A DNA stretch of 64,000 nucleotides from NCBI RefSeq assembly GCF_001017125.1, contig NZ_JXOJ01000002.1, positions 745,017 to 809,016 on the forward strand. Reading direction: 5' to 3'. Numbering within the stretch: position 1 is the first letter of the stretch; each line of letters begins with the position of its first letter. The stretch comes from Methanoculleus sediminis. GTDB lineage: Archaea > Halobacteriota > Methanomicrobia > Methanomicrobiales > Methanoculleaceae. A program made the translations under genes and the position numbers. The notes under the pieces were generated by a model. That model had not been told where the DNA came from. It saw only the letters and a program-made list of their open reading frames with translations, and did no database searches. Shown one piece after another: positions 1 through 64,000 of this stretch.

Positions 1-1093
1 CGTTCAGGCGGGCCATGTTTTCGGGCGCAAAGACCGCCGCCTCCACGTCCACGCGGTTGAGCGCGATATCCCCGATCCGGACCGTCTCCGCCTCGCGCCG
101 GGGGGAGGCGATCCGCATGTGCGTCCGCCCGCAGTCGCACCGCTCCCGGGAGACGACCGAGCAGGTATCCTCCGTATCGTAGTTGATGAGGAGCGTCCCC
201 GCCCGCTTGCCCGGAGCAAGGAGCGTCGTGTAGACCAGCCGCCCGGTCTCGCCGTCATGGACGAACCGGTTCATCCCGGGGTCGTAGAGGTCGAAGTGAA
301 CCAGATCCTCGGGGACGTGGAGACCTGCCTGGCGGGTGCACTCGCCGCACATCGTCCCTTCGGTGCTCCCGTAGGAGTTGTAGACCGGGCATCCCCAGAC
401 CTCCTCCAGGTAGCGCCTCGATTCCGGGGCGAAACTCTCGCCCCCGACGACCAGTCGTTTCACGCCCGCGTCCTGTGGCGGGTGGCCTTCCGCCTCCATC
501 CTGCGGGCGAGCCGCAGAAACTTGAAGACGCTCCCGATCAGCGCCGTCGGGCGGTACTGTTCCAGCACCCTGACCGGGAAGGTGCACTTCCCCTCCGGGA
601 CGATCGCCATCCCGATGTCGCGGGCGGCGAGGGTCATGGTGTTCGCGCCGACGTTCATCCCGTAGGAAGCGCAGACCACCACCCGGTCGCCGGCCTCGAA
701 CCCCTGCGAGACAAAGAGCCGGGCGTACTTCTCCGCATACCGCTCCCAGTCCTCCCAGGTGAGGAAGAAACTCTTCGGGATACCGCTCGTCCCGGAGGTC
801 TCGTTGACCGTGAAGACCGCCTCCCAGGGGACGCTCTTGAAGCAGAACTCCCGCTCGTGCGGGGGCTGGTATCGCCGGATCGTCGCCCCGGAGATGATGG
901 GCAGATCGCGGAGGTCCTCGTGCTCCCGGATAGCCTCCGGGCGGATGTTGTGCCGCTCGAACCACCGGCGGTAGAAGGGCGAGTGCTCCACTGCATACCG
1001 GACGGTCAGGCGGATCCGCTCGTCGATCAGCGTGTCGAGATCCGATCGCGCAAGCGTCTCCACCGCCGGGTCATGATATCGGTTGCCTGTCAT
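1..1093 (-). CDS. Coenzyme F390 synthetase-like / phenylacetate-CoA ligase family protein (3' end outside window)
   Basis: Adenylate-forming enzyme of the PaaK family. In methanogens such proteins are often coenzyme F390 synthetases, which adenylylate or guanylylate F420 under oxygen stress. I translated this frame by hand. It begins MTGNRYHDPAVETLARSDLD at the ATG ending at 1093 and stays open to the left edge (about 364 codons). Family landmarks are the P-loop-like NETSGTSGIPKSFF near residue 100, YNSYGSTEGTMCGECTR near residue 240 and an F/INYDTEDT-like segment near residue 310. The carboxy-terminal end is missing. It is the terminal gene on this strand, after the SLC13 transporter. The family is clear; F390 synthetase rather than another PaaK-type ligase is an inference from the organism. 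Confidence 0.8.
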   Translation of the reverse strand, partial: MTGNRYHDPAVETLARSDLDTLIDERIRLTVRYAVEHSPFYRRWFERHNIRPEAIREHEDLRDLPIISGATIRRYQPPHEREFCFKSVPWEAVFTVNETSGTSGIPKSFFLTWEDWERYAEKYARLFVSQGFEAGDRVVVCASYGMNVGANTMTLAARDIGMAIVPEGKCTFPVRVLEQYRPTALIGSVFKFLRLARRMEAEGHPPQDAGVKRLVVGGESFAPESRRYLEEVWGCPVYNSYGSTEGTMCGECTRQAGLHVPEDLVHFDLYDPGMNRFVHDGETGRLVYTTLLAPGKRAGTLLINYDTEDTCSVVSRERCDCGRTHMRIASPRREAETVRIGDIALNRVDVEAAVFAPENMARLN

Positions 1094-1135
1094 CCGGCCG
1101 GGATAGACGCAGGGGATAAAATAGGTGCCGGGGGA

Positions 1136-2644
1136 TCAGAGCGCCCAGGCGGGAATGTCCAGGGGAACCCCGAGTGCCCAGAGGACGATCGTGTAGAGGC
1201 AGACCATCCAGAGCGCCACGCCGATGAGGTCGAGCGCCCATCCGGACCGGAGCAGGTCTCGTGCGGCGATGTAGCCGCTCCCGTAGGCGACGGCGTTCGG
1301 CGGGGTGGCGACCGGGAGCATGAACGCCATCGAGGCGCAGACCGCGGCGGTCATCATCAGGACGATCGGGTTTAACTCCATGCTGACGGCCGTGACCGCC
1401 ATGATCGGCATCAGGACGGCAGCCATGGCCGTGTTCGAGGCGATCTCCGAGGCAAACGAGACCCCCAGCGCCACGATGAGGATCAGGAGGATGACCGGGA
1501 GGCCATGGATGAGCGTGAGCGACTCGACGATCGCCGCGGCAAGTCCGCTCGCGAGGAACCCGTTCGAGAGGGCGATACCGCCGCCGAAGAGGAGGAGGAT
1601 GCCCCAGGGGATCTTCACCGCCCATTCCCACTCCATCGTGAAGATACCCTTCTTCATGTCGACCGGGAGGACGAAGAGGAGGAGCGCACCGAAGATCGCG
1701 ATGGTGGAGTCCTTGATCCCGGGGAAGATCATATCGAGGCCGGGGATGACGAACCCGCCGATCTCTTTCGTCTGCGCAAAGACCCAGGCGAGGGCGGTCA
1801 GGGTAAAGACGATCAGCGTCCATCGCTCCCCGGCAGAGATCGAACCGAGTTTCTCGAGTTCCTCGCGGATGATCCCCCGGGCGCTCGGGAGGCTCGACCC
1901 CATCTGCCGATACGGGACTTCAATGAGCCAGAGCCAGGCAAGAACGAGGAATATGGCAGCGAACGGAACGCCGAACTTCATCCAGGTGAAGAAGTCGATG
2001 GTGGGTCCCTCGGGAAAGATCGTCGCGAGCTGGGAGATGAAGATCCCGTTCGGGGGCGTGCCGATGATCGTGGCGATCCCCCCGATGCTCGCGGCGTAGG
2101 GGATGGAGAGGATGAGGCAGCGGGCAAGTGCCTGCTCTTTCCCGTCGAGGTTCTCAAGGGCTTTGTCGGTCCCGGGAATGATCGTCAGGATGATCGCGAC
2201 CGCGATCGGGATCATCATCATCGCTGTTGCGGTGTTCGAGATCCACATTGAGAGGAACGCAGTGGCGACCATGAACCCGAGCACCAGGCGGCGCGGACTT
2301 GTTCCCACGATCCGGATGATGTGCAACGCGATACGCCGGTGCAGGCCCCACCGCTGCATCGACATGGCAATGATGAACCCCCCGAGGAAGAGGAAGATCA
2401 CCTCGTTGCCGTATGACTCCGCCACCTTCACCGGCGAGAGAACCCCGAGCACCGGGAAAAGAACCAGCGGAAGCAGTGCGGTCGCCTCGAGTGGGATGAC
2501 GCCCGTGACCCAGAAGAGAACCATCAGGATGGTCACTGCCGCGACGGATTTGGCCTCGGGCGCAAGGACGGTGGGATCGATGGGGATCGCCAGAACCACG
2601 AAGAAGACGAGGATTGATGCGATGATAAAGGCGACCCTGCTCAT
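1136..2644 (-). CDS. SLC13/DASS family sodium:anion symporter
   Basis: Predicted sodium-coupled carboxylate or sulfate importer of the divalent anion symporter family, 502 residues with about a dozen hydrophobic segments. The two SNT signatures that bind sodium and substrate in this family are both present, at residues 136-138 (WISNTAT) and 403-405 (IASNTAM), each beside a proline-rich hairpin. It reads in the same direction as the F390 synthetase-like gene, 42 bp away, so the two may be cotranscribed. A TATA-like AT-rich box lies about 25 bp upstream of the ATG, which suggests a nearly leaderless message. Whether it carries sulfate, succinate or another dicarboxylate cannot be told from the sequence. 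Confidence 0.88.
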   Translation of the reverse strand: MSRVAFIIASILVFFVVLAIPIDPTVLAPEAKSVAAVTILMVLFWVTGVIPLEATALLPLVLFPVLGVLSPVKVAESYGNEVIFLFLGGFIIAMSMQRWGLHRRIALHIIRIVGTSPRRLVLGFMVATAFLSMWISNTATAMMMIPIAVAIILTIIPGTDKALENLDGKEQALARCLILSIPYAASIGGIATIIGTPPNGIFISQLATIFPEGPTIDFFTWMKFGVPFAAIFLVLAWLWLIEVPYRQMGSSLPSARGIIREELEKLGSISAGERWTLIVFTLTALAWVFAQTKEIGGFVIPGLDMIFPGIKDSTIAIFGALLLFVLPVDMKKGIFTMEWEWAVKIPWGILLLFGGGIALSNGFLASGLAAAIVESLTLIHGLPVILLILIVALGVSFASEIASNTAMAAVLMPIMAVTAVSMELNPIVLMMTAAVCASMAFMLPVATPPNAVAYGSGYIAARDLLRSGWALDLIGVALWMVCLYTIVLWALGVPLDIPAWAL

Positions 2645-2664
2645 TATCAGAAATGGGAGAAGAA

Positions 2665-2674
2665 ATTATTTAAG
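2665..2674 (-). promoter_or_regulatory. TATA-like promoter of the SLC13 gene
   Basis: On the minus strand this reads CTTAAATAAT, with purine-rich sequence upstream. It sits 21-30 bp before the start codon ending at 2644, so the predicted transcription start would fall at or within a few bases of the ATG. This supports a leaderless or near-leaderless transcript. Confidence 0.5.
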
Positions 2675-2846
2675 TGTAAGGAATCGAATTCCAGCGCATT
2701 TAGAGGATTATACAGGAATTCGAACGATAAGAGAAATGCTTTGTCGCGACAGGGCTATCCGGACGCAGCCGGAACCGCTCCCGGCGGAGAGGAGCCGCCG
2801 CGCCACCGTACCAACCTATATCAGCAGAATCAGCATACGGGATACC

Positions 2847-3863
2847 ATGGCACCGGAATGGATCCGCAGGCGAGGCCTCGTCATCCTCCTCGCCATCTGT
2901 ATCATTGCCCTCTGTGTGGGGCAGGCCGGAGCCCGCGGCCCGACGATCCGCGATATCCAGCCTTACGACACGATCTTTATCCACGAAGAGGGGCTCGACC
3001 TCTCGCAACTGAGGAACGCGACCACGGATAACCCCGTCACGGAACTGCGGCGATACCAGGACGACAACCCCGACCGGGGAGTCGCGAGGAGCATCCCGGT
3101 CACCGACGACACGAACTTCGAGGTGCAGGAGTTTCTGGTGCGCGACGACTACGGGACATACTACGCCTTCAACCCCACGGACGGGGCGACGGCGCAGGTC
3201 ATGATCCGCGAGCCGAGGCTCTTCCTCGACGTGGTCCTCGCGAACCCCCACCATAACGAGCCCCTGGAAGGGCTGACCGTCTCCCCGAACACCCGGATAG
3301 CCTTCAGGATATCCGCCCCCGACGTCGGGGCGTTCTACCAGGCCGGCGGGGTCCACCCGGCGACGATCGATATCGTGCTCACCACGCCGGGCGGCGCCGA
3401 GACCACCGTCGTCGGAGGACGTAACTTTGCGGGCCTGAACGTCAGTTCGACCCGGTTCTACACCGACGACCCCGGCTGGCCCGGCGCAGTCCGGCTCGGC
3501 GACCTCGGTGAGCCGGGGACCTACTCCGTCAGGGCCGTATGGAGGACGCCTTCGGGGTTCGACGCCAACGCTCCCGACTCCGAGCGGGTGACGTTCACGG
3601 TAGCAAACCGCATCGGGGTGGATACGACCGCGACGCCGACACCCACCGCAACCGTGACGGCCACGCCGACGGCAACCCCCATGCCGACGACCGTGCCCAC
3701 GACCGTGCCCACGACCGAACCGACGGCAACGGAGACGGCAACACCGGTCACAACCGCCACGACGGAGACGACAACACCGACACCGACCGCTACGCCGCTC
3801 CCGGCCGCCCTGGCCGTAGCAGCGGCCGGGTTCGCCCTGGCGCTCGCCGCCAGGCGGCGGTAA
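2847..3863 (+). CDS. DUF3821-type secreted surface protein with Thr/Pro-rich stalk
   Basis: Predicted cell-surface protein of 338 residues. It has an amino-terminal signal segment (about residues 10-27, after RRRG), a globular region starting GPTIRDIQPYDTIFIHEEGL that resembles the DUF3821 domain of methanogen surface proteins, and an immunoglobulin-like stretch. A long stalk of TPT, TAT and TVP repeats follows at about 260-315, and the protein ends in a hydrophobic helix closing with ARRR. A stalk plus terminal helix and basic tail is typical of proteins anchored in or beside the archaeal S-layer, possibly after archaeosortase processing. I chose the ATG at 2847 because it places the signal peptide at the amino terminus; the frame is open further upstream. 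Function unknown. Confidence 0.75.
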   Translation: MAPEWIRRRGLVILLAICIIALCVGQAGARGPTIRDIQPYDTIFIHEEGLDLSQLRNATTDNPVTELRRYQDDNPDRGVARSIPVTDDTNFEVQEFLVRDDYGTYYAFNPTDGATAQVMIREPRLFLDVVLANPHHNEPLEGLTVSPNTRIAFRISAPDVGAFYQAGGVHPATIDIVLTTPGGAETTVVGGRNFAGLNVSSTRFYTDDPGWPGAVRLGDLGEPGTYSVRAVWRTPSGFDANAPDSERVTFTVANRIGVDTTATPTPTATVTATPTATPMPTTVPTTVPTTEPTATETATPVTTATTETTTPTPTATPLPAALAVAAAGFALALAARRR

Positions 3864-3868
3864 AAAAA

Positions 3869-4180
3869 TCAGCAGAACCGGCAGCCGCTACCGCAGGCCG
3901 CGTCCCTGATCCTGCGGAGGGCGGCAGCCGCCCACCTTGCGACACCCGGATCGGCGTCCTCGAGCGCCTGCACGAGCGCCGGGATAGCTCCCGCATCCCC
4001 GATCATCCCCAGGGTGTAGGCCGCCCACATCCTGAGGCGGGGATCGGGATCGTCGAGCGCACAAAGAAGCGGCGGAAGCGCAGCCGGACCGAGGGCGGCG
4101 AGTTCCGCCGCCGCTGCCAACCGATCTGCGGTCTCACCGCCGCGAAGAGTCCGGATCAGCGCCCCGGGACCCGCCGTCAC
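3869..4180 (-). CDS. Small HEAT-repeat protein
   Basis: A 103-residue protein made almost wholly of two to three HEAT/PBS-lyase-type helical repeats, seen as LAALGPAALPPLLCALDDPD, then DPRLRMWAAYTLGMIGDAGA, then DPGVARWAAAALRRI. It ends in a short Cys-rich tail (CGSGCRFC). Its start overlaps the stop of the STAS gene (ATGA at 4177-4180), so the two are probably translationally coupled. HEAT proteins act as protein-binding scaffolds. Here the partner may be the STAS protein or its regulator, which is inference from the overlap only. The terminal Cys cluster is unusual and could bind metal. Confidence 0.75.
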   Translation of the reverse strand: MTAGPGALIRTLRGGETADRLAAAAELAALGPAALPPLLCALDDPDPRLRMWAAYTLGMIGDAGAIPALVQALEDADPGVARWAAAALRRIRDAACGSGCRFC

Positions 4181-4539
4181 GGAGACGTTCTCTCCTCTTT
4201 CTCCCCGTCACCCGAGGCCAGGATCTCGTCCAATCCCACGTAGATCGGGAAGACCTCATGGACACCCGCCATCAGGAAGACCTTGTAAACGTCGGGCTGA
4301 ACCGCGCAGAGTGCCATCTCTCCGTCCACCCGCCTTAGATCACGGAACTTGCCGAGCAGCACCCTTAGACCGCTGCTGCTCATGTAGGCGGCCTTCTCCA
4401 GGTTCACGAGCACCCGTTTTCCGCCCCGCGCCAGCACTCCGGTGATTGCCGTATCCAGGCTTTCTGCCGATTCCGCATCGATTCTGCCGTCAACGGATAC
4501 GACTGCCGTATCGTCTCGCTCACTGACCGTTACGTCCAT
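4177..4539 (-). CDS. STAS-domain anti-anti-sigma-like protein (RsbV/SpoIIAA type)
   Basis: A 120-residue STAS protein. The conserved helix start MSSSGLRVLL (residues 53-62) carries the serine cluster that RsbW-type kinases phosphorylate in bacterial homologues. The frame is open far upstream, but the ATG ending at 4539 (MDVTVSERDD) gives the normal family length, so I chose it. It is followed with a 4-bp overlap by a HEAT-repeat gene. A second STAS gene with kinase and phosphatase neighbours lies at 10629. This one has no kinase beside it and may be served by that RsbW, which is inference. Confidence 0.85.
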   Translation of the reverse strand: MDVTVSERDDTAVVSVDGRIDAESAESLDTAITGVLARGGKRVLVNLEKAAYMSSSGLRVLLGKFRDLRRVDGEMALCAVQPDVYKVFLMAGVHEVFPIYVGLDEILASGDGEKEERTSP

Positions 4540-4625
4540 GGTTGTTTTTCGGTGCGGGAGGAGAAAAATCGTCCGTTTCTCAACGGGGCGCATGCAGCGC
4601 TTGCGCAACGCTTCCGCTTTTCTTG

Positions 4626-4632
4626 AAAAAAA
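4626..4632 (-). terminator. T-run terminator after the repeat lipoprotein gene
   Basis: Seven A on the plus strand read as seven T on the coding strand, beginning 3 bp past the stop codon of the gene ending at 4635. No strong hairpin precedes it, which is normal for intrinsic termination in archaea. Confidence 0.5.
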
Positions 4633-4634
4633 GG

Positions 4635-5813
4635 TCAGTGAGTCTGCCGGTAGTAATCCCACGCGTCGATAACGGTTCCGTTTGCAAAGATACAGACACC
4701 GTACTCGCTGCCGTCGGCGTTCTTCCGGATCTCGTAGGTGTGGCCCTGCTCGATGCACCAGACCGCAGCCGGGTTCGCGATGCCGGCGTTTCCGCCGCAT
4801 GCGGCGGAGACCCACGGGACGTCAATGATCTCGATAAGGGTTCCCCACTGCTGGATGGTCGCGGTATCCCGGGCTATCTCCCCGACGAAGGCAAGGCGCA
4901 TCCCGTCGACGCGGTAGGTCTCGTCGAGATCGAGAGGGAGATAACGTTCGCCGCCGTCGGCGACGATCCCGTAGAAACCGCCCTCAAGATCGACATACGT
5001 GACGGTCCCGGTCTTTGCGACGTAGGTCGCATTTCCTGCCGCATCGACGGCGAGTACCTCGACCGGCGTGCCCCACTGCTGGATGGTCACGGTGTTCTCC
5101 TTGATCCGGGCGACGAACGTCACGTTCGTGCCGTCGGCCTGCCAGGTCTCGTTCAGGTTGAGCGGGAGGTAGTGCCTGCCGTCGTCGGCGACGAAGCCGA
5201 AAAAGCCGCCCTCGAGGTCGATGTAGGTGACCGTGGCGTTCCCGGAGACGAGCAGGACGCCTTCAATCACTTCGATCGACCGGATCTCGACCGGGGTTCC
5301 CCACATCTGGATTCCCGCGCCATCGTCCTGCACGTCGGCGCTGAACTGCACTAAAAGACCGTCCTGCCGGTACTCCGCCGGGAGGTTTCCGGGCAGGAAT
5401 TTCCTGCCGTCGTCGGTGACGAGGCCGTAGAACCCGCCCTCGAGATCGATGTAGGTGACCGTGGCGTTCGCCGCGACCGTCCGGCGGGTGTCGCCCGCCG
5501 CGATCTCGACTATCTCGACCGGCGTGCCCCACTGCTGGATGGTTGCCGTCTCGCTCGCGGGTTCGACGACGAACGCGACACGGAGGCCGTCCTGCCGGCA
5601 TTCAGTCGGGAGGTCGGTGGGGAGGTAGCGCTCGCCGTCATCGGCGACGATCCCGTAGAACCCGCCTTCGAGATCGACGAACGTGATCGTGCCGTTCCCG
5701 GAGATGCGATCGGCCGGCTCGTCCTCTCCTCCGGCAGCCATGCACCCGCATGCAACGACAGCCCCGAAGAGAACGAGGAAGATAACCAGGTAGTTCGGAT
5801 TGGATCCCGTCAT
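4635..5813 (-). CDS. Lipoprotein with four tandem 64-residue repeats and a DUF333 tail
   Basis: A 392-residue exported protein. A signal peptide and lipobox-like VACGC (residues 20-24) are followed by four copies of one module at about 41-104, 117-182, 193-256 and 269-331. Each module carries VTYVDLEGGFYG-(I/L/F)V, then a (E/R)xYLP element, and closes with IQQWGTPVEI. The carboxy-terminal 50 residues (342-390: NPAAVWCIEQGHTYEIR, then GVCIFANGTVIDAWDYY) match the DUF333 family of small secreted proteins. I used the ATG ending at 5813 rather than a TTG nine bases upstream. The repeats are too alike to be ancient independent domains and suggest internal duplication. Function unknown; extracellular binding is plausible. 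Confidence 0.8.
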   Translation of the reverse strand: MTGSNPNYLVIFLVLFGAVVACGCMAAGGEDEPADRISGNGTITFVDLEGGFYGIVADDGERYLPTDLPTECRQDGLRVAFVVEPASETATIQQWGTPVEIVEIAAGDTRRTVAANATVTYIDLEGGFYGLVTDDGRKFLPGNLPAEYRQDGLLVQFSADVQDDGAGIQMWGTPVEIRSIEVIEGVLLVSGNATVTYIDLEGGFFGFVADDGRHYLPLNLNETWQADGTNVTFVARIKENTVTIQQWGTPVEVLAVDAAGNATYVAKTGTVTYVDLEGGFYGIVADGGERYLPLDLDETYRVDGMRLAFVGEIARDTATIQQWGTLIEIIDVPWVSAACGGNAGIANPAAVWCIEQGHTYEIRKNADGSEYGVCIFANGTVIDAWDYYRQTH

Positions 5814-5913
5814 AGGCTTCAACAGAAATACATTACCCGGTCAGAGGTAAGTAGGTTTCCTTAACTACGAACAAATTCGGACTTATTTGACAGGAAGGCC
5901 ATGTATCGGGTGG

Positions 5914-5929
5914 AAAAAAGATCGAAAAA
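5914..5929 (-). terminator. T-run terminator after the DUF2207 gene
   Basis: On the minus strand two T-runs (five and six T) follow within 22 bp of the stop codon of the DUF2207 gene, the usual form of an archaeal terminator. Confidence 0.45.
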
Positions 5930-5934
5930 GAGCG

Positions 5935-7758
5935 TCAGCGCCCCCCGACACCGCCGCCCCCAAAGCCGCCCCCGCCGCCGAACGACCCGCCGCCGCCGAA
6001 CCCGCCGCTGCCGCCGCTCGACGGCGGGGAGTAGAGGACGATCGGGGCAAAGATCACCGGCATGTTCGAGTAGAGCGGCACCCCGACGTCCGGGAGGTTG
6101 ATATGCAGGTTCTTCATCGCTTCCTCAACCTTATCGCCGAGGCCGAGCGCCGTCCCGTAGACCAGCCACTCACCCCACATCGAGAGGTCGGCAGGAGAGT
6201 ACTGCCGGATCAGCGCGAGATCCGAGAGGAAGTAAGCGAACGCGTCCCACTCGAGTTTCTCCCGGTAGTGGTCGCCTTTCCAGAACCCAAACAGCGTCGA
6301 GGGGAAGAGGGCCGCGACCCCGACCTGGACCGCGGCGATGAAGGAGAGGACGCCGGCCGGAATCAGGAGATAGGCCGCTCCCGGCGCGAGGATGAACGCA
6401 AGAATGGATAGCCCGCACGGGATGGCACCGAGGAAGACGAGTGGAAGGATCATCGTCCGCCCGTCCTTGATGTACCGGTGGGCGAGCGAGGTGTCCACGT
6501 CCCGGGTCAGGCCGGCAAGCGACTGCTGGTACTGCACGATCCGGTGCTGGTATCCGGGGCTCCGCCGGGCGGTCCGGGCAAACTCCTCGAGCTCGGCGGT
6601 GTCCACGACGTGATCGTCGGCGATGTTTCCAAGGAAATTGAGCACCCGCCGTTCGTAGGGGTCGGTCGACTCCCCCGAGACGATCCGGACCGTGACGCCT
6701 TTGCCGTCCGGCTTTTCGGCCACCACGATCTTCTTCTGCCGGTGCAGGTCGAGGAGCGTCGCGTAGAACCCGTTCTCGTCGTAATCAAGCGCGTCGCCCT
6801 TGAAGAGGAGGTTCACCTGCCAGGGCTTGAGCGCGGTGTTCGGTGTGAAACTCAGGTACTCCGGCACCGTGAACGGTTTTTCCCTGCCGTAGCGAAGGTA
6901 GACGCCGAGAAGGATGAACGGGATCGCGAGGACGAGAACGGTCGCAAGGCCATAGAGGACGCTCGCCGCCGCATAGAGGATCGGAGGCCAGCGATTGGCG
7001 TCGGCCGCCTGCTGCCGCACGTCCGGGACATACTCCGGGAACCCGCCGACCTCGTCCATGAACGTGGGGTCGAGGATCATCTCGACATTCAGCGCGTCGT
7101 CCTGCGGGGCGGTCCCCGTGACGACGACGGACTCCGCCGTCCGCTCGATCTCAAGGGTCGGGGGATGCGTGTAGACCTCCTCGATCTGCCCGGCGAACGG
7201 CAGCGTAACCCGGAGATTGCGGAAGGGGACGTGCTCGTCCACGAGTTTCAGGTTCAGGTGCGCCCATTCCTCGTCGTACTCGATCGGCGGCCGGACGATG
7301 TAGCGGTACTCCACCGTATAGGTGCCCGGGGCAAAGTAGCCGGGGTTGTAGAGGCCCACCTCGTTATCGTATGCAAGATTTCGTATCGCCGCGACATCCG
7401 AAGGGGTCGCGCTCCCGGCGGCCGGGCGCACCTCACCCCAGTCATTTTTGACGTAGCCGATGGTTCCGGGCGGGACGGTCATCCCGACAAACTCGATATG
7501 CGGCCGACCGATTGCGGAGAATGTGAGCGGAGCGTCCCAGTAGCGGTAGAGCATCCGGTACTCGCCTGCGGCGCGGACGTCGTAGGTGTAGCGCTCGATC
7601 AGGGTTCCGTTCTGGTAAAAGACTGCGTCATACTGCTCGACGTCCAGGTTTCCCCGGAAGAGGGCAGGGAGCGCGTTCGCTCCGACGACCGCCAGCACCC
7701 CGACAACCAGGGTGAAGGCGACAAGGGTGAGTATCTGCTGCCGCTCAGTTATCCGCAT
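5935..7758 (-). CDS. DUF2207 membrane protein with glycine-rich tail
   Basis: A 607-residue membrane protein. It has an amino-terminal membrane segment (about 10-30), then a large extracytoplasmic beta-rich region (about 35-255) of DUF2207 type with motifs such as NGTLIERYTYDVR and YTVEYRYIV. A second membrane segment sits near 270-290, followed by a cytoplasmic insert, a hydrophobic pair near 430-475 and a glycine-rich carboxy tail (GGSGGFGGGGSFGGGG). This is the typical architecture of DUF2207/YciQ-like proteins. It starts 6 bp after the lemA stop, and DUF2207-LemA gene pairs are common in bacteria and archaea. The pair is probably one envelope complex; its biochemical role is not known. 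Confidence 0.88.
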   Translation of the reverse strand: MRITERQQILTLVAFTLVVGVLAVVGANALPALFRGNLDVEQYDAVFYQNGTLIERYTYDVRAAGEYRMLYRYWDAPLTFSAIGRPHIEFVGMTVPPGTIGYVKNDWGEVRPAAGSATPSDVAAIRNLAYDNEVGLYNPGYFAPGTYTVEYRYIVRPPIEYDEEWAHLNLKLVDEHVPFRNLRVTLPFAGQIEEVYTHPPTLEIERTAESVVVTGTAPQDDALNVEMILDPTFMDEVGGFPEYVPDVRQQAADANRWPPILYAAASVLYGLATVLVLAIPFILLGVYLRYGREKPFTVPEYLSFTPNTALKPWQVNLLFKGDALDYDENGFYATLLDLHRQKKIVVAEKPDGKGVTVRIVSGESTDPYERRVLNFLGNIADDHVVDTAELEEFARTARRSPGYQHRIVQYQQSLAGLTRDVDTSLAHRYIKDGRTMILPLVFLGAIPCGLSILAFILAPGAAYLLIPAGVLSFIAAVQVGVAALFPSTLFGFWKGDHYREKLEWDAFAYFLSDLALIRQYSPADLSMWGEWLVYGTALGLGDKVEEAMKNLHINLPDVGVPLYSNMPVIFAPIVLYSPPSSGGSGGFGGGGSFGGGGGFGGGGVGGR

Positions 7759-7764
7759 GGTCTA

Positions 7765-8340
7765 TCAGAACGCTATCGTCGGGACCCGCTCGATCTCCTC
7801 GCCGAACTCCAGGTATTCGAGCTTCTTAAAACCCATGACGCCGGCGATCAGGTTCGAAGGAACCGTGTCGGTCATGGTGTTGTACTGCTGCGCAATGTTG
7901 TTGTAAGTGTAGCGGTGCCGGGCGATCTCGTCCTCGACACCCTGGACCGCGCCCATCAGGTTCTGCACCGTCTGGGAGGTCTTGAGATCGGGGTAGTTCT
8001 CCGCGACCGCGAGCAGCCGCCCGAGAACCGAGCGCGATTCGCGCTCGAGTTCGTTCAGGTCGCCCGGGCCGGCGCTGCCGATGCGCGCCCGCATCTCGGT
8101 CACCCCGGTCAGGGTCTCCTTCTCGAAGGCCGCGTAGCTCTTCACCGCGCCGAGGAGCTGCTCGATCATGTCCAGCCGCTTCTTCATCGCGACCTTCACC
8201 TGCCCGACCGTCGCTTCGGCGGAGTTTTTGAGGGAGAAGAACCGGTTGTAGATGCCGACTGCTGCCGCCGCGACGCCGATGACGACCAGCACCACGACGG
8301 CGATAAGGACAAGGGAGATGATGTCCAACGTTGTCACCAT
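7765..8340 (-). CDS. lemA: LemA family protein
   Basis: A 191-residue LemA protein. It has one amino-terminal membrane helix (about 8-28), then a long helical cytoplasmic or periplasmic domain with the family signatures YNRFFSLKNSAEATVGQVKV, LLAVAENYPDLKTS and ARHRYTYNNIAQQYN. Length and motif order are typical. It is the first gene of a two-gene unit with the DUF2207 membrane protein. The promoter (8361-8370) puts the predicted transcript start at about the ATG. LemA proteins occur in envelope stress and transport contexts, but their molecular function is unsettled. Confidence 0.92.
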   Translation of the reverse strand: MVTTLDIISLVLIAVVVLVVIGVAAAAVGIYNRFFSLKNSAEATVGQVKVAMKKRLDMIEQLLGAVKSYAAFEKETLTGVTEMRARIGSAGPGDLNELERESRSVLGRLLAVAENYPDLKTSQTVQNLMGAVQGVEDEIARHRYTYNNIAQQYNTMTDTVPSNLIAGVMGFKKLEYLEFGEEIERVPTIAF

Positions 8341-8360
8341 TACTCTATGTGCCCCGCGGC

Positions 8361-8370
8361 GTATTTAAGG
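8361..8370 (-). promoter_or_regulatory. TATA box of the lemA-DUF2207 unit
   Basis: On the minus strand this reads CCTTAAATAC, 21-30 bp before the lemA ATG, giving a predicted start at or within a few bases of the start codon and so a leaderless message. It resembles the promoter before the SLC13 gene. Confidence 0.5.
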
Positions 8371-8467
8371 AGTGACCCTCGAAGTCGCACGGAGAAACCG
8401 GGAAAAACACGATGTGGGAGGAAACTGGGGGTTCCGCGCTACGAGCGCTTTTTCACGGAAAAACCGG

Positions 8468-10144
8468 CTACTCCGCAAGCTCCTCGCCGGAACTCACCAT
8501 CGCCACCACGTTGCCGTCCGCGTCCCGTAGAAGGGCGTTGTGCCAGAGTATCGGCCGTTCCTGCCCGTCCCGCGTGACGACCGGACTCTCCTCGAACGGC
8601 GGAGGCTCGACGCCGCAGGCCACGAGACGGTTGAAGTTCTGCGCGAGTCGGTCGCGCAGCCGCCCGGGCACGACCGTCTCAAACCAGTTCTTCCCTGCAA
8701 GATCTCCCTCGGGGTATCCCAGGATCTCGCTCGCCTTCCGGTTGACGAGGTCGATGGTGCCGTCCGCCCCGATCACCGCGATCATCACGCCCGCCGCCTC
8801 AAGGTAGCCCTGCGCCCGGTCGCGCTCGGCGATCAGGAGAACCTCCGCGGCGGCGCGATCGGTGACGTCCTCGGCGAACCCGAGCATGTACTTCAGCATG
8901 CCCCTTGAACTGAAGATCGGGATCTTCTTCATGGAGATGGTTCGCCCGCCCGGGGTCCGGATCTCCTTCTCAAGGGCGGCCGCCCGCTCCACGAGTTCCC
9001 GGTCGCCGTCGGCGAAGAAGGCCGCCATCTCCGGCGGGAAGATCTCCGCGGCCCGTTTTCCCGCCATCTCCTCCTGCGTCATCCCGAGGAACGTCTCGGC
9101 GGCCTTGTTCGAGAAGACGAACGTGTTCTCTTCCACTTCCCGAACAAAGACCATGCTCGGGATGTTGTTGACCACGGAGTAGAGGAACGACTTCCACTGG
9201 GCCACCCGTTTTGCGGCACGCGCCCGTTCGGTGACGTCGCGGCAGACCATCCGGTAGCCGGTGAAGTCACCGATCACGTCGTAGACCGGCGTCCCGCTCG
9301 CCTCGAGAACGACGGGGCTCCCGTCCCGGTGGAGCATCGTCCATTCGAAGAGAACCCGCGGTCTCGGTTCTGCTAAAAGAGAGGAAAACTGCTCCCTGAC
9401 CGGTTCTGCCTTCTCCGGGGGCATGAAGTCGCAGGGGGTCTTTCGAAGCATCTCCTCGGGTGCGTAACCGAGAATCTCCCGGCTTTTGGGGCTGACGTAG
9501 GTGAACACGCAGGCTTCGTCGACGTTCAGGATCAGGTCGCTGATATTCTCGACGAGGCTTCTAAAGAGGAGCTCGCTCTCGCGCAGGGCCTCTTCCGCCC
9601 GCCGCCCCTCGGTAATGTCCTCGAGGATGATGGTGACCCCCGGCGCCCCGTCGTTGAAGACGGTGGGGAGGAACTTGATCCTGAAGAAGAGTTCCTCGTC
9701 CTGCCGCAGGAACCGAAGTTCTTCGGTGACCTCGCGGCCGTTCAGGGCGTCGGTGATCCGGCTCCGTATCAGCGGGTGGTCGAACGCGGCGAGCGGCGAC
9801 GTCTCGATGGAGTTCCCGATGATATCGTCTCGCTCCCTCCCCACAAACGAACAGACAGCGTCGTTTGCCTGGACGATCCGGCGATCCCGGTCGAGCACCA
9901 GCACGAGATCCGACGAGAAGTTGAGCATGGCGGCGATGGGGACCCTCTGCGAGAGGTAGAAGACCTTGGCCTTCCCGTAGGTCTCCATCTCCACCTGGCC
10001 CGATACCAGGAGGACGTCGAGGTACCGGGAGACGGTGTTCCGGTTGATCCCGACGGCTGCGGCAAGATCGGAGACCGACATGCCGCGCGGATGCTCTTTC
10101 AGGGCCCGGAGCAGGAGAGAGAGTGCGTCGGTAGTGGGATCCAT
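8468..10144 (-). CDS. HTH-PAS one-component regulator with several PAS domains
   Basis: A 558-residue cytoplasmic regulator. A winged-helix DNA-binding segment at about residues 20-65 (MSVSDLAAAVGINRNTVSRY) is followed by four PAS domains at roughly 75-190, 195-310, 320-425 and 440-555. There is no histidine kinase domain and no membrane segment. HTH plus PAS proteins of this form are frequent in Methanomicrobiales and are taken to sense small molecules or redox state and act directly on DNA. I used the ATG ending at 10144; a TTG six bases upstream is less likely. The gene at 20558 has the same amino-terminal layout. The target genes are unknown. Confidence 0.85.
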   Translation of the reverse strand: MDPTTDALSLLLRALKEHPRGMSVSDLAAAVGINRNTVSRYLDVLLVSGQVEMETYGKAKVFYLSQRVPIAAMLNFSSDLVLVLDRDRRIVQANDAVCSFVGRERDDIIGNSIETSPLAAFDHPLIRSRITDALNGREVTEELRFLRQDEELFFRIKFLPTVFNDGAPGVTIILEDITEGRRAEEALRESELLFRSLVENISDLILNVDEACVFTYVSPKSREILGYAPEEMLRKTPCDFMPPEKAEPVREQFSSLLAEPRPRVLFEWTMLHRDGSPVVLEASGTPVYDVIGDFTGYRMVCRDVTERARAAKRVAQWKSFLYSVVNNIPSMVFVREVEENTFVFSNKAAETFLGMTQEEMAGKRAAEIFPPEMAAFFADGDRELVERAAALEKEIRTPGGRTISMKKIPIFSSRGMLKYMLGFAEDVTDRAAAEVLLIAERDRAQGYLEAAGVMIAVIGADGTIDLVNRKASEILGYPEGDLAGKNWFETVVPGRLRDRLAQNFNRLVACGVEPPPFEESPVVTRDGQERPILWHNALLRDADGNVVAMVSSGEELAE

Positions 10145-10628
10145 GTGCAAACAGTGTTTCGTGCCGGGAGATATAGGGTTTTGCAGTGCTGCATGCTATG
10201 ACGCTACACACAACGCCACACCACAATGCAAGGCAATGACCGAAAACGATATATGCCACCCGGATCAACTCATGATCCCCAGAGTCGAGAGACGGGGAAT
10301 CTCTCCGACAACCCGGACCGCACAGGCACGGCGGGCCGGGCCGGCGCAGAAACGGCTGGGACCGGTGAACACAACATTCACCACGCTGACTGCATCAACG
10401 TCACGATGCACCGGAAGAGACCCGGTGTACACAGGCACACCTCTCTAAACACTCATACCGGCACGGTGGACGCGGCGCCGGGGCGGGCGGCACAACCGCC
10501 CCGGAACCCGCCGCAGACACCGCATGGTTATCACACACCCTACAATACCTCTTTTTTTGCTCTCTCCCTCTAGGACGTCCGAAAACAGAGAGCAACATCT
10601 ATCTTCCATCAGAACAAAAATTCATGAA
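10145..10628. other. Intergenic region with a GC hairpin and no supported gene
   Basis: A 484-bp spacer between the leftward HTH-PAS gene and the rightward STAS gene. The HTH-PAS end has a TATA-like CCTATATCTC on the minus strand. A strong hairpin lies at 10478-10504 (CCGGGGCGG / CCGCCCCGG, 9-bp loop). The reading frames here have low-complexity composition and no recognisable domain. No tRNA fold was seen. Confidence 0.5.
10478..10504. repeat. GC-rich inverted repeat (hairpin)
   Basis: Perfect 9-bp arms CCGGGGCGG and CCGCCCCGG enclose a 9-bp loop. It lies in the intergenic region about 125 bp before the STAS gene and is not followed by a T-run, so it is not an obvious terminator. Confidence 0.5.
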
Positions 10629-10985
10629 ATGAGCGGGCACTTCGAGATCACCGAGAAAAAAGCCGGCACCGTCGATATCATCACGGTGAAAGGGCGGCTG
10701 GACGCAGGCTCTTCGGAGACGGCACAGGAGCGGATCAACAGGGTGCTCGACGCCGGAGGGAGGAACCTCCTCGTCAACCTCTGCGACCTCGACTATATCA
10801 GCAGTTCCGGGCTCCGGGTGCTGCTTGCCACGCTGAAGCGGCTGAAGGCCGACGGCGGGACGTTCCGGATCGCCTGCGCACAGCCGCAGATCCTCGAAGT
10901 CTTCACCATGGCGGGATTCCACCGGATCTTTTCGCTCTCTCCCGACGAGGCAACTGCGCTTGCCGGATTTCCGGCGGGACCCTGA
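10629..10985 (+). CDS. STAS-domain antagonist protein (RsbV-like)
   Basis: A 118-residue STAS domain protein, the antagonist member of a partner-switching set. The phosphorylation-loop segment YISSSGLRVLL (about 56-66) is present, with the serine cluster used by RsbW-type kinases. The ATG at 10629 gives the normal family length. It is followed within 30 bp by a membrane SpoIIE-type phosphatase and then an RsbW-type ATPase, all on the same strand. In bacteria an unphosphorylated STAS protein sequesters the kinase away from its target, but no sigma factor is expected here. About 39 of its residues match the STAS protein at 4177 by eye, so the two are paralogues. Confidence 0.88.
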   Translation: MSGHFEITEKKAGTVDIITVKGRLDAGSSETAQERINRVLDAGGRNLLVNLCDLDYISSSGLRVLLATLKRLKADGGTFRIACAQPQILEVFTMAGFHRIFSLSPDEATALAGFPAGP

Positions 10986-11010
10986 GCGGCACCACGGGCG
11001 GTAGACCGGC

Positions 11011-12378
11011 ATGGCGTTCTCCGGCTTCGGCGACATGTTCTTCGTGCTCCTGCAGATGATCTGCGTCATCATCGTGGTCGCCTACCTGATCACGCGGACG
11101 AAGTCGTTTACGCAGGTGCTCGACGGCATATTCTCCTGGAAGGGGCAGGCGACCCTCGTCCTCCTCTTTGGGGCGCTCTCCATCTACGGCACCGAGAGCG
11201 GGATCACCATCCTCGGTGCCACGGCAAACGTCCGCGACCTCGGCCCGATGGTCGGCGGGCTCGCCTGCGGCCCGGTGGTGGGACTCGGCGCCGGGCTGAT
11301 CGGCGCGGCGTACCGCTTCTCCCTCGGGGGGTTCACCGCCGTCCCGTGCGCGACCGCGACCATCCTCGCGGGGCTCTTCGGGGGGCTGATCTTCCTCCTT
11401 GCCGGGCGTAAATTCATCGGGATGCACGGCGCAGTCCTCTTCGCCGTCTGTATGGAGGCATTCCACATGGGGATCACCCTCCTCCTCTGCCGGCCGTTCG
11501 ATCAGGCGCTCGGGGTCGTCGAGGGGGTGGCCGTCCCGATGATCATCGCCAACGCCACCGGTGTCTTCATCTTCGCGTTCATCATCGGGAACCTGGTCGC
11601 CGAGCGGCAGACGAAGGAGGAGCGGGATACCTTCCTCTCTGAACTCGAACGCAAGAAGGCCGAACTGAAGATCGCGCACGACATCCAGATGAGTTTCCTC
11701 CCCGAACGGCTGCCGGAAGTTCCGGGCTTCGAACTCGCCGCCCTCTCGCTCCCGGCAAAGGAGGTCGGCGGGGACTTCTACGACGCCATCCCCCTTCCCG
11801 GCGGCCGGACGGCGCTCGTCATAGCCGACGTCTCGGGAAAAGGCGTCCCGGCAGCGCTTTTCATGGCGCTCTCGCGGACGGTGTTGCGGGCGAACTCGCT
11901 GGTTCCCCGGAGCGCCCGCGACGCCGTCGGCGAGGCCAACATGCTGATAGCCGAGGACGCGAAGTCCGGGATGTTCGTCACCCTCTTCTACGCGGTCGCC
12001 GACCCGGCGAACAAGACGATCACCTACGTCAACGCGGGGCACAACCCGCCGCTCCTCTTCCGGGCGGGCGGCGGGCGGCCCACGGGGCTGAAAGGAACCG
12101 GGATCATCCTCGGGGTCATGCCGGAGGCCGAGTACGGCGAGGAGACGATCCATCTTGCGAGCGGGGACCTCGTCCTCTTCTACACCGACGGCGTCACCGA
12201 GGCGATCAACCCCGGCGAGGAGCAGTTCGGGGAGGCGCGGCTGATCGAGACCGTCGCGGGCTCCCTTGACCGGCCTCCGGCCGAGATCGTCGAGAGGATC
12301 CGCGACGCGGTTATGGCGTTCTCGGGCGACGAGCCGCAGTTCGACGACCTGACCCTCATGATTCTCCGGGTGGTCTGA
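11011..12378 (+). CDS. 5TM-LYT sensor fused to SpoIIE/RsbU-type PP2C phosphatase
   Basis: A 455-residue membrane phosphatase. Residues 1-195 form a hydrophobic region of about five to six helices, with a segment resembling the 5TMR-LYT sensor (VRDLGPMVGGLACGPVVGL, GLIGAAYRFSLGG). After the linker helix with AHDIQMSFLP (222-231) comes a PP2C domain of SpoIIE type, with metal-binding acidic motifs EVGGDFYD (251-258), IADVSGKG (271-278) and FYTDGVTEA near the end. The expected role is dephosphorylation of the STAS protein in response to a membrane signal. It overlaps the following RsbW-type gene by one base (TGATG), so translation is coupled. Confidence 0.9.
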   Translation: MAFSGFGDMFFVLLQMICVIIVVAYLITRTKSFTQVLDGIFSWKGQATLVLLFGALSIYGTESGITILGATANVRDLGPMVGGLACGPVVGLGAGLIGAAYRFSLGGFTAVPCATATILAGLFGGLIFLLAGRKFIGMHGAVLFAVCMEAFHMGITLLLCRPFDQALGVVEGVAVPMIIANATGVFIFAFIIGNLVAERQTKEERDTFLSELERKKAELKIAHDIQMSFLPERLPEVPGFELAALSLPAKEVGGDFYDAIPLPGGRTALVIADVSGKGVPAALFMALSRTVLRANSLVPRSARDAVGEANMLIAEDAKSGMFVTLFYAVADPANKTITYVNAGHNPPLLFRAGGGRPTGLKGTGIILGVMPEAEYGEETIHLASGDLVLFYTDGVTEAINPGEEQFGEARLIETVAGSLDRPPAEIVERIRDAVMAFSGDEPQFDDLTLMILRVV

Positions 12379-12788
12379 TGGCGGAACTCACCGTGCGGGC
12401 GGAACTCCCGGCGCTCGCGGCGATCGCCGACTTCCTCGCGGAGACGCTCGCCGGGTGCGGCGACGAACTCGTCTTTGCAATCCAGCTCGCCGTCGACGAG
12501 GCCTGCAGCAACACCATCCTCTACGGATACCCCGGCGGGGAGGCCGGGACGATCACGATCGCCTGCACGGTGGACGACGACACCGTCCGCGTGACGATCA
12601 CCGACAACGGCGTTCCCTTCGACCCGCTCACCGCCCCGGTGCCGTCTCTCGACGTTCCCGCGGAAGAGCGGCCGATCGGGGGGCTCGGCGTCCACTTCAT
12701 CCGGACGGTGACGGACAGTGTGACCTATGCCCGCGAAGGTGAGAGGAACGTCCTCTCGATGGAGAAGAAGCGGCCGGCGTCACCCTGA
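12378..12788 (+). CDS. RsbW-type anti-sigma serine kinase (HATPase_c_2)
   Basis: A 136-residue GHKL ATPase of the RsbW/SpoIIAB family. It shows the N-box DEACSN (40-45), the G1 motif TDNG (75-78) with GVPFDP after it, and the G2 motif GGLGVHF (101-107). It is the third gene of the STAS-phosphatase-kinase run and overlaps the phosphatase by one base. In bacteria this kinase phosphorylates the STAS protein and otherwise binds a sigma factor. Since archaea lack those, its client here must be something else, perhaps an enzyme or transcription factor. It converges on the next gene with a 9-bp overlap. Confidence 0.88.
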   Translation: MAELTVRAELPALAAIADFLAETLAGCGDELVFAIQLAVDEACSNTILYGYPGGEAGTITIACTVDDDTVRVTITDNGVPFDPLTAPVPSLDVPAEERPIGGLGVHFIRTVTDSVTYAREGERNVLSMEKKRPASP

Positions 12789-13619
12789 CGCCGGAAGCGG
12801 CGACCCGAGCGCACGGGGGAGGTCTTCTTTTCTCGTGACCACCCTGGCGGACTCTTCGAGCATCAGGTTGACCCGCTCGTGGTGGCCGACGACCCGGAAG
12901 TCGGTGCGGAGCGCGACGACCTTCTTGCCAAGAGCATGCGCGTACCCCATCTCCCACGAGGTTCCCGAATCGGCGTCCGCGCCGTCGATGACGGCGACGA
13001 CGGTATCGACGTCGCGGAGCGCCGCGGTGTGCTGCGCAAAGATGTCCCGGTGCTCCTCCCGGCACCGGGTGTGGCTCGTGTCTCCCACCTCCTGGGGGAG
13101 GTAGACGTCGAAGAGGTGCGCTTCGAGGAGTTCCCGGAGCGCGAGGTTGTAGGTCTGCTCCGCCTCCGAGAAGAGCGGGGCGGCGAGGTAGACCCGGTAG
13201 CGGGCGAACTCCTTCACGTCGATCGCCGGGATCTCCAGGAACCGGGCGAGAAACGCTCCGCGCCCGGGCTGTTTCTCCGACGAGTAGTAGGTGGCGTTCA
13301 CCCCGCAGGTCGGGGAGGAATCCACCCCGACGATGGCGAGCGGCGGCTCCCCGCGATCCCGTATCACGGCACGGATCTCCGCCTCGAGCCGGTCGAGGAG
13401 GGCGGCAAACTCGTCGGTCGCGAGCCGCTCTACGAACGAGCCCGGGGAGCGGTCGGCGCCGAGGTAGATCGTCTCCGGGCAGGGGAGCGGGACCATCTCG
13501 ATCGAGAAGCGCCGGCACCGCTCCATCGCCCGACGGAAATAGCGCAGGTCCTCATCGGTCGTTATCCCGCGGGCGCGGCGCGCAGGATTCTGTATGCAGG
13601 GAGCGACGAGCACGTACAT
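12780..13619 (-). CDS. TudS-like (DUF523) domain fused to nucleoside 2-deoxyribosyltransferase-like domain
   Basis: A 279-residue two-domain protein. Residues 1-135 resemble the DUF523/TudS thiouracil desulfurase family: an early Cys in VLVAPCIQN (C8), a middle Cys (C47, LPCPET) and the signature SSPTCGVN (C105), three cysteines placed as for a cluster-binding site. Residues 142-265 resemble nucleoside 2-deoxyribosyltransferases, with YLAAPLFSEAE and DSGTSWEMGYA, where the glutamate is the expected nucleophile. I used the ATG ending at 13619, because the frame further upstream lacks family sequence. The fusion suggests salvage or repair of thiolated or otherwise modified bases. The gene is divergent from tsr3, with only 35 bp between the starts. 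Confidence 0.75.
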   Translation of the reverse strand: MYVLVAPCIQNPARRARGITTDEDLRYFRRAMERCRRFSIEMVPLPCPETIYLGADRSPGSFVERLATDEFAALLDRLEAEIRAVIRDRGEPPLAIVGVDSSPTCGVNATYYSSEKQPGRGAFLARFLEIPAIDVKEFARYRVYLAAPLFSEAEQTYNLALRELLEAHLFDVYLPQEVGDTSHTRCREEHRDIFAQHTAALRDVDTVVAVIDGADADSGTSWEMGYAHALGKKVVALRTDFRVVGHHERVNLMLEESARVVTRKEDLPRALGSPLPASG

Positions 13620-13654
13620 TGATAGTACCTGGACGGCGTACCATAACAAGACAG

Positions 13655-14146
13655 ATGATACCGCTCTACGCCTACCGGGACGACACCTGCGACCCCCGGA
13701 AATGCACGGTGAAGAAACTCGCCCGGCGCGGGCTTGCCCGGATCGTCACGAGCATCGCGAAGATCCCCCGCTCGACCCTCCTCCTCGACCCGACGGCGGA
13801 GAGAGCGGTCTCCCCCGCCGACCGGGACCTCCCCTCGATAACGGCGCTCGACTGCTCCTGGGAGGTGCTCGATACCGGGGCCGTCGCCTCCTGGCGCAAC
13901 CGCCGGGCGCTCCCCTTCCTCGTAGCCGCAAACCCGGTGAACTTCGGCCGGCCGTTCCGGCTCACCTCGGTGGAGGCGATGGCCGCAACCCTCTACATCC
14001 TCGGCGGGAAGGAGCAGGCCAGAGAGATCCTCGCCCCGTTCGGGTGGGGGCTCCGGTTCCTCGAGGTGAACGCCGACCCCCTCGAGGACTACTCGCGGGC
14101 AAAGGACAGTGCCGAGGTCGTCGCTCTCCAGGCGCTGTACATGTAG
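13655..14146 (+). CDS. tsr3: Tsr3-type 18S/16S rRNA aminocarboxypropyltransferase (DUF367)
   Basis: A 163-residue homologue of Tsr3, which transfers an aminocarboxypropyl group from S-adenosylmethionine to a modified pseudouridine of small-subunit rRNA. Visible motifs are YRDDTCDPRKCTVKKL at the amino end, LDCSWE near residue 68, RALPFLVAANPVNFGRP near 85-100 and LTSVEAMAATLYILG after it; these form the SAM pocket in this family. The ATG at 13655 starts exactly at the conserved beginning. It reads divergently from the TudS/deoxyribosyltransferase fusion gene, and both proteins concern modified nucleosides, though a functional link is not shown. Confidence 0.9.
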   Translation: MIPLYAYRDDTCDPRKCTVKKLARRGLARIVTSIAKIPRSTLLLDPTAERAVSPADRDLPSITALDCSWEVLDTGAVASWRNRRALPFLVAANPVNFGRPFRLTSVEAMAATLYILGGKEQAREILAPFGWGLRFLEVNADPLEDYSRAKDSAEVVALQALYM

Positions 14147-14215
14147 CCGGAACCCCGGCATCCCCGGGGTCGGCACGTATTTATTCCGGGAGCCTCCATT
14201 CCGCGTCCGAGGAAC

Positions 14216-14223
14216 AGGAGGTT
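14216..14223 (+). promoter_or_regulatory. Strong ribosome binding site for the 614-residue protein
   Basis: AGGAGGTT, 8 bp before the ATG at 14232. It fixes the start in a frame that is open further upstream into the end of tsr3. Confidence 0.7.
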
Positions 14224-14231
14224 ACCGGACC

Positions 14232-16076
14232 ATGGATACCGAACGAGAGAGGGCGCTCCTTGCCGCGGCCCATGCCGTGACGTTCAAGCCCGACTACATG
14301 ACCGTCGACAAGCTGGAGGCGGCGACCCGCGGCCACGGGGCGCTCGTGATTCCTGCGTTTGCCGCGGCGAACTCGCTTGCGGAGGACATCTTCTGCAGCA
14401 TCGGCGCGCCCGAAATGAGTCTGATGAACATGACGGTGGTCGATGCTTCGGCCCCCCACCTGCCGCTCGATACGATCATCGGGAAGGCGGTGGGTGAAGC
14501 GAAGCGGGGCGGGGCGGAACCGGCGAACGCAGCCCTGATCGTCGCGACGCTCGCCTACTTCTCGGGAAGCTGCGCCCGAGCCGGCGTGCCGCTCGGAAAC
14601 CGGAAACTCGGCGCCATCGCCCGGATGCATGCCGGCGGCGACCGGACGAGTGCCATCGCTTTGACGACGAACAAGTTCACCCACCGCATCCCGGCGTTCC
14701 CCGCCTACCTCGCGATCTACGAGGCGCTGATGGATAAGAAACTGACCCGGCTCGACGGCGCGGTTCTGCCGCCCTTCGTTGCCGGCGGCGGCGTCATGGG
14801 TCACGCGGCGCTCGGCGAGGACTACAACATCCCCGAACTCGCGAGAAACGCCGCAAAGGTCGGGACCGAGGCGTTGATGCGGAGCATGGAGGGCGCCGGG
14901 ACGACACCCTACCCCCTCTGGCCGGCCCTGATCGCGGCGGCGGTGACGATGGAACTCGTCCACCCGGACGCCCTCCTCGGGGAGGAGTTCGGGAAGTTCG
15001 GGCAGGTCGACTCCGCCTACCTCGCCGGGAAAGGGGCCGTCGAGGCGGCGAAACTGCCCGAGAAACTTCACATGCGGGGGACCGGGGAGGAGTACGACAC
15101 CGTCCGGGTCGTCGGCGACTTCGGGCTGATCTTGAAGGACGTCGGCGGGCCGTCGGTGATCGGGTCGATGGTGACGAACGAGCTCTTCGCCGGGTTCCAG
15201 GAGTCCGCCATGATCGGGGCGGGGTTCTCCGGCGGGCCGGTGAACGTCCCGCTCGGCCACCTCGCCGGCGACATCCTGCCGGCGCTCCGGCTGCTGCTTG
15301 CAAACGGCGGCGACGTCGAGGCGACCGCAACGGCGATCCGGGACTACAAGATGCAGTCGTTCATCGACCCCGAACTCGCCCTCTGCGGCCTGAACACCAT
15401 CGTCCGGAAGGCCGAGGTCGTGAACCGGGGTTCGGTGACGGAGGCCTGCATCCGGGCGAGCGAACCGGTGCGTGACCGGGCGATCTACCGGCGGGCGGCG
15501 AAGGTCTACGAGATGCTCAAGGCAGGTAACTCCCTTGAAGAGGCGGCCGGGGCCCTCGACGACGAGCGGAGAGCCCTCGTCGAGCGGCGGGGCTCCGCGG
15601 CACTCTCGGGGTTCACGGGGAAAGAGATCAGGTTCCGCTTCACGGAGATAGGTCCCCACGCACGGAGAACGGACGGGTTCACCGCGAAGTTCTGGGGGTT
15701 CGACCCGAAGGTCTCCTACGACATCGCCATCGACGGGAGGGACTACCATATCGAGAACCTCACCGCCCGGGTGGTCCCGGAGTACGCGCTTGAGGGGAAG
15801 GGGCGGGACGACCCCGATATGGGCACCGCCGTCTTCGTCGGCGCTGTCCTTACCCAGGAGATGCAGTATATCGGGCACACCATCATCAACATGGTCGTGC
15901 CGGCCGCGGTCGCCGCCGCCCTCGGAACCGGGCCTGCGGAAGCGGCGAAGAAGGCCGCAAAAGGCGCATACCTGACGAACGCCATCGCCGGCGGCCGGGA
16001 GGCGGCTGAAAAGGTCGCGGAACTTGCGCAGACGGTGTATGCAAGCCTCGGCAAACCGCTCGAAGGGGTGGAGTGA
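14232..16076 (+). CDS. Large conserved-looking protein of unknown function upstream of larC
   Basis: A 614-residue soluble protein that I do not recognise. The start is well supported: AGGAGGTT at 14216-14223 lies 8 bp before the ATG. The sequence is rich in Gly and Ala, with regular patches such as PPFVAGGGVMGHAAL, VRVVGDFGLILKDVGGPSVI and GGPVNVPLGHLAGDILP that look like enzyme active-site loops. It has few cysteines and no membrane segment. It ends 18 bp before larC on the same strand, so the two are very likely one operon. This makes it a candidate partner or client of the nickel-pincer cofactor pathway, which is inference from position only. It could instead be an unrelated metabolic enzyme. 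Confidence 0.7.
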   Translation: MDTERERALLAAAHAVTFKPDYMTVDKLEAATRGHGALVIPAFAAANSLAEDIFCSIGAPEMSLMNMTVVDASAPHLPLDTIIGKAVGEAKRGGAEPANAALIVATLAYFSGSCARAGVPLGNRKLGAIARMHAGGDRTSAIALTTNKFTHRIPAFPAYLAIYEALMDKKLTRLDGAVLPPFVAGGGVMGHAALGEDYNIPELARNAAKVGTEALMRSMEGAGTTPYPLWPALIAAAVTMELVHPDALLGEEFGKFGQVDSAYLAGKGAVEAAKLPEKLHMRGTGEEYDTVRVVGDFGLILKDVGGPSVIGSMVTNELFAGFQESAMIGAGFSGGPVNVPLGHLAGDILPALRLLLANGGDVEATATAIRDYKMQSFIDPELALCGLNTIVRKAEVVNRGSVTEACIRASEPVRDRAIYRRAAKVYEMLKAGNSLEEAAGALDDERRALVERRGSAALSGFTGKEIRFRFTEIGPHARRTDGFTAKFWGFDPKVSYDIAIDGRDYHIENLTARVVPEYALEGKGRDDPDMGTAVFVGAVLTQEMQYIGHTIINMVVPAAVAAALGTGPAEAAKKAAKGAYLTNAIAGGREAAEKVAELAQTVYASLGKPLEGVE

Positions 16077-16094
16077 GGAGCCCGGCGGGAAAGT

Positions 16095-17387
16095 ATGAAG
16101 GTCCTCGTCATCGACCCGGCATGCGCGGGGATAGCGGGGGATATGCTCCTTGCGTCCCTCGTCGACCTCATCGGTGAGCCCCGCGCACTCGATCCGCTTG
16201 CGGACGCGATCCTGGCTCTCGATCTCTGCCGGGAGTTCACCTACGAGGCAAAGACCGTGGATGCGGGCGGGATCACAGCGACCCGCCTCGCGATCGAGAT
16301 CGCGGAACGAGGCGCGACTGACGCGGGCGATCTCCTGGAAGCAGCTGCCGCGGCCGCTGGTGCTGCAGGCCTGTCGCCGGGCGCACGCTCCCGGGCGCTT
16401 GCGGTCATCGGCGACCTCGCCGCCGCCGGGGCGCACCTCCACCGGGCGGGATTCTCGCGGCATGCGATCGCTTCGGTGGACACTATCTTCGACGTTGTCG
16501 GGACGATGCTGCTCCTCGACCGGGCGGGGTTCTTCGAGGGAACGATCGTCGCGACACCGCCGGCGCTCGGCAGCGGAACCATCCCGATAGGGTACGGCGA
16601 GATCCCGGGACCCGCGCCGGCGACGCTCGAGATCCTCGCCCGGCACCGGTTCCCGTTCGCCTCCGCGCCCGTCGACGTCGAGCTGACCACGCCGACGGGA
16701 GCGGCCCTGCTCGCCAACCTTGCAGAACGCGCGGTAACTCCCTACCCGGCCATGGCTCCCGTCCGGGTCGGCTACGGCACCGGCACCCGGGAGGTTCCGG
16801 GACGGCCCGACCTGCTCCGGGTGGTGGAGGGGGAACGCCTCCCCTCGGGCGAGGACCGGTTCGTCATCCTCGAGACGAACCTCGACGACATCCCCGGCGA
16901 GGTGATCGGCTACACGGTCGAGCGCCTCTTCGCCGAGGGGGCGGTAGACGTCTTCGTCACCCCGGCGTTCGGGAAGAAGAACCGGCCGGTCAACGTCGTA
17001 TCGGTGATGGCCGCTACAGGAGAGGAAGACCACCTGATCCGGGTTCTCATGGAAGAGACCGGGACGCTCGGGGTGCGGGTGTATGAGTTTCGGAAGGTGG
17101 TGGCCGTCCGGGAGAAGGAGACGGTGCCGGTCAGCCTCGGCGGCAGGGTGTACCCCGTCCGGGTGAAGACCTCGACCATGGACGGCCGTCTTATCGCAGA
17201 AAAACCCGAATACGAAGACCTCTCCGCGATTGCACGGGAACAGGGCATCCCCCTTCGGTTCGTGGACGAGGAGGTCAGGCTACGCATATCGGAATGGAAA
17301 AGAGCGCGCACCGATGCTCAAGGGGGTGCAGGGGGTGGATGCCCACCCGACCGCCCAAACGCGGCAAATACCGCACGCGACGAGTGA
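16095..17387 (+). CDS. larC: Nickel pincer cofactor biosynthesis protein LarC
   Basis: A 430-residue LarC (DUF111) protein, the cyclometallase that inserts nickel into the pincer nucleotide cofactor of LarA-type racemases. Family marks are the amino-terminal IDPACAGIAGDMLLASLVDL, HLHRAGFSRHAIASVDTIFD in the middle, the ILETNLDDIPGEVIGY motif near residue 258 and FGKKNRPVNVVSVM after it. Unlike the lactobacillar version it is a single uninterrupted frame. The last 25 residues are a low-complexity Gly/Pro tail beyond the family. It follows the 614-residue unknown gene by 18 bp. No larA, larB or larE is visible in the window. Confidence 0.92.
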   Translation: MKVLVIDPACAGIAGDMLLASLVDLIGEPRALDPLADAILALDLCREFTYEAKTVDAGGITATRLAIEIAERGATDAGDLLEAAAAAAGAAGLSPGARSRALAVIGDLAAAGAHLHRAGFSRHAIASVDTIFDVVGTMLLLDRAGFFEGTIVATPPALGSGTIPIGYGEIPGPAPATLEILARHRFPFASAPVDVELTTPTGAALLANLAERAVTPYPAMAPVRVGYGTGTREVPGRPDLLRVVEGERLPSGEDRFVILETNLDDIPGEVIGYTVERLFAEGAVDVFVTPAFGKKNRPVNVVSVMAATGEEDHLIRVLMEETGTLGVRVYEFRKVVAVREKETVPVSLGGRVYPVRVKTSTMDGRLIAEKPEYEDLSAIAREQGIPLRFVDEEVRLRISEWKRARTDAQGGAGGGCPPDRPNAANTARDE

Positions 17388-17655
17388 GTGCGAGCACTTC
17401 CCACCGGGACGTGCCCCACTCGCGTCTACAGTTCTCTCATGTCACCGGGGTAATAGTTCCCCAAGATATTAGATGATGCATGCGATATTTATACAATTCT
17501 ATTTCATATCGCCGATCAAACACTGTTTTCGACCCAATTTGCCGAACAACTTTCAAAAGGCCGGGTATTCCCCCGTACGATTATTGCGTCCCGGCTCCTG
17601 AATTGAAAAAAACGATAAATTGGCGCCGTAAAGAGAAGACAGTCGTTTCTTGCCG

Positions 17656-17856
17656 TCAGACAGATGGCTTCCCCCCGAAACGGCGCGCCATGGCCCTCGC
17701 GTCTTCGAGCATGGCGTGATCGGTGTTGAAGGAGATATACACCCGTTCCGGGCCGATGCCGGTGATTCGATCCCGGATGGCGGTGAGTTCACCCTTCGTA
17801 TAGTCGTGCCGGTACCAGGCATCCCGCCCGTGCAGCCGAAGGTGCTCCGCGGACCG
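17656..17856 (-). pseudogene. Remnant of a DUF72 (YecE-like) gene, carboxy-terminal part only
   Basis: A minus-strand reading of 66 codons ends in TGA at 17656-17658 and begins right after an in-frame stop at 17857-17859. It contains HLRLHGRDAWYRHDYTKGEL and VYISFNTDHAMLEDARAMAR. These are the conserved carboxy-terminal blocks of DUF72 proteins (the RxHG and FNNDH-like motifs). The amino-terminal two thirds expected for a protein of about 240 residues are absent, and no start codon precedes the fragment. I read it as a decayed gene. It is too short and lacks a start, so a standard gene call would miss it. Confidence 0.75.
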
Positions 17857-17908
17857 TCAAGAACTCCAGAAAACCCTCTTTTCCAAAGCAATCCCGCAAA
17901 AATCCAGC

Positions 17909-17918
17909 ATATTTAATA
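17909..17918 (+). promoter_or_regulatory. TATA box of the Cache lipoprotein gene
   Basis: The sequence ATATTTAATA lies 23-32 bp before the ATG at 17941, placing the predicted transcription start close to the start codon and implying a very short leader. Confidence 0.5.
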
Positions 17919-17940
17919 ATACCCCGGAATAACTTCGATT

Positions 17941-19596
17941 ATGCGAATAACTACATTTATTGCCGCCCTTCTCGTCGCCGTCGCGGTGCTCGGGGCAGGC
18001 TGCACGGAAGAGAACCAGCCCTCTTTAGGTGAGGGCGGGGAGGGGGTTCTTCAGGAGGCCGTCGCCGGGATAAACGACGAACTGGAGGGCGTCAGAGCCT
18101 CGGCCCGCGAGAGTGCCCGGGTACTCGGCGAGGACGGGCTCACGAGCGCCGCCGGGAAAGAGGCGGTGCGGCAGGCGATGCTGAACCACCCCTATACGGA
18201 ATCGACCCTGGTGGTGATGAAAGACGGCATCGTGGTCATGGCCGTACCCGAGAACTACGCCGGCGCGGTAGAGAGCGATATCTCGTCCCACCCGGAGACC
18301 GGGCGGGCGGTCCGGGAGCAGGTGCCGCTCGTGAGCGAGGTCTTCCCTCTTGAAGAGGGATACGCCGGAATTGCCCAGAGTTATCCGGTCTTCGGGAAGG
18401 GTGGGGAGTACCTCGGGTTCGTGAGTCTCGCGTACCGCCCCGACGCCCTCATCGGCCGGGCGGTCGCGCCCCTGACAAACGGCACCCCGTACGATATCTG
18501 GGTGGCGCAGACCGACGGTCGCGTGATCTACGATACGACGCCCGAAGAGATCGGAAAGAACCTCTTCTCCGACCCCGCATACCAGTCCCCGGCACTCCAG
18601 AAGGCGTTCTCCCGTATCGTTGCCGAGCCCTCCGGGTCGCTCGAGTACTCGTTCTGGAACCGGAACTGGGAGCGGAACGTGACGAAAGAAGCAGTATGGG
18701 ACACCGCCGGCATCGACAGTGCGGAGTGGCGCGTCGTCGTCACGCGGGGCCTGGATGCGGGAGAAGTGCCGGCCGCAGCCGGCGAGAGGCCGCCTGCGGC
18801 GGATGCCGCAGACGAGATGAAGGCTTTTGTTGCCGAGGCGGCCCTCTATGCACGTGAGCACGGGCGCACCGACGCCATTTCCGCGTTCAACGACCCGGAC
18901 GGCGAGTTCGTCAGAGAGGAGCTCTACATCTTCGCCTACGATACGAACGGCACCGTCCTTGCACTTCCCTTCCAGCAGGGGTTCGTCGGCACGAACCGCA
19001 GCGAGGTGCACGACTCGAGCGGTGTGGCCTATATCTCCGGCATGAGCAGGATTGCGGCGGAAGGTGGCGGCAGCATCTACTACATCTACCCGAACCCGGC
19101 GAGGGGGTATGCCGAAGAGCTCAAACTCGGCTACGTCCTCCCCGTGGACGAGACCTGGTTCGTCGGCTCGGGGATCTACATCCCCGGGGTCGGAACCGAA
19201 TTCGACACAGAGGTCAGGGAGACGCTCGTGGAGCGGGTGAAGGCTGCGCGGGACTTTGCGCAGGAGCATGGAAGAGAGGCGGCGTGTACCGCATTTAACA
19301 ATCTCTCCGATGACTTTGCCGACGGCGGGGCGTATATCTTTGCCTATAGAACGGACGGGACGACGCTCGCCCTCCCTTACCAGCCGGAGTACATCGGGAA
19401 AAACCGCTTCGACCTCGTAGACCGCTACGGCGTCAGGGTGATCCTCCTCGAGAGCGCCGCTGCAGAGAGCGGGGGCGGGTTCGTATACATCACCTACTAT
19501 AACCCGGACACCGGGCTTGACGAACTCAAACTCTGCTATGTCGCTCCGGTCGACGAAGGGTGGTTCGTAGGATCCGGCGTATACGCCGATGCGTAA
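17941..19596 (+). CDS. Lipoprotein with three Cache sensor domains
   Basis: A 551-residue exported lipoprotein. The signal peptide ends at the lipobox LGAGC (C21). Residues 40-275 look like a double-Cache ligand-binding domain (NHPYTESTLVVMKDG, FVSLAYRPDALIG). They are followed by two similar single-Cache units at about 285-410 and 420-551, each with FNDPDG or FNNLSD, then IFAYDTNGT or IFAYRTDGT and ELKLGYV or ELKLCYV ending VGSGIY or VGSGVY. There is no kinase or methyl-accepting domain, so it may bind small molecules at the cell surface and pass them to another protein. A T-run at 19609-19616 ends the unit. Confidence 0.85.
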   Translation: MRITTFIAALLVAVAVLGAGCTEENQPSLGEGGEGVLQEAVAGINDELEGVRASARESARVLGEDGLTSAAGKEAVRQAMLNHPYTESTLVVMKDGIVVMAVPENYAGAVESDISSHPETGRAVREQVPLVSEVFPLEEGYAGIAQSYPVFGKGGEYLGFVSLAYRPDALIGRAVAPLTNGTPYDIWVAQTDGRVIYDTTPEEIGKNLFSDPAYQSPALQKAFSRIVAEPSGSLEYSFWNRNWERNVTKEAVWDTAGIDSAEWRVVVTRGLDAGEVPAAAGERPPAADAADEMKAFVAEAALYAREHGRTDAISAFNDPDGEFVREELYIFAYDTNGTVLALPFQQGFVGTNRSEVHDSSGVAYISGMSRIAAEGGGSIYYIYPNPARGYAEELKLGYVLPVDETWFVGSGIYIPGVGTEFDTEVRETLVERVKAARDFAQEHGREAACTAFNNLSDDFADGGAYIFAYRTDGTTLALPYQPEYIGKNRFDLVDRYGVRVILLESAAAESGGGFVYITYYNPDTGLDELKLCYVAPVDEGWFVGSGVYADA

Positions 19597-19608
19597 CCAG
19601 TGCCTTCC

Positions 19609-19616
19609 TTTTTTTT
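19609..19616 (+). terminator. T-run terminator after the Cache lipoprotein gene
   Basis: Eight T, 12 bp past the stop codon, between two convergent genes. Typical archaeal terminator. Confidence 0.55.
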
Positions 19617-19623
19617 AAACCGT

Positions 19624-20361
19624 CTAATAAAAACCGGGCACCAGAACGTAGAGCCCCCAGCCCATGTGTTCGCGGCCGTAGCCGAAGTACTCGTCCTGGA
19701 TGCGGTGGAGGTAGTCGATCATGAAGTCTCGCTCGGGATGATCGGGATGGCTGCCAAGCCAGGAGATGGCCGACTGCCAGATCCCCGACTCGTAACGATC
19801 CCAGTCGTCCGGGCTCGACCGGATGACTGCGGCGACGTCGAGCCCGGCATCCCGCACGGCACCGAGGATCTCGTACTCGGTCGAGATATCGGGCCACTCC
19901 CGGGCGAATTCCGGTGGGACGCGGTCGGATTGCCAGTAGCGGTCGCCGATGACGACGGCGCCCTCGCCGTGGACCAGATCGAGCAGCGCGTCGAGCGTCG
20001 CTGAAAACCCGCCCCGGATATGCGACGCACCGATCGAGGCGGCGCAGTCGAACGGCTCGTCGGGGACGTAACTGCGGGCGTCCATGCACCGGACGGCGAT
20101 CCGTTCACCGAGCCCCGCCGCCCGGAACGTCTCCTCCGCCCGCCGGCAGGCATCCTCGCGAGTCTCGATCCCGAGGCCGGATATCCCGTACTCGCGCCCC
20201 CAGAGAGCGAGTATCGTCCCGTTTCCGCACCCGACCTCCACGGCGCGGGAGCCCTCCCGGAGCCCCGCCGCCCGCCCGGCGGCGAGGACCTTCTCCGGCG
20301 TGGTTGGGTTCATGATCGCGAGCGTTCCCTGCGTTATGCTGACGAGTTCATTGTTCTCCAT
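19624..20361 (-). CDS. Class I SAM-dependent methyltransferase
   Basis: A 245-residue methyltransferase with the Rossmann motif I VEVGCGNG (41-48), an acidic strand end GIETRED after it and a motif IV-like FDCAASIGASHI near 105-117. The amino-terminal NPTTPEKVLAAGRAAGL resembles small-molecule methyltransferases of the UbiE/CMAS kind. GGAGGA lies 9 bp before the ATG ending at 20361, which supports this start over upstream ones. It reads convergently with the Cache lipoprotein gene and divergently from the HTH-PAS gene. The substrate cannot be inferred from the sequence. Confidence 0.8.
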   Translation of the reverse strand: MENNELVSITQGTLAIMNPTTPEKVLAAGRAAGLREGSRAVEVGCGNGTILALWGREYGISGLGIETREDACRRAEETFRAAGLGERIAVRCMDARSYVPDEPFDCAASIGASHIRGGFSATLDALLDLVHGEGAVVIGDRYWQSDRVPPEFAREWPDISTEYEILGAVRDAGLDVAAVIRSSPDDWDRYESGIWQSAISWLGSHPDHPERDFMIDYLHRIQDEYFGYGREHMGWGLYVLVPGFY

Positions 20362-20520
20362 GATCGGCGGTCCTCCGGGCGCCCGGCCCGTCGTACAGGA
20401 TACGCCTTCCCCGTTTAAATCCCTGCACTCCGATCGGCCCTGCCCGGGCCATAGCGCCGGTGCACACCTGACGGAGACGCCCAAACGTCAGCGGAAAGTC
20501 CCGCCACCAGGAGCATAAAC

Positions 20521-20530
20521 ATTATATATC
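20521..20530 (+). promoter_or_regulatory. TATA box of the second HTH-PAS gene
   Basis: ATTATATATC, 28-37 bp before the ATG at 20558, with a purine-rich stretch upstream. It predicts a leader of about ten bases. Confidence 0.55.
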
Positions 20531-20557
20531 GTATAGAACACCACGCACCGATACGGT

Positions 20558-22438
20558 ATGCAGCCGGAGCAGGATATCCCGGGGAAAACCCTACAAACTC
20601 TCAAATTCCGGCCGAAGGGTATGACGATCACCGAGATCGCGAGAGCCCTCGGGGCGAACCGGAACTCGGTCTCGAAGCACCTTGAGGTGATGCAGGCGGC
20701 GGGCCAGGTCGAGGCGCGGCTCGTCGGCAACGCCAAGGTCTATTCCGTCGCGCAACGCATACCCCTCTCGGCGTTCCTCTGCTTCACGAAGAACCTGATC
20801 CTGGTTCTCGATACCGATCTCGCGATCGTTCAGGCCAACGATCGGTGTCTTGCACAGTTCGGGCGCCCAAAAGAGGAGCTCGCGGGCCAAAACATCCGCG
20901 ATGCCGATCTCCCCGTCGTCTCCTCTCCCGAGGCCCTTGCCGTCGTCGAAGGGCTTGAGCGGGAGCAGGTGATCGCCGACATCGCTCACCGGCGGGATGA
21001 CGGGAGCGAGTCCTTCTACCAGATGCAGGCGATCCCGACGACGTTCGAGGGCGGGGAGAAGGGGTGCACCATAGTCCTCGAGGATATCACCGAGCGGAAG
21101 CGGTATACCCGAAACATGGCGCTTCTTGCCCGGACGGCGATGGAACTCGTCGATCTGCCGCCGGTCGACATCTACCAGTACATCCTCGACCGGCTTACGG
21201 AACTCGTGCCCGGAGCATATGCTTATCTTTTCTCCTACAACGAACCCCACCAGCAGTTCGTCATGCGGGCAGTCGCCGGCGAGGGGGCCCGGGAGATGCT
21301 CGCGGAGATCCTTGGGCGGGACCCCATCGGCCTGATCATCCCGATCGCCCGGATCTTCGACACCCCGTATCACGAAACCCCCCTCTCGATACGCGGTTTG
21401 CGGGAGTACGTCTTCCGCCCTATACCGTCCTCGTGGTCGTTCTACGACCTCTGCTTCGGGGCAGTCCCGGAGGAGGTCTGCGAGGAGATCCTCACCCGGT
21501 TCGATGTCGCAAAGATGTACGTCATAGGGCTGGTCTGGCGCGAGCAACTTTTCGGGATCGCGGGTATCTTTCTCCGACCGGGAAGGGAACTCGAGAACCG
21601 GGAGACTATCGAGTCATTCACCCGGCAGGCATCCATCGCCCTCGCCCGGCGGCAGACCGCCGAACGGCTCCAGCGGAGCGAGGCGCGGTTTCGGAACATG
21701 GTCGATTCGTCTCCCTTCGGGGTCGCGCTCATCGACTGCGAGAGGCGGTTTGTCTACGTCAACCGGAGGTTCGTGGAGATCTTCGGCTACGGTCCGGACG
21801 AAGCACCCACAGTCGCAGAGTGGACCCGGTTGATCTTTCCGGATGAAGAGGCCCGGCGGGAGGCCCTCGGTGCCTGGCGATCGGATCTCGAGCGTTCGGT
21901 TCCGGGCCAGGTCAGGCCCCGGACGTTTACTGTCCGGTGCCGGGACGGCTCGAAGAAGACGGTTCTTTCCCGCTTCGTAACACTCTGCGACGGGACAGAA
22001 TACTCGACCTGCGAGGATATCACCGAAGAGACGCGGGCCTACCGTCTCCTCGTCGCGGACATCGCCGACCTGCGGCGGCGGGAGCAGGAACTCCTCATCA
22101 AGGACCAGGCGATAGCCTCCACCAGGCGGGCGGTCGCCTTCCTCGACCCGGACGGGGTGGTGACCTACGCGAACGCCGCTTTTCTGGCCCTCTGGGGTTA
22201 CCCGGACCCAAAAGATGTCCAGGAATCACATTTTTCCCGGTTCTGGGAGCGCCCGGATGATATCAAGGACGTCATCAACACAGTCATCGGAGGCGGATTC
22301 TGGCACGGCGAGCTTGCCGGCCTTCGGAGCGGCGGCGAGAAGTTCCGGGCGGACCTCCTCGGGACGCCGATCGTGGCCGAAGGCGGCAGGGTGATCGGGA
22401 TGATGGCGGCTGCGACGTTCCGGCCGAACGGAGATTGA
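20558..22438 (+). CDS. HTH-PAS-GAF one-component regulator
   Basis: A 626-residue cytoplasmic regulator. A winged helix at about 15-65 (MTITEIARALGANRNSVSKH) is followed by a PAS domain at about 75-190, a GAF-like region at about 195-370, and two more PAS domains at about 378-500 and 510-620. No kinase domain is present. The amino-terminal layout is the same as in the gene at 8468, and the linker after the helix (KVYSVAQRIPLSAFL here, KVFYLSQRVPIAAML there) is conserved, so the two are paralogues. The last codons (ATFRPNGD) lie inside a DNA repeat that continues downstream, so the carboxy end may have been reshaped by the repeat. Confidence 0.85.
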   Translation: MQPEQDIPGKTLQTLKFRPKGMTITEIARALGANRNSVSKHLEVMQAAGQVEARLVGNAKVYSVAQRIPLSAFLCFTKNLILVLDTDLAIVQANDRCLAQFGRPKEELAGQNIRDADLPVVSSPEALAVVEGLEREQVIADIAHRRDDGSESFYQMQAIPTTFEGGEKGCTIVLEDITERKRYTRNMALLARTAMELVDLPPVDIYQYILDRLTELVPGAYAYLFSYNEPHQQFVMRAVAGEGAREMLAEILGRDPIGLIIPIARIFDTPYHETPLSIRGLREYVFRPIPSSWSFYDLCFGAVPEEVCEEILTRFDVAKMYVIGLVWREQLFGIAGIFLRPGRELENRETIESFTRQASIALARRQTAERLQRSEARFRNMVDSSPFGVALIDCERRFVYVNRRFVEIFGYGPDEAPTVAEWTRLIFPDEEARREALGAWRSDLERSVPGQVRPRTFTVRCRDGSKKTVLSRFVTLCDGTEYSTCEDITEETRAYRLLVADIADLRRREQELLIKDQAIASTRRAVAFLDPDGVVTYANAAFLALWGYPDPKDVQESHFSRFWERPDDIKDVINTVIGGGFWHGELAGLRSGGEKFRADLLGTPIVAEGGRVIGMMAAATFRPNGD

Positions 22439-22482
22439 GAAGACGCGAAGCGTTTCCGAACGGCGACGTTCCGGGGAACAAC

Positions 22483-22533
22483 TGTCCGTAGGATGCGATG
22501 GCCCGTAGGATGCGATGGCCCGCAGGGTGCGAC
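22483..22533. repeat. Three tandem copies of a 17-bp unit
   Basis: Units at 22483-22499, 22500-22516 and 22517-22533. The middle unit reads GGCCCGTAGGATGCGAT; the first differs at two positions and the third at three. The array sits inside the larger repeat cluster. Confidence 0.75.
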
Positions 22534-22558
22534 GTTCCAACGGAACGGAGCATGAGAA
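22527..22558 (+). repeat. Dispersed 32-bp repeat, copy A
   Basis: Begins GTGCGACGTTCC and ends GGAGCATGAGAA, identical over 32 bp to the reverse complement of 30825-30856. It contains the inner palindrome GTTCC-AAC-GGAAC. Confidence 0.8.
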
Positions 22559-22750
22559 ACCCGAAGGGTTTCGGACAGGAGTTTGAGAAGACCGGGGGTC
22601 TTCGAGGAACGGAGATTGAGCACCGCCACCCCCGAGGGTATAAGAACCTATGCCCGGCAGTACCGATCTGCGGTACCGCACGGCGATTCTGGTTCGTAAA
22701 AACTTATCGGCATCCCGGGACACCCCCAATTTGCACCAGGAGGTGAAGAG

Positions 22751-23251
22751 ATGCAGACGACCATCGAGAGGAGAGGGGTGCGGGAGGAAGACAACGCGGA
22801 GGTCCGGGAGCTGATGTACGCCATGCTCAACGGCGACACCTACACCAGCCTGCAGGCCGTCAATGCCCTCGGGGCACTCGGGGCACCGGCGGTCGGCCCG
22901 CTGGTACGGACGCTGCTTGCCGTCGACAACGACGCACGCTGGACCGTGGCGATGGCGCTCGCCCGCACCGGCGCCGAAGCGGTGGAGCCGCTCGTCGGGG
23001 TCATACTCGTTGCGGACGACGATATCAAGAATCCGGCGATCTGGGCGCTTGCCGAGATCGGCGACCAGCGGGCGGTCGACCCGCTGGTCGGCGCCCTCCG
23101 GACCAGCCGGTCCGAGTGCTGCCGCGCTCTGACCGCCGCGGCCCTGCTGAAACTCGGCGACCCCGCGGGGATTGCCGAGGTGGAGAAGGAGTTCGAACAG
23201 TCGGGCGAGGGATTCAGAGGCCTTGCTATGGAGGCCTTCGAGGGGACGTGA
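22751..23251 (+). CDS. HEAT-repeat (PBS lyase-like) protein
   Basis: A 166-residue soluble protein built of four HEAT-like repeats: AVNALGALGAPAVGPLVRTL, then WTVAMALARTGAEAVEPLVG, then AIWALAEIGDQRAVDPLVGA, then ALTAAALLKLGDPAGIAEVE. The start is supported by AGGAGGTGA 4-5 bp before the ATG. It stands alone between the repeat cluster and a lipoprotein gene and is closed by a nine-T run. HEAT proteins are protein-interaction scaffolds. It is related in type to the small HEAT protein at 3869 but longer. No partner is obvious. Confidence 0.85.
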   Translation: MQTTIERRGVREEDNAEVRELMYAMLNGDTYTSLQAVNALGALGAPAVGPLVRTLLAVDNDARWTVAMALARTGAEAVEPLVGVILVADDDIKNPAIWALAEIGDQRAVDPLVGALRTSRSECCRALTAAALLKLGDPAGIAEVEKEFEQSGEGFRGLAMEAFEGT

Positions 23252-23271
23252 GGCTCCCCTCCGGGCACCTC

Positions 23272-23280
23272 TTTTTTTTT
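23272..23280 (+). terminator. T-run terminator after the HEAT protein gene
   Basis: Nine T, about 20 bp past the stop codon, directly after a GC-rich stretch. Confidence 0.6.
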
Positions 23281-23343
23281 GGCCGCCCTCCAGAGCGGCG
23301 TTGATGGGTAACTTCTAATAGAGCCCGCAAACAAGAGATCAGT

Positions 23344-24012
23344 ATGCAAGGGCGCCATATCCTGGTCCTGATCCTCCTTGCGGCAGCCGTCATCGCCGGA
23401 GGCTGCATGACGCCCGAGGAGGATACCACAGACGCGCAACCGGCCTCCCGGACACCCGCGCCGACGGAGGTGCAGGCAGTGGGAGGGAGCCAGCCGGCCC
23501 CAACGCCGCCCGTGCCCCCCCGCGGGAAGGATCAGCCGCAAAGCGTGGGGTTCGTCGACCCCGCGACCTACCATCTCTCGGTGACCCCGACGCCCACCAC
23601 AACGATGGTGAAACCGCCGCAAGACATCCGCATATCCGAGAAGATGGTGGAGTATGCGGCGGTCTCCTGTGATGAAGGCCTTTACGGGCGCCGCGTTCTC
23701 ACCACCGAGGTCTACCACATCCCGTTCCCCTACTGGGCGATCACCGTGAGCGCAACGGCGGGGACTGAATACCCCTGGCTCGCGGTGGAGATCCGCGATC
23801 CCGACGACCCGAACCGGCTCGTCGAGGAGATCCGGTACTTCCGGGGCGATATACTCGAGGTCGAGAGCAACGCTACAAGAAACAACCCCGTAGAAAAGGA
23901 GAAGACGTTCCTGATCCGGGAAGGCTACGACGACTACTACTTCGTCACCCGCTCGGAGTCACTGGAATCCTTCAAGATCGTCATCTCCGTCCCGGAGAAG
24001 TACCTCGTCTAG
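23344..24012 (+). CDS. Putative lipoprotein of unknown function
   Basis: A 222-residue exported protein with a signal peptide and lipobox IAGGC (C21). A proline- and threonine-rich linker (about 25-95) follows, then a compact region (105-222) with VYHIPFPYWAITVSA and LIREGYDDYYFVTRSE. The compact region looks like a beta-sandwich, but I do not recognise the family. Its last 54 bases overlap the end of the convergent gene at 23959-24630. It is likely anchored on the outer face of the membrane. The neighbouring genes on the other strand also encode membrane-anchored proteins, but no shared pathway is evident. Confidence 0.75.
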   Translation: MQGRHILVLILLAAAVIAGGCMTPEEDTTDAQPASRTPAPTEVQAVGGSQPAPTPPVPPRGKDQPQSVGFVDPATYHLSVTPTPTTTMVKPPQDIRISEKMVEYAAVSCDEGLYGRRVLTTEVYHIPFPYWAITVSATAGTEYPWLAVEIRDPDDPNRLVEEIRYFRGDILEVESNATRNNPVEKEKTFLIREGYDDYYFVTRSESLESFKIVISVPEKYLV

Positions 24013-24630
24013 GCGGGGGGGAACTTCCGCCCCCTCTTCTGCGGCGCGAAGTTCGCGGTCGTAATCCGTGATCGCGGCGGCGTAATCCCGCCACGCCGCG
24101 TCCGCTTCTGCGATGTTCCGGTTTGCCGCATTATAATCCTGCACGGCGTAGGCGCCCGCGGCCGACGACCAGAACGTGAACGCACGGTTCAGGTTGTCGA
24201 GCGCCCGGACGTAAGCCGACTGTGCTCCGGCGTAGGCTTCCGGGACGGTGTCGGCCGAGACGATCCGGCGGTGGTAGGCCGTAACATCCCTGCCGTAGTT
24301 CGCGATTGCCGCAAATTCCCGCACATGGGCATCGCATTCGGCAACCGAGAGGTCGTTCGTGGGGGTGCGCATATGCGCGGTGATCTTCCCGGAGATCTGG
24401 GAGAGATCGGCCTCCGACGCCGAGACGTGGCTGTGGAACGCGGCAACCTGTTGATCTGCGGTGTAGTTGAAAAGGATCGCCCCCCCGACGAAGGCGACCA
24501 CCACCACGAAGACCGCCGTCCCGGCGGCCGCGAGCGCCTTCTCCCTGGTGACTGCGATCTTCGGGAGTTTCAGATCCGGGAGTTTCGGGAGCTTCAGGCT
24601 GCCGGACGGTTCGGGGCTATCGGGGTCCAT
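23959..24630 (-). CDS. Single-helix membrane protein of unknown function
   Basis: A 223-residue protein with a charged, proline-rich amino end (LKLPKLPDLKLPK), one membrane helix at about 34-55 (AGTAVFVVVVAFVGGAIL) and a long helical external region (60-200). GGAGCGTGAG just before the ATG ending at 24630 supports this start; it lies one base after the stop of the transglutaminase-like gene, so the two form an operon. The 3' end runs 54 bp into the convergent lipoprotein gene, so one of the two carboxy ends may be optional. Function unknown. Confidence 0.7.
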   Translation of the reverse strand: MDPDSPEPSGSLKLPKLPDLKLPKIAVTREKALAAAGTAVFVVVVAFVGGAILFNYTADQQVAAFHSHVSASEADLSQISGKITAHMRTPTNDLSVAECDAHVREFAAIANYGRDVTAYHRRIVSADTVPEAYAGAQSAYVRALDNLNRAFTFWSSAAGAYAVQDYNAANRNIAEADAAWRDYAAAITDYDRELRAAEEGAEVPPRLDEVLLRDGDDDLEGFQ

Positions 24631-24631
24631 C

Positions 24632-25591
24632 TCACGCTCCTCCTGCCGGCAGACGGGCGGAACGGATCCGGTACTCCCCCGGCTCGGGGACGTAGCGGAG
24701 CGGGACGATCTGCGGGGTCTCCGACCGCACGCTGGGGATGCCCGTGCCGGAAGTGTCCCCGATAGCCAGCGGTCTTCCCCAGATCGCCGTGGAGCCGACC
24801 GAGACGTTCCCCCACTTAAAATCCGTCCCTTCGACGTAGTAGTAGTGCTTTCCCCCATACGTGAAGTACTTCGGCGTGTACTTCGCGTAGTAGGGGTTGA
24901 ACTCGTTCATCCGGATGCCGAGGGCCATGTGATCCGAGTATCGCAGCAGCACCGTATCGTAGCCGAGGGCGTCGAGGAGCCCTCCCATCAGGATGGCTGC
25001 ATCCTCGCAGTCCCCCCTCCCGTCGACGAGCATCTCGACGGGGTATTTAGGATACTCGACGCCGTCCTTCATGTATATGGCGTGACGGGGAAGGACGCCC
25101 TCGGTGTAAGAGGTCGCGTTGTCGTCCTTATCGTAGGGGATCTGCTGGACAAAGAAGACGAGGTTCATCAGCCGGAAGTAGCCCTCGTCCGGGTTGGCGG
25201 TCGGGGGCGCGATCCGGCGCGCAAGATCCTCGAGGATCGGCCGGTCGGTATCCGCAAGCGCATACCGCCCCCATGAATTATAGTCGCTGAACCGCGGAGT
25301 CCCCCGGTGCGCAAGGAAGAGCGCCTCCGGGACCGTGACCTGCGTCGTCCGGACGCCGCCGTCGATCGCCGTCCAGCGGAAATTCCGGGTGCAGGCCTCG
25401 CCGTCGTCCACGAACGGCGTCGGCGTCGGTACCGGCGCGGACGAGACGTATACGGGCGGGTCGCCGGCCGGGACCGAACCATGAGAGACGAGGCCGATCG
25501 GCTCCCCGAGGAGAGCGGGTTTCACTACGAGGGCGACGACCAGGATCACGACCGCACCCGCGATGACCGGGATAACGTCCTTCCACTCCAT
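24632..25591 (-). CDS. Membrane-anchored transglutaminase-like protein
   Basis: A 319-residue protein with one amino-terminal membrane anchor (about 6-27) and an external domain of transglutaminase-like type. The catalytic core is recognisable: DGRGDCEDAAILMGGLLDAL carries the cysteine (about residue 193), YSDHMALGI supplies the histidine (about 220), and an acidic residue follows. Proteins of this kind act as peptidases, transglutaminases or structural relatives on the cell surface. It is the first gene of a pair with the single-helix membrane protein. The carboxy end holds a short RYVPEPGEYRIRS segment beyond the core. Confidence 0.78.
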   Translation of the reverse strand: MEWKDVIPVIAGAVVILVVALVVKPALLGEPIGLVSHGSVPAGDPPVYVSSAPVPTPTPFVDDGEACTRNFRWTAIDGGVRTTQVTVPEALFLAHRGTPRFSDYNSWGRYALADTDRPILEDLARRIAPPTANPDEGYFRLMNLVFFVQQIPYDKDDNATSYTEGVLPRHAIYMKDGVEYPKYPVEMLVDGRGDCEDAAILMGGLLDALGYDTVLLRYSDHMALGIRMNEFNPYYAKYTPKYFTYGGKHYYYVEGTDFKWGNVSVGSTAIWGRPLAIGDTSGTGIPSVRSETPQIVPLRYVPEPGEYRIRSARLPAGGA

Positions 25592-25787
25592 AGCAGAACC
25601 AGCAACAGCCTCCGGTAGAGATGTTTGCTATCCACCGTTAAAAAACGTTAACTGTTGTGCTCAGGTGGCGGATCATTCCGAAATGGCTTAATACGAGAAT
25701 GAAACGTGAACGGGTGTCCGGGGCCTTCCTGCCGGAACCGGTCGGCGGGAGGGACGGCCCCCTCCGCTTTGCGCCGGCAGCGCCGCA

Positions 25788-28013
25788 TCACCTCATTCTG
25801 GGCGCGGGGCCCGGGGGGCAGACCCCCTCGAGTCCGGCCAGCTGCTCTCCCGGCCCGGCCGCATACCTGCAGACCGAGGGGTAATACCGGGTGACGTATT
25901 CTTTGAGCATCCGGAGAGAGCAGTATTGCGGGGCAACGCTCTTGATCGACTCTTTCATCACCCGGACCCACTTGTAGGGAACGTCGTTCATCGTCCGCGA
26001 GTAGTAGAGCGGCGCAACCTCGTTCTCGATGAGATCGTAGATCGTCTCCGCATCAGCCCGGTTATCTCCCGGGGAGGCCGCGTGGCCCTCGAAACCCCAG
26101 CCGTTCCTGCCGTTGTAGCCCTCGACCCACCAGCCGTCCAGGACCGAGAGGTTCAGCACCCCGTTCATCCCTGCCTTCATACCGCTCGTGCCGCTCGCCT
26201 CCATAAGCGGGACGGGGGTGTTCATCCAGACGTCGACGCCGTGAACCATGTAACGCGCAAGCTGCTCGCCGTAGTCCTCGATAAACGCTATCCGGCCGCC
26301 GAACCGGGGATCCTGCGAGTACTGATAGATCCTTTGCAGGATCCGCTTGCCGCGCTCGTCGGCCGGGTGGGCCTTCCCGGCGAAGATGAACTGCACCGGC
26401 CTCCAGCGGTTGTTCACGATCCGATCAAGCCGATCCAGGTCCTCGAAGATGATATCCGCCCGCTTGTACTCGGCAAACCGGCGGGCAAACCCTATCGTCA
26501 GCGCCGAGGTGTCGAGCATGAGCCCCTCGGCCGCGAGATTCGCGGGTTCGTCACGGAGGTTCGCCCATTTTCGGCGTTTCCGATCCCGGATCCGGGAAAA
26601 GAGCTTCATCTTCAGCCACTGGTGCTCGCGCCAGAGCTCTTCGTCCGGGATCTCGTCGACCACCTCCCAGATGATTGGGTTGTCGTAATCCTCCCGCCAG
26701 TTCGGATAGACCGGGTCCATGTAGCGGTCGATGAGCGCCTCGATACGGTGGTTCAACCACGTCGGCACGTGAACACCGTTCGTGATGGCGTCGATCGGCA
26801 CCTCTTCGGGGGCGAGGTCGGGCCAGAGAGGCTGCCACATCTCCCGGGCGACTTCGCCGTGCTTTTTGGAGACACCATTGTGGAACCGGCTCATCCGGAG
26901 CGCAAAAGCAGTCATATTGAACCCGGCACCCGGGTTGTGGGGATCGTCGCCGAGCGCCATGAACTCGTCCCAGGAAAGACCGATCGACGGGCAGTAACTC
27001 CGGAAGTACTTCGCCATCAGATCCTCGGGGAAGACGTCGTGGGCAGCCGCCACGGGGGTGTGGGTGGTGAAGACCGAGGTGCCCCGGACCTGTTCACGCG
27101 CATCATCGGGGGGCATCCCGGCCACGAGCCGCTCCCGGAGCCGCTCGAGGATGGCGAACGCGGAGTGACCTTCGTTCAGGTGCATCGCCGAGTATTCCAC
27201 GCCGAGGGTATGGAGAACCTTCCTTCCGCCGATGCCGAGCACCAGTTCCTGCCGGAGCCGGCACTCGAGCTCTTTTAAGTAAAGGCGATGGGAGATGCTC
27301 CGGTTCTCGGGCTGATTCTCGTCGATATGAGTATCGAGGAGGTAGAGGGGTACCCGTCCCACCTGCACCTTCCAGACCGCGACGTAGATCGGCGGGTCGA
27401 TCAGGGGCACCTTCACCACGAGCTGCTTCCCGTCGTCGCCGAGCACCCGGAGAACCGGGGCGGCGTCGCGATCCAGGATCTCGGCAACGTTCTTCTGCCA
27501 CCCGTTCCCCTCGATATGCTGGTGGAGATAGCCTTCGGCGTACATGAACCCGACGGCGACCGTCGGCACGCCGAGATCGCTCGACGCCTTGACGTGGTCG
27601 CCCGCGAGGATGCCGAGCCCGCCCGCGTAGAACGGGAGCGAGTGGTGCAGCCCGAACTCGCTCGAGAGGTAGGCGATCGTCAGCGGGGTCCGCGCGGGGT
27701 AGTGCTGCGCAAACCAGCTCGTTCCCGGCACCATATACTCCCCGAACCGGTGCATGATGATGTCGTAGCGGCGGAGGTACTCCGGGTTCGTCGCCGCCCG
27801 CTCGAAGAACTTTGGTGGGGTATCGAGAAGCATCCTGACCGGATTGTGGCGGCTCATCTTCCACTCCGCCCGGTTCAGCATCTTGAAGAGCACGCTCGCC
27901 GAGGAGTGCCAGCTCCACCAGAGGTTGTACGCGAGGTCGACCAGCCCGAAGATCCGTTCCGGGACGTGAGCGAACCGGTCGTAGGGTATCTCCGTCTTCA
28001 TCGCGACGGGCAT
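25788..28013 (-). CDS. glgP: Alpha-glucan phosphorylase
   Basis: A 741-residue glycosyltransferase family 35 enzyme that releases glucose 1-phosphate from glycogen or maltodextrin. Landmarks are FYAGGLGILAGDHVKASSDL near residue 120, HLNEGHSAFAILE near 265, QFIFAGKAHPADERGK near 545 and the PLP-lysine segment EASGTSGMKAGMNG near 606-619. The subfamily is the shorter form with an amino-terminal DUF3417-like part. I chose the ATG ending at 28013 because GGTGAG lies 6 bp upstream; a GTG at 28025 is also open. The last residues (GPAPRMR) are past the family end. It likely serves glycogen reserves. Confidence 0.92.
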   Translation of the reverse strand: MPVAMKTEIPYDRFAHVPERIFGLVDLAYNLWWSWHSSASVLFKMLNRAEWKMSRHNPVRMLLDTPPKFFERAATNPEYLRRYDIIMHRFGEYMVPGTSWFAQHYPARTPLTIAYLSSEFGLHHSLPFYAGGLGILAGDHVKASSDLGVPTVAVGFMYAEGYLHQHIEGNGWQKNVAEILDRDAAPVLRVLGDDGKQLVVKVPLIDPPIYVAVWKVQVGRVPLYLLDTHIDENQPENRSISHRLYLKELECRLRQELVLGIGGRKVLHTLGVEYSAMHLNEGHSAFAILERLRERLVAGMPPDDAREQVRGTSVFTTHTPVAAAHDVFPEDLMAKYFRSYCPSIGLSWDEFMALGDDPHNPGAGFNMTAFALRMSRFHNGVSKKHGEVAREMWQPLWPDLAPEEVPIDAITNGVHVPTWLNHRIEALIDRYMDPVYPNWREDYDNPIIWEVVDEIPDEELWREHQWLKMKLFSRIRDRKRRKWANLRDEPANLAAEGLMLDTSALTIGFARRFAEYKRADIIFEDLDRLDRIVNNRWRPVQFIFAGKAHPADERGKRILQRIYQYSQDPRFGGRIAFIEDYGEQLARYMVHGVDVWMNTPVPLMEASGTSGMKAGMNGVLNLSVLDGWWVEGYNGRNGWGFEGHAASPGDNRADAETIYDLIENEVAPLYYSRTMNDVPYKWVRVMKESIKSVAPQYCSLRMLKEYVTRYYPSVCRYAAGPGEQLAGLEGVCPPGPAPRMR

Positions 28014-28070
28014 TATCTGCCTCACCAGATAAGTGCTTCTGTCAGGAGGGACGGCGGGGCCGGAACCGGC

Positions 28071-28349
28071 TCACCGCCGCTCTTCACGCTCCATGAACTC
28101 CCTGATCTTTCGCTCCTCCCACTCCCTGCCGAAGATCCGGCCTTCGACAAAGACGCCGAACCCATGAATTACCACGCCAATCCCCCAGAAGAATGTTACC
28201 CAGTAGAACCAGAGCGAGTCAGGGCTGAAGAGCATGTTGATCCCGAAGAGGATGAGATTGACGGCGATATAGAGCACGAGGTGCTCGTAGAAATCCCGAA
28301 TCTCCTTGACCCGTCTCCTCGCACGTGCATACCGATCCTGCTCGTCCAT
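28071..28349 (-). CDS. Small 2TM-domain protein
   Basis: A 92-residue membrane protein of the 2TM family: a charged amino helix (RARRRVKEIRDFYEHL), two membrane helices (about 24-45 and 48-68) and a basic tail (REWEERKIREFMEREERR). The motif DFYEHLVLYIAVN is typical. It lies upstream of glgP on the same strand with 57 bp between them, so cotranscription is possible but no functional link is known. 2TM domains are found alone or fused to sensor kinases. Confidence 0.8.
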   Translation of the reverse strand: MDEQDRYARARRRVKEIRDFYEHLVLYIAVNLILFGINMLFSPDSLWFYWVTFFWGIGVVIHGFGVFVEGRIFGREWEERKIREFMEREERR

Positions 28350-28523
28350 GGGATTCCGATGACCGACCAGGATACTTATACCTGCCCATGCCCCGGTGCA
28401 GCAGGTATACGACGGCCGGCAGGCTGCCTCTCACGACCTCCCGTGGTGGTGCCGGAAGAACGGCGGGGCCATAATGATTATTTTTGCAGATACGGCCCGA
28501 AGACAGCCGGAGTAAATGGAAAG

Positions 28524-28533
28524 GTATTATATG
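28524..28533 (+). promoter_or_regulatory. TATA box of the ABC transporter unit
   Basis: The sequence GTATTATATG lies about 60 bp before the ABC ATPase start. It is preceded by purine-rich GGAAAG, a plausible BRE. Confidence 0.5.
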
Positions 28534-28592
28534 CACCGTTTACCGATGTTCCTTCAAGCAGAACCCGAAGGAGCGTGTCTCGCGTGCGGCAG

Positions 28593-29309
28593 ATGATAGA
28601 GGCAACCGACCTCACGAAGAACTACGGCAACGTCACCGCGGTGAACAGGGTATCGTTCTCTGTCACGGAAGGGGAACTCTTCGGCCTGCTCGGGCCGAAC
28701 GGCTCGGGCAAGACGACGATGATCCGGATGCTGACCGGGCAGATTCCGCCGACCTCCGGGTCGGCCCGGGTTATGGGGCTCGATGCGGCGAAGGATCCCA
28801 TCGGGGTCCGGGGGCTCGTCGGGATCATCCCCGAGCAGGAGACGCCGCCGAGTTTTCTTACCGCCGAGGAGTACCTCCGCTTCGTGGCCGGCATCCGAAA
28901 CCTCGATTCGGTGGACGAGCGGTGCGACCGCTGGTTCGACCTGCTGGAGTTCCAGGACAAGCGGGACGTCCTCTGCAAGGATCTCTCGCGGGGCACCCGG
29001 CAGAAACTGATGTTTGCGCAGGCGTTCCTCCATGAACCCGGGCTCGCCCTTATCGACGAGCCGCTGATCAACCTGGACCCCATCATGCAGCGGACGGTCA
29101 AAGACTTCCTGCAGGAGTACGTCCGCAATGGCGGGACCGTCTTCCTCTCCACCCACATCCTCGAGATCGCCGAAGAGATCTGCGACCGTATCGGGGTCAT
29201 CCACAACGGCAGGCTCCTTCACTGCGGCCCGGTCGGAGACCTCGTCGGATCGGGCCGGCATCTCGAGTCCTTCTTCCTCGATCTGGTCAAGGGTGATGCC
29301 GGTGCCTGA
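28593..29309 (+). CDS. ABC transporter ATP-binding protein
   Basis: A 238-residue ABC ATPase with Walker A GPNGSGKTT (residues 37-45), a variant signature LSRGTRQK in place of LSGGQ, Walker B LALIDEP and the switch histidine in STHILEIAEE. In-frame GTG starts at 28575 and 28584 are also possible; the ATG at 28593 begins exactly at the conserved MIEATDLTKNYG. The permease gene starts 14 bp before this gene ends, so they form one exporter operon. It resembles ATPases of ABC-2-type exporters; the substrate is unknown. Confidence 0.88.
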   Translation: MIEATDLTKNYGNVTAVNRVSFSVTEGELFGLLGPNGSGKTTMIRMLTGQIPPTSGSARVMGLDAAKDPIGVRGLVGIIPEQETPPSFLTAEEYLRFVAGIRNLDSVDERCDRWFDLLEFQDKRDVLCKDLSRGTRQKLMFAQAFLHEPGLALIDEPLINLDPIMQRTVKDFLQEYVRNGGTVFLSTHILEIAEEICDRIGVIHNGRLLHCGPVGDLVGSGRHLESFFLDLVKGDAGA

Positions 29310-30708
29310 CCTCTTCCTCGCGATGATGAAGGAAGAGTGGCGGATGCACTCGACGATCTTCGGGAGCCTCGGGTTCGCCCTCTTCCCGGCGATCATCGCG
29401 ATCTTTGCCCTTCTCGGATCGTTCACCCTCCCGCTCTTTGCCGACGTATTTCCCTACGACGTGGTCGCGCTCCTCGCGCACGCCCTCTTCCTGCTCATGG
29501 GCGTGATGGTGGGGTCGTTCGGCCTCATGGGCCGCGAGTTCATGAACCGGCGGTTCGGGCAGGCAAGCCTGATTGCCTACGCTTCCCGGAGCCTCCCGGT
29601 CTCCGAACGGCGGATATTCGGCGCGTTTCTCGTGAAGGATACCGTCTACTACATCCTGCTCTACGTCCTCCCCTTCGCGGCCGGGTTTGCCGCGGCGACG
29701 CCGTTCATCGGCCTCGACCCGGGCCTGGGACCCCTCGCATTCGTCTCGCTCGCGCTCGCCTTCCTCCTCGGGCTCTCCGCCGTCTGCTTCCTCTCGACCC
29801 TCTACGCACGCTCCGTCGCGCTCCTCGCCGGAACCGTCGCGGTGCTCGTGATGTTCGCGCTTGCGGCGTTCCGCCTCGGGGCGATCACCGTCTCCGCCGT
29901 CCTCCCCCCGTACGCCTTCTTCCTCGACCCCAAGGTGGAACCGCTCGCGATCTCGCTTCTCCTCATCCTGGTCCCGGCAACCGCCTCGGTGCTCTTCGTC
30001 ACCGTCGACTACCCGGACCGGACGAAGCGGTTTAAAAATAGCCTCGATCCCCTCGCGGAGAGGGTCGGCACCCTCGGGAGCGCGCATTTCATCGCAAAGG
30101 ACGCCCTCGACCTCCTCCGGAGCGAAGGCGGTGCCGGAAAGGTGATCTTCTCGTTCCTCCTCCCCCTCGGCCTCGTCTGGGTCTGCCTCCGGGTCCTGAT
30201 CCGGTTCATCCCGGGGATCGATCCGCTGGTGGTCTTCGCGGTCCTGCTCGGGGTGATATCGGCCACCATCTACAACTGGCTGACCGAGTTCGACTCCTTC
30301 ACCTCCTACGCCTTCCTGCCGGTGGAGGTCTCGGCGGTGATCGACGCGAAACTGAAGAGCTACGCCATCGCAAACCTCCTCCCGCTCGGAGTGCTCGTGC
30401 TCGCGGCGGCGACCTCCGGTGCGGCGGGGACGTTCCTCCCGGCACTTGCCGCGTTCGCCTCGGTCTCGGCCTACACCCTCGCGGTGACGCTCTACCTCAC
30501 GGGGCTCCACCCGAACGTGATGCTCTACTCGGCCGGAGTCTTCCTCCGCTACCTGCTCGCGATAAGCCCGGCACTCCTGCTCCTCATCTTCGCGTCGATC
30601 GTCGACCCGGGATACGCGGCCTTAAGCCTCCTCCTCGTCGTGCCGGCGGCCCTCCTCCTTTCCCGCGGCCGGACGAAGTGGCAGGCGTGGGAGATGCCGG
30701 GATACTGA
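29296..30708 (+). CDS. ABC-2-type multi-spanning permease
   Basis: A 470-residue membrane protein with about ten to twelve hydrophobic helices and short charged loops; a cytoplasmic loop sits near 235-290 (DYPDRTKRFKNSLDPLAERV). The start overlaps the ATPase gene by 14 bp. AAGGGTGATG around the start suggests coupled translation rather than an independent ribosome site. It has no recognisable substrate motif. Together with the ATPase it would make a complete exporter of a homodimeric permease type. A repeat-rich spacer follows. Confidence 0.8.
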   Translation: MPVPDLFLAMMKEEWRMHSTIFGSLGFALFPAIIAIFALLGSFTLPLFADVFPYDVVALLAHALFLLMGVMVGSFGLMGREFMNRRFGQASLIAYASRSLPVSERRIFGAFLVKDTVYYILLYVLPFAAGFAAATPFIGLDPGLGPLAFVSLALAFLLGLSAVCFLSTLYARSVALLAGTVAVLVMFALAAFRLGAITVSAVLPPYAFFLDPKVEPLAISLLLILVPATASVLFVTVDYPDRTKRFKNSLDPLAERVGTLGSAHFIAKDALDLLRSEGGAGKVIFSFLLPLGLVWVCLRVLIRFIPGIDPLVVFAVLLGVISATIYNWLTEFDSFTSYAFLPVEVSAVIDAKLKSYAIANLLPLGVLVLAAATSGAAGTFLPALAAFASVSAYTLAVTLYLTGLHPNVMLYSAGVFLRYLLAISPALLLLIFASIVDPGYAALSLLLVVPAALLLSRGRTKWQAWEMPGY

Positions 30709-31043
30709 CGCAACTGGAATTTTTGGGGTGGGAAGAAGATCTCGCGCGAAGACGCGAAGGCGCGAAGAGGGGACGTCAACCCATATGCTGGACTTCGCGT
30801 TCCTCGCGGCTCGAAGCCTACGGCTTCTCATGCTCCGTTCCGTTGGAACGTCGCACTTCGCGTGAGTTAACGGTGGAGGAATAGCGGCGAGATCCCATCT
30901 CACGCGAATTTCGCCGCGTCGCGTGAGCGACAGGGTGTGGCAGGGATAATTCCCGGCAATCTGGCTGCCAGCCCGTGAGGGGTATCTCACTTTCACCCCC
31001 CGCACGGCGCGGCTTTTAAACCCCTGCGGGTGACTCCGGGAGT
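30709..31043. other. Repeat-bearing intergenic region
   Basis: A 335-bp spacer with GCGCGAAGACGCGAAGG-type repeats near 30744-30767, the second copy of the 32-bp dispersed repeat at 30825-30856, and CTCACGCGAA/TTCGCGTGAG elements near 30855-30925. No gene is supported. Confidence 0.6.
30825..30856 (-). repeat. Dispersed 32-bp repeat, copy B
   Basis: Exact reverse complement of 22527-22558. It is flanked on both sides by TTCGCG-type repeats, so it may be part of a larger palindromic element. Confidence 0.8.
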
Positions 31044-31436
31044 ATGCTAGAGAGAGCAGGCTACCTCCAGAACAGCAGGTGCGCCGCGGTCGACGAATGG
31101 GGGAGACCCTGCCGGATCGTCGAGATCGCCCTCGACGGCAGGCGGTTCGGAACCGGGGCCGGCGAACTCCGGCAGGCCCTCGACGGCCGGCGGCCCGCCC
31201 GGGTCAGGCTGCTTCGCGACGACTGGGGCCCGGTTCTCGGGGATACGGTCGGCCGCGCGGAGCGATCGCGGACGGGCAAAGCGGTCGTCTTCGAGCTCGT
31301 CACCGGGGAGCGCTACACGGTGCCGGCCGAGGCGCTCCGGGCCGTCCTCGCCCGTGCGGCCGCTTTTGCTCCTGTCTCGGCAATCCTTCCCGCGGGTATC
31401 CCGACTGCCCGGCAGCAGGTTCTCGTCACCGGGTAA
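31044..31436 (+). CDS. Small protein of unknown function
   Basis: A 130-residue soluble protein. The amino end (MLERAGYLQNSRCAAVDEWG) is followed by an alternating hydrophobic-charged stretch rich in Arg and Ala (GRRFGTGAGELRQALDGRR, TGERYTVPAEALRAVLARAA). I do not recognise a family. Codon use matches its neighbours, and the ATG follows the repeat spacer. It overlaps the end of the convergent YigZ-type gene by 11 bp. No signal peptide or membrane helix is visible. It may be a genus-level protein. Confidence 0.55.
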   Translation: MLERAGYLQNSRCAAVDEWGRPCRIVEIALDGRRFGTGAGELRQALDGRRPARVRLLRDDWGPVLGDTVGRAERSRTGKAVVFELVTGERYTVPAEALRAVLARAAAFAPVSAILPAGIPTARQQVLVTG

Positions 31437-31794
31437 CCCCTGCCTCGCGGATCGCCGCCTCCCCCGCGTCGCGGAACGCCCGGCCGACGTTGCCCGGGCC
31501 AAGGAGGACTCCGCCGAAGATCCTTGAGACCACCAGCGCGTGGCTCCCGAGGCCGTGCTTGCGGAGCAGGTCGAGGAGGATCCTCCCCGGCCGGCCGACC
31601 TCGCCGTCGTTCCTGAACTCCTCGAGGGTACCGCACCGGAGGGCGGCACAGTGGTGGGCAGCCTTCCGGTAGGCCTCCCGGTGGCCGGCGAGAACCCCCG
31701 CGACATCCTCCGATCCGTCGACCCGGTAGAGGTGAGCGTAAAACCGCGATCGCCGGACCTCGATCACGGCGGCGCCGAGAGGCTCCGCGGTCAC
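31426..31794 (-). CDS. YigZ/IMPACT family protein (UPF0029)
   Basis: A 122-residue protein of the YigZ/IMPACT family, which includes a translation-related regulator in eukaryotes. Motifs are SRFYAHLYRVDG at the amino end, HREAYRKAAHHCAALR, EFRNDGEVGRPGRILLDLL and SRIFGGVLLGPGNVGRAF, which match the conserved NDGEP and YFGG/GGxxLG blocks. It is shorter than the usual 200 residues because it lacks the second ferredoxin-like domain, as in other archaeal forms. A GTG at 31794 overlaps the stop of the phosphatase gene (GTGA), so translation is coupled. The frame runs on upstream, but family similarity ends at the GTG. Confidence 0.75.
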   Translation of the reverse strand: MTAEPLGAAVIEVRRSRFYAHLYRVDGSEDVAGVLAGHREAYRKAAHHCAALRCGTLEEFRNDGEVGRPGRILLDLLRKHGLGSHALVVSRIFGGVLLGPGNVGRAFRDAGEAAIREAGVTR

Positions 31795-32300
31795 GCCGCA
31801 ACCCGCCTCCGGGCGTACTCGTCCCAGTGCGCCTCGAGAAACCCTCTGATCCCCCGGCCGGGTTTGTAGGGCGGATATATCTTGCGGTAGGCCTCCTCGG
31901 CGTCGGCGAACCTCTCCCTCGGCAGGACGTCGGTGTAGGCCGCGAGGTAGAGGAGTCCGATCGCCGCCGACCGGGAGACGCCGAAACCGCAGTGAACCAG
32001 CACCTGCCGCCCCTCCGACAGACACCGGTCGATGAAGGCAAGAGCGGCATCGACGGCCTCCTTCGGGACGTCGGCGGGATCCTTCGCATCGACCAGGTTG
32101 AGCATCAGCCGGTTCCCCCGCCGGGCGACCAGGTGCTCGGGGTGATCCGGCGGCACCGTGCCGAGCGGCGAGTAGGTGACCGCCAGGCAGTGGTAGGGGC
32201 TCCGGCAGGCATGTACCACGCACCAGGTCTCGTGCGCCTCCACCGCGACCTCGTAGTCCTCCTGCGTCCCGATGTAGAGGTTCTGGTAGATCTCGATCAT
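31791..32300 (-). CDS. Dual-specificity protein phosphatase
   Basis: A 169-residue cysteine phosphatase. The catalytic loop HCGFGVSRS (103-111) has the nucleophile C104, the Arg R110 and the following Ser, the C-X5-R-S pattern of the family. MIEIYQNLYIGTQEDYE at the amino end and a D71 acid near 68-72 are also consistent. It lies between a ROK kinase and a YigZ-type gene in a tightly packed minus-strand unit. Its target is unknown; a role in protein or sugar-phosphate dephosphorylation is possible. Confidence 0.85.
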   Translation of the reverse strand: MIEIYQNLYIGTQEDYEVAVEAHETWCVVHACRSPYHCLAVTYSPLGTVPPDHPEHLVARRGNRLMLNLVDAKDPADVPKEAVDAALAFIDRCLSEGRQVLVHCGFGVSRSAAIGLLYLAAYTDVLPRERFADAEEAYRKIYPPYKPGRGIRGFLEAHWDEYARRRVAA

Positions 32301-32309
32301 GTGCCCACC

Positions 32310-33236
32310 TCACCGCGCCTCGAGCGCGTACGCCGCCGCCCCGAGAAGCGGCGCCTGTCCTGCAAGGCTCGAGACGACGAGCCGGGGAAGGGCGAGGTAG
32401 CGGTCGATGAACGGCTCCATCTCCCGGATCACGATATCCCCGTAGTACCGGGCGAGCGGTCCGTCGAAGACGATCACCTCGGGGTTGTAGGCGACGATCA
32501 CCGCCGAGACCCCGCGGCCGTTCATCTCCCCGAGCGCCTCCATGAAGGCGAGGGCGACGGGGTTCTCCGCCCGCGCCGCCGTAAAGATCGCCCGGGTGGA
32601 GGAGGGGTCGAAGGCCACGTGCCGGATGTCGGCCGCCTCCCGCCACGCCGCGAAGAACCCGGGAATGTTCTTTGCAGAGGCGTAGGCCTCCCAGTGGCCG
32701 GCAAACCCGCACCCGCAGACGAGGTTGTAGCGGGTATCGACGGGGATATGCCCGATCTCCCCGGCGTTCCCGCTCATCCCGAGGAGCAGGCGGCCGTTCA
32801 CCACCGCGCCGCCGCCGATGCCGGTCGAGAGGGTGACGTAGACGACGTTGTCGGAGCCGCGGGCGGCGCCCGCCCACCGTTCGCCGAGGACACCGGCCCG
32901 GGCGTCGTTGATCAGGGCGACCGGTAACCCGAACCGCTCCCGGAGCGGCTCGACGATCTCCACGACCGGGAACGCGATGTTCGGGGAGTCGACGATCCAC
33001 CCGCGGCCGGGGTCCAGCGGACCGGCCGACGCGACGCCGATGGCCGCGGCCTCCCGTCCTTGCGGCGACGCGAGGAGGGCTTCCACCCGGGCGGCGATCG
33101 CGGCGGTGATCACCTCCCCGGAGGGCCCCGTGGTCGGCGTCGGGACGGCGTCGTGGGCGAGCAGGGTCGCGTCGGAGCCTACCAGGGCGGCGCGGAGGTT
33201 GGTTCCGCCGAGGTCAACGGCAATCACGGTCGTCAT
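32310..33236 (-). CDS. ROK family sugar kinase
   Basis: A 308-residue ROK kinase with the ATP-phosphate motif VDLGGTNLRAAL at the amino end, TLSTGIGGGAVVNGRLLLG and GEIGHIPVD in the middle, a variant zinc/ROK signature CGCGFAGHWEAYAS near residue 170, and FDGPLARYYG later. Glucokinase or a related hexose kinase is likely, in keeping with glucan phosphorylase elsewhere in the window. GAGGAGTGA sits 5-7 bp before the ATG ending at 33236, so I preferred this start over the longer frame. The dual-specificity phosphatase gene starts 9 bp after its stop. Confidence 0.87.
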   Translation of the reverse strand: MTTVIAVDLGGTNLRAALVGSDATLLAHDAVPTPTTGPSGEVITAAIAARVEALLASPQGREAAAIGVASAGPLDPGRGWIVDSPNIAFPVVEIVEPLRERFGLPVALINDARAGVLGERWAGAARGSDNVVYVTLSTGIGGGAVVNGRLLLGMSGNAGEIGHIPVDTRYNLVCGCGFAGHWEAYASAKNIPGFFAAWREAADIRHVAFDPSSTRAIFTAARAENPVALAFMEALGEMNGRGVSAVIVAYNPEVIVFDGPLARYYGDIVIREMEPFIDRYLALPRLVVSSLAGQAPLLGAAAYALEAR

Positions 33237-33355
33237 ATGGGTCACTCCTCTGGACAGCAGGTGCTTCTCTTCTCGGTTTACGCGAACCACCGGGATAAAC
33301 CTTGCTTCCGGCCTGGACGGCGGATCCGGGACGCACCCCCGGCTACGGAAGTAAG

Positions 33356-33364
33356 GTATATCTA
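33356..33364 (+). promoter_or_regulatory. TATA box of the feoAB-dtxR unit
   Basis: The sequence GTATATCTA lies 33-41 bp before the feoA ATG. The predicted transcription start near 33385 falls inside the operator described next. Confidence 0.55.
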
Positions 33365-33380
33365 CCTCCGGCACCCAGAT

Positions 33381-33394
33381 TTAGGCATACCTAA
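33381..33394 (+). promoter_or_regulatory. Operator-like palindrome TTAGG-N4-CCTAA upstream of feoA
   Basis: The sequence TTAGGCATACCTAA has perfect 5-bp arms and a 4-bp spacer. It resembles the TTAGG half-site of DtxR/IdeR-type boxes. It sits over the predicted transcription start of feoA and 2 bp before the ATG, and the same unit encodes a DtxR-family regulator. Iron-dependent autorepression is therefore the natural reading. Confidence 0.7.
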
Positions 33395-33396
33395 AA

Positions 33397-33639
33397 ATGA
33401 TCGCCATGGAAAGAACGTTGCTTGAACTGGAGCCGGGCATGCAGGGAACCATCGCCCGATTTATCGGAAGCCCGGGCTTTGTCCGGAAACTCAGAACCAT
33501 CGGAATCAGGGAAGGCAAGACCCTCACCGTCGTCACCCGCCACCCCCTCGGCGGTCCGGTGGTGATCGAAGTGGACGGCCGGGAAGTGACGCTCGGCCGC
33601 GGAATGGCCGTAAGGGTCGTCGTGGACGTTGCCGCATGA
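33397..33639 (+). CDS. feoA: FeoA-type ferrous iron transport accessory protein
   Basis: An 80-residue SH3-like FeoA protein: LLELEPGMQGTIARF at the amino end, LRTIGIREGKTLTVV in the middle and VVIEVDGREVTLGRGMAVRV near the end, the typical FeoA fold pattern. An alternative ATG lies at 33406. It overlaps feoB by 4 bp (ATGA), so translation is coupled. An iron-box-like palindrome and a TATA box lie directly upstream. Confidence 0.92.
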   Translation: MIAMERTLLELEPGMQGTIARFIGSPGFVRKLRTIGIREGKTLTVVTRHPLGGPVVIEVDGREVTLGRGMAVRVVVDVAA

Positions 33640-35351
33640 AGACCGTCGTCCTGATGGGCAACCCGAACGTCGGGAAGAGCGGGATCTTCTCGCGGCTGAC
33701 CGGCACCCGGGTCATCACCTCGAACTACGCCGGGACCACCGTCGACGTCTCCCGCGGGAAACTGCATCTTCCGGACGGCCCTGCCGGGGTGATCGATGCA
33801 CCCGGCACCTACTCCCTCACCCCCACGAACCCCGCCGAAGAGGTCGCCGCCGCAATCCTCGGGGAGGCCGATGTCGTCGTCAACGTCGTCGATGCGACCA
33901 ACCTGGAGAGGAACCTCTACCTGACCCTTGAGACCCTGGAACGCGGGGTCCCGGCGGCCGTCGCACTCAACCTCTGGGACGAGGCCGGGCACCAGGGAAT
34001 CGGGATCGACGTCGCCGGGCTTGAAGCGCTCCTCGGGGTGCCGGTCGTCCCGACCGTGGGCCTTTCCGGGGAGGGGATTCGGGAACTCGTGGGGCGGCTC
34101 GGCGAGGCACGTCCCTCGGCGACGATCCGGCCGATGAGCGAGGAGGAGCGGTGGGCGGCGGTCGGCCGGATCACCGGAGCGGTGCAGACGATCGCTCACC
34201 GGCACCACACCCTCGCCGACCGGGTTAGCGAGGCGAGCATCAGGCCGGTGACCGGGGGCCTGATCGCCATAGCCGTCATCGCCGCGGCGTTCCTGGCGGT
34301 CAGGTGGATCGGCGAAGGACTGATAGCGTTCTTCTTCGAGCCGCTCTTCGACCTCTACACCCCGATCGTCATGAGGGCGAGCGACCTCCTCGGCCCCGGG
34401 ATCCTGCACGAGATCCTGATCGGGCGCCTCATCGGGGGCGAGATCGACTACGTCGAGTCGATGGGACTCCTGACGACGGGGCTGTACGTCCCGTTCGCCA
34501 TGATCCTCCCCTACATCGTGGCGTTCTACCTCGTCCTCTCGATCCTCGAGGATACCGGCTACCTCCCCCGGCTCGCGACGCTGGCCGATACCTTCTTCCA
34601 CCGGCTCGGGATGCACGGTTACGGCATCATCCCGGTCTTCCTCGGGTTCGGGTGCAACGTGCCGGGGGCGCTCGCCACCCGGGTGCTGGAGACGAAGAAG
34701 CAGCGGTTCATCGCCGCCACCCTCATGTCGCTTGCGATCCCGTGCATGGCGCAGATCGCGATGGTCTTCGGGGTGCTCGGGCCGTTCGGCCTCCGGTACG
34801 TGGTGATGGTCTTTGCGACCCTCGCACTCGTCTACGTCGCCGCGGGCCTGATCCTGAACCGGGTCGTGCCGGGCGAGTGCCCGGAGATATTCCTGGAGAT
34901 TCCGCCCTACCGGATGCCGGATCTCCGGGCCACCGCCACGAAGACCTGGATGCGGGTGAGGGGCTTCGTCGGGGAGGCGATCCCGTACCTCTTCCTCGGT
35001 ATCCTGCTCGTCAACCTGCTCTATTCGGTCGGGTTTCTCGACCTGCTCGCGGCCGCCTTCGCCCCGGTGATGGAGGCCTGGCTCGGGCTTCCCGCCGGAG
35101 CGGCCGTCGCGCTCCTCGTAGGGTTCCTCCGAAAGGATCTCGCGGTGGGGATGCTGGTGCCGCTCGGGATGAGCCCGGAACAGCTCGTGATCGCGGTGAC
35201 GATGCTCACGATCTACTTCCCGTGCGTGGCGACGTTCGTGGTGCTCTTCCGGGAACTCGGGGCGCGGGGGATGCTCGCCGCCGCAGGCGTGATGGTGACG
35301 ACGGCCCTCCTCGTCGGGGGCGCGCTGCGGGTGATCCTGATCGGGTTTTAA
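33636..35351 (+). CDS. feoB: Ferrous iron transport protein FeoB
   Basis: A 571-residue FeoB. The GTPase domain carries G1 GNPNVGKS (residues 8-15), the switch residue T near 30, G3 DAPGTYS near 50-56 and G4 NLWD. The membrane part holds two Gate motifs, with the conserved FGFGCNVPGA and IPCMAQ segments. It is shorter than the roughly 770 residues of the enterobacterial protein, mainly through a reduced linker and carboxy end. It lies between feoA and a DtxR-family gene, in the usual order for archaeal iron uptake. Confidence 0.94.
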   Translation: MKTVVLMGNPNVGKSGIFSRLTGTRVITSNYAGTTVDVSRGKLHLPDGPAGVIDAPGTYSLTPTNPAEEVAAAILGEADVVVNVVDATNLERNLYLTLETLERGVPAAVALNLWDEAGHQGIGIDVAGLEALLGVPVVPTVGLSGEGIRELVGRLGEARPSATIRPMSEEERWAAVGRITGAVQTIAHRHHTLADRVSEASIRPVTGGLIAIAVIAAAFLAVRWIGEGLIAFFFEPLFDLYTPIVMRASDLLGPGILHEILIGRLIGGEIDYVESMGLLTTGLYVPFAMILPYIVAFYLVLSILEDTGYLPRLATLADTFFHRLGMHGYGIIPVFLGFGCNVPGALATRVLETKKQRFIAATLMSLAIPCMAQIAMVFGVLGPFGLRYVVMVFATLALVYVAAGLILNRVVPGECPEIFLEIPPYRMPDLRATATKTWMRVRGFVGEAIPYLFLGILLVNLLYSVGFLDLLAAAFAPVMEAWLGLPAGAAVALLVGFLRKDLAVGMLVPLGMSPEQLVIAVTMLTIYFPCVATFVVLFRELGARGMLAAAGVMVTTALLVGGALRVILIGF

Positions 35352-35364
35352 GGAGGAAGGAGAG

Positions 35365-35790
35365 ATGCGGAAGAAGACAACGGAAGAGTACATCGAGATC
35401 ATCTGCCTGCTCGAGAGGCGGGAGGGGCGGGCGCAGACCGGCAGGATAGCGGACGCGATCAACGTTAAACCGCCGTCGGTCACGGAAATGCTCCGGAAAC
35501 TGGAGCGGGAGGGGCTCATCGTCTACGAGTCCTACGCGGGCGCGACGCTGACCCCGGCGGGCGAGGAAATGGCCCGCGATCTCCAGAGGCGGCACAGGAC
35601 GTTTGCGGAACTGCTGGAGCTCCTGGGGGTCGAGGGAGAGACCGCGGAGACTGACGCCTGCCAGTTCGAGCACCACGTGAGCCCGGAGACGCTGGAACGC
35701 CTCAGGCTCTTTCTCGAGTTTCTGAGCAAGAGCCCGGACGGCCGGCGGTGTCTCGCGGCGTTTGGGGAGTTCCAGAAACAGGAACGGTGA
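35365..35790 (+). CDS. DtxR/MntR-family metal-dependent repressor
   Basis: A 141-residue regulator: winged helix at about 1-65 (EEYIEIICLLERREGRAQTG, NVKPPSVTEMLRKLEREGLI) and a dimerisation/metal-binding part (70-141) with FEHHVSPETLERL, where the EHH cluster supplies metal ligands. The carboxy SH3 domain of DtxR is absent, as in MntR-like two-domain forms. AGGAGGAAGGAG lies before the ATG at 35365. It closes the feoA-feoB unit and probably binds the TTAGG-N4-CCTAA box at 33381. The effector, Fe(II) or Mn(II), is inferred from the neighbours. Confidence 0.9.
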   Translation: MRKKTTEEYIEIICLLERREGRAQTGRIADAINVKPPSVTEMLRKLEREGLIVYESYAGATLTPAGEEMARDLQRRHRTFAELLELLGVEGETAETDACQFEHHVSPETLERLRLFLEFLSKSPDGRRCLAAFGEFQKQER

Positions 35791-35802
35791 GGAGGGCCCG
35801 GG

Positions 35803-36042
35803 TCAGACGTCCTCCCCCACCATCATGCAGGGATACTTCTCCCGCGGGTACCTGCCCTCTATCGACTCGCGGACGAACTGCTCCCTCGACGGGGCCGCAA
35901 GGAGACCGTCGTAGACCTCCTTCGGAACCCCTGCGTAACGATACGCGTCGGCACTCTCGCAGATGACGAGGAGCGCTTTTGTCGTCGGGTCGTAACCGAC
36001 GGATCGTATGGCGCCGGAACGTCCGGCTGACTGTCGGGACAT
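35803..36042 (-). CDS. KTSC-domain protein
   Basis: A 79-residue protein of the KTSC family, recognised by the sequence around GAIRSVGYDPTTKALLVIC, then YRYAGVPKEVYDGLLAAPS and QFVRESIEGRYPREK. The domain occurs in small bacterial and archaeal proteins, and its function is not established. A second copy lies directly upstream (36089-36301) on the same strand. The amino-terminal 10 residues are Ser/Arg-rich and probably disordered. It converges with the end of the dtxR-type gene. Confidence 0.8.
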   Translation of the reverse strand: MSRQSAGRSGAIRSVGYDPTTKALLVICESADAYRYAGVPKEVYDGLLAAPSREQFVRESIEGRYPREKYPCMMVGEDV

Positions 36043-36088
36043 ACGGGCGGGTTGTGGCGGGGGAAGGTGATAGCGGTTGCGGCGGGTT

Positions 36089-36301
36089 TCACCTGACCTT
36101 CTCGTAGGGGTAGCGCAGCCGGATGAAGTCGCCGAAATACCGGCCCTTCGACCGGGCCGCGAGCATTCCTTCGTAGACGTCGGGCGGCACCCCGACGTAG
36201 TGGTAGACCCCGCCGCTGTGGAACTCGACCTCCAGAATCTCGTCTTCCGGGTCGTAGCCGACCGACTTGATACTGGTAGACTCGACGATCTGGCGCTGCA
36301 T
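36089..36301 (-). CDS. KTSC-domain protein, second copy
   Basis: A 70-residue KTSC protein: IVESTSIKSVGYDPEDEILEV, YHYVGVPPDVYEGMLAARS and DFIRLRYPYEK match the family and the neighbouring copy block by block. I used the ATG ending at 36301 (MQRQIVESTS), because the upstream extension is a proline/leucine run without domain sequence. It forms a tandem pair with the KTSC gene at 35803, 46 bp apart. Confidence 0.8.
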   Translation of the reverse strand: MQRQIVESTSIKSVGYDPEDEILEVEFHSGGVYHYVGVPPDVYEGMLAARSKGRYFGDFIRLRYPYEKVR

Positions 36302-36373
36302 GGGCGGGAGTAGAGGGGGTAGTGGGGATAAGAGTTGCGGGGGCATGCGCCATGGAGCGATCGGGCGGAGAAT

Positions 36374-36733
36374 CTATGCCGTCACGGTGAAGGCCGCGAA
36401 CGTCGCGAGCGCGAGAAGGGCGAGAAATGCGATCACCCCGACCGTCCAGACGACCATGAAGAGAACGACCGAGGCGAAGCGCATTTCGCGGAACGGAACG
36501 GTGCCGGCGTTCATCCGGCGTGCGGTCGCCCGGGCGTCGTAGATCGAAAAGACCCAGACGATTGCCCCGGGAATGAACATCACGAGAAGCCCCGCGAGCA
36601 CCAGAAAAAGCACCAGGATACCCCTGCCCGTCTCTCCGTTATAGACCTGGCCGAGCCCCGGGAAGAGGAGGGAGAGACCCGCCGCAAAGACCGGGTTCTT
36701 CTCCTCCCGCACCGGGCCATCCCCTTCCGTCAT
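36374..36733 (-). CDS. Small membrane protein with TM2-like segment
   Basis: A 119-residue protein with three to four hydrophobic helices. Near residue 20 it carries LSLLFPGLGQVYNGETGRGI, the turn seen in TM2-domain and related small membrane proteins. The amino end is charged and cytoplasmic. It reads divergently from the DUF5661-like gene at 36848. No enzymatic motif is present. It may help organise other envelope proteins; function unknown. Confidence 0.7.
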   Translation of the reverse strand: MTEGDGPVREEKNPVFAAGLSLLFPGLGQVYNGETGRGILVLFLVLAGLLVMFIPGAIVWVFSIYDARATARRMNAGTVPFREMRFASVVLFMVVWTVGVIAFLALLALATFAAFTVTA

Positions 36734-36847
36734 GGTTTTCCGTACTTATCGTGCTCGCCGGGAAAAGAAGGAGGTTTCGGCTCGTCCGCCTCACGCATCC
36801 GTCAGACTCATAACCTCGCGAAGCTACCCCCCTCCGGGGAGACCCAC

Positions 36848-37141
36848 ATGGCACGAAGAGACGTAACATCGGAAGAAGCAAGGGCGATGGGCGAGCAGCT
36901 CGGGATCACCTGGGAGGAGTTCGACGTCGACCAGTTCCGGCGGGGCATGGCCGTGGAACTCGAGCACGGCCTCCGTGACCCGGCGACGAACGTCACCGAC
37001 GACGACCTCTTCCTGACGGCAAAGATAGCGCTTGCGCACTTAAACGAATTTCCGGACTACTACGACCGGCTCGAGGAGATGGAAGAAGAAGCGGAAGCCT
37101 ACTGGGAGGAGCAAAAAGCGCAGGCGTCGCGGACGCAATAA
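36848..37141 (+). CDS. DUF5661-like small acidic protein
   Basis: A 97-residue acidic protein recognised from MARRDVTSEEARAMGEQLGI, EEFDVDQFRRGMAVELEHGL and KIALAHLNEFPDYYDRLEEM, the blocks of the DUF5661 family of methanogens and bacteria. GGGGAG lies 8 bp before the ATG at 36848, which supports this start in a frame that is open further upstream. The tail is Glu-rich. Function unknown; it is a stand-alone gene. Confidence 0.78.
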   Translation: MARRDVTSEEARAMGEQLGITWEEFDVDQFRRGMAVELEHGLRDPATNVTDDDLFLTAKIALAHLNEFPDYYDRLEEMEEEAEAYWEEQKAQASRTQ

Positions 37142-37208
37142 AGCCGGACGATCGCTTTCGGCGGAGCGATGCACAACAACTATTGCCTGCCCGCTGAAAC
37201 GATAAACC

Positions 37209-37418
37209 ATGGATCGGAGTTCGAGGGAGAACTGGATCAGGATTCGGCAACGGCGAATCGTCGACGGAAGGGAATACTACGCCGACCGGCTCTACGAGAC
37301 CCAGCAGGCCGCAAAAACCTACGCCCAGCAACTGGAGCGCCGGGGAGAGGACGTACTCGTCCTCGGGTCCGCCGCCGAGGGCGGGCACCGGGGCTACGCC
37401 GTCTTCATCCAGAAATAG
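37209..37418 (+). CDS. Small basic protein of unknown function
   Basis: A 69-residue protein with a charged, Arg-rich amino half (RENWIRIRQRRIVDGREYYA) and a carboxy half with VLVLGSAAEGGHRGYAVFIQK. The pattern of a beta-hairpin, a helix (TQQAAKTYAQQLERRG) and a closing strand suggests a small alpha-beta fold of DNA- or RNA-associated type. No family is recognised. The frame sits alone between two rightward and leftward genes. Confidence 0.6.
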   Translation: MDRSSRENWIRIRQRRIVDGREYYADRLYETQQAAKTYAQQLERRGEDVLVLGSAAEGGHRGYAVFIQK

Positions 37419-37555
37419 GGTCCCAAAGGGTTCCGAACAGGCGGGGGCGACAACAGAGTGGGGGGCGAACCCCGTCCACATTCCCCATTATTCCATCAAC
37501 GGGAGGGGTGATATAATCCCCGTACCGCAGGAGTTCGTGGATTGAACCTCCCGGC

Positions 37556-38137
37556 TCAATGCTCCGGGGATCTCCGGATTTCCGGAGGGGCGCACCGCTC
37601 CCGCCAATCGTCACGGAGGATCCCCCAGACCTCGACGTCCTCAAAGACCCCCCACTTCCTCGCGTGCTCCCGAAGGTGCGCCTCGTGCATCATCCCGCAC
37701 TTCTCCATCACCCGGCCGGATGCAGGGTTGCGGGAAAAATGCATGGCATGGATCCGGTGCAGCCCGAGGACGCGGAACCCGTACTCGATCACCGCACGGA
37801 CAGCCTCGGTGGCGTATCCCCGCCCCCAGCAGGATTTCGCGATCCAGAACCCGAGTTCGCCGCGGGCGTGAGCGGTCTCGATCCGAAGACGGGCACCGCC
37901 GATGAGGGCTCCGCCCCGGGCAAGGGTGACGGCGAAGGCCGCAGCGTCGCCACGTTCGGCGCCTTCACGAAGGGAGGCGATCCAGATCTCGGCAAGGCCG
38001 TCCGGATACGGGTAGGGGAGAAGAGTCGTCGCGGAAACGGCGTAGTCTCCGCAAAGCCGCTGCACGGCACTGGCATCTGCCAGGGTATACGGCCGCAGGA
38101 GCAGGCGGTCGGTTGCGAGGACGGGAGGTTGATCCAT
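37556..38137 (-). CDS. GNAT acetyltransferase (RimJ/RimL type)
   Basis: A 193-residue N-acetyltransferase. ATDRLLLRPYTLADASAVQR at the amino end, GELGFWIAKSCWGRGYATEA (the acetyl-CoA binding loop around residue 110) and IHAMHFSRNPASGRVMEKCG mark the RimJ/RimL group. GGAGGT lies 6 bp before the ATG ending at 38137; another ATG 6 bp upstream would have no room for it. Targets could be ribosomal protein amino termini or small molecules. The gene is divergent from the GAPDH gene. Confidence 0.88.
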   Translation of the reverse strand: MDQPPVLATDRLLLRPYTLADASAVQRLCGDYAVSATTLLPYPYPDGLAEIWIASLREGAERGDAAAFAVTLARGGALIGGARLRIETAHARGELGFWIAKSCWGRGYATEAVRAVIEYGFRVLGLHRIHAMHFSRNPASGRVMEKCGMMHEAHLREHARKWGVFEDVEVWGILRDDWRERCAPPEIRRSPEH

Positions 38138-38354
38138 GGACATACCTCCATGGCGCCGATCGGATATAAGTCCTGCCGCACCGCGCCCCGGCTTCCGGGG
38201 AGGGGAAGGGAAGAGAACCGCCAGGAACCGTCCCCGGGTTCCCGGGCCGATACGAACCCTGCCGTGTTTATATCTTGAGGTTCCATCCGCTTTGTTTTCG
38301 CGGATTTCAATCAATTACAGGCACCCACAAGAGCCTGTTTTCGATAAGAGTTTC

Positions 38355-38363
38355 TAATATACT
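38355..38363 (+). promoter_or_regulatory. TATA box of the GAPDH gene
   Basis: The sequence TAATATACT lies about 55 bp before the GAPDH start, in an AT-rich stretch that stands out from the GC-rich surroundings. Confidence 0.5.
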
Positions 38364-38417
38364 TTCTATTTGCAAACCAGCAACCTTTATTAATTTTTGT
38401 TCTGTATTCCATCTTGC

Positions 38418-39443
38418 ATGATCAAAGTCGCGATCAACGGGTACGGCACCATCGGCAAACGGGTCGCCGATGCGGTCGCCGCACAGCCCGATATGGAAGT
38501 CATCGGGGTCTCCAAGACGAGCGTCTCCGCCGAGGCATACATCGCGAAAGAGCGCGGGTACCCTCTCTACATCGCGGACCTCGGGAAGAAGCCGGCGTTC
38601 GAGAAGGCCGGGATCGAGGTCGCCGGCGACGTCGAAGCGATGCTCAAGGCCGCCGATATCGTCGTAGACGCCACCCCCGGCGGCGTCGGCGAGAAGAACA
38701 GGCCGATCTATGAGAAACTCGGCAAGAAAGCAATCTTTCAGGGCGGCGAAGATCACGAGGTCGCCGGGTTCTCTTTCAACGCCCACGCGAACTACAACGA
38801 GGCCGAAAACCACCAGTTCGCCCGGGTCGTCTCGTGCAACTCCACCGGGCTCGTCCGGATCATCCACGCCCTGGACCAGGCCTTCGGCGTCGCACGGGTT
38901 CGGGCGGTGATGGTCCGGCGCGGCGCGGACCCCGACGACGTGAAGCGGGGACCGATCGATGCCATCGTCCTGAACCCGGCGTCCATCCCGAGCCACCACG
39001 GCCCCGACGTCAACACCGTCCTCCCGCACATCAACATCGTCACGCTCGCGATGATCGTCCCGACGACGTTTATGCACATGCACTCGATCCAGATGGACTT
39101 AAAGAAGGAGACCACCCGCGAGGAGGTGCTGAAGGTCTTTGAGAACCACAGCCGGATCGGGCTCGTCCGCAAGACCATGGGGATCAAGAGCAACGCCCAG
39201 CTCCGGGAGTACACCCAGGACCTCGGCCGGCCGAGGACGGATCTCTGGGAGAACGGGGTCTTCGAGGAGTCGGTCTCGATCCTCGACGGTAAAGAATTCT
39301 ACTGCTTCCAGGCGATCCACCAGGAGGCCGACGTCGTCCCCGAGAACATCGACTGCATCCGCGCCCTGATGGGAACGGTGAAGGATTCACAAGAGTCCAT
39401 CCGGATGACCAACGAAGCGCTCGGTCTCGTCGCTATCGGATGA
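38418..39443 (+). CDS. gap: Archaeal type II glyceraldehyde-3-phosphate dehydrogenase
   Basis: A 341-residue dehydrogenase of the archaeal GAPDH class. The NAD(P)-binding start is INGYGTIGKRVADAV, and VDATPGGVGEKN is typical. The catalytic segment VVSCNSTGLVR contains the active-site cysteine near residue 139. IPSHHGPDV and FMHMHSIQMDL follow the family. It has its own TATA promoter. It works in gluconeogenesis or lower glycolysis. The TyrRS gene follows 54 bp later. Confidence 0.94.
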   Translation: MIKVAINGYGTIGKRVADAVAAQPDMEVIGVSKTSVSAEAYIAKERGYPLYIADLGKKPAFEKAGIEVAGDVEAMLKAADIVVDATPGGVGEKNRPIYEKLGKKAIFQGGEDHEVAGFSFNAHANYNEAENHQFARVVSCNSTGLVRIIHALDQAFGVARVRAVMVRRGADPDDVKRGPIDAIVLNPASIPSHHGPDVNTVLPHINIVTLAMIVPTTFMHMHSIQMDLKKETTREEVLKVFENHSRIGLVRKTMGIKSNAQLREYTQDLGRPRTDLWENGVFEESVSILDGKEFYCFQAIHQEADVVPENIDCIRALMGTVKDSQESIRMTNEALGLVAIG

Positions 39444-39497
39444 ACGGAGAGCGGGGGAGGAAGAAGCATTAACTCCCCGGCAGACCCACTATTTTTA

Positions 39498-40445
39498 ATG
39501 GATCCGTACGAACTGGCGACCCGGAATACCGTAGAGGTCGTCACCGACGAGGAACTGCGCGCGCTCATCGACCGTCCGGTCAGGCGGGTCTACACCGGCT
39601 ACGAGCCGAGCGGAGAGATCCACCTCGGCCATATGGTGACGGTGAACAAGCTGATGGACCTGCAGCAGGCAGGGTTCGAGGTGACCGTGCTGATCGCCGA
39701 CCTCCACGCGTTCTTGAACCGCAAGGGGACGATGGAAGAGATCCGGGAGACGGCCGAGTACAACCGCCTCTGCTTTGAGGGGCTCGGCCTCCGCGGCGCA
39801 AACTATGTCCTCGGCTCGGACGTGCAGCTCACGGCGGAGTACGAGCTCGCCGTCCTTGAACTCTCCCAGGCGATCACCCTCAACCGGGCGAAGAGGAGCA
39901 TGGACGAGGTCGGGCGGCAGATGGATAACCCGACGGTCTCGCAGATGGTCTACCCCATCATGCAGATGGTCGATATCGCGACTCTTGGGGTGGACGCCGC
40001 CGTCGGCGGGATCGATCAGCGAAAGATTCACATGCTCGCCCGGGAACACCTCCCCTCGATCGGGTATCCGGCGCCGGTCTGCATCCATACGCCGATCATC
40101 AACGGACTCGACGGGAAGAAGATGTCGTCATCGGCCGGAAACGTCATATCGGTCGCCGATTCCGAGGAGGAGATCAAGAAGAAGATGAAGAAGGCGTTCT
40201 GCCCGCCCGAGGTCGAGAACAACCCGGTGCTCGAGATCCTGCGCTACCACGTCTTCCCCCGGGCGGATGCGGTCGCCATCCGCCGGCCCGAGAAGTTCGG
40301 CGGCGACCGGGAGTTTGCCGCCTACGAGGACCTCGAGCGTGCCTACGCCGCGGGTGAGATCCATCCGCTCGACCTCAAGACGGCCGCCGCCGACCACCTC
40401 ATCGATATCCTCGCCCCCGTACACGACTACGTCTGCAGCAGGTGA
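39498..40445 (+). CDS. tyrS: Tyrosyl-tRNA synthetase
   Basis: A 315-residue class I aminoacyl-tRNA synthetase of the short archaeal TyrRS type. YTGYEPSGEIHLGHM (about 33-47) holds the HIGH-like HLGH, and DGKKMSSSAGN (about 207-217) holds the KMSKS loop. The tyrosine-binding region lies around YPIMQMVDIATLGVDAAVGG, and the protein lacks the S4 carboxy domain found in bacteria. It precedes RIO1 by 7 bp, so it may share a transcript with the ribosome-biogenesis genes downstream. Confidence 0.94.
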   Translation: MDPYELATRNTVEVVTDEELRALIDRPVRRVYTGYEPSGEIHLGHMVTVNKLMDLQQAGFEVTVLIADLHAFLNRKGTMEEIRETAEYNRLCFEGLGLRGANYVLGSDVQLTAEYELAVLELSQAITLNRAKRSMDEVGRQMDNPTVSQMVYPIMQMVDIATLGVDAAVGGIDQRKIHMLAREHLPSIGYPAPVCIHTPIINGLDGKKMSSSAGNVISVADSEEEIKKKMKKAFCPPEVENNPVLEILRYHVFPRADAVAIRRPEKFGGDREFAAYEDLERAYAAGEIHPLDLKTAAADHLIDILAPVHDYVCSR

Positions 40446-40452
40446 TCCGGCC

Positions 40453-41229
40453 GTGGGCCAGAGAGACGAGCACGAGCGGTTCGACCGCAAGATCGAGGCG
40501 ATGGGCGTCAGGATAAAAGACGCCGATGCGGTGAAGGTACGGGACGACGTCTTCGATGAGGTCACCCTTCTCGCGCTCTACAAGCTCGTTCACAAGAAAC
40601 TGATCACGGTCATCGGCGGGCCGATCAGCACCGGGAAAGAGGCGAACGTCTTCTACGGCGAACGCGACGGCCGGGGGCTTGCCATCAAGATCTACCGCAT
40701 CCAGACCGCGAACTTCAAGGCGATGACCGAGTACCTGGCGGGAGACCGCCGGTTCTCGAGCGTCCGCGGGACGCGCAAGGGCCTCATCTTCGCGTGGACC
40801 AAGAAAGAGTTCAGCAACCTCGCCCGGGCACACGATGCAGGCATTCCGGCCCCCGAACCGCTCGCATTCGACCGGAACATCCTCCTGATGGAGTTCCTCG
40901 GGCGTGACGAGGTGCCGTATCCGCAGATCCGGAACGCCGAGGTCGAGGATTACGGGAAGGTATACCGCGAGATTCTCGGCTACGTGGAGCGGCTCTACCG
41001 GGAGGCGCGCCTGGTTCACGCCGACCTCTCCGAATACAATATCCTCTACCACGAGAAACCATACCTGATCGATATGGGACAGGCAGTCACCCTGGATCAC
41101 CCGCGGGCGTCGGTGTTTCTGGTCCGGGATATCAAGAACCTCAATCGATATTTCTCCCGCTACTGCGACGTGGTCGACGAGGAGGAGATCATCGGAACGC
41201 TCGTCGGCACCGGACGCCGGGAGCCCTGA
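40453..41229 (+). CDS. rio1: RIO1-type serine protein kinase
   Basis: A 258-residue atypical protein kinase of the RIO family, which acts in small-subunit ribosome maturation. It shows the flexible-loop region ISTGKEANVFYG (about 56-67), the catalytic HADLSEYNILYHEKPYLIDM with D at about 195 and the DxG-like IDMGQAV. I used the GTG at 40453, since the frame upstream overlaps tyrS and has no family sequence. The neighbour Pno1/Dim2 KH protein is its known pathway partner. Confidence 0.9.
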   Translation: MGQRDEHERFDRKIEAMGVRIKDADAVKVRDDVFDEVTLLALYKLVHKKLITVIGGPISTGKEANVFYGERDGRGLAIKIYRIQTANFKAMTEYLAGDRRFSSVRGTRKGLIFAWTKKEFSNLARAHDAGIPAPEPLAFDRNILLMEFLGRDEVPYPQIRNAEVEDYGKVYREILGYVERLYREARLVHADLSEYNILYHEKPYLIDMGQAVTLDHPRASVFLVRDIKNLNRYFSRYCDVVDEEEIIGTLVGTGRREP

Positions 41230-41252
41230 ACACCGGAAGGAGGGATGCAACC

Positions 41253-41795
41253 ATGACCATACAGGAGATGAAAGTTTCAACAGCGAGGATCGGTGTACTC
41301 ATCGGGAAGAGCGGGTCCACGAAGCGCGAGATCGAAGAGAAGACCGGGATAACCCTCCGGATCGACAGCGAGGAAGGACTGGTGACGCTCGAAGGGGAGG
41401 ACCCCGTCGGCGTCATGACGGCGACGAACGTCGTCTCCGCGATCAACCGGGGGTTCTCGCCGGAGCGTGCGTTCCGGCTCCTCGACGATGAGGACATGAT
41501 GCTCGATATCCTCGACCTCGCCGACCTCTCGGGGACGACCCGGCAGCTCGAACGGCTCCGGGGCCGGATCATCGGGAAGTCGGGAACGTCCCGCGCCCAG
41601 ATCGAGGATATGACCGCGACAGAGATCTCGGTCCACGGCAAGACCGTCGCGATCATCGGTCTCCCGGATCAGGCCGAGACCGCGAGGAAAGCCATCGAGA
41701 TGCTGATCCAGGGCGTCCCGCACGAGCATGTCTACGGATTCCTCGACCGGAAGAAGAAGGAAGCCAAGCAGGCGATGCTGGAGTACTACTCGTGA
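41253..41795 (+). CDS. KH-domain protein of the Pno1/Dim2 family
   Basis: A 180-residue RNA-binding protein with two KH domains: the first shows STARIGVLIGKSGSTKREIE, the second RLRGRIIGKSGTSRAQIEDM. The closing HEHVYGFLDRKKKEAKQAM is the Dim2/Pno1 tail. In eukaryotes Pno1 binds the 3' end of pre-18S rRNA together with Nob1 and Rio1. AGGAGGG lies about 10 bp before the ATG at 41253. The gene order rio1-pno1 agrees with that pathway. Confidence 0.92.
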   Translation: MTIQEMKVSTARIGVLIGKSGSTKREIEEKTGITLRIDSEEGLVTLEGEDPVGVMTATNVVSAINRGFSPERAFRLLDDEDMMLDILDLADLSGTTRQLERLRGRIIGKSGTSRAQIEDMTATEISVHGKTVAIIGLPDQAETARKAIEMLIQGVPHEHVYGFLDRKKKEAKQAMLEYYS

Positions 41796-41871
41796 TGCGA
41801 CCGGGCCGGACCGACCCTGCCCATGACAATACGGAAGATACGCGGTTTGCAGTGGAAATGAAGGGGTACAC

Positions 41872-44010
41872 ATGGAGATAGCCGATCTCCCCGTCCCGCC
41901 GGACCTCGCGGCCGGCTACATTGCCGGCGGGATCACGGAACTTTACCCACCGCAGGCCGCCTGCGTCGAAGCGGGCCTTTTTTCGGGAAAGAACCTCCTC
42001 GTCGCCATCCCCACCGCGAGCGGCAAGACCCTGGTCGCCGAGATGGCGATGCACTATCAGGTGGCGAGGGGCGGCAAGTGCCTCTACATCGTTCCTCTCC
42101 GGGCGCTCGCGAGCGAGAAGTTCGAGGAGTTCTCGGGGAAGGGTCTCCGGGTCGGAATCGCGACCGGCGACTTCGACCGGCGGGACGAGTACCTGGGAAG
42201 GAACGACATCATCGTCGCGACGAGCGAGAAGGTGGACTCGCTCCTGCGGAACCGGACACCGTGGCTTTCGGAGATCAGCCTGCTGGTCGTCGACGAGGTC
42301 CACCTGATCGACGACCCGTCGAGGGGAGCGACGGTCGAGATGGTGATCGCGAAACTCCGCCACAAGAACCCGAAGATGCAGATCATCGCCCTCTCGGCGA
42401 CCATCGGGAACCCTGCCGACCTCGCCGGATGGCTGGATGCCGAACTCGTCGAGAGCGAGTGGCGGCCGGTCGACCTCCGGGAAGGGGTCTTCTTCGAAGA
42501 CGGCATCAGGTTTGCCGACAGCGTCCGGGAGGTCGGGCGAAAGAGCAAGTACGAGGACCTGGACCTCGTCCTCGACACGGTCGCGGAGGGTGGGCAGTGC
42601 CTGGTCTTCGTCAGCTCGAGGAAGAACGCCGAAGCGTTCGCGAAACGCGCGGCATCGGGCTTAAAAATCGCAAACCCCGTCCTCGCCGGCTACGCTGATA
42701 AGATACGGTCGAGCGCATCGACCGATATGGGAAAGACCCTCGCCGCCTGCGTCGCCCAGGGGGCGGCGTTCCACCACGCGGGGCTCTCGCGGGAGGAGCG
42801 CCAGCTCGTCGAGGCGGGGTTCCGTGAGGGGCAGATCAAGGTCATCTCCTCCACCCCGACCCTCGCGGCGGGCTTAAACCTCCCCGCCCGGCGGGTGATC
42901 GTCCGCGACTACCTCCGGTTCAACGCCGGGGAAGGGATGATGCCGATCCCGGTCCGGGAGTACCGGCAGATGGCCGGCCGGGCCGGACGGCCGCGGCTCG
43001 ACCCCTACGGCGAGGCCGTCCTGATCGCGAAGTCCGAGGAGATGGTCGAGGAGCTCTTCGACTACTACATCGAGGCGACGGCAGAAGACGTCCGGAGCCG
43101 GTGCGCGGACGAGGCGGTCCTCTGCACCCATATCCTCTCGCTCGTCGCGACCGGCTTCGCCCGGGAGCGCGGCGAGGTGCTCGGGTTCATGGACGGGACG
43201 TTCTACGCCCACCAGGGCGAGAGCCCGCGTGCGCTGAAACGGGCGGTCGACCGGGTGCTTGAGTTCCTGCGGGAAGCGGAGATGATCACCGAGGTGGGGG
43301 AGTGGCTCGAGGCCACCGAGTACGGATCGCTCGTCTCCCGGCTCTACATCGATCCACGGAGCGCCGAGGTGATCGTGAACGCGATGACGGGCCGGAAGGG
43401 CTACACCGATATCGGTTTCCTCCACCTCCTCTGCGCGACGCCGGATATGCCGACGCTCTTTGTCCGCAAAAACGACATGTACGCTCTCGACCGGTTCCTC
43501 GCCGACCACCGGGAGGAACTCTGGATGGAGATCCCCTGGGATGCGGACGAGGGGTTCGACCGGAGCCTCAAAACCGCGCTCCTCCTCGCCGACTGGGCCG
43601 ACGAGGTGGGCGAAGACGTGATCTGCGAACGCTACAGCGTCGGGCCGGGCGATGTCTACGGGATGGTGGAGAGCGTCGCCTGGCTGGTTCACGCGAGCCG
43701 GCACCTTGCCGGGCTCTTCGCCCCGCACCTCGCGGCCCCCATCGAGGAGATGGAACTCCGGACCAAACACGGTATCAAGAAGGAGCTCCTGCCCCTCATC
43801 AGGATCCGGGGGATCGGCCGGGTCCGGGCCCGCCGGCTCTTCAACAACGGTATCGACTCGATCGAGGCGCTCCGGGAGGCGGGGCCCGAGAAGGTCGCAA
43901 AGATCCTCGGGCAGGGGATCGCCGCCCGGGTCTTCGAGCAGCTCGAGGGAACAAGGGACGAGATCGGGGGTGTCGGCGAGGAGCAGTCGACCCTTTCCCG
44001 GTTCGGGTGA
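41872..44010 (+). CDS. hel308: Hel308-type DNA helicase
   Basis: A 712-residue superfamily 2 helicase. Q-motif-like [12 protein letters not shown], Walker [14 protein letters not shown] (about 45-57), DEVH box [25 protein letters not shown], and motifs V and VI with [14 protein letters not shown] and [12 protein letters not shown] are all present. The ratchet and helix-hairpin-helix part ([20 protein letters not shown]) is near the end. Hel308 restarts stalled replication forks by unwinding lagging strands. Cgi121 follows 6 bp later, and the two are also neighbours in many other euryarchaea. Confidence 0.95.
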
Positions 44011-44016
44011 CTGAAT

Positions 44017-44544
44017 ATGACAGAACCAGAGATACCATGCGAAGTTTACCGGGCGGTCTTCACGGTCGATGACAACGCCGTTTTCCTTCAGAAGATCCGA
44101 ACGATCGCCGATGAATTCAAGACGCACATCATCCTCTTCGACGCCGACCGCCTGGCCGGACGGGATCACGTTGAGGCGGCGCTCCGGCATGCCTGCCGGT
44201 CGTGGACCGGCGGTGAAGCGATCGCGAACTCGCTTGAGATGGAGGCGCTCCTCTACGCCGCGGGAACCCGGCAGTGCCAGGTGGCCTCGTCGTTCGGGAT
44301 TCACCCGGGCGAGAACCGGTCGTTTGTCGCCGTCTGCCCGCCGGTTCCCGGCACCCGGGACCGTCTTGCCGGTCTCGTGAAGATCGTTCGCGACGAACAG
44401 GGTGAGGAGGAGATCGATCCCGAGAAGCGGGCGCTTCTCGCGGACCTCTTCTCGATCACCCCCGAGGAGGTTGCGGTTGCCGGCGAGGACCGGTTCCGCG
44501 AACTCGTTCTCGAACGGGTGGCGCTCCTCGACGTCTACCGCTGA
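44017..44544 (+). CDS. cgi121: KEOPS complex subunit Cgi121
   Basis: A 175-residue subunit of the KEOPS complex that makes N6-threonylcarbamoyladenosine in tRNA. HIILFDADRLAGRDHVEAAL, WTGGEAIANSLEMEALLYAA and GTRQCQVASSFGIHPGEN are typical of the family. The start follows the hel308 stop by 6 bp. Cgi121 binds the 3' CCA end of the substrate tRNA. Other KEOPS genes are not in this window. Confidence 0.9.
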   Translation: MTEPEIPCEVYRAVFTVDDNAVFLQKIRTIADEFKTHIILFDADRLAGRDHVEAALRHACRSWTGGEAIANSLEMEALLYAAGTRQCQVASSFGIHPGENRSFVAVCPPVPGTRDRLAGLVKIVRDEQGEEEIDPEKRALLADLFSITPEEVAVAGEDRFRELVLERVALLDVYR

Positions 44545-44719
44545 CTTAAACAAATTTCTTTTTCGCGGTTTCGCGTGAGGCTGTATCGTTATCCGCGCCT
44601 GTTTGCTCACGCGAAGCCGCGAAGGGGGTTGCTCTTGGATAACCGATCTTCGCGCCCTTCGCGGCTTCGCGTCCTTCGCGTGAGACTTTGCCGCTACCCT
44701 TCGCAGGTAAAACGGCGCA
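44545..44719. repeat. Palindromic GCGAAG-type intergenic repeat
   Basis: Two 18-bp arms, ACGCGAAGCCGCGAAGGG at 44609-44626 and its exact complement at 44655-44672, enclose a 28-bp loop. Outer copies CTCACGCGAAG (44606-44616) and CTTCGCGTGAG (44674-44684) also pair. It lies between convergent genes and can form a long hairpin. It may end transcription or may be a dispersed element related to 30744-30925. Confidence 0.7.
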
Positions 44720-45217
44720 CTACCGCTGACCGGCCCCGGCGTGGGTCAGGATGTGCCGGATCTCGGGGATGATAATCTCGTTTGCGGCGAGGGTAACCGC
44801 CTTCGTCGAGCCCGGGATGCAGAAGACCGCCCGACCGCCGACGACCCCGGCGATCGCCCGCGAGAGGATCGCGGCGGTTCCTATCTCTTCATAACTCTTC
44901 AGCCGGAAAAGTTCCCCGAACCCGTCGATCGTCTTTTCAAGAATCGGTGCGACTGCTTCGATGGTCACGTCGTCGGAGGTGAGCCCGGTGCCCCCGGTGA
45001 CGATGACGCAGGTTGCACGCGAAAGCGCTGCCCGGACCTCGGAACGGATCCGCTCCTGATCGTCGGGGATGACGGAATAATGAGTCACCTCGATCTCCGC
45101 GGCCGAGAGGAGGTCGATGAGCGCCTTCCCACTGGCGTCGGTCTCGGGTTTCCGGGTCGAGGACACGGTGATGACGGCACCGGTCACGGTGAGCGGTTTA
45201 AGATGACTGCTGTCCAT
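44720..45217 (-). CDS. moaB: MoaB/MogA family molybdopterin biosynthesis protein
   Basis: A 165-residue protein with the MoaB/Mog fold: VTGAVITVSSTRKPETDASG at the amino end, CVIVTGGTGLTSDDVTIEAV (the molybdopterin-binding GGTG loop) and AGVVGGRAVFCIPGSTKAV. MoaB-type proteins adenylylate molybdopterin for molybdenum or tungsten cofactors, needed for formylmethanofuran dehydrogenase and formate dehydrogenase in methanogens. It reads leftward, away from the replication origin, and converges on Cgi121 across the palindromic repeat. Confidence 0.92.
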   Translation of the reverse strand: MDSSHLKPLTVTGAVITVSSTRKPETDASGKALIDLLSAAEIEVTHYSVIPDDQERIRSEVRAALSRATCVIVTGGTGLTSDDVTIEAVAPILEKTIDGFGELFRLKSYEEIGTAAILSRAIAGVVGGRAVFCIPGSTKAVTLAANEIIIPEIRHILTHAGAGQR

Positions 45218-45289
45218 AGGATCTTCCAGTACCCCTGTACCGTGTATTTTACTTCATTCTATCCCCTGTCCGGGAGAGTTCAATCCCCG

Positions 45290-45311
45290 ACCCCTTTGCT
45301 TCGCGTGGAAA
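45290..45311 (-). repeat. Origin recognition box 1
   Basis: On the minus strand it reads TTTCCACGCGAA then GCAAAGGGGT, close to the archaeal ORB core TTCCAGTGGAAAC with its G-string. It points away from the other two boxes, on the far side of the AT-rich tract. Confidence 0.7.
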
Positions 45312-45639
45312 AAAGGAGGACGCCGCGGGCCAGGGACGGGAGAGGACAAAGAGGAGAGGAACCCGGATACAGGATTCCCGGAGAGGAACCCGGTCAATCC
45401 AAAAGAATTAACGAGATCGTCCTCATGGAACCGATCGGATGGGACCCGGGTACCCGGCAAAACTCTCTCCCGGAAACCGATCACCCTCTCCCGGGAACTG
45501 ATCGGACCTCCCGATCCGCTCTGCTCCGGGACTTCTCCGGGTTGTCTTTCGGTGAGTCGATCGATCGGGGAGGATACCCGATCAGGTTCCCGGAGAAAGA
45601 GATTTTTCCTGCCCCTGTTTCCTGATTCATCCCTTTTCA

Positions 45640-45860
45640 GTATCCCTTTATCCGTATAATGCTCTCTCTTCCGTTTTTACTTGTCTTCTTTTGCTTCCTT
45701 GCCTCTTTATGCTCTTTTACCCGCTTTATTCATCCATTTTACCTTATATTCTCTTTTTATCCGCTCTTTTCTTTCACAGATTCTTCTATTCTCTTTGTTT
45801 TCCTTTTACTTTCTTTTCCTCTCTTTGTTTTTTCTTTACGTTAATACGGTAAAACTTTAT
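45640..45860. other. T-rich AT-rich tract, candidate DNA unwinding element
   Basis: About 220 bp made mostly of T with interspersed C on the plus strand, in sharp contrast to the GC-rich surroundings. It lies between inverted ORB repeats. Its hydrophobic reading frame is a by-product of the T-rich composition. A natural place for duplex opening. Confidence 0.7.
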
Positions 45861-45864
45861 ATCT
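45851..45864 (+). promoter_or_regulatory. Candidate promoter of orc1/cdc6
   Basis: AAAACTTTATATCT contains a TATA box with A-rich BRE-like flank. Transcription would start near 45888 and cross two ORBs before the start codon at 46153, so initiator binding could affect its own expression. Confidence 0.45.
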
Positions 45865-45911
45865 TGAATTGCAGAGGTACACATGACTATTGTCATCAGT
45901 TTTGAGTGAAT

Positions 45912-45928
45912 GATACACCCGGTGTATC
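45912..45928. repeat. Perfect palindrome within the origin region
   Basis: GATACACC and GGTGTATC are exact inverted 8-bp arms around one base. It is 10 bp before the second ORB. Confidence 0.6.
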
Positions 45929-45937
45929 GTCATCAGG

Positions 45938-45959
45938 TTTCCACTCGAAACAAAGGGGT
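45938..45959 (+). repeat. Origin recognition box 2
   Basis: TTTCCACTCGAAAC then AAAGGGGT, followed by CGGGG. Plus orientation, between the palindrome and orc1/cdc6. Confidence 0.75.
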
Positions 45960-46053
45960 CGGGGCGATCCCGCCGGGGTCCCTCGATCCACCCTCCCGGA
46001 CCCCCCTCGACTCGACCGGTTTATCGGGATCTCCCGGCGATCCAATGCTCGAA

Positions 46054-46075
46054 GTTCCACTGGAAACGAAGGGGT
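46054..46075 (+). repeat. Origin recognition box 3
   Basis: GTTCCACTGGAAAC then GAAGGGGT. The best match to the archaeal ORB consensus in the window. Plus orientation, 78 bp before the orc1/cdc6 ATG. Confidence 0.8.
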
Positions 46076-46152
46076 TATCTGTCCCTAAAGCGATCATATT
46101 AAGAGAGCTCGACACGAAAATTTCCTGCCCTGCCTGCCTCCCCGGTGACATC

Positions 46153-47436
46153 ATGTCGGACGATAAAACGAGCCCTATGGGGTTATTCAAAAAATACCTG
46201 ACCAATAGACGTATATTCAAGAATAGAGAAGTCCTCCGCCACAACTATCGTCCCCAGATCCTGCCTCACCGGAAGCCGCAGATCGACGAACTCGCCTCCA
46301 TCCTCGCACCCGCCCTCACGAACGAGACCCCGTCGAATATTCTCATCTACGGCAAGACCGGGACCGGGAAGACGGCTTCGGTCCGGTATGTGGGAACGGA
46401 GCTCGAGAACGCGAGCGCCCTTGCCGGAACGAAGTGCAAGATCGTCCACCTCAACTGCGAGGTGATCGACACCCAGTACCGGGTCCTCGCGCAGATCGCG
46501 AACGGTCTCGACAACGCCGACGAGCACCCGAGCGACAGCACGAGAAACCACATCCCGATGACCGGGTGGCCGACGGATCAGGTCTACATGGAGCTCAAAA
46601 ACCAGCTCGAGAGCAGCGGCGGGGTCATGGTCATCATCCTCGACGAGATCGACAAACTCGTCAAAAAGAGCGGTGACGACACCCTCTACAATCTCACCCG
46701 GATCAACTCCGACCTCAAGTTCGCGAAAGTGAGCATCATCGGGATCTCGAACGACCTCCGGTTCACCGATTTCCTGGACCCCCGCGTCCTCTCCTCGCTC
46801 TCCGAGGAGGAGATCGTCTTCCCCCCCTACAACGCCCCGCAGCTCTGCGACATCCTCCAGCAGAGGGCGGAGATGGCGTTCGTCGAGGGCGCGCTCGACG
46901 AGACGGTCATCCCGCTCTGCGCGGCGCTCGCGGCCCAGGAGCACGGCGACGCACGGCGGGCGCTCGACCTGCTCCGGGTCTCGGGCGAACTCGCGGACCG
47001 CGAGAACGCCGCGGGCGTGACCGAGAAGCACGTCCGGATGGCCCAGGAGAAGATCGAGACCGACAGCATGGTCGAGTGCATCTCCACCCTCCCGACCCAG
47101 AGCAAGGCGGTCCTCTACGCGATGCTGATCCTCGAGCAGATGGGTAAGAGGATCTTCACGAGCGGCGAGGTCACGGTGGTCTACCGCGAGATAGCCCGGA
47201 TCATCGATCTCGATGTCCTGACGCACCGCCGGATCACCGATCTCATCTCCGAACTCAACATGCTCGGCGTCATCAACACCCGGGTCATCTCGCGGGGCCG
47301 CTACGGCCGGACGAAGGAGATGTGGTTCGATGCGACGACGAGCAAGATCGAGGAGGTCGTCACCCGCGACCCGAGGCTCGACGACGAGAGGCTCAAGAAA
47401 CTCGACGTCAACCGATTGAGAGCAATGTTCAGGTGA
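46153..47436 (+). CDS. cdc6: Orc1/Cdc6 replication initiator
   Basis: A 427-residue origin-binding AAA+ ATPase. Walker A YGKTGTGKTAS (about 68-78) and Walker B VIILDEIDKL (about 155-164) are present, with sensor-like ISNDLRFTDFLDPRV and a carboxy winged helix (about 330-427: RIFTSGEVTVVYREIARIID, then LDVLTHRRITDLISELN). I used the ATG at 46153, where family similarity begins; the longer frame runs through ORB repeats. Its product should bind the neighbouring ORBs and load MCM. The Lrp gene follows 4 bp later. Confidence 0.95.
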   Translation: MSDDKTSPMGLFKKYLTNRRIFKNREVLRHNYRPQILPHRKPQIDELASILAPALTNETPSNILIYGKTGTGKTASVRYVGTELENASALAGTKCKIVHLNCEVIDTQYRVLAQIANGLDNADEHPSDSTRNHIPMTGWPTDQVYMELKNQLESSGGVMVIILDEIDKLVKKSGDDTLYNLTRINSDLKFAKVSIIGISNDLRFTDFLDPRVLSSLSEEEIVFPPYNAPQLCDILQQRAEMAFVEGALDETVIPLCAALAAQEHGDARRALDLLRVSGELADRENAAGVTEKHVRMAQEKIETDSMVECISTLPTQSKAVLYAMLILEQMGKRIFTSGEVTVVYREIARIIDLDVLTHRRITDLISELNMLGVINTRVISRGRYGRTKEMWFDATTSKIEEVVTRDPRLDDERLKKLDVNRLRAMFR

Positions 47437-47440
47437 AACA

Positions 47441-47932
47441 ATGGACGAAAAGGACCGTATCCTCCTCCAGCTCCTGGAGGAGAACTGCCGCACCCCCTTG
47501 AGCGAACTCGCGGTGCTGGCCGAGATGAGCGAGCAGGACGTGAAGGATCGGATCGGCCGGCTGGAAGCGGCAGGTGCCATCCGCCGCTACGGGGCGGTCG
47601 TCGACTGGGAGCGGGCCGGCGACGGAAACGTCGCTGCGGTGATCGAGCTCAAAGTCTCGCCCGAGCGGGACTTCGGCTACGACCGGATCGCCGAGCGGAT
47701 CTCCCGGTTCCCGCAGGTCCGGTCGCTTCGCCTGATGACCGGCGCGTACGACCTCCAGCTCCTGGTCACCGGGCCGAGCATGCACGAGATCGCGCGGTTC
47801 GTCTCCGAGCAGATCGCCCCGATGGACCGGATCCGGGAGACGGCGACGCACATCATCATGAAGACCTACAAGGAGAACGGCACCACCTTCGCCGAGCGCG
47901 AAGAGGTCGAGCGGCTCCCCTACTCGTTCTGA
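47441..47932 (+). CDS. Lrp/AsnC family transcription regulator
   Basis: A 163-residue Lrp-type regulator: winged helix at about 4-60 (DEKDRILLQLLEENCRTPLS, RIGRLEAAGAIRRYGAVVDW) and a RAM domain after it, ending FAEREEVERLPYSF. It starts 4 bp after the orc1/cdc6 stop and one base before the aminotransferase start, so the three form a unit. The regulator probably senses an amino acid related to the aminotransferase. Confidence 0.92.
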   Translation: MDEKDRILLQLLEENCRTPLSELAVLAEMSEQDVKDRIGRLEAAGAIRRYGAVVDWERAGDGNVAAVIELKVSPERDFGYDRIAERISRFPQVRSLRLMTGAYDLQLLVTGPSMHEIARFVSEQIAPMDRIRETATHIIMKTYKENGTTFAEREEVERLPYSF

Positions 47933-47933
47933 G

Positions 47934-49103
47934 GTGAAACGTTTGAGGGATTTCGTCTCGAAACGGGCCCGCGCCATACCTCCTTCGGGTATCCGGAAGT
48001 TCTTCGATATCGCCCAGACAATGGAAGACGTCATATCCCTGGGTGTCGGCGAGCCGGACTTCGTGACACCCTGGTGCGTCTGCGAGGCGTCCATCTACTC
48101 CATCGAGCAGGGGTCGACCGCCTACACCTCGAACAAGGGGACGCCCCAGCTCAGGGCCGCCATCAGCCGCTACCTCGATACCCGGTTTAACACCCGGTAC
48201 GATCCCGAGGCGGAGATCATCGTCACCTGCGGCGTCTCGGAGGCGGCCGATATCGCCATCCGGGCCGTCACGGATCCCGGCGACGAGATCCTGGTCGCCG
48301 AGCCCTGTTACGTCTCCTACAACCCCTGCGTCTCTCTTGCCGGAGGAACGCCGGTGCCCGTTCTCTGCCGGGCGGCGGACGAGTTTCGGCTGACGGCCGA
48401 CGCGCTCGCGGAGAGCATCACCCCTAAGACGAAGGCCCTCATCGCAAACTTCCCGAACAACCCTACCGGCGGAGTGATGGAGAAGGGGGACTGGCACGCG
48501 ATCGCCGATCTCCTGGTCGACCACGATCTCCTCCTCATCAGCGACGAGGTCTATGCCGAGCTCACCTACGACGGCGAACACTTCTCGCCGGCAAGGATCC
48601 CGGAACTCCGGGAGCGGACGATCACCTTAAACGGGTTCTCAAAGGCCTTTGCCATGACCGGATGGCGGATCGGGTACCTCTGCGCCCCGCCCGAGATCAC
48701 CGCGGCGGCCCTGAAGATTCACCAGTACGTCGCGCTCTGCGCCCCCGTCATGGGCCAGATCGCGGCTTATGAAGCGCTCCGGATCGGGGAGGACGAGAAG
48801 GATGCGATGGTCCGGGAGTACCGTCTCCGGCGCAACCTCTTCGTCGACGGGCTGAACAAGCTCGGCCTTGTCTGCCACGTCCCGAAGGGTGCGTTCTATG
48901 CCTTCCCGTCGGTGGAGAGCACCGGCATGACCGACGTCGAGTTTGCAGAGGGACTCCTCCGGGAGCAGCACGTCGCGGTCGTCCCGGGGAGCGCCCTCGG
49001 CCCCTCGGGAGCCGGGCACGTGCGGTGCGCCTACGCGGTCTCGCGCGACGATCTCAAAGAGGCGCTCTCCCGGATGGGGGCCTTTTTGGAATCGATAAAA
49101 TAA
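47934..49103 (+). CDS. Class I/II PLP-dependent aminotransferase
   Basis: A 389-residue aminotransferase of the AspC/aromatic group. FDIAQTMEDVISLGVGEPDF at the amino end, PNNPTGGVM near 165, SDEVYAELTYDG near 205 and the PLP-lysine segment LNGFSKAFAMTGWRIGYL near 230-247 are all typical. The start is a GTG inside GAGGTGAAA after the Lrp stop. Which amino acid it uses is not fixed by the sequence; aspartate, alanine or aromatic substrates are possible. Confidence 0.9.
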   Translation: MKRLRDFVSKRARAIPPSGIRKFFDIAQTMEDVISLGVGEPDFVTPWCVCEASIYSIEQGSTAYTSNKGTPQLRAAISRYLDTRFNTRYDPEAEIIVTCGVSEAADIAIRAVTDPGDEILVAEPCYVSYNPCVSLAGGTPVPVLCRAADEFRLTADALAESITPKTKALIANFPNNPTGGVMEKGDWHAIADLLVDHDLLLISDEVYAELTYDGEHFSPARIPELRERTITLNGFSKAFAMTGWRIGYLCAPPEITAAALKIHQYVALCAPVMGQIAAYEALRIGEDEKDAMVREYRLRRNLFVDGLNKLGLVCHVPKGAFYAFPSVESTGMTDVEFAEGLLREQHVAVVPGSALGPSGAGHVRCAYAVSRDDLKEALSRMGAFLESIK

Positions 49104-49210
49104 AAATACCACCATAAATATCTTCAAATGAAAATCGAAACTGTTTTATGAGATATCTCTGCATGGGCAACCGTCAGTTTGTTGTCCGACAGAGGAACGA
49201 CAGGTAGAGA

Positions 49211-49232
49211 ACCCCTTTATTTCCACTGGAGA
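49211..49232 (-). repeat. Origin recognition box 4
   Basis: On the minus strand TCTCCAGTGGAAAT then AAAGGGGT, matching the ORB core closely. It faces away from box 5. Confidence 0.75.
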
Positions 49233-49427
49233 TGTGGATTTATTCGGGAATTTTGGCCGACCGGGATCCCGGTGTGCCCGTATCGGAAATATGCATTCGG
49301 TCACCCAAATGCCGGGCGGATCTGCGGGTTCGCATCCGCGCTCCGGCGAAAGGATCCGATGACAGATTGGCATACCGCCCCGGAGGGAAAACTCGATGCG
49401 TTAGCCGGTGATGCACCTGAAAAGAAA

Positions 49428-49449
49428 ATTCCACTGGAAATAAAGGGGT
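49428..49449 (+). repeat. Origin recognition box 5
   Basis: ATTCCACTGGAAAT then AAAGGGGT. Same orientation and nearly the same sequence as box 3. Confidence 0.75.
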
Positions 49450-49751
49450 TAAGATCCCGACGGTGATCGTGCCGGGGCTGATCCGCAGAAGCCAGGGTTG
49501 ATATACAATGATCGCTGTCGCCGGAAACCCGGGATGTACGCGAATATCGCGGTGCAGCGCCGGAGATAATCGATCTGCCATCCCGTATCTCTCTGGCCGC
49601 TTTCCGCACCACCTCCCCGGGGCGCGGAACGGTGGAGCGGGCGATGCAGGGGTTGCTGAAACCCGGTTGCCTTTAAACCGGGTGACCGCACTCCCGGTAT
49701 CAGATTGTAACGTTTATCAGCATGTATCACTCCATCCTACTTGATAGAACA

Positions 49752-50762
49752 ATGAGTTGTACTATTATCGTCGGCGGGTTCTTTGGTGACGAGGGAAAAG
49801 GAAAGATCGTAGCCCACATCGCTCACCAGGACAGACCATCCATCATCTCCCGGGGCGGGGTCGGCCCGAACGCAGGGCATACCGTCCGCGTCGGAGAGAA
49901 GGAGTACGGGGTTCGGATGGTTCCCTCGGGGTTCGTCTACCCGGAAGCGACCCTCATGATCGGGAGCGGCGTGCTCGTCGATCCTCGTGTCTTTCTGCGG
50001 GAAGTCGATCTCGTCGGCGTCCGGGACAGGATCTTCGTTGACGGGCGGTGCGGCGTCATCGAAGAGGATCACATCGCGCGGGACAAAGCGAGCGACCATC
50101 TCAGTAAGAAGATCGGGAGCACCGGAACCGGGTGCGGCCCGGCGAACGCCGACCGCGTTCTCCGGACGTCGCGGCAGGCGAAGGACGTCCCGGAGCTCGC
50201 GGGGTTCATCACCGACGTGGCCCAGGACGTCAATCGGGCCATCGATGACGACGAGGTGGTTCTCCTCGAAGGAACCCAGGGATTCGGGATCTCGCTCTAC
50301 TTCGGAACCTACCCGTTCGTGACGAGTAAGGACACCTCCGCCTCGCAGATCGCCGCCGACAACGGCGTCGGCCCGACCCGGATCGACGACGTCATCGTCG
50401 TCTTCAAGGCCTACCCGACCCGGGTCGGCGAGGGCCCCTTCTCCACCGAGATGTCGGCGGCGCAGTCGCACGAGCTCGGGATCGAGGAGTTCGGGACCGT
50501 CACCCATCGCCAGCGCCGCATCGGCACCTGGGACGGGAAGATGGCGCGCTACTCGGCGATGATCAACGGGTGCACTCAGGCGGCGATCACCGGCATCGAC
50601 CGGATCGATCCGACCTGTTTCGGCGCGACGGAGTACGATCAGTTGACGAAGACGGCGCGGGACTTCATTGCGCAGGCCGAAAAGGACATCGGCAAACCCG
50701 TCACCCTGATCTCGACGGGTCCCGAGATGTCCCAGATCATCGATCTGAGGGGCGAATTATGA
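49752..50762 (+). CDS. purA: Adenylosuccinate synthetase
   Basis: A 336-residue PurA, which joins IMP and aspartate with GTP on the way to AMP. The amino-terminal GGFFGDEGKGKIVAHIAHQD is the GTP-binding glycine-rich loop; GPNAGHTVRVG, LEGTQGFGISLYFGTYPFVT and a TSKDTSASQ segment follow. The short archaeal form is about 340 residues, against 430 in bacteria, and this matches it. I used the ATG at 49752, since an ATG at 49722 precedes the conserved start by ten residues. Confidence 0.94.
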   Translation: MSCTIIVGGFFGDEGKGKIVAHIAHQDRPSIISRGGVGPNAGHTVRVGEKEYGVRMVPSGFVYPEATLMIGSGVLVDPRVFLREVDLVGVRDRIFVDGRCGVIEEDHIARDKASDHLSKKIGSTGTGCGPANADRVLRTSRQAKDVPELAGFITDVAQDVNRAIDDDEVVLLEGTQGFGISLYFGTYPFVTSKDTSASQIAADNGVGPTRIDDVIVVFKAYPTRVGEGPFSTEMSAAQSHELGIEEFGTVTHRQRRIGTWDGKMARYSAMINGCTQAAITGIDRIDPTCFGATEYDQLTKTARDFIAQAEKDIGKPVTLISTGPEMSQIIDLRGEL

Positions 50763-50944
50763 GAAAAAACCTGATGGAGATACTCTGCTGTCCGGTCTGC
50801 AAGGGCGAACTCGAACTGACCGTGACCGAAGAGAGCGGTGAGGAGGTGCTGGAGGGGACTCTCCGGTGCGCGGCGTGCAGCGTCGACTATCCCATCAGCG
50901 AGGGCATCCCGAACCTCCTCCCCAAGACCGCCTGTGAGGACTGA
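50759..50944 (+). CDS. Trm112-like zinc-ribbon protein
   Basis: A 61-residue protein with a metal-binding pattern LCCPVCKGEL near 9-18 and LRCAACSVDYPISEGIPNLL near 35-54, the Trm112/YcaR layout. Trm112 proteins activate methyltransferases that modify tRNA, rRNA and release factor. The ATG overlaps the purA stop (ATGA), so translation is coupled. Its partner methyltransferase is not nearby. Confidence 0.88.
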   Translation: MRKNLMEILCCPVCKGELELTVTEESGEEVLEGTLRCAACSVDYPISEGIPNLLPKTACED

Positions 50945-50952
50945 TTGCGTCG

Positions 50953-51477
50953 ATGACGGAGATCCATCTCAACCGCCGGGGGATTAACTCCATCGAGGTT
51001 CCGGCCGAGGTAGAGGCAACGCCGGGGAGCGACCTCGTTCTGTGGATCGTCAACCACGGGTCGCCGCTTCACATCACCCTCGCCTCCTCGAACTCCTCGG
51101 CCTTCACCGGTTTTTTCCATGAAAATCTCTACGTGGGCGGGCCCGAGGAGTTCGCCATCCCCATCCGGGAGAACGCCTACCCCGGCACCTTTAACGTTGA
51201 GGTCATCGCCGGATACGGCGCCCGGAAGGCGGAGTTCCGGGTCGTCGTCAGGGAGCGGGCGGCACCGGAGCCCGAACCGGTTGAGGTTCCGGCAGCTCCG
51301 GCCGTTCCGGCGAGATCGCTACGGTGGCGGTCGTCCGCCCCGGCTCTTCTCCTCGCCGCCGCCGCCCTGATCCTCTACGGGCTGTGGCTGGTCTACCGGG
51401 TGGATCTCTTAAACGCCGCTTCGTTCGCGGCGCTCCTCCTCGGGGTCATTCTCGCATGGCTGCGGCAGCGGTCGTAG
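50953..51477 (+). CDS. DUF7524-like membrane-anchored protein
   Basis: A 174-residue protein: an immunoglobulin-like soluble part (1-98; TEIHLNRRGINSIEVPAEVE, FIHENLYV-type strands), a Pro/Glu/Ala linker (100-120) and two hydrophobic helices at about 128-148 and 151-170. It resembles small archaeal proteins labelled DUF7524. It lacks a signal peptide, so the soluble part may be exposed only if the helices insert in reverse. It overlaps the cobD-type gene by 22 bp. Confidence 0.65.
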   Translation: MTEIHLNRRGINSIEVPAEVEATPGSDLVLWIVNHGSPLHITLASSNSSAFTGFFHENLYVGGPEEFAIPIRENAYPGTFNVEVIAGYGARKAEFRVVVRERAAPEPEPVEVPAAPAVPARSLRWRSSAPALLLAAAALILYGLWLVYRVDLLNAASFAALLLGVILAWLRQRS

Positions 51478-52376
51478 TCGCCGCGTCGCTGCTGGTGGAC
51501 CGGCTGCTCGGCGACCCGCACTCACGCTACCACCCGGTGGCACTCCTCGGCCGGTTCATCGGGTGGTGGGGAGTCCCGGCCCGCTACCCGGTCGGTCTCC
51601 AGCGATCGGTCGGCTTCGCGGGGACCGTTCTGACCGTCGCGCTCTTTGCCGCCCCGTTTGCGCTCGTAGAGATCGCGGCCCCCTGGTACCTCTACCTCCT
51701 CCTCGCACCCTTCCTCCTCAAGACCTGTCTCGCCTGGCGGGCGCTCGAGGAGCATGCCGCCGCCGTGGTGCGGGCGCTCGATGACGGCGGGATCGATGCG
51801 GGCCGCCGCCGGGTCGGGATGATGGTGAGCCGGGATACGGCGCGCCTCGATCCCGAGCACGTCCTCTCGGCCGCATATGAATCGATGACCGAGAACCTGG
51901 TGGACAGCATCATCTCCCCGCTCTTCTACTTCGGGTTCTTCGGGCTCGCCGGGGCCGCAGCCTTCCGGGCGGTCAACACCCTGGACGCCATGCTCGGCTA
52001 CCGGGACGAGCGGGCCCGGATCGGGTGGTTCTCGGCCCGCGCCGACGACGTTGCAAACTTCATCCCGGCGCGGCTGACCGGCCTCATCCTCCTCGCCTAC
52101 TTTGCGGCGAAGGGCCGGTTCGCCCCGGCCTGGGCGGCGCTCCGGCGCGATGCGAAGAAGCGGCCGGGGTTCAACGGCGGGATCCCGATGGCCGTCATCG
52201 CCGGCGGCGTCGGCGTCCGGCTCGAGAAGCCCGGCGCCTATACCATCGGGGATGCGGAGCGGACGCTTGCGGAAGGGGGCGCCGGGATCGTCTCTGCGGT
52301 CCGGGCGGCGACGATCATCTTTGTGATCTTCGAGATCGCCGCACTATTTTTATTGGGGTCAGTGAGCTATACATAA
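51456..52376 (+). CDS. cbiB: Adenosylcobinamide-phosphate synthase (CbiB/CobD)
   Basis: A 306-residue membrane enzyme of corrinoid synthesis that attaches the aminopropanol arm. [21 protein letters not shown] at the amino end, [40 protein letters not shown] and [10 protein letters not shown]-like segments match the family. Methanogens need corrinoids for methyl transfer. The ATG at 51456 lies inside the end of the preceding gene. Six bp separate it from pdxS. Confidence 0.92.
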
Positions 52377-52381
52377 GAGTA

Positions 52382-53278
52382 ATGAAACTCGAGGAACTGA
52401 GATTTGGCACCGAGCTGATCAAGCGCGGCTTTGCGTCGATGCAGAAGGGCGGCGTCATCATGGACGTCGTCAACGCAGAGCAGGCGCAGCTCGCCGAAGA
52501 GGCCGGTGCCGTCGCCGTCATGGCGCTTGAGAGAGTCCCCGCCGATATCAGAGCGGCCGGGGGCGTGGCCCGCATGGCCGACCCGCAGAAGATCGTCGAG
52601 ATCATCGATGCGGTATCCATCCCGGTGATGGGGAAGGCCCGGATCGGCCACTTCGTCGAGGCCCAGATCCTGGAGGCGCTCGGCGTGGACATGGTCGACG
52701 AGAGCGAGGTGCTGACCCCCGCCGACGAGCAGTTCCATATCGATAAGGCCGGGTTTGCTGTCCCGTTCGTCTGCGGCGCCCGGAACCTCGGGGAGGCGCT
52801 GCGCCGTATCAACGAGGGTGCGGCGATGATCCGGACGAAGGGCGAGGCCGGAACCGGCAACGTCGTGGAGGCGGTCCGCCACATGCGGGCGATCATGGGC
52901 GGGATCCGGGCGCTGAAAGGCCTCTCCAGCCAGGAGCTCGCCGACTGCGCCCGCGATATCGAGGCGCCCGTGGAACTTGTGATCGAGTGCGCAGAGCGCG
53001 GCCGTCTTCCCGTGGTGAACTTCTCCGCGGGCGGGATCGCGACCCCCGCCGACGCGGCGCTGATGATGCAGCTCGGAGCGGACGGGGTCTTCGTCGGGTC
53101 GGGCATCTTCAAGTCCGCGAACCCCGAGGCGACCGCCCGGGCGATCGTGGAGGCCGTGAACCACTACGACGATGCAAAGGTCGTCGCCGAAGTGAGCAGG
53201 GGTCTTGGTGCGGCGATGAAGGGCCTCGACGTCCATCTCCTCCGCGAAGACGAGGTGTTGCAGACCCGTGGGCGTTAA
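52382..53278 (+). CDS. pdxS: Pyridoxal 5'-phosphate synthase subunit PdxS
   Basis: A 298-residue PdxS, which makes pyridoxal phosphate from ribose 5-phosphate, glyceraldehyde 3-phosphate and ammonia. [59 protein letters not shown] and [20 protein letters not shown] contain the two conserved active-site lysines. It overlaps pdxT by 11 bp. PLP would serve the adjacent aminotransferase and others. Confidence 0.96.
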
Positions 53279-53846
53279 GGTCGGCGTTCTCGCGCTCCAG
53301 GGCGACGTCGCCGAGCATGTCGCGGCGTTCCGGGAGGCTCTCGCGGAGAGGCCGGGCTCGTCGGTCATGGCGGTCCGAAGGCCGGCGGATCTCGCGGACC
53401 TCGACGCGCTCGCGATACCGGGCGGGGAGTCGACGACGATCTCCCGGCTGATAGAAAAGAACGGGCTTTACGAGCCGCTCGTGCGGTTCGAGGGCGGCAT
53501 ATTCGCCACCTGCGCGGGGATGGTCCTCACTGCGGACCGGGTGGACGACCCCCGGGTCCGGACCCTCGGGCTCATCCCGATGCACGTTGCGCGGAACGCC
53601 TTCGGCCGGCAGGTCGACTCCCGCGAGGCGATGCTCGAGGTCGCGGGGCTGGCCGAACCCTTCCGGGCGGTCTTCATCCGGGCACCGGTGGCGACGGACG
53701 TTGGCTCCAGCGTCGAGGTGCTCGCCCGCATCCCGGAGGGGATTGTCGCTGTCCGGCACGGCCGGCACATGGCGTTCGCCTTCCACCCGGAGCTCGGCGG
53801 GGACCTCCGCCTGCACCGGATGTTTTTAGAGGGGCTCGGGCTCTAG
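53268..53846 (+). CDS. pdxT: Pyridoxal 5'-phosphate synthase glutaminase subunit PdxT
   Basis: A 192-residue glutamine amidotransferase that feeds ammonia to Pdx[47 protein letters not shown] (nucleophile Cys near residue 83) and [20 protein letters not shown] (catalytic His-x-Glu) are visible. It starts with GTG at 53268 inside the end of pdxS. It ends 23 bp before the convergent arsR gene. Confidence 0.95.
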
Positions 53847-53868
53847 GCCCTGGACATCCATCTATCTT

Positions 53869-54252
53869 TCAGCTTCCATTGTCATCTACGATCTGTTGCG
53901 CCCAAGCCTCACCTTCGGCCGTCAGGCGGTAGATGATCCAGTTCCCCTGTGCCTCGCCAGCGATCAGATTCGCTTTCTTCAGGACACCAAGGTGGTAGGA
54001 GAGTTTCGAGTCTGCAATGCCGAGCACCGCCTTGACGACGCAGACGCAGAGCGGCTGCACGGAGAGCATCGTGAGGATCTTGAGACGAAGCGGATCGCCG
54101 AGCGCACGGTGGACACTGCTCTCCCGCTCAAGCACCGCATCGTCCGGCAACTGTTCTATGAGCCCTGCAATCCCGCCACACTGACAGAGCGACTCTTCGA
54201 CTCCGGGAGGGAGGGGCAGGGATGTGTCCTGATACTCTTCGCCTCCTGTCAT
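53869..54252 (-). CDS. ArsR-family metalloregulator
   Basis: A 127-residue ArsR/SmtB-type repressor with a winged helix (HRALGDPLRLKILTMLSVQP, LSYHLGVLKKANLIAGEAQG). Cysteines suitable for a metalloid site lie at the amino end (SLCQCGG, about 21-27) and before the recognition helix (PLCVCVVKAVL, about 67-77). The latter resembles the ELCVC(D/E)L site of arsenite-sensing members. It reads away from the permease-thioredoxin array to the right, and its likely operators lie at 54637-54658 and 59345-59362. Confidence 0.9.
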   Translation of the reverse strand: MTGGEEYQDTSLPLPPGVEESLCQCGGIAGLIEQLPDDAVLERESSVHRALGDPLRLKILTMLSVQPLCVCVVKAVLGIADSKLSYHLGVLKKANLIAGEAQGNWIIYRLTAEGEAWAQQIVDDNGS

Positions 54253-54289
54253 CCAACCATCACACTCTTCTTTCGAGATAATACGAAAC

Positions 54290-54311
54290 GAAAGTACCTA
54301 TAATCTTTCGC
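54290..54311. promoter_or_regulatory. Inverted repeat at the arsR promoter
   Basis: CGAAAG-N10-CTTTCG, 38 bp upstream of the arsR ATG and overlapping an AT-rich TATA-like stretch. It might be an autoregulatory site, but its sequence differs from the TTTCAA-N6-TTGAAA type sites. Confidence 0.35.
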
Positions 54312-54362
54312 TGCTACCGCGCGAGGCACGAGCTAACCGTTCGACAGCAAAGGAGAAAAAGC

Positions 54363-54581
54363 ATGGACATCAGAACCGCCGGTTTGCTCGTCTGTTCTCA
54401 CGGTTCTGGGCCTGCTTCTGGTCTCCACCGATACGGGCTCCTCGACCCTGCCCGGTCGCGGAACCTCACTGACGCCGTTGTGAGTCCCGTTCCTGTTAAA
54501 CCGTTCATGGCTGTCGAAAAGGCTATTCGGGAGATCTACCGGACGAGCCTGACGGGGCTCTACCGCAAGCCCACCGGCTGA
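54363..54581 (+). CDS. Doubtful 72-residue frame, possibly a decayed small gene
   Basis: A frame with a good ribosome site (AAAGGAG, 7 bp before the ATG) but no recognisable family. The amino end MDIRTAGLLVC looks like the start of a signal or membrane peptide. The continuation of that hydrophobic stretch is in the next frame, SVLTVLGLLLVSTDTGSS, which suggests a one-base frameshift near 54395. The rest (FMAVEKAIREIYRTSLTG) is unassigned. It may be a pseudogene or no gene at all. Confidence 0.3.
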   Translation: MDIRTAGLLVCSHGSGPASGLHRYGLLDPARSRNLTDAVVSPVPVKPFMAVEKAIREIYRTSLTGLYRKPTG

Positions 54582-54636
54582 CCCATACTTCAACTCTTTT
54601 TGAAACCAGAACATTTATCGGTGGTGATGCCCATCT

Positions 54637-54658
54637 TGTTTCAAATAATGTTGAAACA
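54637..54658. promoter_or_regulatory. Putative ArsR operator
   Basis: Perfect inverted repeat TGTTTCAA-N6-TTGAAACA, located between a TATA-like ACATTTATC (54611-54619) and the start of the first gene of the permease array at 54676. It covers the predicted transcription start. A related site lies at 59345-59362. Confidence 0.65.
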
Positions 54659-54675
54659 GCGTGGAGCGTAACACC

Positions 54676-54816
54676 ATGGCAGACGACACCAGCAAAAACC
54701 GGAAGGAAGGCACCGCTGGAAGGTTCAAGAGACTCCTTGCACCGGAGAGTGACTGCGGCTGCTGCTGCGGCAACGTGAAGATTGTGCCGAAGAAAGCGGA
54801 CGAGAAGCAGGAGTGA
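54676..54816 (+). CDS. 46-residue Cys-rich microprotein
   Basis: A very small protein with a basic helix (SKNRKEGTAGRFKRLLAPES) followed by a cysteine knot DCGCCCGNVKIVPKK and a charged tail. Four cysteines within five residues point to metal or metalloid binding. It is the first gene after the ArsR-type operator and precedes the ArsP-like permease by 123 bp. A frameshifted paralogue lies at 60640-60776 with the same order of helix, CGCG and IVPK. The size is below usual gene-finding cut-offs. Function inferred: a small metallochaperone or sensor in the export system. Confidence 0.7.
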   Translation: MADDTSKNRKEGTAGRFKRLLAPESDCGCCCGNVKIVPKKADEKQE

Positions 54817-54939
54817 CCGGAAGCGGAGCATGGCAGGAGATGGGGGTCGAGGGGTTCCATACCAGGGCGGAGAAGTTGCAGCCCGTCACCGGTGGCGTAC
54901 GACTCTCAGGAGAGGGAACAGGCAGGTGAGTGAGCGACC

Positions 54940-55845
54940 ATGGATGCCGCTTCGAACCTGATCACCGCCGGACAGTTCTTCGTCGTCATCGCCGGGGAAC
55001 TGGTTCTGCTCTTTGTGGGGATCACCTTCCTCGTCGGGCTCCTCCAGGCGTACATTCCCGAAGAACGGATCCGGAGCGTGCTCGCCGGGAGGCGGCAGGG
55101 TGCCGGGAATGTCCTTTCTGCCGGGTTCGGGGCCCTCACCCCATTCTGCTCCTGCTCGACGATCCCGATCCTGCTCGGCCTCCTCGACATCGGGGTCCCG
55201 TTCGGGGTCTGCATGTCGTTCCTGCTCGCCTCCCCGCTCTTGAACCCGGTGATCCTCGCCCTCCTCGTGGCGCTCGTCGGGGTCATCCCGACCGCCATCT
55301 ACGCCGCCGTCACCTTCACGGCCGCAGTCGTGCTGGGCTGGCTCCTCGGCCGGTTCGGGTACGAACGCTACGTGAAGGACGTCATGGTCGAAGGCCGGCC
55401 GGAACCCTGCGACTGCAACAGCAGCCACGGGACGCGGATTCGTGCTGCGTTCTCATTCGCGGTCAGTCTCTTCCGGCAGGTCTTCCCCTACCTCCTGCTC
55501 GGCGCGGGGATCGGGGCGTTCATCTACGGGTTCATCCCCGGAGACCTGATCGTCTCTCTCGCGGGGCCGGACAACCCTCTCGCCATCCCGGTCGCGGCGG
55601 TCATCGGCATCCCGATGTACATCCGGGCGGAGACGCTCATCCCCGTGAGCGCCGTCCTCCTCTCGAAGGGAATGGGCATCGGCGCCGTGATGGCGCTGAT
55701 CATCGGCGGTGCGGGAGCGAGCATCCCGGAAGTGACGCTGCTTGCCGCGATCTTCGAGCGGCGCCTTCTTGCCGCGTTCGTGGTGATCGTCCTCGGGGTC
55801 GCCGTCCTGGCCGGTGTGGCATTCCAGGCCCTTGCCGTCATCTGA
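54940..55845 (+). CDS. ArsP-type permease (DUF318), first copy
   Basis: A 301-residue membrane permease with about eight helices in two similar halves. The helix motif TPFCSCSTIP (68-77, with C70 and C72) and the mirrored GAGASIPEVTLLAAIFERR near the end are typical of the DUF318/ArsP_1 family, whose members include organoarsenical exporters. A short Cys motif EPCDCNSS lies in the cytoplasmic loop near 155. It is the first large gene of the array, followed by another permease of the same superfamily 41 bp later. Confidence 0.88.
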   Translation: MDAASNLITAGQFFVVIAGELVLLFVGITFLVGLLQAYIPEERIRSVLAGRRQGAGNVLSAGFGALTPFCSCSTIPILLGLLDIGVPFGVCMSFLLASPLLNPVILALLVALVGVIPTAIYAAVTFTAAVVLGWLLGRFGYERYVKDVMVEGRPEPCDCNSSHGTRIRAAFSFAVSLFRQVFPYLLLGAGIGAFIYGFIPGDLIVSLAGPDNPLAIPVAAVIGIPMYIRAETLIPVSAVLLSKGMGIGAVMALIIGGAGASIPEVTLLAAIFERRLLAAFVVIVLGVAVLAGVAFQALAVI

Positions 55846-55886
55846 ATCGCGGATTGAGTATACAAGAACTGAGAAAGGAACAGACC

Positions 55887-56966
55887 ATGATCGATATCCT
55901 CCTCGGCGCTCTGGCATCCGGACTTGCCTCCGTGCTCGACTACCTCTCGGCGCACGTCCTCACCTGCCTGGTCCCGGCGTTCTTCATCGCCGGCGCCATC
56001 GCCGCGTTCGTCAAGAAGGACGCGATCCTGAAGTACTTCAGCCCGGACACTCCAAAATACATCTCCTACGGGCTGGCATCGGTATCAGGGACGGTCCTTG
56101 CCGTCTGCAGCTGCACCATCCTCCCGATATTTGCCGGCATCCTCAAGAAAGGGAGCGGGATCGGGCCGGCGACGACGTTCCTCTTCGCGGGACCGGCCAT
56201 CAACATCCTCGCGGTCATCTACACTGCCTGGGTTCTTGGCTTCGATCTGGGTATTGCCCGGGCGATCTCTGCGGTCGTCCTCGCCATCGTCATCGGGCTT
56301 GCCATGGCGTTGATCTTCCGGTCGACGGACGTCGAGACGCTCAAGAAGAAGGCGATGGCGCCGAGCGTCGCCGGGGCGTGCGAGGAGGAGAAGCCGCGCT
56401 GGGTCACGCCGGCGTTCTTCGCCCTCCTGGTCGGGGTGCTGGTCTTCGGGGCCTCGCCGCTTGAGTGGGCGTTCCGGCTCTCGATCGTCTACATCCTCAC
56501 CCTCGCGATCGCCGTCCTGCTCATCTACTACTTCGATCGCGACGAGGTGACCGACTGGGGGCTGGAGACCTGGGACCTGACGAAGAAGATCTTTCCCATC
56601 CTCATCGGGGGAACCTTTCTCGTCGGGATCATCGCGTTCTTCCTCCCGCCGGAGACCTTCCAGCCCTACTTCGGGAACAACTCGCTCGGCGCAAACTTCC
56701 TTGCGGCCGTTGTCGGGATGATCCTCTACATGCCGACACTCTTGGAGGTCCCGATCATCGGCACCACCTTCGGCTACACCACCGGACACATGGCCGCAGG
56801 GCCGGCGCTCGCTCTCCTGCTCGCCGGCCCGACGATCAGCCTCCCCTCCGTCCTGGTCATCTCCCGGATCATCGGGGCGAAGAAGACGGCAGCCTACGTG
56901 GGGCTGGTGGTCGTCTTCGCGACCGTCGCCGGGTTCCTCTACGGGAACGGCATGCTGCTTATCTAG
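55887..56966 (+). CDS. ArsP-type permease (DUF318), second copy
   Basis: A 359-residue permease with about ten helices. It has its own Cys pair VCSCTILP (73-80), a long middle loop with KKKAMAPSVAGACEEEKPR, and the second-half motif AGPTISLPSVLVISRIIGAK. It is not a close copy of the first permease but belongs to the same superfamily. GAAAGGAAC lies about 7 bp before the ATG at 55887. Two different permeases in one unit suggest either two substrates or a heteromeric exporter. Confidence 0.88.
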   Translation: MIDILLGALASGLASVLDYLSAHVLTCLVPAFFIAGAIAAFVKKDAILKYFSPDTPKYISYGLASVSGTVLAVCSCTILPIFAGILKKGSGIGPATTFLFAGPAINILAVIYTAWVLGFDLGIARAISAVVLAIVIGLAMALIFRSTDVETLKKKAMAPSVAGACEEEKPRWVTPAFFALLVGVLVFGASPLEWAFRLSIVYILTLAIAVLLIYYFDRDEVTDWGLETWDLTKKIFPILIGGTFLVGIIAFFLPPETFQPYFGNNSLGANFLAAVVGMILYMPTLLEVPIIGTTFGYTTGHMAAGPALALLLAGPTISLPSVLVISRIIGAKKTAAYVGLVVVFATVAGFLYGNGMLLI

Positions 56967-56976
56967 GAGAGAACCC

Positions 56977-57246
56977 ATGGAGACAGAGAAGCGAGAGAAA
57001 CCCTGCTGCGCCGCCGAAGCCCTGCGCCGCGTCCGCCGGATCGAGGTCGGCGGGGTCGTCGTCGGGCTCACGATGCTCGACGATATTCTGGCCGACGTCA
57101 TCGATTGTGATATCTCAGGCGAAGCCGCTATCGGCGACGAACTCATCAGACAGGTAAAGATCTACAACTACATCCCGAAGGAGGCGGAACCGCTCTACCG
57201 GGCGGCGCTCCTTTTAGAGTACCAGAACGAGGTGAAGAAACAATGA
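56977..57246 (+). CDS. Small protein of the permease-thioredoxin cluster
   Basis: An 89-residue soluble protein beginning METEKREKPCCAAEALRRV and continuing IEVGGVVVGLTMLDDILADV and DELIRQVKIYNYIPKEAEPL. The amino-terminal CC pair and the helix-rich remainder are notable. I have no firm family name; such proteins seem to accompany these permeases in methanogens, which I recall only weakly. It starts 11 bp after the permease and overlaps the thioredoxin start by 4 bp (ATGA), so it is cotranslated with it. Confidence 0.7.
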   Translation: METEKREKPCCAAEALRRVRRIEVGGVVVGLTMLDDILADVIDCDISGEAAIGDELIRQVKIYNYIPKEAEPLYRAALLLEYQNEVKKQ

Positions 57247-57476
57247 AGGTAGAAGTGCTCGGAACCGGCTGCGCCAAGTGCAAGCGGCTTGCAAAGAATG
57301 TTGAAGCGGCGATCAAAGATCTCGGCATCGAGGCCGAACTCGTCAAGGTCGACGACATCACCGAGATCATGAACCGCGGCGTGATGCTGACCCCCGCCCT
57401 CGCCGTCGACGGCGAACTCAAGGTCTCCGGCCGGGTGGCGGACGTCAAAGAGATCAAGGAGATCCTGCAGGGGTGA
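57243..57476 (+). CDS. Small thioredoxin-like protein (redox-active disulfide protein), first copy
   Basis: A 77-residue thioredoxin-fold protein of the TM0996/MTH895 type: GTGCAKCK places the CxxC at C10 and C13, and VMLTPALAVDGELKVSG supplies the cis-proline. Such proteins are disulfide reductases of archaea and deep-branching bacteria. It overlaps the upstream small gene. A hairpin separates it from a second copy. It probably reduces cysteines of the cluster proteins or their substrate. Confidence 0.93.
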   Translation: MKVEVLGTGCAKCKRLAKNVEAAIKDLGIEAELVKVDDITEIMNRGVMLTPALAVDGELKVSGRVADVKEIKEILQG

Positions 57477-57496
57477 GACCCCTTTTTCCCCTGCAG
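57465..57496 (+). promoter_or_regulatory. Hairpin between the two thioredoxin genes
   Basis: Arms CTGCAGGGG and CCCCTGCAG enclose a loop holding the stop codon and five T. It could attenuate or process the transcript between the paralogues. Confidence 0.45.
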
Positions 57497-57509
57497 TGGA
57501 GTCTGAGAG

Positions 57510-57752
57510 ATGGTGCTGGTTGAAATCTTCGGAACCGGCTGCGCCAAGTGCCGGCGGATGAACAAGAACGTCGAGATCGCGGTCGGGGAACTCAAGATCG
57601 ATGCGGAGATCCGCACGATCGAGAGCCTCGATGCGATGATCGAGCGGGGTGTGATGCTGACGCCGGCGCTCTACGTCGACGGCGAGGCCAAAGTCGTCGG
57701 CCATGTCCCCTGCGTCGAGGATATAAAACAGATACTGCTTGGAGTGAAGTGA
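57510..57752 (+). CDS. Small thioredoxin-like protein, second copy
   Basis: An 80-residue paralogue of the preceding gene: GTGCAKCR with CxxC at C11 and C14, VMLTPALYVDGEAKVVG with the cis-proline, and a third cysteine in HVPCVEDIKQI. The extra cysteine and the diverged helix suggest a different partner. The next gene begins 1 bp after its stop. Confidence 0.93.
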   Translation: MVLVEIFGTGCAKCRRMNKNVEIAVGELKIDAEIRTIESLDAMIERGVMLTPALYVDGEAKVVGHVPCVEDIKQILLGVK

Positions 57753-57753
57753 G

Positions 57754-58614
57754 ATGACGGAACAGACAGTGCCGCAGTGCACCTGCGGGGGCGGCGCGGA
57801 GCCGGCAGGCGGACCGAAACGGATCATCTTCGCCTGTGCCGGCGCATCGAAGGCCGGACAGCTCACAAACGAGGCCGCCGTCCGGTTAACGAAGGAAGGA
57901 TACGGGAATATCGCCTGCACGGCCTCCCTCGCCGTCTCTACACCCTCGATCATGAAAAATGTCGAGGCGGCGGACGAGGTGTTCGTCATCGACGGCTGCC
58001 CGGTCGGCTGCGCCCGCCAGATCGCCGAACGGGCCGGGGTTACACCCGATCAGGAGATCGTGGTCACGGACCTCGGGATCGAGAAGGGCGGGAGCCTCGC
58101 CCTCTCCGAAGAGGACGTGGAGACGGTCGTCTCCGCCGCCTGGGAGGGGCGGGGAAGAGAGAAGCAGGAGCAGAAGCCTGAGGGCTCCGGTGGATGCGGC
58201 TGTGGTTGTGGATGCGAAGAATCGACGGATACCCTCATCGTCGAATGGCGGCATATCGGAAGAGACATCGAGAACACCTGCGAACGGTGCAGCGAGACCG
58301 GGAAGACGGTGAGAGAAACAGTCGATCGGATTCGCGCAGCCCTTGAAGATACAGGCATCACGGTTAAATTCATCGAGAACGTCCTTCCGCACGATGCGAT
58401 AGCAGACTCAAACATCATCCTCTTCAACGGCGTACCACTCGAGGATCTCATCGAAGGCATGGAAGTTACCAGCACACCCTGCGCCTCCTGCGCCTGCATC
58501 ACCGGGCAGGATGACGTCGAGTGCCGTGCGGTCGATTACAGCGGCGAGCGTTACGAGTCGATCCCGCCCGAACTGATCGCCCGTGCGGTACTGAAGGCGC
58601 TTGGGCTGGAGTGA
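57754..58614 (+). CDS. Fusion of a DGC-type zinc-binding domain and DUF2703
   Basis: A 286-residue fusion. The first part (residues 22-135) is a DGC-type putative zinc-binding protein: IFACAGASKAGQLTNEAAVR, NIACTASLA and IDGCPVGCARQ. A Cys-rich linker CGCGCGCEES (about 148-157) follows. The second part (160-286) is a DUF2703 protein: LIVEWRHIGRDIENTCERCS, LFNGVPLEDLIEGMEV, CASCACIT and YESIPPELIARAVLKALGLE. A free-standing DUF2703 paralogue is at 62793. The abundance of paired cysteines fits metalloid or metal handling; the exact reaction is unknown. Confidence 0.8.
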   Translation: MTEQTVPQCTCGGGAEPAGGPKRIIFACAGASKAGQLTNEAAVRLTKEGYGNIACTASLAVSTPSIMKNVEAADEVFVIDGCPVGCARQIAERAGVTPDQEIVVTDLGIEKGGSLALSEEDVETVVSAAWEGRGREKQEQKPEGSGGCGCGCGCEESTDTLIVEWRHIGRDIENTCERCSETGKTVRETVDRIRAALEDTGITVKFIENVLPHDAIADSNIILFNGVPLEDLIEGMEVTSTPCASCACITGQDDVECRAVDYSGERYESIPPELIARAVLKALGLE

Positions 58615-58618
58615 TACT

Positions 58619-58840
58619 GTGAAGAAGAAAGTCCTCTTCGTCTGCACCCATCGTTCTGCACGCCCACAGGTGGTGGAGGGCGGGATCTGCCCCTTCTTCC
58701 CCCGGGTGAAGGGGGAGATCCACCGGGAGTTTCCCGATCCGTTGAATCTCGCCGGCACCGATGATGAGATCATGGCCGACGTCCGGCGGATCCGGGACGA
58801 GGTCACCATCCGGATCGATACGGCGTTCGGGGCGGTCTGA
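58619..58840 (+). pseudogene. Internally truncated arsenate reductase (LMW phosphatase type)
   Basis: A 73-residue frame starting at GTG. It begins KKKVLFVCTHRSARPQVVEG, the P-loop of low-molecular-weight phosphatase/ArsC proteins, and ends with FPDPLNLAGTDDEIMADVRR and IRDEVTIRI, the carboxy part of the same family. The family length is about 130-140 residues, so some 60 central residues are missing. In the P-loop, the usual Asn is Arg and the usual Ser after the Arg is Pro (CTHRSARP). Both the deletion and the changed loop suggest loss of activity. It lies between two DGC-containing genes. Confidence 0.7.
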
Positions 58841-59188
58841 ATGGCGTTCACCGTCATCACCTGTTCCGGGGTCTCGAATCCCGGGAAACTGACCGCCCAG
58901 ACCGGGCCGGCGCTCATGCGCCGGTGCGGCGGGAGGATCGAGGCGTGTATCGCGGCAACCCGGCCGACGGCGTCGCTGGAGGCCACGGTCCGGCACGCGG
59001 ATCGCATCCTGGTGCTGGACGGGTGCGGCGATTGCTGCGGGAGGAAGAAGTTACAGGCGCTCGGGGTCGAGCCGCACCTGCATCTTGTTGCAACTGACTG
59101 CGGCATCGCAAAGAACGGGATGGCCGAACCCCGGTTCGACGAGATCGAGCGCCTCTCGGCCGCCGTTATGGATGCGATCAGGGGATAA
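58841..59188 (+). CDS. DGC-type putative zinc-binding protein
   Basis: A 115-residue stand-alone DGC-domain protein: VITCSGVSNPGKLTAQTGPA, IEACIAATRPT and VLDGCGDCCGRKKLQALG. It is related to the first domain of the fusion at 57754. It begins right after the truncated arsenate reductase stop. The conserved cysteines suggest a metal or metalloid site. A T-run follows at 59205. Confidence 0.82.
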   Translation: MAFTVITCSGVSNPGKLTAQTGPALMRRCGGRIEACIAATRPTASLEATVRHADRILVLDGCGDCCGRKKLQALGVEPHLHLVATDCGIAKNGMAEPRFDEIERLSAAVMDAIRG

Positions 59189-59204
59189 AGGCCGGCTCCA
59201 GACC

Positions 59205-59210
59205 TTTTTT
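59205..59210 (+). terminator. T-run terminator
   Basis: Six T, 17 bp after the DGC gene stop. It would end the first transcript of the array before the next promoter. Confidence 0.5.
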
Positions 59211-59310
59211 GCTGGCAGGTTTCTGACCGGCTCTTTCGCTCTCCATGCCAGCTCGGGCAGGCTGCTTTCCCACCGGCGGCGATCGCTTCTCCCGGTACTC
59301 ACCCGAATGA

Positions 59311-59320
59311 ATTATATATC
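59311..59320 (+). promoter_or_regulatory. TATA box of the thioredoxin-lipoprotein unit
   Basis: ATTATATATC, 71-80 bp before the lipoprotein start. It is the same decamer as the TATA at 20521. Confidence 0.55.
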
Positions 59321-59344
59321 CGGTTGAACAACAGGTCAGCGTCA

Positions 59345-59362
59345 TTTCAAGATATCTTGTAA
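59345..59362. promoter_or_regulatory. Putative second ArsR operator
   Basis: TTTCAA-GATATC-TTGTAA, with a perfect 12-bp inner palindrome CAAGATATCTTG (59348-59359). It matches the TTTCAA-N6-TTGAAA pattern at 54637 except for one base and sits just after the predicted transcription start. Confidence 0.6.
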
Positions 59363-59390
59363 TGATGTCCCGGCACCGGGGGTGTCCCTG

Positions 59391-59930
59391 ATGAGACGAA
59401 CACACATGAGTAACTCCGAACCCGGGCGCACACAGGAACAGTTCCCCTGCAGCGCCCCCGCCCGGAAGATCCTGCCGATCGCTGCGCTGTCGGTCATCCT
59501 GGCGTTGACCGCCCTCTCTGCAGGATGCATGACAGCACCCGGCGGAGCGGATGCCGCATCAGTCTCGCCGCTCAACGGCACCGTCACGAAAGTCGAGGTC
59601 ATCCACTTCACCGCGCCGAGCCAGTGCTACTCCTGCGTGGTGCTCGGTGACTACGCCGAGGAGACCGTGAAGACGCACTTCCCCGAAGAACTCGGCTCCG
59701 GGAAGGTGATCTTCGACCACATCGATATCGCCGACCCGGGAAAGAAGGAGATCGTCGAGCGCTATGGTGCGACCGGCTCGTCGCTCTGGCTCGGCACCTA
59801 CGACGACCAGGGTGGATTCTACAAAGAAGAGGATACCCGGGTCTGGTACAGACTCAACGATAAACCCGGATTCATGCAGTACCTCAATGCGCTGATCGAG
59901 ATGCGCCTTGCAGGGGACTTCTCGCAATGA
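59391..59930 (+). CDS. Thioredoxin-like lipoprotein
   Basis: A 179-residue exported lipoprotein: signal segment (about 26-44), lipobox SAGC (C46), then a thioredoxin-like domain with VIHFTAPSQCYSCVVLGDYA, a CxxC at C79 and C82. The domain resembles nitrophorin-free small envelope thioredoxins rather than classical DsbA. It overlaps the CcdA-type gene by 4 bp. Together they may reduce disulfides or metalloids at the outer face of the membrane. GGGGGTG lies about 7 bp before the ATG at 59391; an ATG at 59406 is also possible. Confidence 0.8.
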   Translation: MRRTHMSNSEPGRTQEQFPCSAPARKILPIAALSVILALTALSAGCMTAPGGADAASVSPLNGTVTKVEVIHFTAPSQCYSCVVLGDYAEETVKTHFPEELGSGKVIFDHIDIADPGKKEIVERYGATGSSLWLGTYDDQGGFYKEEDTRVWYRLNDKPGFMQYLNALIEMRLAGDFSQ

Positions 59931-60643
59931 GCGTGATGGGGTTCATGGAGACGATGGGGACGAACAGCGTTCCTCTCGTCGCCGCGTTCTTCATCGGGCT
60001 GATGATGGCCCTCTCCCCCTGTCCGCTCGCGACGAACGTCGCCGCGATCGGTTATCTCTCCCGCCGGATAGGGAGCCCGGGGCAGACCTTCCTCGCCGGG
60101 TCGCTCTACAGCGCGGGGAGGATGGTCGTCTACGTCGGGCTCGCGGCGTTGATCGTCATCTTCGGCCTCTCTGTCCAGGGGATCTCGCTCTTCCTCCAGT
60201 CCTGGGGGGAGATGCTGGTCGGCCCGCTGCTGATCGCCATCGGGGTCGTGATGCTCGATCTCGTCCCGCTCCCCTCATGGGGCGGCGGCAGCAGGCGGTT
60301 TGCCGCGTTCAAGGAGCGGGTCGCCGATAAGGGCCTCGTGGGAAGTTTTCTCCTCGGCGTGCTCTTCGCGCTGACCTTCTGCCCCTTCTCGGCGGTTCTC
60401 TTCTTTGCGATGCTCGTCCCGCTGGCGCTCCGGACCTCCGACCCACTCGGGGTGCCGGCGGTCTTTGCCGTCGCGACCGCTCTGCCGGTGATCGCGTTCT
60501 CGCTGCTCATGGTGACCGGGATCGCGAAGGTGGGGAATGCGATGAAGGCGGCGGAGACGTTCGAGTACTGGACGCGGCGGATCGTCGGGGTGCTCTTTGT
60601 CGGGATCGGGGCCTATCTTCTCGTGGCAATGCTGGTCGCGTGA
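59927..60643 (+). CDS. CcdA/DsbD-type thiol transport membrane protein
   Basis: A 238-residue membrane protein with about six helices. The conserved cysteine motifs MALSPCPLATN and ALTFCPFSAV, with the CP pattern, are those of CcdA/DsbD, which carry electrons from cytoplasmic thioredoxin to the outer face. Its start overlaps the thioredoxin lipoprotein and its stop overlaps the start of the frameshifted Cys-rich microprotein. It is the natural electron supplier of the lipoprotein and would draw on the small thioredoxins at 57243 and 57510. Confidence 0.88.
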   Translation: MSVMGFMETMGTNSVPLVAAFFIGLMMALSPCPLATNVAAIGYLSRRIGSPGQTFLAGSLYSAGRMVVYVGLAALIVIFGLSVQGISLFLQSWGEMLVGPLLIAIGVVMLDLVPLPSWGGGSRRFAAFKERVADKGLVGSFLLGVLFALTFCPFSAVLFFAMLVPLALRTSDPLGVPAVFAVATALPVIAFSLLMVTGIAKVGNAMKAAETFEYWTRRIVGVLFVGIGAYLLVAMLVA

Positions 60644-60776
60644 CAGGCGGGAGTGAGAAAAAGACGAAGGATGCACCGGCTCAGGGGTAAAGAAACTCTT
60701 CTCTTCCGGCTGCGGTTGCGGAACATGGATCGTCCCGAAGACGAAGACGGAAGTATCCGAGCCGAAAGAGGAGTAG
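60640..60776 (+). pseudogene. Frameshifted paralogue of the Cys-rich microprotein
   Basis: A GTG overlaps the CcdA-type stop (GTGA). Reading from it gives TGGSEKKTKDAPAQG and then a stop. The following frame continues VKKLFSSGCGCGTWIVPK and TKTEVSEPKEE to a TAG at 60774. One extra base in the GGGG run (60687-60690) would join them into a 45-residue protein that parallels the intact microprotein at 54676 (basic helix, CGCxCG, IVPK, acidic tail). It is either a decayed gene, a translational frameshift site or a sequencing error. Confidence 0.65.
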
Positions 60777-60784
60777 ACAGGTAG

Positions 60785-60860
60785 TGCGGGGTCGAGGGCA
60801 CATCCCTCCTCTCCGCAGTCTTTGAGCGGAAGACCGTGCGAACGCTGGCGGCCTCTGTGG
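60785..60860 (+). pseudogene. Possible remnant of an ArsP-type permease end
   Basis: The frame after a TAG at 60782 reads GVEGTSLLSAVFERKTVRTL. This resembles the second-half motif of the permease at 54940 (IPEVTLLAAIFERRLLAAF), with the same TLL-A-FER order. It follows the broken microprotein just as the intact permease follows the intact one, so a decayed duplicate of that gene pair is likely. The similarity is short. Confidence 0.4.
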
Positions 60861-61057
60861 GCCGGAATACCCTTGACAGTTCCATGGCATCACCTACGGC
60901 CCGTACTCGCCTGATAACGTGTGTTTTTATATTTCAACTCTAGAGTATTCTCCAGGTTGGGTCCCGCCGTGACCGGGGAGATCGTTAACGAAATACTGAG
61001 CTGCGCACAGACGCCCGCGTCTTTCGCCGGCGGCCGGGCTGGTCAGGGGGAGATGGC

Positions 61058-61987
61058 ATGCCGAACGTAATCGAGGCCGCCCGCCTCACGAAGACTTTCG
61101 GCGCCGTCACTGCCGTGGACCGCGTCTCGTTCGAGGTTCGGCGGGGCGAGATCTTCGGGTTCCTCGGGCCGAACGGCGCCGGGAAGACCACCACCACGCG
61201 GATGCTCACCGGCGTCGTCCCGATGGACGGCGGGAGCGTGAGGATCTTCGGCCACGATATCCGAAAAGAACCCGTCCGGGCGAAACAGCGGTTCGGCGTC
61301 GTGCCCGAGACCTCGAACGCCTACGTCGAGCTCACCGCGTGGCAGAACCTCATGCTGATGGGCGACCTCTACGGGATCGGCCGCACCCACTCAGAGCGGC
61401 GGTCACGCGATCTCCTCGAGACCCTCGGTCTCTACGGGAGGAGGGACCAGAAGGTGCGGGGCTACTCGAAGGGGATGAAGCAGCGGCTCATCCTCGCCAT
61501 GGCGCTCCTTCACGAGCCCGAGCTCCTCTTCCTCGACGAACCGACGAGCGGGCTCGACGTGCAGAGCACGCAGACGATCCTCGTCCTGCTGCGCGACCTG
61601 AACACGGACGGAACCACCATCTTCCTCACCACCCACAACATGGAGGAGGCGAACCGGCTCTGCGATCGGATAGGCATCATCCGGGCCGGGAAGATCGTCG
61701 CGATCGATGCCCCAGAGAGGCTGAAGACCGCGATCGACCGCCTGCACCGGCTTGAGGTGAGCTTCGACCGGCCGGTCTCCGCCGACGTCCTCGCGGGACT
61801 CGACGGCGTGGCCGAAGCGGACCGGACGGGGGATAAGTGGCGGATCGTTACGGAGGATCCGGATCTCGTCATCCGGTCGCTCGTGGCCTTCAGCAGCGAC
61901 TGCGGTGCGGCTATCCTTACGTTAAACACCCTCGCCCCGTCGCTCGACGAGGTCTTCCTGCGGCTGACCGGGGAGGAGCGGCCGTGA
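61058..61987 (+). CDS. Drug-exporter-type ABC ATPase
   Basis: A 309-residue ABC ATPase of the DrrA/daunorubicin type: Walker A FLGPNGAGKTTTTR (about 38-51), signature YSKGMKQRL (about 137-145), Walker B LLFLDEPTSGLD and the H-loop TTHNMEEANRLCD. The carboxy 90 residues are the usual regulatory tail of this group. GGGGGAGATG lies just before the ATG at 61058. It overlaps the permease start by 4 bp. As the export partner in this array, it may remove a thiol conjugate or drug, which is inference. Confidence 0.92.
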   Translation: MPNVIEAARLTKTFGAVTAVDRVSFEVRRGEIFGFLGPNGAGKTTTTRMLTGVVPMDGGSVRIFGHDIRKEPVRAKQRFGVVPETSNAYVELTAWQNLMLMGDLYGIGRTHSERRSRDLLETLGLYGRRDQKVRGYSKGMKQRLILAMALLHEPELLFLDEPTSGLDVQSTQTILVLLRDLNTDGTTIFLTTHNMEEANRLCDRIGIIRAGKIVAIDAPERLKTAIDRLHRLEVSFDRPVSADVLAGLDGVAEADRTGDKWRIVTEDPDLVIRSLVAFSSDCGAAILTLNTLAPSLDEVFLRLTGEERP

Positions 61988-62739
61988 ATCCGGCGGCTTA
62001 CGGCGAGCAGGCGCGGCGGGCGTGGGCGATCGCGAGGAAAGATATCCGCGTCTATTACCTCAAGGGCCCGGTGCTCATCTTCGGGATCTTCATGCCGGTC
62101 TTCCTCTTCCTCGCCTTCTTCCTGGGCGGCCGGGACCTCCCACTCGCGTTCCTCCTCTCCGGGCTGGTGGGGATGACCCTCTTCTTCACCGCGACCGCCG
62201 TCTCGCCGGCGATCTTCCCCTGGGAAGGGCAGGCAAGGACGCTCGAACGGCTTGCCGCCTGCCCGGTCACCATCGAGGCGATCGTCCTCGGGGACATGAT
62301 CGCCTCCGTCCTCTTCGGGATCGGGGTCACGGCGGTCACCATCCTCATCGCGGTCGGGCTCGGCCTGCCTCTCCTGCACGGCATCGTGCTCGGGGTATCA
62401 ATCCCCATCGCCGCGTGCTGTTTTTCGGCAATCGGCATGCTCCTTGCCGTCCCCCCGACGAACGTCCCCTCGAACATCATGATGCTCTCCACCCTCCTGA
62501 AGTTCCCGCTCGTCTTCATATCCGGCATCTTCCTCCCCCTGGAGCAGATGCCGGCGTGGGGGCTCATGCTTGCGGCCTGCTCGCCGCTCACCTACTTCAC
62601 GGACATTGTCCGCTACGCTTTTTCCGGCGCACACCACTTCCCGGTGATGGTCGATATCGCGGCGCTCACGCTCTTTGCCCTGGTCTTCACCGCCGCCGCG
62701 ATGCGCCTGCACAGGCGAAGCATGCCGCGGAGGATCTGA
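61984..62739 (+). CDS. ABC-2-type permease
   Basis: A 251-residue DrrB-type permease with six helices, starting at a GTG that overlaps the ATPase stop (GTGA). The family segment FISGIFLPLEQMPAWGLMLA near 185-204 and YFTDIVRYAFSG are typical. With the ATPase it forms a complete exporter. The DUF2703 gene follows after 53 bp. Confidence 0.9.
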   Translation: MNPAAYGEQARRAWAIARKDIRVYYLKGPVLIFGIFMPVFLFLAFFLGGRDLPLAFLLSGLVGMTLFFTATAVSPAIFPWEGQARTLERLAACPVTIEAIVLGDMIASVLFGIGVTAVTILIAVGLGLPLLHGIVLGVSIPIAACCFSAIGMLLAVPPTNVPSNIMMLSTLLKFPLVFISGIFLPLEQMPAWGLMLAACSPLTYFTDIVRYAFSGAHHFPVMVDIAALTLFALVFTAAAMRLHRRSMPRRI

Positions 62740-62792
62740 TCCGGTGCAGCGACAGGAAGATGTCGTGTCGGTGCCAACAGTGGAGATGCACC

Positions 62793-63191
62793 ATGAAGAA
62801 GGAACTCGTCATCGAATGGAAGCACACCGGAAGAGACGTTGAAAAGACCCGTGAAGAGTTCGAGGAGACCGGGATGGCCCTTGCGGCGGTCCTCGCGGAG
62901 ATCCGCATGCTCCTCGAGATGGAGGGGGTCGGCGTCCGGGTGGTCGAGACGGTCCTCCCCGACGATGCCGCCGCAGAGTCGGAGTGCCTCCTCTTCAACG
63001 GGATCCCGGTCGAGCAGCTCCTCGAAGGGGTCGAGGTGACCGCGACGGCCTGTGCCTGCGCATCATGTGAATCCTGCGAGACCTGCGGGGAGGAGGAGTG
63101 CCGGACGCTCCGCTACAACGGCGAGGAGTACGAGGCGATCCCGCCGGAACTGATCGGGCGGGCCGCCGCAAAAGCGCTCGAGATGGAGTGA
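62793..63191 (+). CDS. DUF2703 protein
   Basis: A 132-residue protein homologous to the second half of the fusion at 57754: LVIEWKHTGRDVEKTREEFE, LLFNGIPVEQLLEGVEV, a Cys-rich loop CACASCESCETCGEEEC (about 88-104) and YEAIPPELIGRAAAKALEME. Compared with the fusion it lacks the cysteine pair near its amino end. The dense cysteine loop is the likely ligand site. It is the last gene of the array before a strong hairpin. Confidence 0.85.
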   Translation: MKKELVIEWKHTGRDVEKTREEFEETGMALAAVLAEIRMLLEMEGVGVRVVETVLPDDAAAESECLLFNGIPVEQLLEGVEVTATACACASCESCETCGEEECRTLRYNGEEYEAIPPELIGRAAAKALEME

Positions 63192-63204
63192 GGGGCTGCC
63201 GTCG

Positions 63205-63235
63205 CCGGCTCCCTCTCCTGAATGCAGGGAGCCGG
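63205..63235 (+). terminator. Hairpin after the DUF2703 gene
   Basis: Perfect 10-bp arms CCGGCTCCCT and AGGGAGCCGG around an 11-bp loop, 14 bp past the stop codon. The T-run is weak (TTTTT at 63289), so it may also protect the transcript end. Confidence 0.5.
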
Positions 63236-63317
63236 AGGTCTCCCGAACGCCGAAGTGCGTGGGCCCGGCCCCGCAGCGGGGGGGAGACTTTTTCAACCTG
63301 TTTTCAATGTAGTGTAC

Positions 63318-63338
63318 TTAACATTAACATAATGTTAA
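63318..63338. promoter_or_regulatory. Inverted repeat upstream of the substrate-binding protein gene
   Basis: TTAACAT-N7-ATGTTAA, about 90 bp before the GTG start and just before the AT-rich GATTATTTTTAAT promoter-like stretch. A candidate operator for metal- or cofactor-dependent control. It differs from the FeoA box and from the ArsR-type sites. Confidence 0.5.
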
Positions 63339-63428
63339 ATGATTATTTTTAATAAGGGCCGCGTGCCAACCACGATACCGTAAGCCTCCGGTACCTCCCC
63401 GAAGCGCACCGGAGAGGACCGAACGGAC

Positions 63429-64000
63429 GTGGTAGCCATTACAAGACGTTGTTATCTTCTGATCCTCCTCCTCGGCATCTGCGGGGTGCTCCTCTGCGCC
63501 TCCGCCGCCTGCACGGCCACGCAGGGGACGCCCTCCCCTGCCGAGAACCGCACGATCACCGATATGGCGGGCCGGACCGTCGTCGTCCCGTCGGAGATCG
63601 AGAGCATCCTCTGCACATCGCCGCCGTCGACGATGCTCGTCTACATGATCGCGCCCGGCCGGCTCGCCGGCTGGAACTTCGCCCCGGTGAAGGAGTACAC
63701 CCCCGGGCGGTACGCAGCGCTCCCGGTCGTCGGAGGCTGGTTCGGGAAAGAAACCGGCAACTACGAGACGTTCATCTCGATGCACCCCGACATCATCGTC
63801 GAGGGCTACACCACCGACGGCGGGGCGGCGCTTGCCTCGGTCGCCGAACGGCAGCGGAAGATGGGCCCCATCCCGGTCGTCGCCGTCGAGGACACCGTCA
63901 ACGCCACCGGCTACTCCGCACCCATCAGGTTCATGGGCGATCTCCTCGGCGAGGAGGAGCAGGCCGAAGCGATGATCGCCTACTACGAGGGCGTCCTCGC
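63429..64000 (+). CDS. ABC transporter substrate-binding lipoprotein (3' end outside window)
   Basis: A partial protein, 190 residues to the right edge. The signal peptide (LLILLLGICGVLLCASAAC) ends at a lipobox-like SAAC. Then comes a periplasmic-binding fold of the iron-siderophore/cobalamin type: ITDMAGRTVVVPSEIESILC, VVGGWFGKETGNYETFISMH and PDIIVEGYTTDGG. The start is a GTG at 63429; GGAGAGGA lies about 10 bp upstream. The cognate permease and ATPase would lie beyond the window. Iron chelate, heme or corrinoid could be the ligand; the sequence does not decide. Confidence 0.82.
   Translation, partial: MVAITRRCYLLILLLGICGVLLCASAACTATQGTPSPAENRTITDMAGRTVVVPSEIESILCTSPPSTMLVYMIAPGRLAGWNFAPVKEYTPGRYAALPVVGGWFGKETGNYETFISMHPDIIVEGYTTDGGAALASVAERQRKMGPIPVVAVEDTVNATGYSAPIRFMGDLLGEEEQAEAMIAYYEGVL

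Follow-up and report, generated by a model that had tools for sequence, protein, structure and literature searches.

A probable sigma-factor-free RsbW partner switch in Methanoculleus sediminis and its candidate protein partners

The window considered here is a stretch of 64,000 nucleotides of Methanoculleus sediminis DNA (assembly GCF_001017125.1, contig NZ_JXOJ01000002.1, positions 745,017 to 809,016). It carries three consecutive genes on the same strand, encoding a STAS protein (STAS-A), a membrane sensor fused to a SpoIIE-type phosphatase, and an RsbW-like kinase (Table 1). The STAS-A and SpoIIE frames are separated by 25 bp, and the SpoIIE and RsbW frames overlap in the sequence TGATG; together with the profile matches obtained for all three products, this bears out an earlier note on this DNA, which had described the trio as adjacent and coupled. 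Gene starts were set at the longest frames, so that an overlap of some tens of bases is to be read as approximate. A second RsbV-like gene, STAS-B, lies about 5 kb away within the window and was overlooked in that note, and a gene for a metallo-beta-lactamase (MBL)-fold protein sits just beyond the left edge. The 3' end of the RsbW gene overlaps by 9 bp with a convergent gene whose product has a TudS-like N-terminal and a nucleoside 2-deoxyribosyltransferase C-terminal domain.

Table 1. Genes of the trio, its candidate partners and neighbouring genes considered in the text (window positions unless a contig is named)
Feature	Position	Strand	Assignment and remarks
STAS-A, RsbV/SpoIIAA-like, 118 aa	10629..10985	+	PF01740 (E=6e-21), TIGR00377; putative phospho-acceptor Ser59 in YISSSGLR
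5TM-5TMR_LYT sensor and SpoIIE/PPM phosphatase fusion, 455 aa	11011..12378	+	PF07694 (6e-41), PF07228 (8e-54)
RsbW/SpoIIAB-like kinase, 136 aa	12378..12788	+	PF13581, HATPase_c_2 (2e-29)
STAS-B, second RsbV-like protein	4177..4542	-	PF01740 (8e-20)
MBL-fold protein, ~550-590 aa	contig C8, 742213-743856, ~1.2 kb left of the window		PF00753; RsbW-neighbour family
STAS-X paralogue, 441 aa	contig C14, 82131-83456		directly before the second SpoIIE (Cache-HAMP-type)
HEAT-repeat protein, small	3869-4180	-	overlaps the end of STAS-B
PAS-HTH protein	8468-10150		adjacent to the trio
TudS-like/nucleoside 2-deoxyribosyltransferase protein	12780-13649	-	convergent with RsbW

The catalytic motifs that had been read from the letters of the DNA (IADVSGKG, DEACSN, DNG and GGLG) are all present, and the catalytic residues behind them are invariant throughout the order. 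In the trio loci collected from genomes of the order, RsbW residues E41, N45, D76, G102 and G104 are each conserved in 41/41 sequences, the metal-binding residues D255, D258, D273, D393 and D446 of SpoIIE in 32/32, and S59 of the STAS protein in 38/38, the last coinciding in the alignment with the phosphorylated Ser of SpoIIAA (DSSG). The kinase is a HATPase_c_2 protein with the N-box Glu/Asn, the G1 Asp and the G2 Gly of the RsbW/SpoIIAB family; STAS-A combines the STAS fold with a Ser at the phospho-acceptor position, as in SpoIIAA/RsbV antagonists; and the phosphatase combines a PF07228 match with the metal-binding Asp residues of the RsbU/SpoIIE PPM phosphatases. Among PDB structures, STAS-A matches SpoIIAA and RsbW matches SpoIIAB (1til aligned). 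Judged by its sequence, the kinase is the only RsbW-type protein of the genome; the other HATPase_c_2 matches score at most 34 bits and lie in long, histidine-kinase-like open frames (at least 424 aa). The genome encodes two SpoIIE phosphatases, the second of which, on contig C14, has HAMP and a weak Cache match, and three clear STAS proteins, namely STAS-A, STAS-B and the 441-aa STAS-X-type protein on C14.

The same trio (Memar_2467-2469) was described in 2009 from the three genomes then known; the absence of sigma factors was pointed out, the target was left undetermined, and the set was stated not to be found outside the order (Anderson et al., PLoS One 4:e5797, PMC2686161). The earlier note therefore restates an old question, and the value of the present analysis lies in what it adds on the output: the trio itself is not new, and the candidate outputs are the new part. 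The premise that this archaeon has an intact partner-switching core and no sigma factor holds, since a search of the 99.97% complete genome for Sigma70 region 2 (PF04542) returned no match even at E<=1; the sigma client that would make the kinase an anti-sigma factor is not there. The proposed search for the set and its conserved neighbours in Methanomicrobiales was carried out. RsbW was found in 141/232 genomes of the order, usually as a single copy, a prevalence that places the trio far beyond chance; it occurs in 29/40 genera of the order. It also extends beyond the order for which the set was described in 2009, into two further families of the phylum. The families that adjoin it are the STAS-X and MBL proteins, which, together with STAS-B, are added here as dependent partners.

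The MBL protein, the next conserved RsbW-neighbour family after STAS-X, shares with MBL hydrolases of the glyoxalase II or lactonase type the PF00753 match and the seven metal ligands (HxHxDH, H, D, H), which are kept in 18/18 sequences, and differs from them in a conserved C-terminal module (~290 aa, no Pfam match) and in its tie to RsbW. With a profile (A4) built from the RsbW neighbours and searched genome-wide, so that homologues weaker than the E-value cut are left out of the counts, MBL was detected in 116/232 genomes of the order, 111/116 of which have RsbW (p=1e-30, phylogeny ignored). In a sample of 391 phylum genomes that are at least 90% complete, all 64 MBL-positive genomes carry RsbW (p=2e-54, phylogeny ignored), and seven of these belong to a family that lies beyond the order and seldom has RsbW. 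Where both genes are on one contig, they are within 5 kb of each other in 58/83 genomes and within 25 kb in 77/83; in the genome studied here they are 13.5 kb apart and do not form one operon. The MBL gene is most often paired with a STAS gene, and at several loci its frame is consecutive with a small STAS gene, overlapping the STAS end on the same strand. A resemblance between the C-terminal module and degenerate GHKL domains is suggestive only, the similarity not being significant. A search of open-access full text returned no prior report of MBL with RsbW in archaea. In another genus, an MBL-type C-terminal module ends a 1167-aa membrane protein with 5TMR_LYT domains (L194:2875-6378); this protein is the sole link to a transporter as output, one of the three kinds of output guessed in the earlier note, and the transporter finds no support in the genome studied here.

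STAS-X proteins (typically ~430 aa) consist of a STAS domain and ~310 aa without a Pfam match. They adjoin RsbW in 14 of the first 40 RsbW loci fetched, lie within 5 kb of it in 40 genomes, and are present in 101/232 genomes of the order, of which 95/101 have RsbW (p=5e-22). An independent scan of GTDB genomes located STAS-X only in Methanomicrobiales and Verrucomicrobia, chiefly Chthoniobacterales; several Chthoniobacterales loci have genes for a Cache-HAMP histidine kinase and a receiver followed by SpoIIE, RsbW and STAS-X, these three overlapping slightly. The phospho-Ser position is conserved in 47/47 STAS-X sequences, and H376, H378 and H411 in 46/47, 44/47 and 47/47, respectively; from this conservation, the three histidines could be metal holders. 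The STAS-X paralogue on contig C14 lacks the HxH pair corresponding to H376 and H378.

In AlphaFold (AF2) models (pLDDT 87 for whole STAS-X; pLDDT 91 and pTM 0.90 for the C-terminal domain alone), the C-terminal domain is predicted to have the fold of alpha-acetolactate decarboxylase (ALDC). Both models match ALDC and human PTD012 first in Foldseek (E 1e-10 to 1e-6, TM ~0.4-0.7 by normalisation), the top matches being 1xv2 (E=1.3e-10), 1xcr (5.4e-8), 5yho (9.9e-8) and 4bt2 (1.4e-7). Compared with the ALDC/PTD012/PPC fold, the domain has extra elements, a TM of ~0.5 to the query and no match to PF03306. Homology to ALDC at the sequence level was rejected as not significant by hhalign, so that the likeness is one of fold; H376, H378 and H411 may correspond to the ALDC zinc site, although hhalign does not align them to its ligands. 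A PHROGs search of STAS-X gave no match, and no earlier report of STAS with acetolactate decarboxylase was found in open-access full text. It is curious, given this fold, that six genomes of genus g12 (G012, G013, G014, G015, G018 and G019) have a genuine acetolactate decarboxylase gene (PF03306) at ~1 kb or less from RsbW. STAS-X is also found fused to TCAD9, an aminoglycoside-phosphotransferase-like, kinase-like domain (L157:6195-8552, L167:7679-10147, L168:6437-8845 and L195:1255-3690), the fusion at L195 being next to a trio; an eLife article dealing with ternary-complex conflict systems does not name TCAD9 in its main text and mentions STAS a few times, with no link between the two (PMC7159879).

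Natural deletions within the genus bear on these dependencies. RsbW is lacking in 11 genomes of the genus and reduced to a fragment in two more, and six of these 13 genomes retain the surrounding region, including the genes for the dicarboxylate transporter, HEAT, OB-repeat, DUF2207, LemA, PAS-HTH, TudS-like and TSR3 proteins, at ~72-97% identity. In those six genomes three separate pieces are gone: the trio, STAS-B at a distance of ~5 kb and, at ~14 kb, the MBL gene; where a contig ends before the MBL site, the absence of MBL rests on the genome-wide search. Remnants persist in three of the six: G050 retains 46 aa of MBL and 42 aa of RsbW, G066 the C-terminal ends of both SpoIIE and RsbW, and G057 a 20-aa piece of STAS-B. 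Because the intervening genes are intact, a single deletion cannot account for the joint loss. The RsbW-negative genomes are scattered on a genus tree built from seven syntenic genes, requiring seven changes by Fitch and eight losses by Dollo parsimony, which implies seven to eight independent losses in the genus.

Across the 28 genomes of this tree, MBL is present exactly where RsbW is intact (28/28). STAS-B is found at 71-93% identity in most of the RsbW-positive genus genomes assayed, and among RsbW-negative genomes with the region preserved it is either missing or a remnant; since G048 has RsbW and MBL and no close STAS-B match, STAS-B is not strictly required. No RsbW-negative genome of the genus has the unlinked STAS-X either, and at least four with intact RsbW are without any STAS-X (G048, G051, G052 and G072), which marks it as an optional client. 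The HEAT-repeat gene that overlaps STAS-B was rejected as a component because genomes that lost STAS-B and the trio still have it, and its coupling to STAS-B is probably incidental.

Taken together, it is likely (we put the probability at about 0.62) that the trio is a partner switch without a sigma factor and with dedicated proteins instead of transcription factors as its outputs, the MBL protein being the main partner and STAS-X a further client. An enzyme had been among the guessed outputs, and this is the guess that gains support: MBL is a candidate effector enzyme, tied to the switch by linkage, phyletic profile and co-loss, and so is STAS-X. RsbW would phosphorylate STAS-A at Ser59 and STAS-B at the equivalent Ser. 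Once the 5TM domain senses its signal, the SpoIIE phosphatase would become active and remove the STAS phosphate, and the free STAS protein may then leave or engage RsbW, changing the activity of its other partner. This other partner, perhaps in direct contact with STAS, would be the MBL-fold metallo-hydrolase, most likely the main one in this lineage, and STAS-X would act as an additional client with a built-in STAS domain in many relatives, represented here by the HxH-less C14 paralogue only. Among the RsbW-positive genomes of the order, 30 are without MBL, 46 without STAS-X and 21 without both; these last indicate that the core is able to function with different partners and that other outputs exist. 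A more detailed version, which we offer tentatively and as somewhat short of an even chance, is that unphosphorylated STAS binds the C-terminal module of MBL and sets its hydrolase activity, giving a second-messenger-like or metabolic output without a transcription factor, and that the STAS-ALDC-like protein is an interchangeable client shared by archaea and Verrucomicrobia.

The co-occurrence itself fits MBL as output or as input, and MBL could act upstream. The main rival to the reading above is accordingly that MBL works on the input side, making or destroying the small-molecule signal of the SpoIIE 5TM sensor, while the true output is STAS-X or an unlinked factor. Co-loss and linkage would look the same under this arrangement, and it would be in keeping with the 1167-aa protein, where 5TMR_LYT membrane domains and the MBL C-terminal module are combined; however, the usual pairing of MBL is with a STAS gene, the output-carrying element of known systems, and MBL persists beside phosphatases with other sensors, such as Cache-HAMP (L067) and CHASE4-PAS (L201). 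We regard an input role as clearly the less probable of the two.

It is also conceivable, though unlikely, that the principal output of this genome is the C14 STAS-X paralogue with its own Cache-HAMP-type SpoIIE, MBL being a minor branch. The dependence of STAS-X on RsbW and its position beside RsbW in many genomes and in Verrucomicrobia are consistent with this, as is the conservation of the C14 STAS-X/SpoIIE pair elsewhere (e.g., L151, L154 and L166). On the other hand, every RsbW-intact genome of the genus tree has MBL, whereas STAS-X is dispensable in the genus, and the HxH pair that typical STAS-X proteins conserve is missing from the C14 copy.

In bacteria, the clients of RsbW and SpoIIAB are sigma factors; by analogy, the archaeal kinase might bind a general transcription factor, be it TFB, TBP or a subunit of RNA polymerase, in place of sigma, with the adjacent helix-turn-helix PAS gene as a conceivable hint. 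However, genomes of the genus hold at most one TFB gene, RsbW-positive and RsbW-negative alike, leaving no alternative TFB to switch; a transcription-factor output is thus unlikely, TFB was rejected as the switchable output, and this part of the earlier guess is disfavoured. Moreover, no TFB was seen among the conserved RsbW neighbours inspected, and the PAS-HTH gene was rejected as a component, being kept in 33/35 genus genomes irrespective of RsbW. Such a client is improbable, more so than the C14 paralogue as principal output. That the trio is a transferred relic without real output, as repeated loss inside one genus might suggest, is scarcely credible against its strictly conserved catalytic residues, its spread over most genera of the order and the specific partners lost along with it.

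The favoured reading, a switch acting on dedicated proteins, can be set beside systems already characterized. With the Bacillus SpoIIAA-SpoIIAB-SpoIIE-sigmaF and RsbV-RsbW-RsbU-sigmaB systems, the trio has in common the kinase, the STAS antagonist, the PPM phosphatase and the catalytic residues, whereas the archaeal genome is without a sigma factor. The nearest working analogy is SiaABCD of Pseudomonas aeruginosa, in which SiaC binds and activates the diguanylate cyclase SiaD (PMC8457831, PMC7647112). There, as may be the case in these archaea, a small phosphorylatable partner controls an enzyme as the output, and the effector gene belongs to the same operon; the effector is a diguanylate cyclase in Pseudomonas, and the candidate here is an MBL-fold or a STAS-fused ALDC-like protein. 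SiaABC is, in addition, a threonine phosphorylation pathway (PMC8457831, PMC7647112), which differs from the trio. For trios that have been without a known target since 2009, the present results provide a short list of dedicated partners (MBL, STAS-B and STAS-X) backed by repeated natural deletion. If the reading is true, the partner-switching core would be a general device for protein control, portable across domains with non-transcriptional outputs.

RsbW-type domains also occur in other architectures in the order. In three genomes, apart from the trio, such a domain is fused to a GNAT acetyltransferase in proteins of ~500 aa (L055:9195-10652, L066:5646-7127 and L074:8197-9726). In genus g13 (L052:9256-11664 and L053:9190-11565), RsbW forms the C-terminus of a protein of ~800 aa whose N-terminal part is Cthe_2159 carbohydrate-binding-like, and the fusion gene has a STAS gene and a different SpoIIE as neighbours.

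Follow-up and report, generated by a model that had tools for sequence, protein, structure and literature searches.

What might be the role of the crowded run of redox, transport and cysteine-rich genes at positions 53869-63191 of a 64,000-nucleotide stretch of Methanoculleus sediminis DNA (hereafter the window)? A sequence-only reading had described it as a thiol-redox and metalloid export island with no obvious single known counterpart. Family profile matches (Pfam and NCBIfam) identify it as an ArsR-controlled arsenic-type operon, most of whose parts come from known arsenic-resistance families; all the genes that had been named are present, and the metalloid theme is borne out by the ArsR, ArsP and ArsE/F/G matches. 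We think that this operon probably serves Methanoculleus to detoxify arsenic under the control of the ArsR repressor, and that it is tuned to arsenicals that are trivalent or organic; antimony, mercury or selenium are possible as its metal. Methanogens and methylated arsenic co-occur in anoxic sediments, digesters and paddy soils.

Repressor, predicted operator and recurrence

The ArsR/SmtB repressor gene (53869..54252; HTH_5 42.5 bits, NF033788 74 bits for a cut-off of 55) lies on the minus strand, divergent from all other cluster genes, which are on the plus strand. Its LCVC cysteine motif is of the metalloid type: C69 and C71 of this CxC are kept in 33 of 34 unique sequences (the window's included), C23 and C25 of an N-terminal CxC in 22 and 26 of them. 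Two exact copies of TTCAA-N6-TTGAA, TTCAACTCTTTTTGAA (54589..54604) and TTCAAATAATGTTGAA (54640..54655), are predicted operators from which the binding of arsenicals would release ArsR. They stand 51 bp apart with a TATA-like stretch, catttatc (judged by eye), between them, and pairs spaced by 51-53 bp also occur in L064, L065, L070, L072, L073 and L105. In 960 kb of cluster-bearing loci the motif is found at 90 sites versus 0.33 expected, other half-site spacings giving 0-3 sites each; the 2.49-Mb genome has three exact sites, two of them at the operon promoter. No exact copy was found in 11 of the 60 stretches from Methanomicrobiales that we compared, which were picked for carrying cluster genes, and a scan for sigma-70-type promoters and terminators gave nothing above shuffled sequence of use for an archaeon. 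As a candidate operator of these loci the motif is newly described here; we found no earlier description of it or of the operon in the literature searched (most subscription papers lay outside it, and this is not proof of absence).

The locus offers a testable regulon defined by one operator sequence. The operator also precedes units outside the main cluster, for example DUF169-ArsC-DGC-ArsF-ArsG in L084 and ACR3-ArsF-ArsG-ArsC-DGC in L102. In the window, operator-like sites with one mismatch hint weakly at control of arsF (59346..59361) and of a Peripla_BP_2 binding-protein gene (site 63292..63307; gene 63429..64000, continuing beyond the window's end; PF01497 84 bits for the full protein), which is possibly a further unit of the regulon: 7 of 11 binding-protein genes of this type have a site at 0-2 mismatches. 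At the same tolerance, sites are near 18/34 arsF, 2/34 arsG, 22/62 arsE, 15/81 DGC, 5/48 DUF2703 and 5/44 89-aa-protein genes; arsF stands out against the pooled other genes (49/269, p = 2.6e-5) but is not clearly richer than arsE alone (p = 0.13).

The sequence-only reading had been staked beforehand on the genes occurring together in related genomes, and this is what we find, since 63 of the 74 strong DUF2703 copies in Methanomicrobiales have ArsP, DGC or ArsG no more than 10 kb away, versus a rough chance estimate of 4 (the other 11 are not near any of these). ACR3 is present in 32 of the 60 stretches, which also hold 36 ArsC frames, and Usp (16) and DUF169 (11) are further members of the cluster. 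Outside methanogens, 14 of 22 DUF2703 loci have ACR3, ArsP, ArsE or ArsC and eight are without an ars partner; L174, labelled Clostridia, is not counted among the bacterial loci, its DUF2703 protein being identical to that of Methanocorpusculum (L176). Among plasmid records, distant DUF2703 proteins turn up in three and ArsG-like ones in 15, none reaching 60% identity, and a profile search found none of ACR3, ArsP, ArsE or ArsC at the three DUF2703 loci.

Redox proteins, permeases and cysteine-rich proteins

The redox genes noticed earlier are real, but their names have to be changed. The "thioredoxins" are two copies of ArsE, of the thioredoxin-like MTH895 family (57243..57476 and 57510..57752; TIGR00412 108.7 and 86.3 bits, cut-off 62), the "thioredoxin lipoprotein" is ArsF (59382..59930; NF040494 91.7 bits, cut-off 60), and the "CcdA-type carrier" is ArsG, a CcdA/DsbD_2-type membrane protein (59927..60643; NF040495 268.3 bits, cut-off 200; DsbD_2 61 bits). 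The first ArsE matches MTH895 in the PDB (1ilo, E 1.2e-21), and no convincing PDB sequence relative was found for ArsF. A cysteine pattern that fits the thiol relay proposed earlier is conserved: the CxxC of ArsE in 61/61 sequences, the only two cysteines of ArsG (C32 and C152) in 32/32, and the CxxC of ArsF in 33/33, with a cysteine at the lipobox position (lipobox by eye) in 32/33. These cysteines appear to be arranged as a relay, and ArsG's two invariant cysteines, together with its Pfam family, suggest that it is an electron carrier. Electrons would then pass from ArsE to ArsG to ArsF, from the cytosol to the outside, and pentavalent or aromatic arsenicals may be reduced by ArsF at the outer face. 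Against our reading, ArsF and ArsG are dispensable, both being missing from three members of the genus (G028, G046, G058) that keep much of the remaining cluster.

The arsenate reductase had rightly been called broken. Its LMW-type ArsC frame (58619..58840) has lost the middle and covers only positions 84-127 of TIGR02691 and 1-19 of TIGR02689, while intact ArsC of relatives has 135 aa; this internal deletion leaves the operon without an intact arsenate reductase. The diverged genome L127 has the same shortened frame (79 aa), which makes a sequencing error unlikely and led us to reject an assembly error as its source. The dN/dS of the remnant is 0.65-1.24, from few changes; in the other tested genes it is at most 0.46, computed only against relatives' true counterparts, as expected under purifying selection.

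Both ArsP-type permeases, a short one of 301 aa (54940..55845; 173.8 bits) and a long one of 359 aa (55887..56966; 249.3 bits), exceed the ArsP_1 gathering score. The CSC motif of the short form is well kept (C70 in 36/36, C72 in 34/36), as are C27, C74 and C76 of the long form (36/36). They would export methylarsenite, which the genome's own ArsM (348.9 bits at C8:920173) could supply.

The 46-aa cysteine-rich microprotein (54676..54816; CGCCCG..KIVPK) was recognised by matching frames in relatives: there are 35, the window's two included, across 30 of the 60 loci, and its dN/dS is 0.27-0.35 versus four relatives. A second copy (60657..60776), also described beforehand as broken, is degenerate by the same comparison: its cysteine cluster is incomplete, like that of its G022 relative, and no usual start codon precedes the cluster. 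The 89-aa protein (56977..57246), of unassigned family, has a CC near its N terminus, the two cysteines being kept in 39/40 and 38/40 sequences; neither it nor the microprotein has a Pfam or NCBIfam match at E 0.1 or better. A 286-aa DGC-DUF2703 fusion with a cysteine-rich linker, CGCGCGC (57754..58614; DGC 117.5, DUF2703 110.5 bits), is one of 12 such fusions in the 60 loci. It is accompanied by a second DGC protein (58841..59188; 78.8 bits) and a second DUF2703 (62793..63191; 74.5 bits), which according to alignment and tree is without the CxxC but has a C-terminal cysteine cluster.

No convincing PDB sequence relatives were found for DUF2703 or DGC. The predicted DUF2703 structure (pLDDT 93.5) gave no Foldseek match at E <= 0.001; the 50 matches listed in a fold search are mostly thioredoxin-, SelW- or KaiB-like, at Z 6.7-8.2 (rmsd 2.4-4.6, 73-90 residues aligned), a moderate match that leans towards a thioredoxin-like fold, although such values can reflect a common arrangement. 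The top Foldseek match of the DGC model is LMW-PTP (E 6.5e-3), and its Z of 7.2 with pI258 ArsC equals that of many Rossmann-like folds. We infer, as the sequence-only reading did, that microprotein, DGC and DUF2703, all of which have conserved cysteines, capture the metalloid; they would bind trivalent arsenic as thiolates and hand it on to ArsP and DrrAB, which would act as interchangeable exporters. Through this locus, uncharacterised families (DUF2703, DGC, the 46-aa microprotein, the 89-aa protein) gain a place in arsenic biology.

Alternative explanations

The redox trio could instead supply electrons to a cytosolic, thioredoxin-dependent ArsC, the island being a decaying ordinary arsenate operon. 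This role was proposed in 2010, in a section where 7 of 8 cases with the trio also have ArsC (PMC2963123), and 17 of our 33 ArsG-bearing stretches have an intact ArsC. However, ArsC is broken here, none intact is seen in the other 16 (some ending at contig or fetch edges), and the one other ArsC-like gene found in the genome, by a search limited to the LMW type, carries (by eye) a Gly in place of the catalytic Cys; ArsE, ArsF and ArsG, moreover, have low dN/dS where tested. We consider this explanation improbable. Alternatively, the operon may answer to soft metals or thiol stress at large (Hg, Cd, Sb, Se, reactive sulfur), arsenic being one inducer among several. This would fit the P-type ATPase (identified by eye) that 8 of the 60 stretches carry, the matches, far below cut-off, of the ArsP-like permeases to the SaoE and SO_0444 Cu/Zn models, and a Methylomonas DUF2703 near a P-type ATPase and an RND pump without ars genes. 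The CxC motif of ArsR and the ACR3, ArsC and ArsEFG partners, all arsenic-type families, make it unlikely to us, and argue for an arsenic operon.

The exporter consists of a DrrA-type ABC ATPase (61058..61987; TIGR01188 319.9 bits, cut-off 312.45) and a DrrB-like ABC-2 permease (61984..62739; ABC2_membrane 61.4 bits), and it is quite possible, if not our preference, that it exports drugs or lipids and has nothing to do with the operon beside it. The permease scores 59 with the DrrB model TIGR01247 (cut-off 223), 24 of 46 close DrrAB relatives are elsewhere in the genome or on contigs without the cluster, and none of 28 ABC ATPase frames tested has an operator-like site upstream. On the other hand, the pair occupies the ACR3 position of relatives, ahead of the same DUF2703 gene and clade; the other 22 close relatives are within 10 kb of the cluster versus 3/47 distant paralogues (p = 5e-6, kinship ignored); and ACR3 is missing in 5/7 genus members with the pair versus 1/15 others (p = 0.004, kinship ignored). 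ACR3, the usual arsenite pump and the one exporter of that kind searched for, is absent from the M. sediminis genome at E <= 0.001. This absence and the apparent exchange of ACR3 for DrrAB are newly described here from sequence comparison. Were DrrAB a true replacement for ACR3, we would have in it an arsenical pump of the ABC type, linked to a partner protein rich in cysteine. Neither finding, nor the operator, nor the ArsM gene elsewhere in the genome, figured in the sequence-only reading.

Comparison with known systems

The name ArsEFG is said to come from Chen, Zhang and Rosen in 2019 (Environ Sci Technol 53:6182). ArsG is reportedly called an efflux permease by its published name; the present locus bears on whether it is that or an electron carrier. 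In known ArsEFG the gene order is contiguous, whereas here DGC, DUF2703 and DGC genes part ArsE from ArsF-ArsG, ArsE is doubled and the host is archaeal. ArsEFG goes with resistance to roxarsone or nitarsone, which for the present locus would be a prediction. Because ArsE, ArsF and ArsG are all above NCBIfam cut-offs, the cluster is less isolated than had been thought.

ArsD is a metallochaperone, and DUF2703 may be its analogue: a chaperone delivering arsenic to any adjoining exporter, whose client changed in Methanoculleus from ACR3 to DrrAB, with ArsE-ArsG-ArsF as a transmembrane reductant line. DrrAB would then use ATP to pump out trivalent arsenicals or the conjugates that these form with thiols, and the trio would act on extracellular arsenicals rather than as an efflux permease with a nitroreductase. 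We hold this combined reading tentatively, and think it somewhat doubtful. DUF2703 resembles ArsD in its conserved cysteines, its place beside exporters and the thioredoxin-like clan to which PMC3091736 assigns both; a sequence match between them was not found here, and ArsD is not among the matches listed in our fold searches. In the ars cluster of Rhodococcus aetherivorans BCP1 (PMC6514093), DUF2703 adjoins acr3-arsC genes, and arsenate induces it, like arsO, less than 10-fold; unlike here, ArsO is present, and DUF2703 is not co-transcribed with arsC3.

The claim of no obvious counterpart is not supported. Section 3.9 of Castillo and Saier (2010; PMC2963123) describes the same redox combination in ars operons, and ArsP in two size classes of about 300 and 400 aa, comparable with our 301- and 359-aa permeases; relative to the operons of that section, ours is without intact ArsC and ACR3 and has microproteins, DGC, DUF2703 and DrrAB in addition. 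The same core is also carried by Prevotella nigrescens plasmid NZ_CP072340, in the order wHTH-ArsF-ArsG-thioredoxin-permease-ArsC-ACR3, whose annotation, in contrast to the Methanoculleus operon, includes neither DUF2703 nor DGC, and neither a microprotein nor an ABC exporter.

Gene content and conservation of the module

We think it quite probable that the ArsR-controlled island of Methanoculleus sediminis (window 53869-63191, the window itself being C8:745017-809016 of a host genome of 2.49 Mb in 15 contigs) is an arsenical-detoxification operon. All the genes named in the sequence-only reading are present and in the order it gave, with ArsR oriented opposite to the others. Two of them are indeed broken, as had been proposed: arsC (58619-58840) is a frame without its middle part, and the second microprotein (60657-60776) has partly lost its cysteine cluster, with no usual start codon ahead of that cluster. 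Shortened forms also occur outside this genome, of ArsC in one other locus (L127) and of the second microprotein in one other genome of the order (G022). An ArsC-like LMW-PTP protein is encoded elsewhere in the same genome (contig C8, about 836.9 kb; L190:7717-8418), with, by eye, Gly at the catalytic Cys position (VLFIGTNNAAR).

NCBIfam models place both small thioredoxins in the MTH895/ArsE family (108.7 and 86.3 bits, cut-off 62), the lipoprotein in ArsF (91.7 bits, cut-off 60) and the CcdA-like protein in ArsG (268.3 bits, cut-off 200), so that, by family assignment, the island holds a complete ArsE-ArsF-ArsG set, in two separated parts.

Counting matches above the family cut-off in a sample of 120 genomes of the order Methanomicrobiales, we found DUF2703 in 68, ArsG in 31, ArsF in 33, ACR3 in 59, DGC in at least 91 and ArsP in at least 96. 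The suggested gene-neighbourhood search revealed a clear co-occurrence: ArsP, DGC or ArsG lies within 10 kb of at least 63 of the 74 DUF2703 copies scoring above 50 bits, against about 4 expected by chance (a rough estimate, from 6 sites in 2.0 Mb). ArsF is within 1.5 kb of all 32 ArsG genes above cut-off, at least 27 of which have DUF2703, DGC or ArsP within 10 kb (21 of 32 for DUF2703 itself). Across 60 gene-mapped stretches, selected for carrying these genes, the recurring order is ArsR, divergent microprotein, ArsP, ArsP, 89-aa protein, ArsE, DGC, ArsE, DGC, ACR3, Usp, DUF2703, DUF169, ArsC, DGC, ArsF, ArsG and a second microprotein unit, with many gaps and the complete set in none of the 60. 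Judged by gene neighbourhoods, the island is thus a conserved module.

Outside methanogens, ACR3, ArsP, ArsE or ArsC was present in the stretch read at 14 of the 19 DUF2703 loci of a genome scan (18 bacterial and one Lokiarchaeote); of these, three come from symbionts closely related to one another, while L157 and L159 have a single partner each. None of the four was found in the stretch read at L155, L161, L169, L172 and L177, nor at three plasmid loci, with which the total is 14 of 22. One further locus (L174), on a contig labelled Clostridia bacterium, was excluded; Methanocorpusculum parvum (L176) encodes an identical DUF2703 protein, the neighbouring genes are the same in kind and size, and the Clostridia-labelled contig is probably misbinned.

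Conserved cysteines, folds and selection

The idea of a thiol relay gains support from the cysteines. The CxxC motif is kept in 61/61 unique ArsE sequences and in 33/33 of ArsF, where the lipobox-position Cys is kept in 32/33; the window ArsG has two cysteines in all, C32 and C152, each conserved in 32/32. ArsG also carries a DsbD_2 domain; combined with two conserved cysteines, this is typical of CcdA-type carriers and does not fit easily with the name "efflux permease". Electrons would be relayed through ArsE, ArsG and ArsF, in that direction.

In ArsR the LCVC cysteines are conserved in 33/34. Five cysteines of DUF2703 (C24, C27, C91, C94, C105) are invariant in 28 diverse sequences, a set that excludes copies devoid of CxxC such as the second one of the window (62793-63191). 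The DUF2703 structure, predicted with confidence (pLDDT 93.5), has as its best fold matches mostly thioredoxin-, SelW- and KaiB-like chains (Z 6.7 to 8.2), and no Foldseek match at E<=0.001; an earlier study (PMC3091736) used profile methods to assign both DUF2703 and ArsD to the thioredoxin-like clan. DGC retains C8, C62 and C66 in 21/21, and its predicted fold looks Rossmann-like, nothing more specific. DUF2703, DGC and the microprotein would act as chaperones.

Genes with true counterparts have a dN/dS of 0.00-0.46 against four relatives, a range in which the zero for ArsF (versus L063) is based on two changes and the ArsG value in L081 on a 35-residue piece, and from which a DGC paralogue in L076 (29% identity, 0.76) was excluded. 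The ArsC remnant gives 0.65-1.24, from 2-5 synonymous and 6-10 other changes.

The 89-aa protein family (56977-57246 and relatives; L165:8224-8544) has CC near the N terminus, a YNYxP motif and no Pfam match over cut-off. In Methanoregula a paralogue-like frame lies nearby on the opposite strand, and in three loci (L162, L182, L185) the 89-aa gene is separated from ArsE by a 262-aa frame, by eye similar to pyrroline-5-carboxylate reductase (ProC). L088 has a similar frame, there flanked by DUF2703 and the ArsC remnant.

The palindrome and its putative regulon

TTCAA-N(3-9)-TTGAA occurs only twice in the 64-kb window, at 54589 and 54640, between arsR and the microprotein, both times with a spacer of 6 bases. 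In 960 kb (the 60 stretches) there are 90 spacer-6 sites against 0.33 expected (order-1 model), and 0 to 3 at each of the remaining spacers between 0 and 15; the stretches having been chosen for the cluster, this count shows association, and genome-wide rarity was examined in the M. sediminis genome, where two of the three exact sites are at the island promoter. The third seems to be within a coding stretch and may be due to chance. The palindrome is present in 49/60 stretches, adjoins ArsR in 33 of the 48 with ArsR, and also precedes units apart from the main cluster (DUF169-ArsC-DGC-ArsF-ArsG in L084, ACR3-ArsF-ArsG-ArsC-DGC in L102). From its position, ArsR is the putative protein binding the palindrome, and would occupy the operators at the promoter.

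One-mismatch copies stand upstream of arsF and of a binding-protein gene in the window. Sites with at most two mismatches are near 18/34 arsF and 7/11 binding-protein genes, and near 0/28 ABC ATPase frames; such sites are only suggestive of regulon membership, because arsE (22/62), DGC (15/81), DUF2703 (5/48), 89-aa-protein genes (5/44) and arsG (2/34) also have some nearby.

Downstream of the island (63429 to about 66899; L062:10446-13916) lie a Peripla_BP_2 binding protein, a class I methyltransferase and a 580-aa protein with a second Peripla_BP_2 domain and a Radical_SAM domain (AmmeMemoRadiSam-like, 103 bits, under the 220 cut-off). The same set recurs in G010 (L080), there with a split 580-aa frame.

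The exporter slot and known counterparts

A search of the M. sediminis genome found no ACR3. The gene before DUF2703 (61 frames in 60 stretches) is ACR3 in 11 cases, one a 49-residue remnant (L071), Usp, which in the common order itself follows ACR3, in 9, an ABC permease in 7 and DGC in 10; 12 frames are fused to DGC and 12 are varied. In the DUF2703 tree, the second copy of the window, behind the DrrAB pair (61058-62739), is placed in a clade (support 1.0) in which most outer members follow ACR3 and retain CxxC, and within which the DrrAB-paired copies, all without CxxC, are nested. This loss is, by the alignment, not tied to DrrAB, since L065 (after ACR3), L077, L115 and L120 have lost the motif too. 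Among the seven copies paired with DrrAB, six cluster together (support 0.95), and the remaining one, L081, falls with L115, L120 and L065, the last of which is paired with ACR3; ACR3 may therefore have been exchanged for DrrAB once or twice.

Consistent with such an exchange, ACR3 is missing in 5/7 genus genomes with the DrrAB-DUF2703 pair versus 1/15 of the remaining ones (p = 0.004, kinship ignored); in G058 and G072 the pair and ACR3 occur together. DrrB relatives of at least 58% identity are within 10 kb of the cluster in 22/46 cases, against 3/47 for more distant paralogues (p = 5e-6, kinship ignored). DrrAB would then transport arsenicals. Two families of the order have DGC-DUF2703 fusions (57754-58614; L082:9345-10244; L106:10553-11458); in relatives ACR3, and Usp, often stand between the two genes, and the fusion may therefore have followed exporter deletion.

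The specificity would be for arsenicals. According to a statement in PMC6205960, the substrate of ArsP is methylarsenite. The genome encodes an arsenite methyltransferase (348.9 bits, cut-off 263), and methylarsenite therefore plausibly arises inside the cell; the gene adjoins a frame resembling, by eye, thioredoxin reductase.

The ArsEFG system was reportedly named, in work of Chen, Zhang and Rosen from 2019, for resistance to roxarsone and nitarsone. The same core as in the island is found on a Prevotella plasmid, together with ArsC and ACR3. The earlier statement that the island has no obvious single known counterpart was thus too strong; the operon is known in kind and new in composition.
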